A stretch of 11,826 bases of DNA from Verrucomicrobiales bacterium. Lineage in GTDB: Bacteria > Verrucomicrobiota > Verrucomicrobiia > Verrucomicrobiales > DEV007. The stretch is taken from NCBI GenBank assembly GCA_007123695.1, contig SLGN01000277.1:1-11826 (forward strand), written 5' to 3'. A program made the position numbers and the translations under genes. The notes under the pieces are model-generated. The model was given only the letters and a program-made list of their open reading frames with translations. It did not search any database and was not told the origin of the DNA. This document shows, piece by piece, positions 1 to 11,826 of this stretch (positions are counted from its first letter, which is position 1; every line of letters starts with the position of its first letter).

Positions 1-411
1 CTCGAAGGAGACGGCCAGAACCGAGCCGCTGCGCTCGATCGCGAGGGGAACGATGCCCCTGGGCAGAGCCTCGCCCGCGACGACGAGCGCCTCGGCCTCG
101 CCTGCCGCTTCCTCGCTTGCGCAGCGCAGGGTCACCACTTGGCGGACCGTCCACCGCTCGATCAGATTCGGTCTCAGCCGCTGCCGCTCGTCCCGGCGCA
201 GCAGCGGTTCGAAAAGGAGGGCTGCGATCTCCCCCTCGGATCCGTCGTGGGGGAGAAAGGGCGCCAGACCTGCGATCGGCTCCTGGATCGCAAAGACCAA
301 TGCGCCGGTCTCCCGCTCGACTTCCAAAAGGGCGACACTGCAGTAGAGCCAGGCGGCTCCGAAGCCCAGCCAGACCGGGGACGAGTAGAAAATCCAGCGC
401 AGCCAGAACAT
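1..411 (-). CDS. Partial gene, possible family 5 extracellular solute-binding protein (N-terminus only)
   Basis: The frame is open from an ATG at 411 down to the left edge, so only about 137 N-terminal residues are visible. Residues 3-29 form a hydrophobic, aromatic-rich segment that could be a signal anchor or uncleaved signal peptide. It is followed by a stretch reading ALVFAIQEPIAGLAPFLPHD, then IAALLFEPLLRRD and LRPNLIERWTV. This order (a 'NPF'-like motif, then 'ifepLv..d', then 'L.P.LAerW.v') is the usual start of mature SBP_bac_5 (DppA/OppA-like) proteins, which capture peptides or other solutes for ABC importers. The next residues lack the W-x-DG motif I would expect, so the call is tentative. 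An in-frame GTG lies 21 nt upstream of the ATG; neither start has a convincing ribosome-binding site. It lies 94 nt downstream of ribD on the same strand and may be cotranscribed with it. Confidence 0.55.
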   Translation of the reverse strand, partial: MFWLRWIFYSSPVWLGFGAAWLYCSVALLEVERETGALVFAIQEPIAGLAPFLPHDGSEGEIAALLFEPLLRRDERQRLRPNLIERWTVRQVVTLRCASEEAAGEAEALVVAGEALPRGIVPLAIERSGSVLAVSFE

Positions 412-505
412 TATCCGGAATCCGCGGGACACTCCCCGCTTTTGCGATGATACCGCAGGACCGGGGCCCCTGACAAATCCGAATCCGAGAATCAGGATCT
501 TGTTT

Positions 506-1549
506 TCACGCAGTCGGCGCACCCGGGGCGATGCGGCCCCGGATCCGCACATTGTCCCCGATGGTCACGATTTCGGGAGATTCCAACCGCGCCACGATGC
601 CATCCACCGGCAGCAGCCGCGTCGCACCGCCTCCGAGGATTGGCGCGAGGTAGAGGATCACTTCGTCGACGAGCCCCTGCTCCAGCGCATGGGCCAAAAG
701 CCGGCCGCCCGATTCCAGCATCACCGCCGCTACGCCCAGGCTCCCGAGCCTCGCGAGGGACTCGCGCAGGGAAATGCCCTCGTGGACGAGGGTGCGCGCG
801 CTGTGCTCGTCCTGGAAGAGGCGGTAGGTCCGGGGCAGGTCGCCGCTTTGGCTCAGGACGACGCGCCACGGCTGGACTCTGCCTTCCGCCCAGCGGCCGC
901 GCAGCGTCAGGGCGGGATTGTCGCGGCGCAGAGTCTCGCCGCCCACCAGAATCGCGTCGCACTGACGCCGCCAGGCCTGCACGTCCTCGCGTGCGGCCTC
1001 GTTCGAAATCCATGGGCTCATCCCCGGACCGAGAGTGGTGCGCCCGTCGAGCGTCGCAGCCGTCTTCGCAAGCACCCAAGGCATGCCCGAGAGCACGTGT
1101 CGGGCAAAGAAGCGGATCAGTTCGCGTCCCTCCGGCTCCAAAACGCCCGAGCGGACTTCGATCCCCGCCTCGCGAAGCAGGCCGAAACCGGCACCGGCAT
1201 GGGCGGGGTTCGGATCCTGTGCCGAGACGACGACCCGGGCGAAGCCCGACTCCAGGATGGCGTCGGTGCAGGGCGGAGTGCGTCCGTGTGTCGAGCAGGG
1301 CTCCAGGGTCACATACAGCGTCGCGCCGCGGATGGCGTCCGCCCCGACCTGCCGTACCGCGTCGGCAATGGCACGCCGCTCCGCATGGGCTTCGCCCGCT
1401 CGTGCATGCCAACCCCGACCGACGATGCGGCCCCCCAGCACCACGAGCGCGCCGACCGGCGGGTTCGGGCTCGTCGCGCCAAGTCCCTTCCTTCCCTCGG
1501 CCAGAGCCTCGCGCATGAAACGCTCGTCATCGTCGGGGTCCTCTCCCAT
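506..1549 (-). CDS. ribD: RibD, bifunctional diaminohydroxyphosphoribosylaminopyrimidine deaminase / 5-amino-6-ribosylaminouracil reductase
   Basis: This enzyme catalyses two successive steps of riboflavin biosynthesis: zinc-dependent deamination of the pyrimidine ring, then NADPH-dependent reduction of the ribose side chain. Numbered from the ATG at 1549 (347 aa, normal for the family), the N-terminal deaminase domain carries SPNPPVGA (27-34), the HAE motif (H55, E57) and the zinc-binding PC motif TLEPCSTHGRTPPC with C85 and C94. The C-terminal reductase domain starts near residue 157 and shows AKTAATLDGR (161-170), SPWISNEAAR and the DAILVGGETLRRDNPALTLR block (198-217). All catalytic residues I can check are present. 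An in-frame GTG at 1585 would add 12 residues (RSRFHVLVLCV after the start) that do not belong to the fold and are encoded by a repeated motif, so I prefer 1549. No strong Shine-Dalgarno sequence precedes either start. It is transcribed divergently from the LysM gene. No other rib genes are visible in the window. Confidence 0.95.
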   Translation of the reverse strand: MGEDPDDDERFMREALAEGRKGLGATSPNPPVGALVVLGGRIVGRGWHARAGEAHAERRAIADAVRQVGADAIRGATLYVTLEPCSTHGRTPPCTDAILESGFARVVVSAQDPNPAHAGAGFGLLREAGIEVRSGVLEPEGRELIRFFARHVLSGMPWVLAKTAATLDGRTTLGPGMSPWISNEAAREDVQAWRRQCDAILVGGETLRRDNPALTLRGRWAEGRVQPWRVVLSQSGDLPRTYRLFQDEHSARTLVHEGISLRESLARLGSLGVAAVMLESGGRLLAHALEQGLVDEVILYLAPILGGGATRLLPVDGIVARLESPEIVTIGDNVRIRGRIAPGAPTA

Positions 1550-1721
1550 CACGCATAAAACTAGAACGTGGAACCTAGAACGCACCGCCCTCCTTCGCCA
1601 ACGCGGAGATGGAGATCTTTTTCAGGTCTATACAGCCAAAAATTCACGGAAACTCTAAAAATTTTGGAAAAGCATAATATTTTGGTTGAAAAGTTTATTA
1701 ATTTATCCGAATATTCTCCAC
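1550..1721. promoter_or_regulatory. Divergent intergenic region between ribD and the LysM gene, with direct repeats
   Basis: Most of this 172-bp stretch is strikingly AT-rich compared with its surroundings, especially 1629-1720, and must hold the promoters of both divergent genes. A direct repeat of CTAGAACG occurs at 1561-1568 and 1575-1582 (14-nt period). A second direct repeat has ATTTTGG followed by AAAAG, at 1661-1672 and 1679-1693 (18-nt period), and could be an operator. For the LysM gene CATAAT (1673-1678) is a -10-like hexamer that would leave a leader of about 37 nt; I see no good -35 partner. For ribD the minus-strand TATAGA (plus coordinates 1627-1632) is a weak -10 candidate. Promoter placement is inference. 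Confidence 0.35.
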
Positions 1722-2702
1722 ATGAACCGAACTGCGACCACCCTTGCCACCCTGACTTCGTTTCTCCTCGTCGGCGGTCTCGCCGCCGCCGATCCCGCCA
1801 CCGCTGCCCTCGAGGCGCGGATCAACTCCATCGAGTCCCGCTTGAATTCGATCGAGGCGACCCTCGGCGCTGAAGTGGGATCGAGCGCCTACCAGCAGAA
1901 CGCGATGCTCGAGGCCACCCGCGCCGGCGAGACCGTCGGGGGTCAGACCGAGAAGATCCCGAGCCCTCCGCTCCCGGAAACCAAGGCTCCGGCACTCGCG
2001 TCCGATGAGGCTTCGACCACCTACGTCATCCAGGACGGGGACACGCTCGGCAAGATCGCCGCCAAGTTCAAGATCGAGCGAAAGGCGCTTCTCGAGGCAA
2101 ACCGGCTCAGCGAAGGCCAGCCCATCTACATCGGCGAAACGCTCATGATTCCCGGGCAGCCCGCTCCCACTGCCGACACCAAGAAGATCGCCGACACCAA
2201 AACTCCGGAAGCGAAGCAGGATGCCGTCGTCGTCGGCGAAACGAAGAAGCCCGGCCCCGCTCCGACCTCGGTCCACACCGTGGCCAAGGGCGACACCCTG
2301 ACCTCCCTCGCCAAGAAATACGGCACCAGCGTCGAGAGCCTCAAGTCCGCCAACGGTCTGCGCGGCGACGTCATCAGTCTCGGCCAAGCTCTCAAGATTC
2401 CTGCGAAGGATGCCGGTAGCCAAGCCTCCGCACCCCAGCCCGAGGCCGGAAAGCCCGAGCAGTCGAGCGCGTTCCAATACGACAACCCTCTTCTGAAAAG
2501 CGACGAGACCTACGGTTACTACACCGTGGCCAAGGGGGACAACCTCTACGCCTTGGCGCGTGACTTCTTCACCACCATGGCCGAACTCCAGCGCATCAAC
2601 AATCTCGGCAGCAGCACGACGATCTTCCCCGGCGACGACCTCATCGTCCCCACCTCGAAATACAACGCCTACCACCAGAAGGGCGAAATGGCGAACCGCT
2701 GA
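1722..2702 (+). CDS. Secreted protein with coiled coil and three LysM domains
   Basis: This 326-aa exported protein probably binds peptidoglycan through LysM modules, which recognise N-acetylglucosamine-containing glycans. Residues 1-23 form a signal peptide ending GLAAA, with likely cleavage before DPATA. A heptad-like helix follows (LEARINSIESRLNSIEATLG, about 30-49), suggesting oligomerisation, then a Pro/Ala-rich linker. LysM1 lies at about 99-145 (YVIQDGDTLGKIAAKF), LysM2 at about 182-228 (HTVAKGDTLTSLAKKYG) and LysM3 at about 263-312 (YTVAKGDNLYALARDF). LysM2 and LysM3 share the same codons for TVAKG, suggesting duplication within the gene. There is no catalytic domain, so it may act as a scaffold or cell-wall adaptor. 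I chose the ATG at 1722 because it starts directly at the signal peptide; an in-frame TTG at 1686 would bury the signal behind 12 extra residues. No clear ribosome-binding site is seen. A strong terminator follows at 2781-2810. Confidence 0.9.
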   Translation: MNRTATTLATLTSFLLVGGLAAADPATAALEARINSIESRLNSIEATLGAEVGSSAYQQNAMLEATRAGETVGGQTEKIPSPPLPETKAPALASDEASTTYVIQDGDTLGKIAAKFKIERKALLEANRLSEGQPIYIGETLMIPGQPAPTADTKKIADTKTPEAKQDAVVVGETKKPGPAPTSVHTVAKGDTLTSLAKKYGTSVESLKSANGLRGDVISLGQALKIPAKDAGSQASAPQPEAGKPEQSSAFQYDNPLLKSDETYGYYTVAKGDNLYALARDFFTTMAELQRINNLGSSTTIFPGDDLIVPTSKYNAYHQKGEMANR

Positions 2703-2780
2703 GTTCGCTTCGACGGAAAAGAATTTGTCACCGCAGCCTCTTCCCGAGCCTGTCGGCAGACAAAGTTGAGTGGTCAAAGA

Positions 2781-2810
2781 AAACCCGGTCCCGCAAGGGG
2801 CCGGGTTTTT
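2781..2810. terminator. Strong intrinsic terminator, probably bidirectional
   Basis: AAACCCGGTCCC (2781-2792) pairs with GGGGCCGGGTTT (2797-2808) as a 12-bp stem (one G-T wobble) around a GCAA tetraloop. A T-run follows on the plus strand (2806-2810, with more T-rich sequence to 2818). On the minus strand the A-rich stretch 2776-2783 gives a T-rich tail. It lies between the stop of the LysM gene (2702) and the stop of the convergent OmpA-like gene (2850), so it can end both transcripts. Confidence 0.88.
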
Positions 2811-2849
2811 CTCGTTTTCCAACTCCCACCAAATCGAAATCCGCCCCGC

Positions 2850-4034
2850 CTACAGCTCCGAATCCTGCCGATCCCCCGGCTCCGACGCCGGCTCCAACTC
2901 CACCTCCACTTCCTCCTCCATCTCCGGCGGCAGATCCACAAGAATCCGCACCTCTCCCGAATCGACCATCGAAGACGATTCCACCGTCGTCATCGAGATC
3001 CGGTCCGCCTCCACCCCCCGCTCCGAAAGGAAGCGAAGCACCTCTTCGGCGCGCCGTTCGCAGAGATATTCGCTAAAGGCCCCCGAGCCGCCGGCGGCCT
3101 TGACCGCCTCGACCCGGATCGGAGCTCCCAGCCTTGCGGGCGAGAGCAGTTCCTTCGCGACCGCGTCGAGCACTTCGGCTTGGTTCGCCTGCGGCAAAAA
3201 GGTGTTTCGCGAGAAGAAGACCGAGGGCAGGAGGGTCCACGTATCCACCGGTATTGCGGAGATGAGCTGGGGCTTCGCATCGGCCTGGATCCCATCCATC
3301 GACGGAGCTCCCTCGCCCAGCCCCGAGACCGGTGACGCCGAGGCCACATCCGGCGCCAGATGTGGAGCCGTCTCCTTCCCGGCAAGCGGATCGATTTTCC
3401 AGAGAAGTTGGCGCGTCGCGAGGAGCTTCTCGAGCGGAAGCCCGGGAAGGGCGAAAGGAGTTTCCTTCTCCGCCGCCGCGACCGCCGCCTCCGGGAGCGG
3501 TGCGGCTTTGCTGCCGTCGGCCAACGAAACCTCGAGACGGGGCAAGGTGTCCGAATCGACGATGCAGAGGCGATTGTGGTAGCTCCGCCCGTCGAGGATC
3601 GCGGCGGCCCGGATCCGCAGCGCGCTCTGCGTCACGAGACTGTCCGTCAGCCCTCCGACCACGATCCGGTCCGGCCACAGTTCGAAGCGGCCCTCGTGGG
3701 TCGAGAGGGCGAGTTCCGTGACGAGGCTGCGCAGGTCGCGCGCGGCCGGAGTTTTCGCACCTGGGTCGATGGCGAGACCGCTCCGGTCGATCGGCAGGTC
3801 GGGCCGCGCCATCGTTGCCGCGAGGACAAGGGCCTCGGCGATCTCCTCCGACTCGACCGATCCTGCAAAGACCGCCGTCCGTTCTCCGAAGGAAATCGAG
3901 AGGGAAGGGGCGTCCCCGGCAGGTCCGTTCAGGATGGAAACGAACCAAATACAGCAGGTCAACGCCATTCCCCGGGGTAGGAGACGTTTTGCGAGGGTGG
4001 CGCGCCAGCCGCGCCGGTGGATCGACCAAACCAT
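2850..4034 (-). CDS. Membrane-anchored or secreted protein with BON-like repeats and C-terminal OmpA-like domain
   Basis: Numbered from the ATG at 4034, the protein has 394 aa. A basic N-terminus (RRGWRATLAKR) is followed by a hydrophobic segment at about 23-37, acting as signal peptide or membrane anchor. Two BON-like segments follow (about 44-91 and 115-147; for example FELWPDRIVVGGLTDSLVTQ), then a flexible Ala/Pro-rich linker. The C-terminal OmpA-like region spans about 265-352, with PSVFFSRNTFLPQANQAEVL as the opening strand-helix and LCERRAEEVLRFLSERGVEA as the helix before the last strand. The tail is very acidic (EMEEEVEVELEP). A BON plus OmpA arrangement is known from ArfA-type envelope proteins. 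The usual GHTD segment, whose Asp helps bind diaminopimelate, reads VKAAGGSGA here, so peptidoglycan binding may be lost. The start is uncertain: an upstream in-frame TTG (4118) and ATGs at 4064 and 3968 are alternatives. 4034 has a GGAGG about 14 nt upstream and supplies the positive charges before the hydrophobic segment. It lies downstream of the FG-GAP gene on the same strand and may be its operon partner. Confidence 0.72.
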   Translation of the reverse strand: MVWSIHRRGWRATLAKRLLPRGMALTCCIWFVSILNGPAGDAPSLSISFGERTAVFAGSVESEEIAEALVLAATMARPDLPIDRSGLAIDPGAKTPAARDLRSLVTELALSTHEGRFELWPDRIVVGGLTDSLVTQSALRIRAAAILDGRSYHNRLCIVDSDTLPRLEVSLADGSKAAPLPEAAVAAAEKETPFALPGLPLEKLLATRQLLWKIDPLAGKETAPHLAPDVASASPVSGLGEGAPSMDGIQADAKPQLISAIPVDTWTLLPSVFFSRNTFLPQANQAEVLDAVAKELLSPARLGAPIRVEAVKAAGGSGAFSEYLCERRAEEVLRFLSERGVEADRISMTTVESSSMVDSGEVRILVDLPPEMEEEVEVELEPASEPGDRQDSEL

Positions 4035-4169
4035 GGACTTGGAAATATCCTCCAACCTCACCATTGAAGCGGCATCGAAGTCAACGCCGATCTTCACAGA
4101 AGGCGAATCGGAATGCAAAAGCAGGAAGTCGGGAACCGGTCGCGGTGCCCGCTTCTCTGGTTCGTGGTC

Positions 4170-5432
4170 TTAGCGGGTTCCTTGTCTTGCGGGCGGCTCG
4201 GTGCGGTTCCAGTAGATCACGAGGTTGTTCGTGGACCAGCCTGCGGCGACGAGGTCGAGTCGGCCGTTGCCATTGAGGTCGGCGATGCGGAGGCTCTGGC
4301 AGGACATCGTGCCCTCGTCGATGGGGAAGCTCGTCCATCGGCTCGCCTGCGGGTCGAGGGGCACGTAGACGCGGATGCCGAAGTCCCCGACCTCGGGCCC
4401 GCTGCCCCACCAGCCCGCCACGATCTGGTCGCAGCCGAGGCCGAGCAGGTCCACGCAGTAGAGGGCGTGGCCGGTGACGAGGCTGTCGTCGAGCACCTCG
4501 CGATCGCCGCCGTAGCCCCCCTCGTCGTCGGCGCGGTAGAGCACCAGGGAGTGTCCGTGCTTCGGCTCGATAGTGGCGAGGAAACGGCGGTCCCCGGCGT
4601 CGCCCTCGGCGATCTCGCCGAGGCCGGCGTGCCAGGAGCCATCGGGGCGCTGGTTGGGGGGCGTCATCCCCGGCAGCAGACGCGGTCCCCGCGCGCGCCA
4701 CGGCTCGTCGGGAGAATCGCTCATGAACTCCACCCCCTCCATGCCGATGAAGAGGAGTCGCTCGGGCCCGCCCGGCTCGCCAGGCACGGCGGCGAAGGAG
4801 TGCATGTCGCGCATCGACTCCAGCAGCACCTCGCCCGCGTAGTCCGGCCCCGGATCGAGGGTGAAGGGATAGGCGTAGATTTTCGCGTAGTCGTCGCGCG
4901 GCAGGTCGCGCAGACGCAGGTGGTTGCGGCGGCCGAGGTTGGGCACGGCGACGAGCCGCTCCTCCCCGGCGTGGTTGCGCGCCCAGCCGATGCGGTGCTG
5001 CTCGGGCTCGCTGGGGATGCGCACCGGCCGCCAGAGTTCGGTGGGGTCCACGGGCCGCTCCAGGAAGTAGACGGCGGAGTCGGGCCCCCGCGTGCAGACC
5101 GCGATCTCCACCTGCCCGTCGCCGGTGGCGTCGCGGGCGTCGATGCTCATCGCCCCCTGCCCGTCGAGGCGGCTCGCGAGCACGAAGCGGCTCCAGTCGC
5201 CGTTGCGGTACCAGACGAAATCCCACACGTCGGCGAGGAGGATGTCGGGCTTGCCGTCGCCGTCCACGTCGGCCACGCTGAGCCCGTAGCCCTTGCCGAT
5301 CTCGGCGACGACCTCGGGCTCGAAGCGCGGCTCGGGCAGCGGGCGGGGCCCGTCGGCGAGGAGCGCGTGGGGGCAGGCCGCGGCGAGGAGGGCGGCGAAG
5401 GCGAGGTGGAGCGCGTGGCGACGGATCGGCAT
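4170..5432 (-). CDS. Secreted FG-GAP/VCBS beta-propeller protein, related to the aldos-2-ulose dehydratase propeller group
   Basis: This 420-aa exported protein has a signal peptide at 1-26 (hydrophobic AFAALLAAAC, likely cleavage after ALLA). C20 could be a lipobox cysteine, but the context AAAC is weak. Calcium-binding FG-GAP loops are visible at 55-63 (DVDGDGKPD), 101-109 (DATGDGQVE) and 385-393 (DLNGNGRLD), with degenerate blades between. RRFLATIEPKHGHSLVLYR (282-300) and the C-terminal AAGWSTNNLVIYWN (396-409) resemble propeller proteins common in planctomycetes and verrucomicrobia that share their fold with aldos-2-ulose dehydratase/isomerase. That enzyme acts on oxidised sugars, but its cupin domain is absent here, so no enzymatic role can be assigned. 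Binding to a polysaccharide or protein partner outside the cell is equally possible. The ATG at 5432 begins the signal peptide directly; I see no clear Shine-Dalgarno. It is followed on the same strand by the BON/OmpA-like gene. Confidence 0.85.
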   Translation of the reverse strand: MPIRRHALHLAFAALLAAACPHALLADGPRPLPEPRFEPEVVAEIGKGYGLSVADVDGDGKPDILLADVWDFVWYRNGDWSRFVLASRLDGQGAMSIDARDATGDGQVEIAVCTRGPDSAVYFLERPVDPTELWRPVRIPSEPEQHRIGWARNHAGEERLVAVPNLGRRNHLRLRDLPRDDYAKIYAYPFTLDPGPDYAGEVLLESMRDMHSFAAVPGEPGGPERLLFIGMEGVEFMSDSPDEPWRARGPRLLPGMTPPNQRPDGSWHAGLGEIAEGDAGDRRFLATIEPKHGHSLVLYRADDEGGYGGDREVLDDSLVTGHALYCVDLLGLGCDQIVAGWWGSGPEVGDFGIRVYVPLDPQASRWTSFPIDEGTMSCQSLRIADLNGNGRLDLVAAGWSTNNLVIYWNRTEPPARQGTR

Positions 5433-5598
5433 TGGAGAAGTGGGCGGGGAAGGAAGGGGAGATGAGGGCGGCGGAGCGTTTCAGAGCGGGCCCCCTGGTC
5501 GCGGACCATCACCCCAGCATACCATGGAGGGACAGTTGGCGCCATAGGCGCGGAAGTGTCCGTTCCTTCCCGGGATCGTCTCGTAGCGCCGTCTATGA
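5433..5598. other. Intergenic region upstream of the FG-GAP gene, with imperfect palindrome
   Basis: This holds the 5' region of the minus-strand FG-GAP gene. The only structure I see is a two-tier imperfect palindrome at 5530-5561: GGACA (5530-5534) pairs with TGTCC (5557-5561) outside, and GCGCC (5539-5543) pairs with GGCGC (5547-5551) inside. It could be an operator or leader hairpin. No convincing -10/-35 pair was found. Confidence 0.3.
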
Positions 5599-5615
5599 GC
5601 CTGTTGAAAAAACCC
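5599..5615 (+). repeat. Left terminal inverted repeat of the MITE-like element
   Basis: GCCTGTTGAAAAAACCC; matches the reverse complement of 5801-5816 with a single-base length difference in the A-run. Confidence 0.75.
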
Positions 5616-5800
5616 CGGAATGGAAAACTGCGAGCCATGATTTCTTCTGGCAAGGCGCAAGGAAGAAGTGGAGAGGGCTCCACGACTGAGGAGCAACGAA
5701 GCCAGTCGGGAAAATGGCCGCAGCCCGAAGGGGCCGCCCCCATGGAGTCGGCGAAGCCGCTGACGTCAATGCTCCAAACCATCGAGGATTTTTCGTTTCT

Positions 5801-5816
5801 GGGTTTTTCAACAGGC
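5801..5816 (-). repeat. Right terminal inverted repeat of the MITE-like element
   Basis: GGGTTTTTCAACAGGC; inverse of the left end. Confidence 0.75.
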
Positions 5817-6000
5817 AATCCTAGATTGCGGAGAGATGCGCATCCGCTTCGTCGGTTGCCGCCGCCTGCCGGAGCCAGGCATTCCGCACCTAGAGCAGCT
5901 CCTCCCACGACAGGTTCGCCAAGTCGAGCTCATCCTCGCAGCGGAATCGGTCCTCGGATTCTCGCAATTCTGCGAGGCTCGAAGTTTTTAATTTTTCGGC
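5817..6000. other. Intergenic region with a doubtful 51-codon frame and a hairpin before a T-rich tract
   Basis: No convincing gene is present. A 51-codon frame runs from ATG 5836 to TAA 5989-5991 on the plus strand; its product (starting MRIRFVGCRRLPEP) is unfamiliar and may be chance or the remnant of a disrupted gene. Near its end, CTCGCA (5961-5966) and TGCGAG (5971-5976) form a perfect 6-bp hairpin with loop ATTC, and a T-rich tract (5985-5996) follows eight nucleotides later, so it could be a weak terminator. CCTCG (5952-5956) can alternatively pair with CGAGG (5973-5977). Confidence 0.3.
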
Positions 6001-6001
6001 G

Positions 6002-6060
6002 TTACGGGATCTCTCGCTTTCCTATACATTTCTACGTAGGCGCCCCTGGGGTTCCTACGC
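6002..6060 (+). promoter_or_regulatory. Candidate promoter and leader hairpin of the receiver-methyltransferase gene
   Basis: After an AT-rich stretch, TATACA (6023-6028) is a plausible -10 box. TTACGG (6002-6007) is a poor -35 at 15-nt spacing. Just downstream, CGTAGG (6035-6040) pairs with CCTACG (6054-6059), and CCC/GGG pairs within the loop, so the transcript would begin with a short structured leader of about 100 nt before the ATG at 6134. This may be regulatory or merely a stabilising 5' stem. Confidence 0.35.
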
Positions 6061-6133
6061 TGCAGAACTTAGTTTGAATTGCTTTCCCGACGGGAATTTG
6101 AGAAACCGAAGCATATCGACAGAAGTACCGAAA

Positions 6134-8095
6134 ATGAGAAAATTCGACCTCACTCCTGAGAAAACCCTGGATCGGAAACTCGATTCCGAGAGGATCCTAC
6201 TCGAAGAGAAGAGAAGCAATTCGATTCCGGCGGAGACAGTCTCGAGGCAGGGTGGTGCCAATCCGCCGAAGGTGCTCGTCATCGACGACGATCCTGCACA
6301 GGGCCGTCTCGTCGAGAAATCCCTCGGCCCTGGTTTTCGAGTGCTTCATGAATTCGGCGCTCCGGAACCGGGAGCCATCGATTTCGACGCCGTCGATCTC
6401 GTCGTGCTGGACTACCGCATGCCGGTCCGAGACGGCTTCGCCGTGCTTGAAGAGATTCGCGGGTGCCGCGAGGATCTGCCTGTGATCTTCCTGACGGGCT
6501 TCGGCAATCCCGAGGTTTCCGAGCGCGCCCTCGCGTTTGGGGCGCAGGTATTCCTGACCAAGCCGGCGGGGCCCTTGGAGATTCGCGAAGCGGTTGCGTC
6601 GCTGCTGCCGCGAGCCTCGTTCGCTTCAGAGACGGCTCCGATGGAAGCCGACCCGACCGCGTCGGAGATCGCATCCGAAGCGAGATCCTTCCGCGCCACG
6701 CTGCCGGACGAGCGCAGCCTCGCGGGTCGGCTGGTGCGCTTCAGCGCCCAGTCGGTCGTGGTCGATCTACCGGGCTCGGCTAGACTCGCTTCAGGCACGA
6801 AGCTGGCCGACATCTCCTTCCATTTCGGTCGCCAGCTCCTATCCTCGCCCTCGGGTTTCGTCGGCGACCGCATCACCCTCGCCGGCGGCGTAGTGGAGAC
6901 GGAGGTGATCATTCCAGGGCTGTGGCACACGGTCGAGGGGGCCTTCGCGGGAGAGGATGTTTCGGACGTCGAGTCCACCCCGGACCGGGATTCCGGTCCA
7001 CCCGTCTCCTGCGGCCTTGGCCTGCCCGAGCGCTTCCGGAGCGCCGTCCACGAGCTTTCCGGCATCCTTCGGGAGGTCGAGCACGAGGTCTCGATGCGGC
7101 GCCCTCCCTCACCCGCCCCGGGAAATTTGGAAGCCCTCCGGCGCGAGACGGAGATCGTGGAAGGGGTCTCGGCTTCGCACGGTCCCCGCTTTTGGGACGC
7201 GGTCCTGCGCTTCGAGACGGCCGCCGACGAGGTTCTCGCCGCCGGCCTCGGACGCGAAGGCAAGGAATTCGCGAGGAAATTCCTCTTTCCCTCCGCTCTC
7301 TGCTCACCCTTCCTTGCGCGGGTGGTGGAGCGTCCCATCGGGGTGCCGGGCGACTACGGCATGCTCGGGCAGATTCTCGGGAATCCCTGGGAAGGGCATT
7401 CGCTCTACGGCCGGATCGTCAACTCGTGGATCCTCGGATGCGGGGCGGCCGAAGCCTACCGCTACAGGGTGGCGCTGCTCGACCGCGAGATCCGCGCGGC
7501 TGCGGCCCGATGCGCAGCGGAGGGGCGGAAAACCCGAGTTCTCAGCATGGCGAGCGGGGTGGCCTACGAGATCCAGCGCTTCATCGAGTCGCCGCCCGCC
7601 ACCGGCAGCGCCGAGTTCGTGATGGTCGATTTTTCCGAAGTGACGCTTGCCGAGGCAAGGCGCCAGTTCGCGGCACTGGGCGCCTTGCCGCAAGGGGTTT
7701 CCGTGGAGATGCACCAGAGTTCCGTGCTGGATCTCGCGAGCCGTTCGCGGGGTGCCGGAGGACTCGCCGAGGGCGCCGGCTACGATCCCGGCGGCGGCTA
7801 CGACCACGTCTATTGCGCCGGTCTTTTCGACTACCTCTCCGACCGCCTCATCGTCAGGGTGGTCCGCTACCTCCACAGTTTGCTGGCACCGGGCGGGGCG
7901 CTCGTGGTGAGCAACTTCACGACGCGGAATCCCATCCGCGGCTGGATGACTTTCGTGATGGACTGGGAACTGATCTACCGCACGCCCGAGCACTTCGCAC
8001 GGCTTGTGGAGAAAGCCGCGCCGGGAGCGCAATACCGCACCGAGACCGATGCGGATGGCGTGGAGGTCTACGCGATCGTCGAGAGCAGTCAGTAG
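6134..8095 (+). CDS. Response-regulator receiver fused to a PhcB-like SAM-dependent methyltransferase, with possible PilZ-like middle region
   Basis: The protein has 653 aa from the ATG at 6134. An in-frame TTG at 6074 would add 20 residues and is less likely. Residues about 46-158 are a complete receiver domain: acidic pair D51/D52, phospho-acceptor D93 in VLDYRMP, T121 in FLTG and K143 in FLTKP. Residues about 185-275 resemble a PilZ-like beta fold (LAGRLVRFSAQSVVVDLPG), but the RxxxR and D/NxSxxG c-di-GMP motifs are not evident. A helical region (about 295-395) leads to the C-terminal methyltransferase at about 400-653. Its RPIGVPGDYGM (400-410), GHSLYGRIVN (421-430), YDHVYCAGLFDYLSD (556-570), LLAPGGALVVSNF (583-595) and MDWELIYRTPEHF (609-621) match the PhcB-type family, annotated as 3-hydroxypalmitic acid methyl ester biosynthesis proteins. 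SAM motif I reads VLSMASGVAYEI (469-480) rather than the expected LGCGPA, while the acidic residue after strand 2 (D499) is kept. I infer a cytoplasmic enzyme whose methylation of a 3-hydroxy fatty acid or similar substrate is gated by phosphorylation. The partner kinase is not in the window. Its stop overlaps the stop of the convergent autotransporter gene. Confidence 0.8.
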   Translation: MRKFDLTPEKTLDRKLDSERILLEEKRSNSIPAETVSRQGGANPPKVLVIDDDPAQGRLVEKSLGPGFRVLHEFGAPEPGAIDFDAVDLVVLDYRMPVRDGFAVLEEIRGCREDLPVIFLTGFGNPEVSERALAFGAQVFLTKPAGPLEIREAVASLLPRASFASETAPMEADPTASEIASEARSFRATLPDERSLAGRLVRFSAQSVVVDLPGSARLASGTKLADISFHFGRQLLSSPSGFVGDRITLAGGVVETEVIIPGLWHTVEGAFAGEDVSDVESTPDRDSGPPVSCGLGLPERFRSAVHELSGILREVEHEVSMRRPPSPAPGNLEALRRETEIVEGVSASHGPRFWDAVLRFETAADEVLAAGLGREGKEFARKFLFPSALCSPFLARVVERPIGVPGDYGMLGQILGNPWEGHSLYGRIVNSWILGCGAAEAYRYRVALLDREIRAAAARCAAEGRKTRVLSMASGVAYEIQRFIESPPATGSAEFVMVDFSEVTLAEARRQFAALGALPQGVSVEMHQSSVLDLASRSRGAGGLAEGAGYDPGGGYDHVYCAGLFDYLSDRLIVRVVRYLHSLLAPGGALVVSNFTTRNPIRGWMTFVMDWELIYRTPEHFARLVEKAAPGAQYRTETDADGVEVYAIVESSQ

Positions 8096-11000
8096 CGCAT
8101 CTGCACCCGCATCCGGAAGGCCCAGGCCTCTTCCGCGCTGACGGGGCGGTCTTCGCGGGTGCCGCTGGCGCGGGAGTTCTCGACTCCGTACATCACCTTG
8201 AGGTCGTCGCCGCGGATGTAGTGGTTGAGCCCCACGTAGTATTGCTGGACCTCGTCGAAGCGACGGTTGCCCGGGTAGGCGGTGGGAGCGTTGCGGGCGA
8301 CCTGGTTGAGGCGCACCGCGAAATCACCGTCGGTGTCGAAGAACGAATACATTCCCACGAGCTCGAGCTTGGGCGTGAGCTGGAAGCTGGGCGTCAGGGT
8401 GAGGCCGGTGGGGCGGCGCAGTTCGCCTCCGTTGTCCTCGTCGCGGCGATACTTTGCCTCGGTCCACATGGCCATCATGTTGAACCAGCCGCGGTTGTAG
8501 TTGAGGAAGGGGGAGAAGGCGGTCGCGCCGGTGATTTCGTTGGTGGAGCGCGCCCGGAAGGTGGGAATGTCGGCAAAGTCGGAGCCGAAGTCGAAGGTGC
8601 CCCACTCGGTGCGCAGCTCGTTGTGGAGACGCAGGTAGAGGGAGGGCTTGGGCCATCGGGGCAGGCCGGTGGGATCGTTTCTCCAGATCACGTCGTGCCC
8701 CTCGCGAGGGTTGGCTACGGCGAACTCGTAGTGAAAGTCGTAGCGCTGAACCGGTCCGGTGTGGCTGGTGTAGAGTTCGCGGAAGCGGCCGCTGGCCGAG
8801 GTGAGCCAGTGGAATCGCCCGATGTCGTCTCCGCCGAGGCGGCCGAAGGCCCGCATCGCGGCGGAACGTTCAACGGTCTTGAGAATCATGCTGGAGGTCG
8901 TGTCCTCCCAGCCCAGCGGCACGCGGGCCAGACCGGCCTTGAGGGTAAAAGGTTCGAACAGATCCCACCCGAGCTCGAGGTTGAAGAGCTGCAAGTCGGA
9001 GAAGTCCTCGTCCTTGCCGGTGAACTGGAATCCGGTGGCGAGGTTGAAGCCGAGAGGCAGGTCGCGGTCGGCGGAGAGGCGGGCCCGTCGGACGAACCAG
9101 TTGTCGGCCGACTCGGGGCTGCGCGGATCGGGGTCGGCGCCAGGCTCGCTCCGCGTCTCCGCGTGGTCGTGCTGCACCATGACGAGCCCCCGCAGGTTGA
9201 TGGCTTCGATCGCGTTGCCGATCACGGTCCCGCGCAGACCGTCGCGGAAGGAGCGATCCTCCTCCAGAAAGACGAGGTCGGGATTCTTGAAAAGAGGATT
9301 TTCGTCGAAGTGCCACTGGAAGCCGCCGAAGATTCCGTAGTTCCGGGTCTGCCCCTCGATGAGCTGCGCCTCGTACTGGACGTAGGCCGAGGTGTTGTCG
9401 CTGAAGGCGGCGTTGATGCCGACGCCCGTGGCGAAGAAGCCGGGATTGCGGCCGGGAGTGTCGAAGCGGAGCGTGCCGGAAGCGCCTGGAAAGGTCGAGG
9501 CGATGGAGCGGTCGGCGTCGAGCAGCTCGTGCCGGTATTCCACAAAGACCTCGGGGCGCAGGGCGGCGACGTTCCCCCGGATAGTGTACCCCCCGCGCAG
9601 ACCGACCCCGGCGAGGAGGCTGTCCGCCGAGAGGCGTCCGAACTGCTGGGAGATGGGGGCTCCGGTCTCGCGGAAGCCGTCGATCCAGAGATGGTTGTAT
9701 TGGACAAAGGCGGAGGGGACGATGGAAAGGTCTCCCGCCCCCAGTTGCGCCGACCCCTCGAGGAATAGCCCGAGCTGGTCGCCCTCGGGGCGGGAGCGGG
9801 CGGTGCCGAGGTCCGAATGGCGCTCCATGGCGAAGGAATGATGCTGATGCTGCACGGCGGCGGCGATGGTGGCGCCGTCGAGCATCCAGGTGGCGATGGC
9901 CCCGTAGCCGACGGTGTCGGAGTTCGCCCAGCCGCGACCGCGGTCGAAGTCGATCCGGGCCCGCTCGTAGGAACCGAAGAAGCCGACGCCGAATCCGTCG
10001 GAGACCTCGCGGTCCGCGCCGAAGACGAAGGAGCTGTTCACCTCGCGGAAGCCTCCGAGCTCGAATTCGCGGGCACGCCAGCCGCGCTGGGAGTACACGT
10101 CGGTGAAGGTGTTCCACCCTGGGTCGGAGGGGTCGGCAAAGGGCGATTTCGCGCCGAGGTCCTCCTTCCCGCCTCGCGCCTCCCCCGGCGCCATGGGGGC
10201 CACGCCGAGGGCGCCCCGCAGGCCGAGCTGCGATTGCACCTGCGGCGAGGCGCGGACGAGACGCCGCAGGCGGTCCTGCGCCGAGTAGAGGACCGAGTCC
10301 ATCATTCCCGCAACCTCCTCGGCGGCGACGGCGTCGTAGAAATCAGCGACTTCGTCGCCGGTGCCGAGGTTCAACGCGTATCCTTGCACCGTGGAAAGTG
10401 CGGCCGAACCGTCGGTGGTCTGCAAGTATTCGCCTACCGCGCTCTGGATGCGGTTCAGTCCGAGATCGCGCCCCCGGTAGTCGACGTTGGCGAGCAGGCT
10501 GAATCCCATGGGGCCCGACTGCTTGCGGAAATTCACGAGGGCGTTGTCCTCGACGATGGCTCCCTGATCGACGGTGGGACCGGTGATCAGGTCGAGGCGC
10601 GTGGTCCCGCCCGGCAGCCCTCCGACGAAGACGGGGACGATCCTGGCGCCCGCCGCGAGCGAAGCGCCATTGGAGGCGATGCGGGAATACTGGTCCGCCG
10701 ATGCGATCTCCGGCGCGTAGGTCGCACCGCGGCGGAGGTTGAACTGGTTCGCCCCGAGTGTGGTGCTGCGCCCGAGGCGCAGGATTGACTGGTAGACATC
10801 GACGTTGCCCGACAGACCCGAGGCATCGCCGGTGAGGTAGACCGTGCCGAGCTGCCGAGGATTGCCGCCGCTGCCGCGGTTGATGTCGAGGTCGCCAGGA
10901 CCGGAAATGCGACCGGTGAACTCGAAGACCGACCCTTCCTCGCGCGAGCGCAGGTTGCCCTGGGTGCCGACTTCGACCGGGTTGGTGAGGACGGCGCCGA

Positions 11001-11826
11001 ACTCGTCGGTGTATTCGATGCTGCCGCCGTCATTGACGAAGCGGATTGGCGCACGTCCGCCGCGCCCGAGGGAAAAAACGCGAACGCGGCGCTGTCCGAA
11101 GCGCAAGTTGCCGCTGTCGCCCACGCCGCCGAGATTGATCGCGGTGGTCGCCACGGGCACGCCGTCGTCGTTGATGCGGAGGCGCCCGTTCTCCACGTTG
11201 GTCTCGCCGGTGTAGCTTTTCTCCCCGCCGAGGAATCGCAGTTCGCCGCCGCCGCCCTTGGTGAGGTCGCCGGGGCCGATGATGTCGCCCCGCACGAACA
11301 TGCGCGAGTCGCCCTGCGCGCTCACGGTGCCGCCGTTGGAAGTGAGTCGGATGTTCTGGTCGATGGAGGCGACGTCGGAGGAGGTGCCGGAAGATTGGCG
11401 GAGGCGACCGCCGTCGAGGACAATGGCCCCGCTGCCGATCCTCCACCCGACCGACCCGGGGACGTTGAGCTGGATGGTGCCGCCCGTTTCCGCCCGGACC
11501 GTCCCGGCCCGACCAAGGGCGCCGACGTGGTCGAGCCGGAGCTGGCCGTTGGTCACCGCGACGTTCCCGCTGAAGGGATTCGCGCGGGTCAGCGCGACGA
11601 TGCCGCCCGCGCCTTTCTGCAGGTTTCCGGATCCGGTGAGGAGCCCCTCGAGGACCAAGGTGGAATCGCCGCGGGCGTCGATGCGCGAATTTCCCAATAC
11701 GCGCACGTCGTTTGCTAAGGTCGCGACATCTGCCTCGAGCCCGCCGGCCTGCTGGCGCAGGGTGCCTCCCGCGAGGGTGATCGTGCCGGGACCGAGCCGG
11801 TAGCTGCGGTCTCCCGCCGAGGCGAG
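8089..11826 (-). CDS. Autotransporter with PATR passenger, autotransporter beta-barrel and extra C-terminal OprP/OprO-like porin barrel (5' partial)
   Basis: The frame stays open to the right edge; 1245 residues are visible and the signal peptide lies outside the window. The GTG at 11706 is internal, because the frame upstream continues the same repeat sequence (LGPGTITLAGGTLRQQAGGL). Visible residues 1 to about 480 are a Gly-rich beta-helical passenger with PATR units. A helical linker follows (DFYDAVAAEEVAGMMDSVLY). Then comes a classical autotransporter barrel, from about 10116 to 9307 (about 270 aa), which ends YGIFGGFQWHF, a typical terminal-aromatic insertion signal. The chain does not stop there. 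A further 405 residues (9306-8089) look like a phosphate-selective porin O/P barrel: WFVRRARLSADRDLPLGFNL, FTLKAGLARVPLGWEDTTS, QQYYVGLNHYIRGDDLKVMY, and the end AFRMRVQMRY. No signal peptide or credible start precedes the porin part, so it can reach the outer membrane only as part of this polypeptide. Its last codons overlap those of the convergent methyltransferase gene, with no terminator between. Confidence 0.87.
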   Translation of the reverse strand, partial: LASAGDRSYRLGPGTITLAGGTLRQQAGGLEADVATLANDVRVLGNSRIDARGDSTLVLEGLLTGSGNLQKGAGGIVALTRANPFSGNVAVTNGQLRLDHVGALGRAGTVRAETGGTIQLNVPGSVGWRIGSGAIVLDGGRLRQSSGTSSDVASIDQNIRLTSNGGTVSAQGDSRMFVRGDIIGPGDLTKGGGGELRFLGGEKSYTGETNVENGRLRINDDGVPVATTAINLGGVGDSGNLRFGQRRVRVFSLGRGGRAPIRFVNDGGSIEYTDEFGAVLTNPVEVGTQGNLRSREEGSVFEFTGRISGPGDLDINRGSGGNPRQLGTVYLTGDASGLSGNVDVYQSILRLGRSTTLGANQFNLRRGATYAPEIASADQYSRIASNGASLAAGARIVPVFVGGLPGGTTRLDLITGPTVDQGAIVEDNALVNFRKQSGPMGFSLLANVDYRGRDLGLNRIQSAVGEYLQTTDGSAALSTVQGYALNLGTGDEVADFYDAVAAEEVAGMMDSVLYSAQDRLRRLVRASPQVQSQLGLRGALGVAPMAPGEARGGKEDLGAKSPFADPSDPGWNTFTDVYSQRGWRAREFELGGFREVNSSFVFGADREVSDGFGVGFFGSYERARIDFDRGRGWANSDTVGYGAIATWMLDGATIAAAVQHQHHSFAMERHSDLGTARSRPEGDQLGLFLEGSAQLGAGDLSIVPSAFVQYNHLWIDGFRETGAPISQQFGRLSADSLLAGVGLRGGYTIRGNVAALRPEVFVEYRHELLDADRSIASTFPGASGTLRFDTPGRNPGFFATGVGINAAFSDNTSAYVQYEAQLIEGQTRNYGIFGGFQWHFDENPLFKNPDLVFLEEDRSFRDGLRGTVIGNAIEAINLRGLVMVQHDHAETRSEPGADPDPRSPESADNWFVRRARLSADRDLPLGFNLATGFQFTGKDEDFSDLQLFNLELGWDLFEPFTLKAGLARVPLGWEDTTSSMILKTVERSAAMRAFGRLGGDDIGRFHWLTSASGRFRELYTSHTGPVQRYDFHYEFAVANPREGHDVIWRNDPTGLPRWPKPSLYLRLHNELRTEWGTFDFGSDFADIPTFRARSTNEITGATAFSPFLNYNRGWFNMMAMWTEAKYRRDEDNGGELRRPTGLTLTPSFQLTPKLELVGMYSFFDTDGDFAVRLNQVARNAPTAYPGNRRFDEVQQYYVGLNHYIRGDDLKVMYGVENSRASGTREDRPVSAEEAWAFRMRVQMRY
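10771..11658 (-). repeat. Three PATR-type (passenger-associated transport) repeats within the autotransporter passenger
   Basis: Diverged copies of the pattern G.I.G.G.L.K.G.G.L.L.G.N.Y.G.T.V..G.L.L lie at about 11658-11527 (LLTGSGNLQKGAGGIVALT), 11298-11167 (DIIGPGDLTKGGGGELRFLG) and 10926-10771 (RISGPGDLDINRGSGG, with an insertion). They form one-turn beta-helix units typical of autotransporter passengers. More copies probably lie beyond the right edge. Confidence 0.8.

Follow-up and report, generated by a model that had tools for sequence, protein, structure and literature searches.

Type Va autotransporters, as usually described, end at their barrel, the C-terminal strand of which carries the BAM signal. 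In the protein described here such a barrel, with its end intact, is located within the chain, which then continues into a second, different barrel. A protein of this kind would be a natural system in which to study how BAM handles two barrels per substrate and whether an internal β-signal is read, and in which to ask whether a single molecule can combine surface secretion with the uptake of solutes. The window, meaning the whole stretch of 11,826 nucleotides that was analysed, is an entire contig (C253) of a 4.4 Mb genome from an uncultured Verrucomicrobiota bacterium; the assembly is distributed over 759 contigs and is 79.8% complete. According to the list of open reading frames, the fusion gene lies on the minus strand and runs in a single frame from position 11826, where the contig end removes its 5′ part, to a stop codon at 8089–8091, encoding 1245 residues. 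The stop codon is overlapped by a convergent gene on the plus strand (6074–8095).

Domain organization of the fusion protein

The chain begins with a passenger, only part of which is contained in the window (10117–11826, minus strand). Profile matches and alignment with relatives show it to consist of PATR-type β-strand repeats and a helical stretch preceding the first barrel. The PATR profile PF12951 scores 20.6 bits at residues 188–218, short of its cut-off (27), and TIGR02601 scores 24.6 bits, which exceeds its cut-off (19.85), so that by the latter profile the β-helical passenger repeats of a type Va autotransporter are present. The missing 5′ part is probably a frame on another contig of the same genome (C575, 5508–6542) that runs off the contig edge. 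It starts with what by eye is a signal-like stretch and contains a PATR repeat barely above the cut-off (27.3 bits against 27). Joining this frame to the window gives a protein of 1587 residues, which aligns with the relative P0002 at 50% identity over residues 4–1586. As the overlap between the end of the C575 frame and that of the window is short (11 bases), the join is probable and not proven.

Barrel 1 (residues 571–840; 9307–10116, minus strand) is an autotransporter translocator domain ending in GFQWHF. The Pfam profile PF03797 matches residues 591–819 with an E-value of 8e-42 (144.2 bits against a cut-off of 26), the family to which the first-pass annotation had pointed. The NCBIfam profile TIGR01414 extends to its final position (432 of 432) at residue 840. 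A profile built from the fusion family could also be aligned to the solved autotransporter AaaA (9oqa) through the last residue of AaaA, at RWnF, and barrel 1 therefore ends where AaaA stops. Together the Pfam, TIGR01414 and AaaA results describe an autotransporter barrel domain that is complete and behind which a second domain of barrel type continues in the same frame.

After barrel 1 the same frame continues for 405 residues (9306–8092) as far as QMRY, an extension that is kept in relatives. The boundaries originally assigned to barrel 1 (10116–9307) and to these 405 residues, with their respective end motifs, are correct. Third-position GC content is 0.80–0.93 in 15 of 15 blocks of the frame, those at the junction included. 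The extension opens with a linker of 35 residues (9202–9306, minus strand), which would lie in the periplasm and has two short predicted helices. These helices occupy residues 20–24 and 28–35 in a structural model of the 405 residues alone, the first 16 residues of which have a pLDDT below 50. Judged by eye, there is no separate signal peptide at the junction.

Barrel 2 (residues 876–1245; 8092–9201, minus strand) resembles the Porin_O_P family. PF07396 matches the whole chain with an E-value of 1.7e-10 and the last 405 residues alone with 8.9e-12 (45.4 bits against a curated cut-off of 20.9). The match falls into two stretches, the best of which covers positions 28–119 of 370 only. The 405 residues gave no match in NCBIfam, and a PDB sequence search with barrel 2 gave no significant match to solved structures. 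Four weak PDB matches to PQQ synthesis proteins (best E-value 0.34) were taken as chance. Modelled on their own, the 405 residues are predicted to form a barrel of 16 strands, and residues 25–405 align with residues 9–411 of OprP. OprP and OprO are the first-ranking structures by VIA-align and rank fifth and seventh by Foldseek E-value. The reading of this region as Porin_O_P-like, made in the first-pass annotation, agrees with the profile score and the model. Counted along the sequence, irrespective of placement relative to the pore, barrel 2 has 34 charged positions that are conserved in 90% or more of the chains, nearly balanced between Arg/Lys (18) and Asp/Glu (16). Support for phosphate as a substrate goes no further than the name of the family and the resemblance in fold.

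Conservation of the fused order

Relatives of the two-barrel part were searched among approximately 5.8 billion proteins, and the 8000 candidates sharing most words with the query were scored. Among these, 7 of 7 relatives carry both PF03797 and PF07396. When barrel 2 was used as the query against long proteins (685–2179 residues) both domains were found in 10 of 10, including the same seven. Against proteins of standalone length, in a search that detects only relatives sharing short exact words, barrel 2 gave a single match, P0011, a fragment of 229 residues labelled Bacteroidia that starts within barrel 1 and crosses the junction. Distant standalone relatives do exist, as porin-length frames from the same taxonomic order show 26–43% identity to barrel 2 over short stretches.

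A scan of representative genomes revealed three loci with the same domain order (L036, L037 and L038). L037 is apparently P0004 and L036 looks like P0006, while L038 is a further chain; the scores and positions of L036 and L037 are identical to those of the same-genus genomes G012 and G032. A Pfam scan of an alignment of the family (A3) at an E-value of 0.001 found PF07396 in 13 of 13 rows and PF03797 in 11. The two rows without PF03797 must be the cut barrel 2 piece and the fragment P0011, because each of the remaining 11 is a two-barrel chain.

Twelve chains were compared, namely the joined window protein, P0001–P0010 and L038. The linker measures 34–35 residues in all 12, and barrel 1 measures 270 residues in every chain but one, which has 269. 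Barrel 2 has a mean identity of 0.56, against 0.50 in barrel 1. Pairwise distances in one barrel correlate with those in the other (0.914, Mantel p 0.0001) and therefore indicate joint inheritance, a pattern that two genes of the same genome, whether linked or not, could equally give. FastTree topologies of the two barrels are similar and not identical, as the groups P0003/P0004, P0007/L038 and P0008/P0009/P0010 are shared and other branches, such as the placement of P0003/P0004, differ. Distances of the passenger follow those of the barrels less closely (r 0.59 and 0.53). Its length ranges from 38 to 912 residues across chains, several of which are cut, and from 631 to 912 in the eight long chains that start with Met, one of which is the probable join.

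The fused two-domain architecture is highly likely to be real and selected. It had been proposed from the outset that the chain is a genuine fusion and not a run-on, and the order kept in the long relatives, the constant linker, the parallel divergence and the porin fold of the second part all agree with that proposal.

Proposed function and alternative interpretations

The best overall explanation, and a fairly probable one, is a conserved outer-membrane protein that has two barrel domains in a single chain. Going by what is established for the two families, the expected task of barrel 1 is to bring the passenger to the cell surface, and barrel 2 is expected to form an open channel. The protein would be exported by its signal peptide, and BAM would insert barrel 1, which would then export the β-helical passenger onto the cell surface in the manner of type Va systems. 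Barrel 2 would also be inserted by BAM, as a 16-strand porin like OprP and OprO. Both barrel types start and end in the periplasm, which fits a short periplasmic linker through which barrel 2 would stay tethered to barrel 1. The passenger, presumed to stay attached, would be held beside the mouth of the diffusion channel. The likeliest use of such an arrangement would be to link binding at the surface, by the passenger, to small-solute uptake, and the product of a divergent gene, apparently secreted, would act as a partner (see below). Taken by itself, the functional coupling of display and uptake is put forward tentatively, as a real possibility. The first-pass suggestions of phosphate uptake and of a passenger that gates or feeds the porin are conjectural.

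A more elaborate version, in which surface-display pore and OprP-like porin act as one machine, is speculative and unlikely. OprP trimerises, and if barrel 2 were likewise trimeric a three-pore core would be surrounded by three autotransporter barrels with three passengers over the pore mouths. A solute or polymer fragment could then be handed to the channel, the divergently encoded protein serving as a dedicated partner.

It is also conceivable, if rather less than probable, that the sole point of joining two working barrels is to keep their ratio or their place constant, for instance with the porin as an anchor or assembly aid, and that transport is not coupled. Such an arrangement would agree with a passenger that varies in length (631–912 residues) and follows the barrels less closely, next to barrels of constant size, and with the finding, in one other genome, of a distant homologue of the partner near a PATR protein to which no Pfam barrel matches. 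The porin part is, however, more conserved than barrel 1, which is perhaps needless for a mere anchor.

The chain very probably forms two separate barrels. More than one barrel-type domain is recognized in it, by sequence for both and by model for barrel 2. A model of the 686 C-terminal residues, which contain both barrels, is of low confidence (pLDDT 60.4, pTM 0.47), and its barrel 1 part is made up of 15 strand pieces, some of them very short, where a type Va translocator would be a closed barrel of 12 strands. Porin matches of this model span from about residue 15–21 to residue 686, and since they begin as early as residue 21 it seems that barrel 1 contributes strands to them. Foldseek matched the model in many cases to larger TonB-dependent barrels, at 13–24 Å r.m.s.d. 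Both features would be expected of a single merged barrel of about 28 strands drawing on both parts. Such a barrel is nevertheless improbable, as barrel 1 has the full length and the end of a known autotransporter barrel, barrel 2 models with better confidence alone and then aligns with OprP (residues 25–405 on 9–411), and a linker of 34–35 residues lies between them. Least credible is that two adjacent genes merely look fused through a frameshift, a lost stop codon or misassembly: the source assembly is fragmented, but the linker length is fixed, third-position GC is steady over the junction and the short-word search for standalone relatives returned only a junction-spanning fragment, and since all ten long relatives found and L036–L038 keep the same unusual order, an assembly error is very unlikely and misassembly or read-through is ruled out in practice.

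Relation to known outer-membrane proteins

The two-barrel protein shares with type Va autotransporters such as AaaA, EspP, NalP and EstA passenger repeats followed by a full PF03797 domain that terminates in the usual way. In those proteins the barrel is the C-terminus, whereas here the chain goes on for a further 405 residues as a porin-like domain. The protein may therefore work in part as a type Va autotransporter, but it is not a classical member. To OprP and OprO (Porin_O_P, PF07396) the likeness is one of predicted fold and profile, and the difference is that the domain is fused behind an autotransporter barrel and, by eye, is not preceded by a signal peptide of its own.

The founding paper on multibarrel outer-membrane proteins is said to be that of Solan et al. 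in 2021. Outer-membrane proteins with more than one barrel form a published class, an example being GfcD, for which two barrels, of 12 and 13 strands, are predicted, with a middle domain in the periplasm connecting them (PMC11494523). GfcD likewise has two barrel domains per chain; the portion of that account drawn on here mentions no autotransporter passenger, which is a feature of the present protein (PMC11494523). A search of titles and abstract starts of open-licence papers found no autotransporter barrel followed by a porin barrel. The initial statement that no protein with this order had been described has to be softened in so far as multibarrel outer-membrane proteins are already published (PMC11494523).

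Distribution and gene neighbourhood

The fusion is rare. Some match at an E-value of 1e-3 was found in 67 of 95 genomes, and matches over both barrels in three, all of them among the 33 genomes of the genus (3/33, the window's own genome counted); in one of these, G032, the fusion is split over two contigs. The remaining matches cover one barrel only, at low identity. At an E-value of 1e-40 the fusion is present in 3 of 74 genomes of the family, in at least 3 of 386 sampled from the order and in at least 1 of 387 sampled from the phylum, namely the window's own; many of the genomes are incomplete, and for the order and phylum the first 3–4 candidates per genome were scored where more existed.

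Next to the 5′ end of the fusion gene, the opposite strand carries a gene for the same kind of protein in L036, L037, L038 and C575, i.e. in 4 of the 4 loci in which the upstream side is present. This divergently encoded protein has 444–511 residues in the frames read, except in L036, where the edge of the contig truncates the copy to 241 residues. Identity to the L038 copy is 64% for L036, 56% for L037 and 51% for the copy from the window's own genome. The protein matches no Pfam family above cut-off and nothing in the PDB, and its one NCBIfam match is far below cut-off. By eye it resembles a β-propeller with a signal peptide.

Within the family the partner occurs in 3 of 74 genomes, which are the same three that contain the fusion. 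In the order sample, scored in the same way as above, it occurs in at least 6 of 386; the other three belong to another family, where identity is 34–36%, and the fusion was not found in these three genomes. In one other genome, as mentioned above, the distant homologue lies near a PATR protein that lacks a Pfam barrel match.

On the other side of the fusion the neighbours vary. In L037, and only there among the loci read, genes for a TctC–TctB fusion and for TctA follow. Tricarboxylate transporter genes were not seen beside the fusion in the ORF lists of the window, L038 and L054, and because Tct genes adjoin it in one locus only, tricarboxylate uptake was left out of the explanation. The nearest downstream gene, for which domains were scanned in the window and in L038 only, encodes a response regulator plus methyltransferase in the window and a glycosyltransferase of family 9 in L038.

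The divergent promoter regions between the autotransporter-porin fusion genes and their oppositely oriented partner genes at L036 (745-859), L037 (6691-6900) and L038 (7680-7800) have in common with that of L046 (around 5303-5520) a GTCAC-type element, recognized by eye. GTGAC and GTCAC half-sites were likewise seen by eye in some of these regions. The GTCAC-type element is possibly an operator common to these loci.

At its 3' end the fusion gene of the window overlaps tail-to-tail with a convergent gene (6074-8095, + strand), the product of which contains a response-regulator receiver domain (PF00072, 2.6e-17, Pfam) and, in the same chain, a methyltransferase-like domain scoring below the Pfam cut-off. 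At L037, the fusion gene is followed immediately 3' by tricarboxylate transporter genes, the first encoding TctC and TctB domains fused in a single protein (11611-13221, + strand) and the next TctA.

A further autotransporter barrel, at L047 (9501-11396, + strand) in a genome from the window's order, is fused to an ice-binding-like domain (PF11999). Finally, P0011, a fragment of the autotransporter-porin family that spans the barrel junction, is labelled Bacteroidia, which reflects either wrong binning or transfer.
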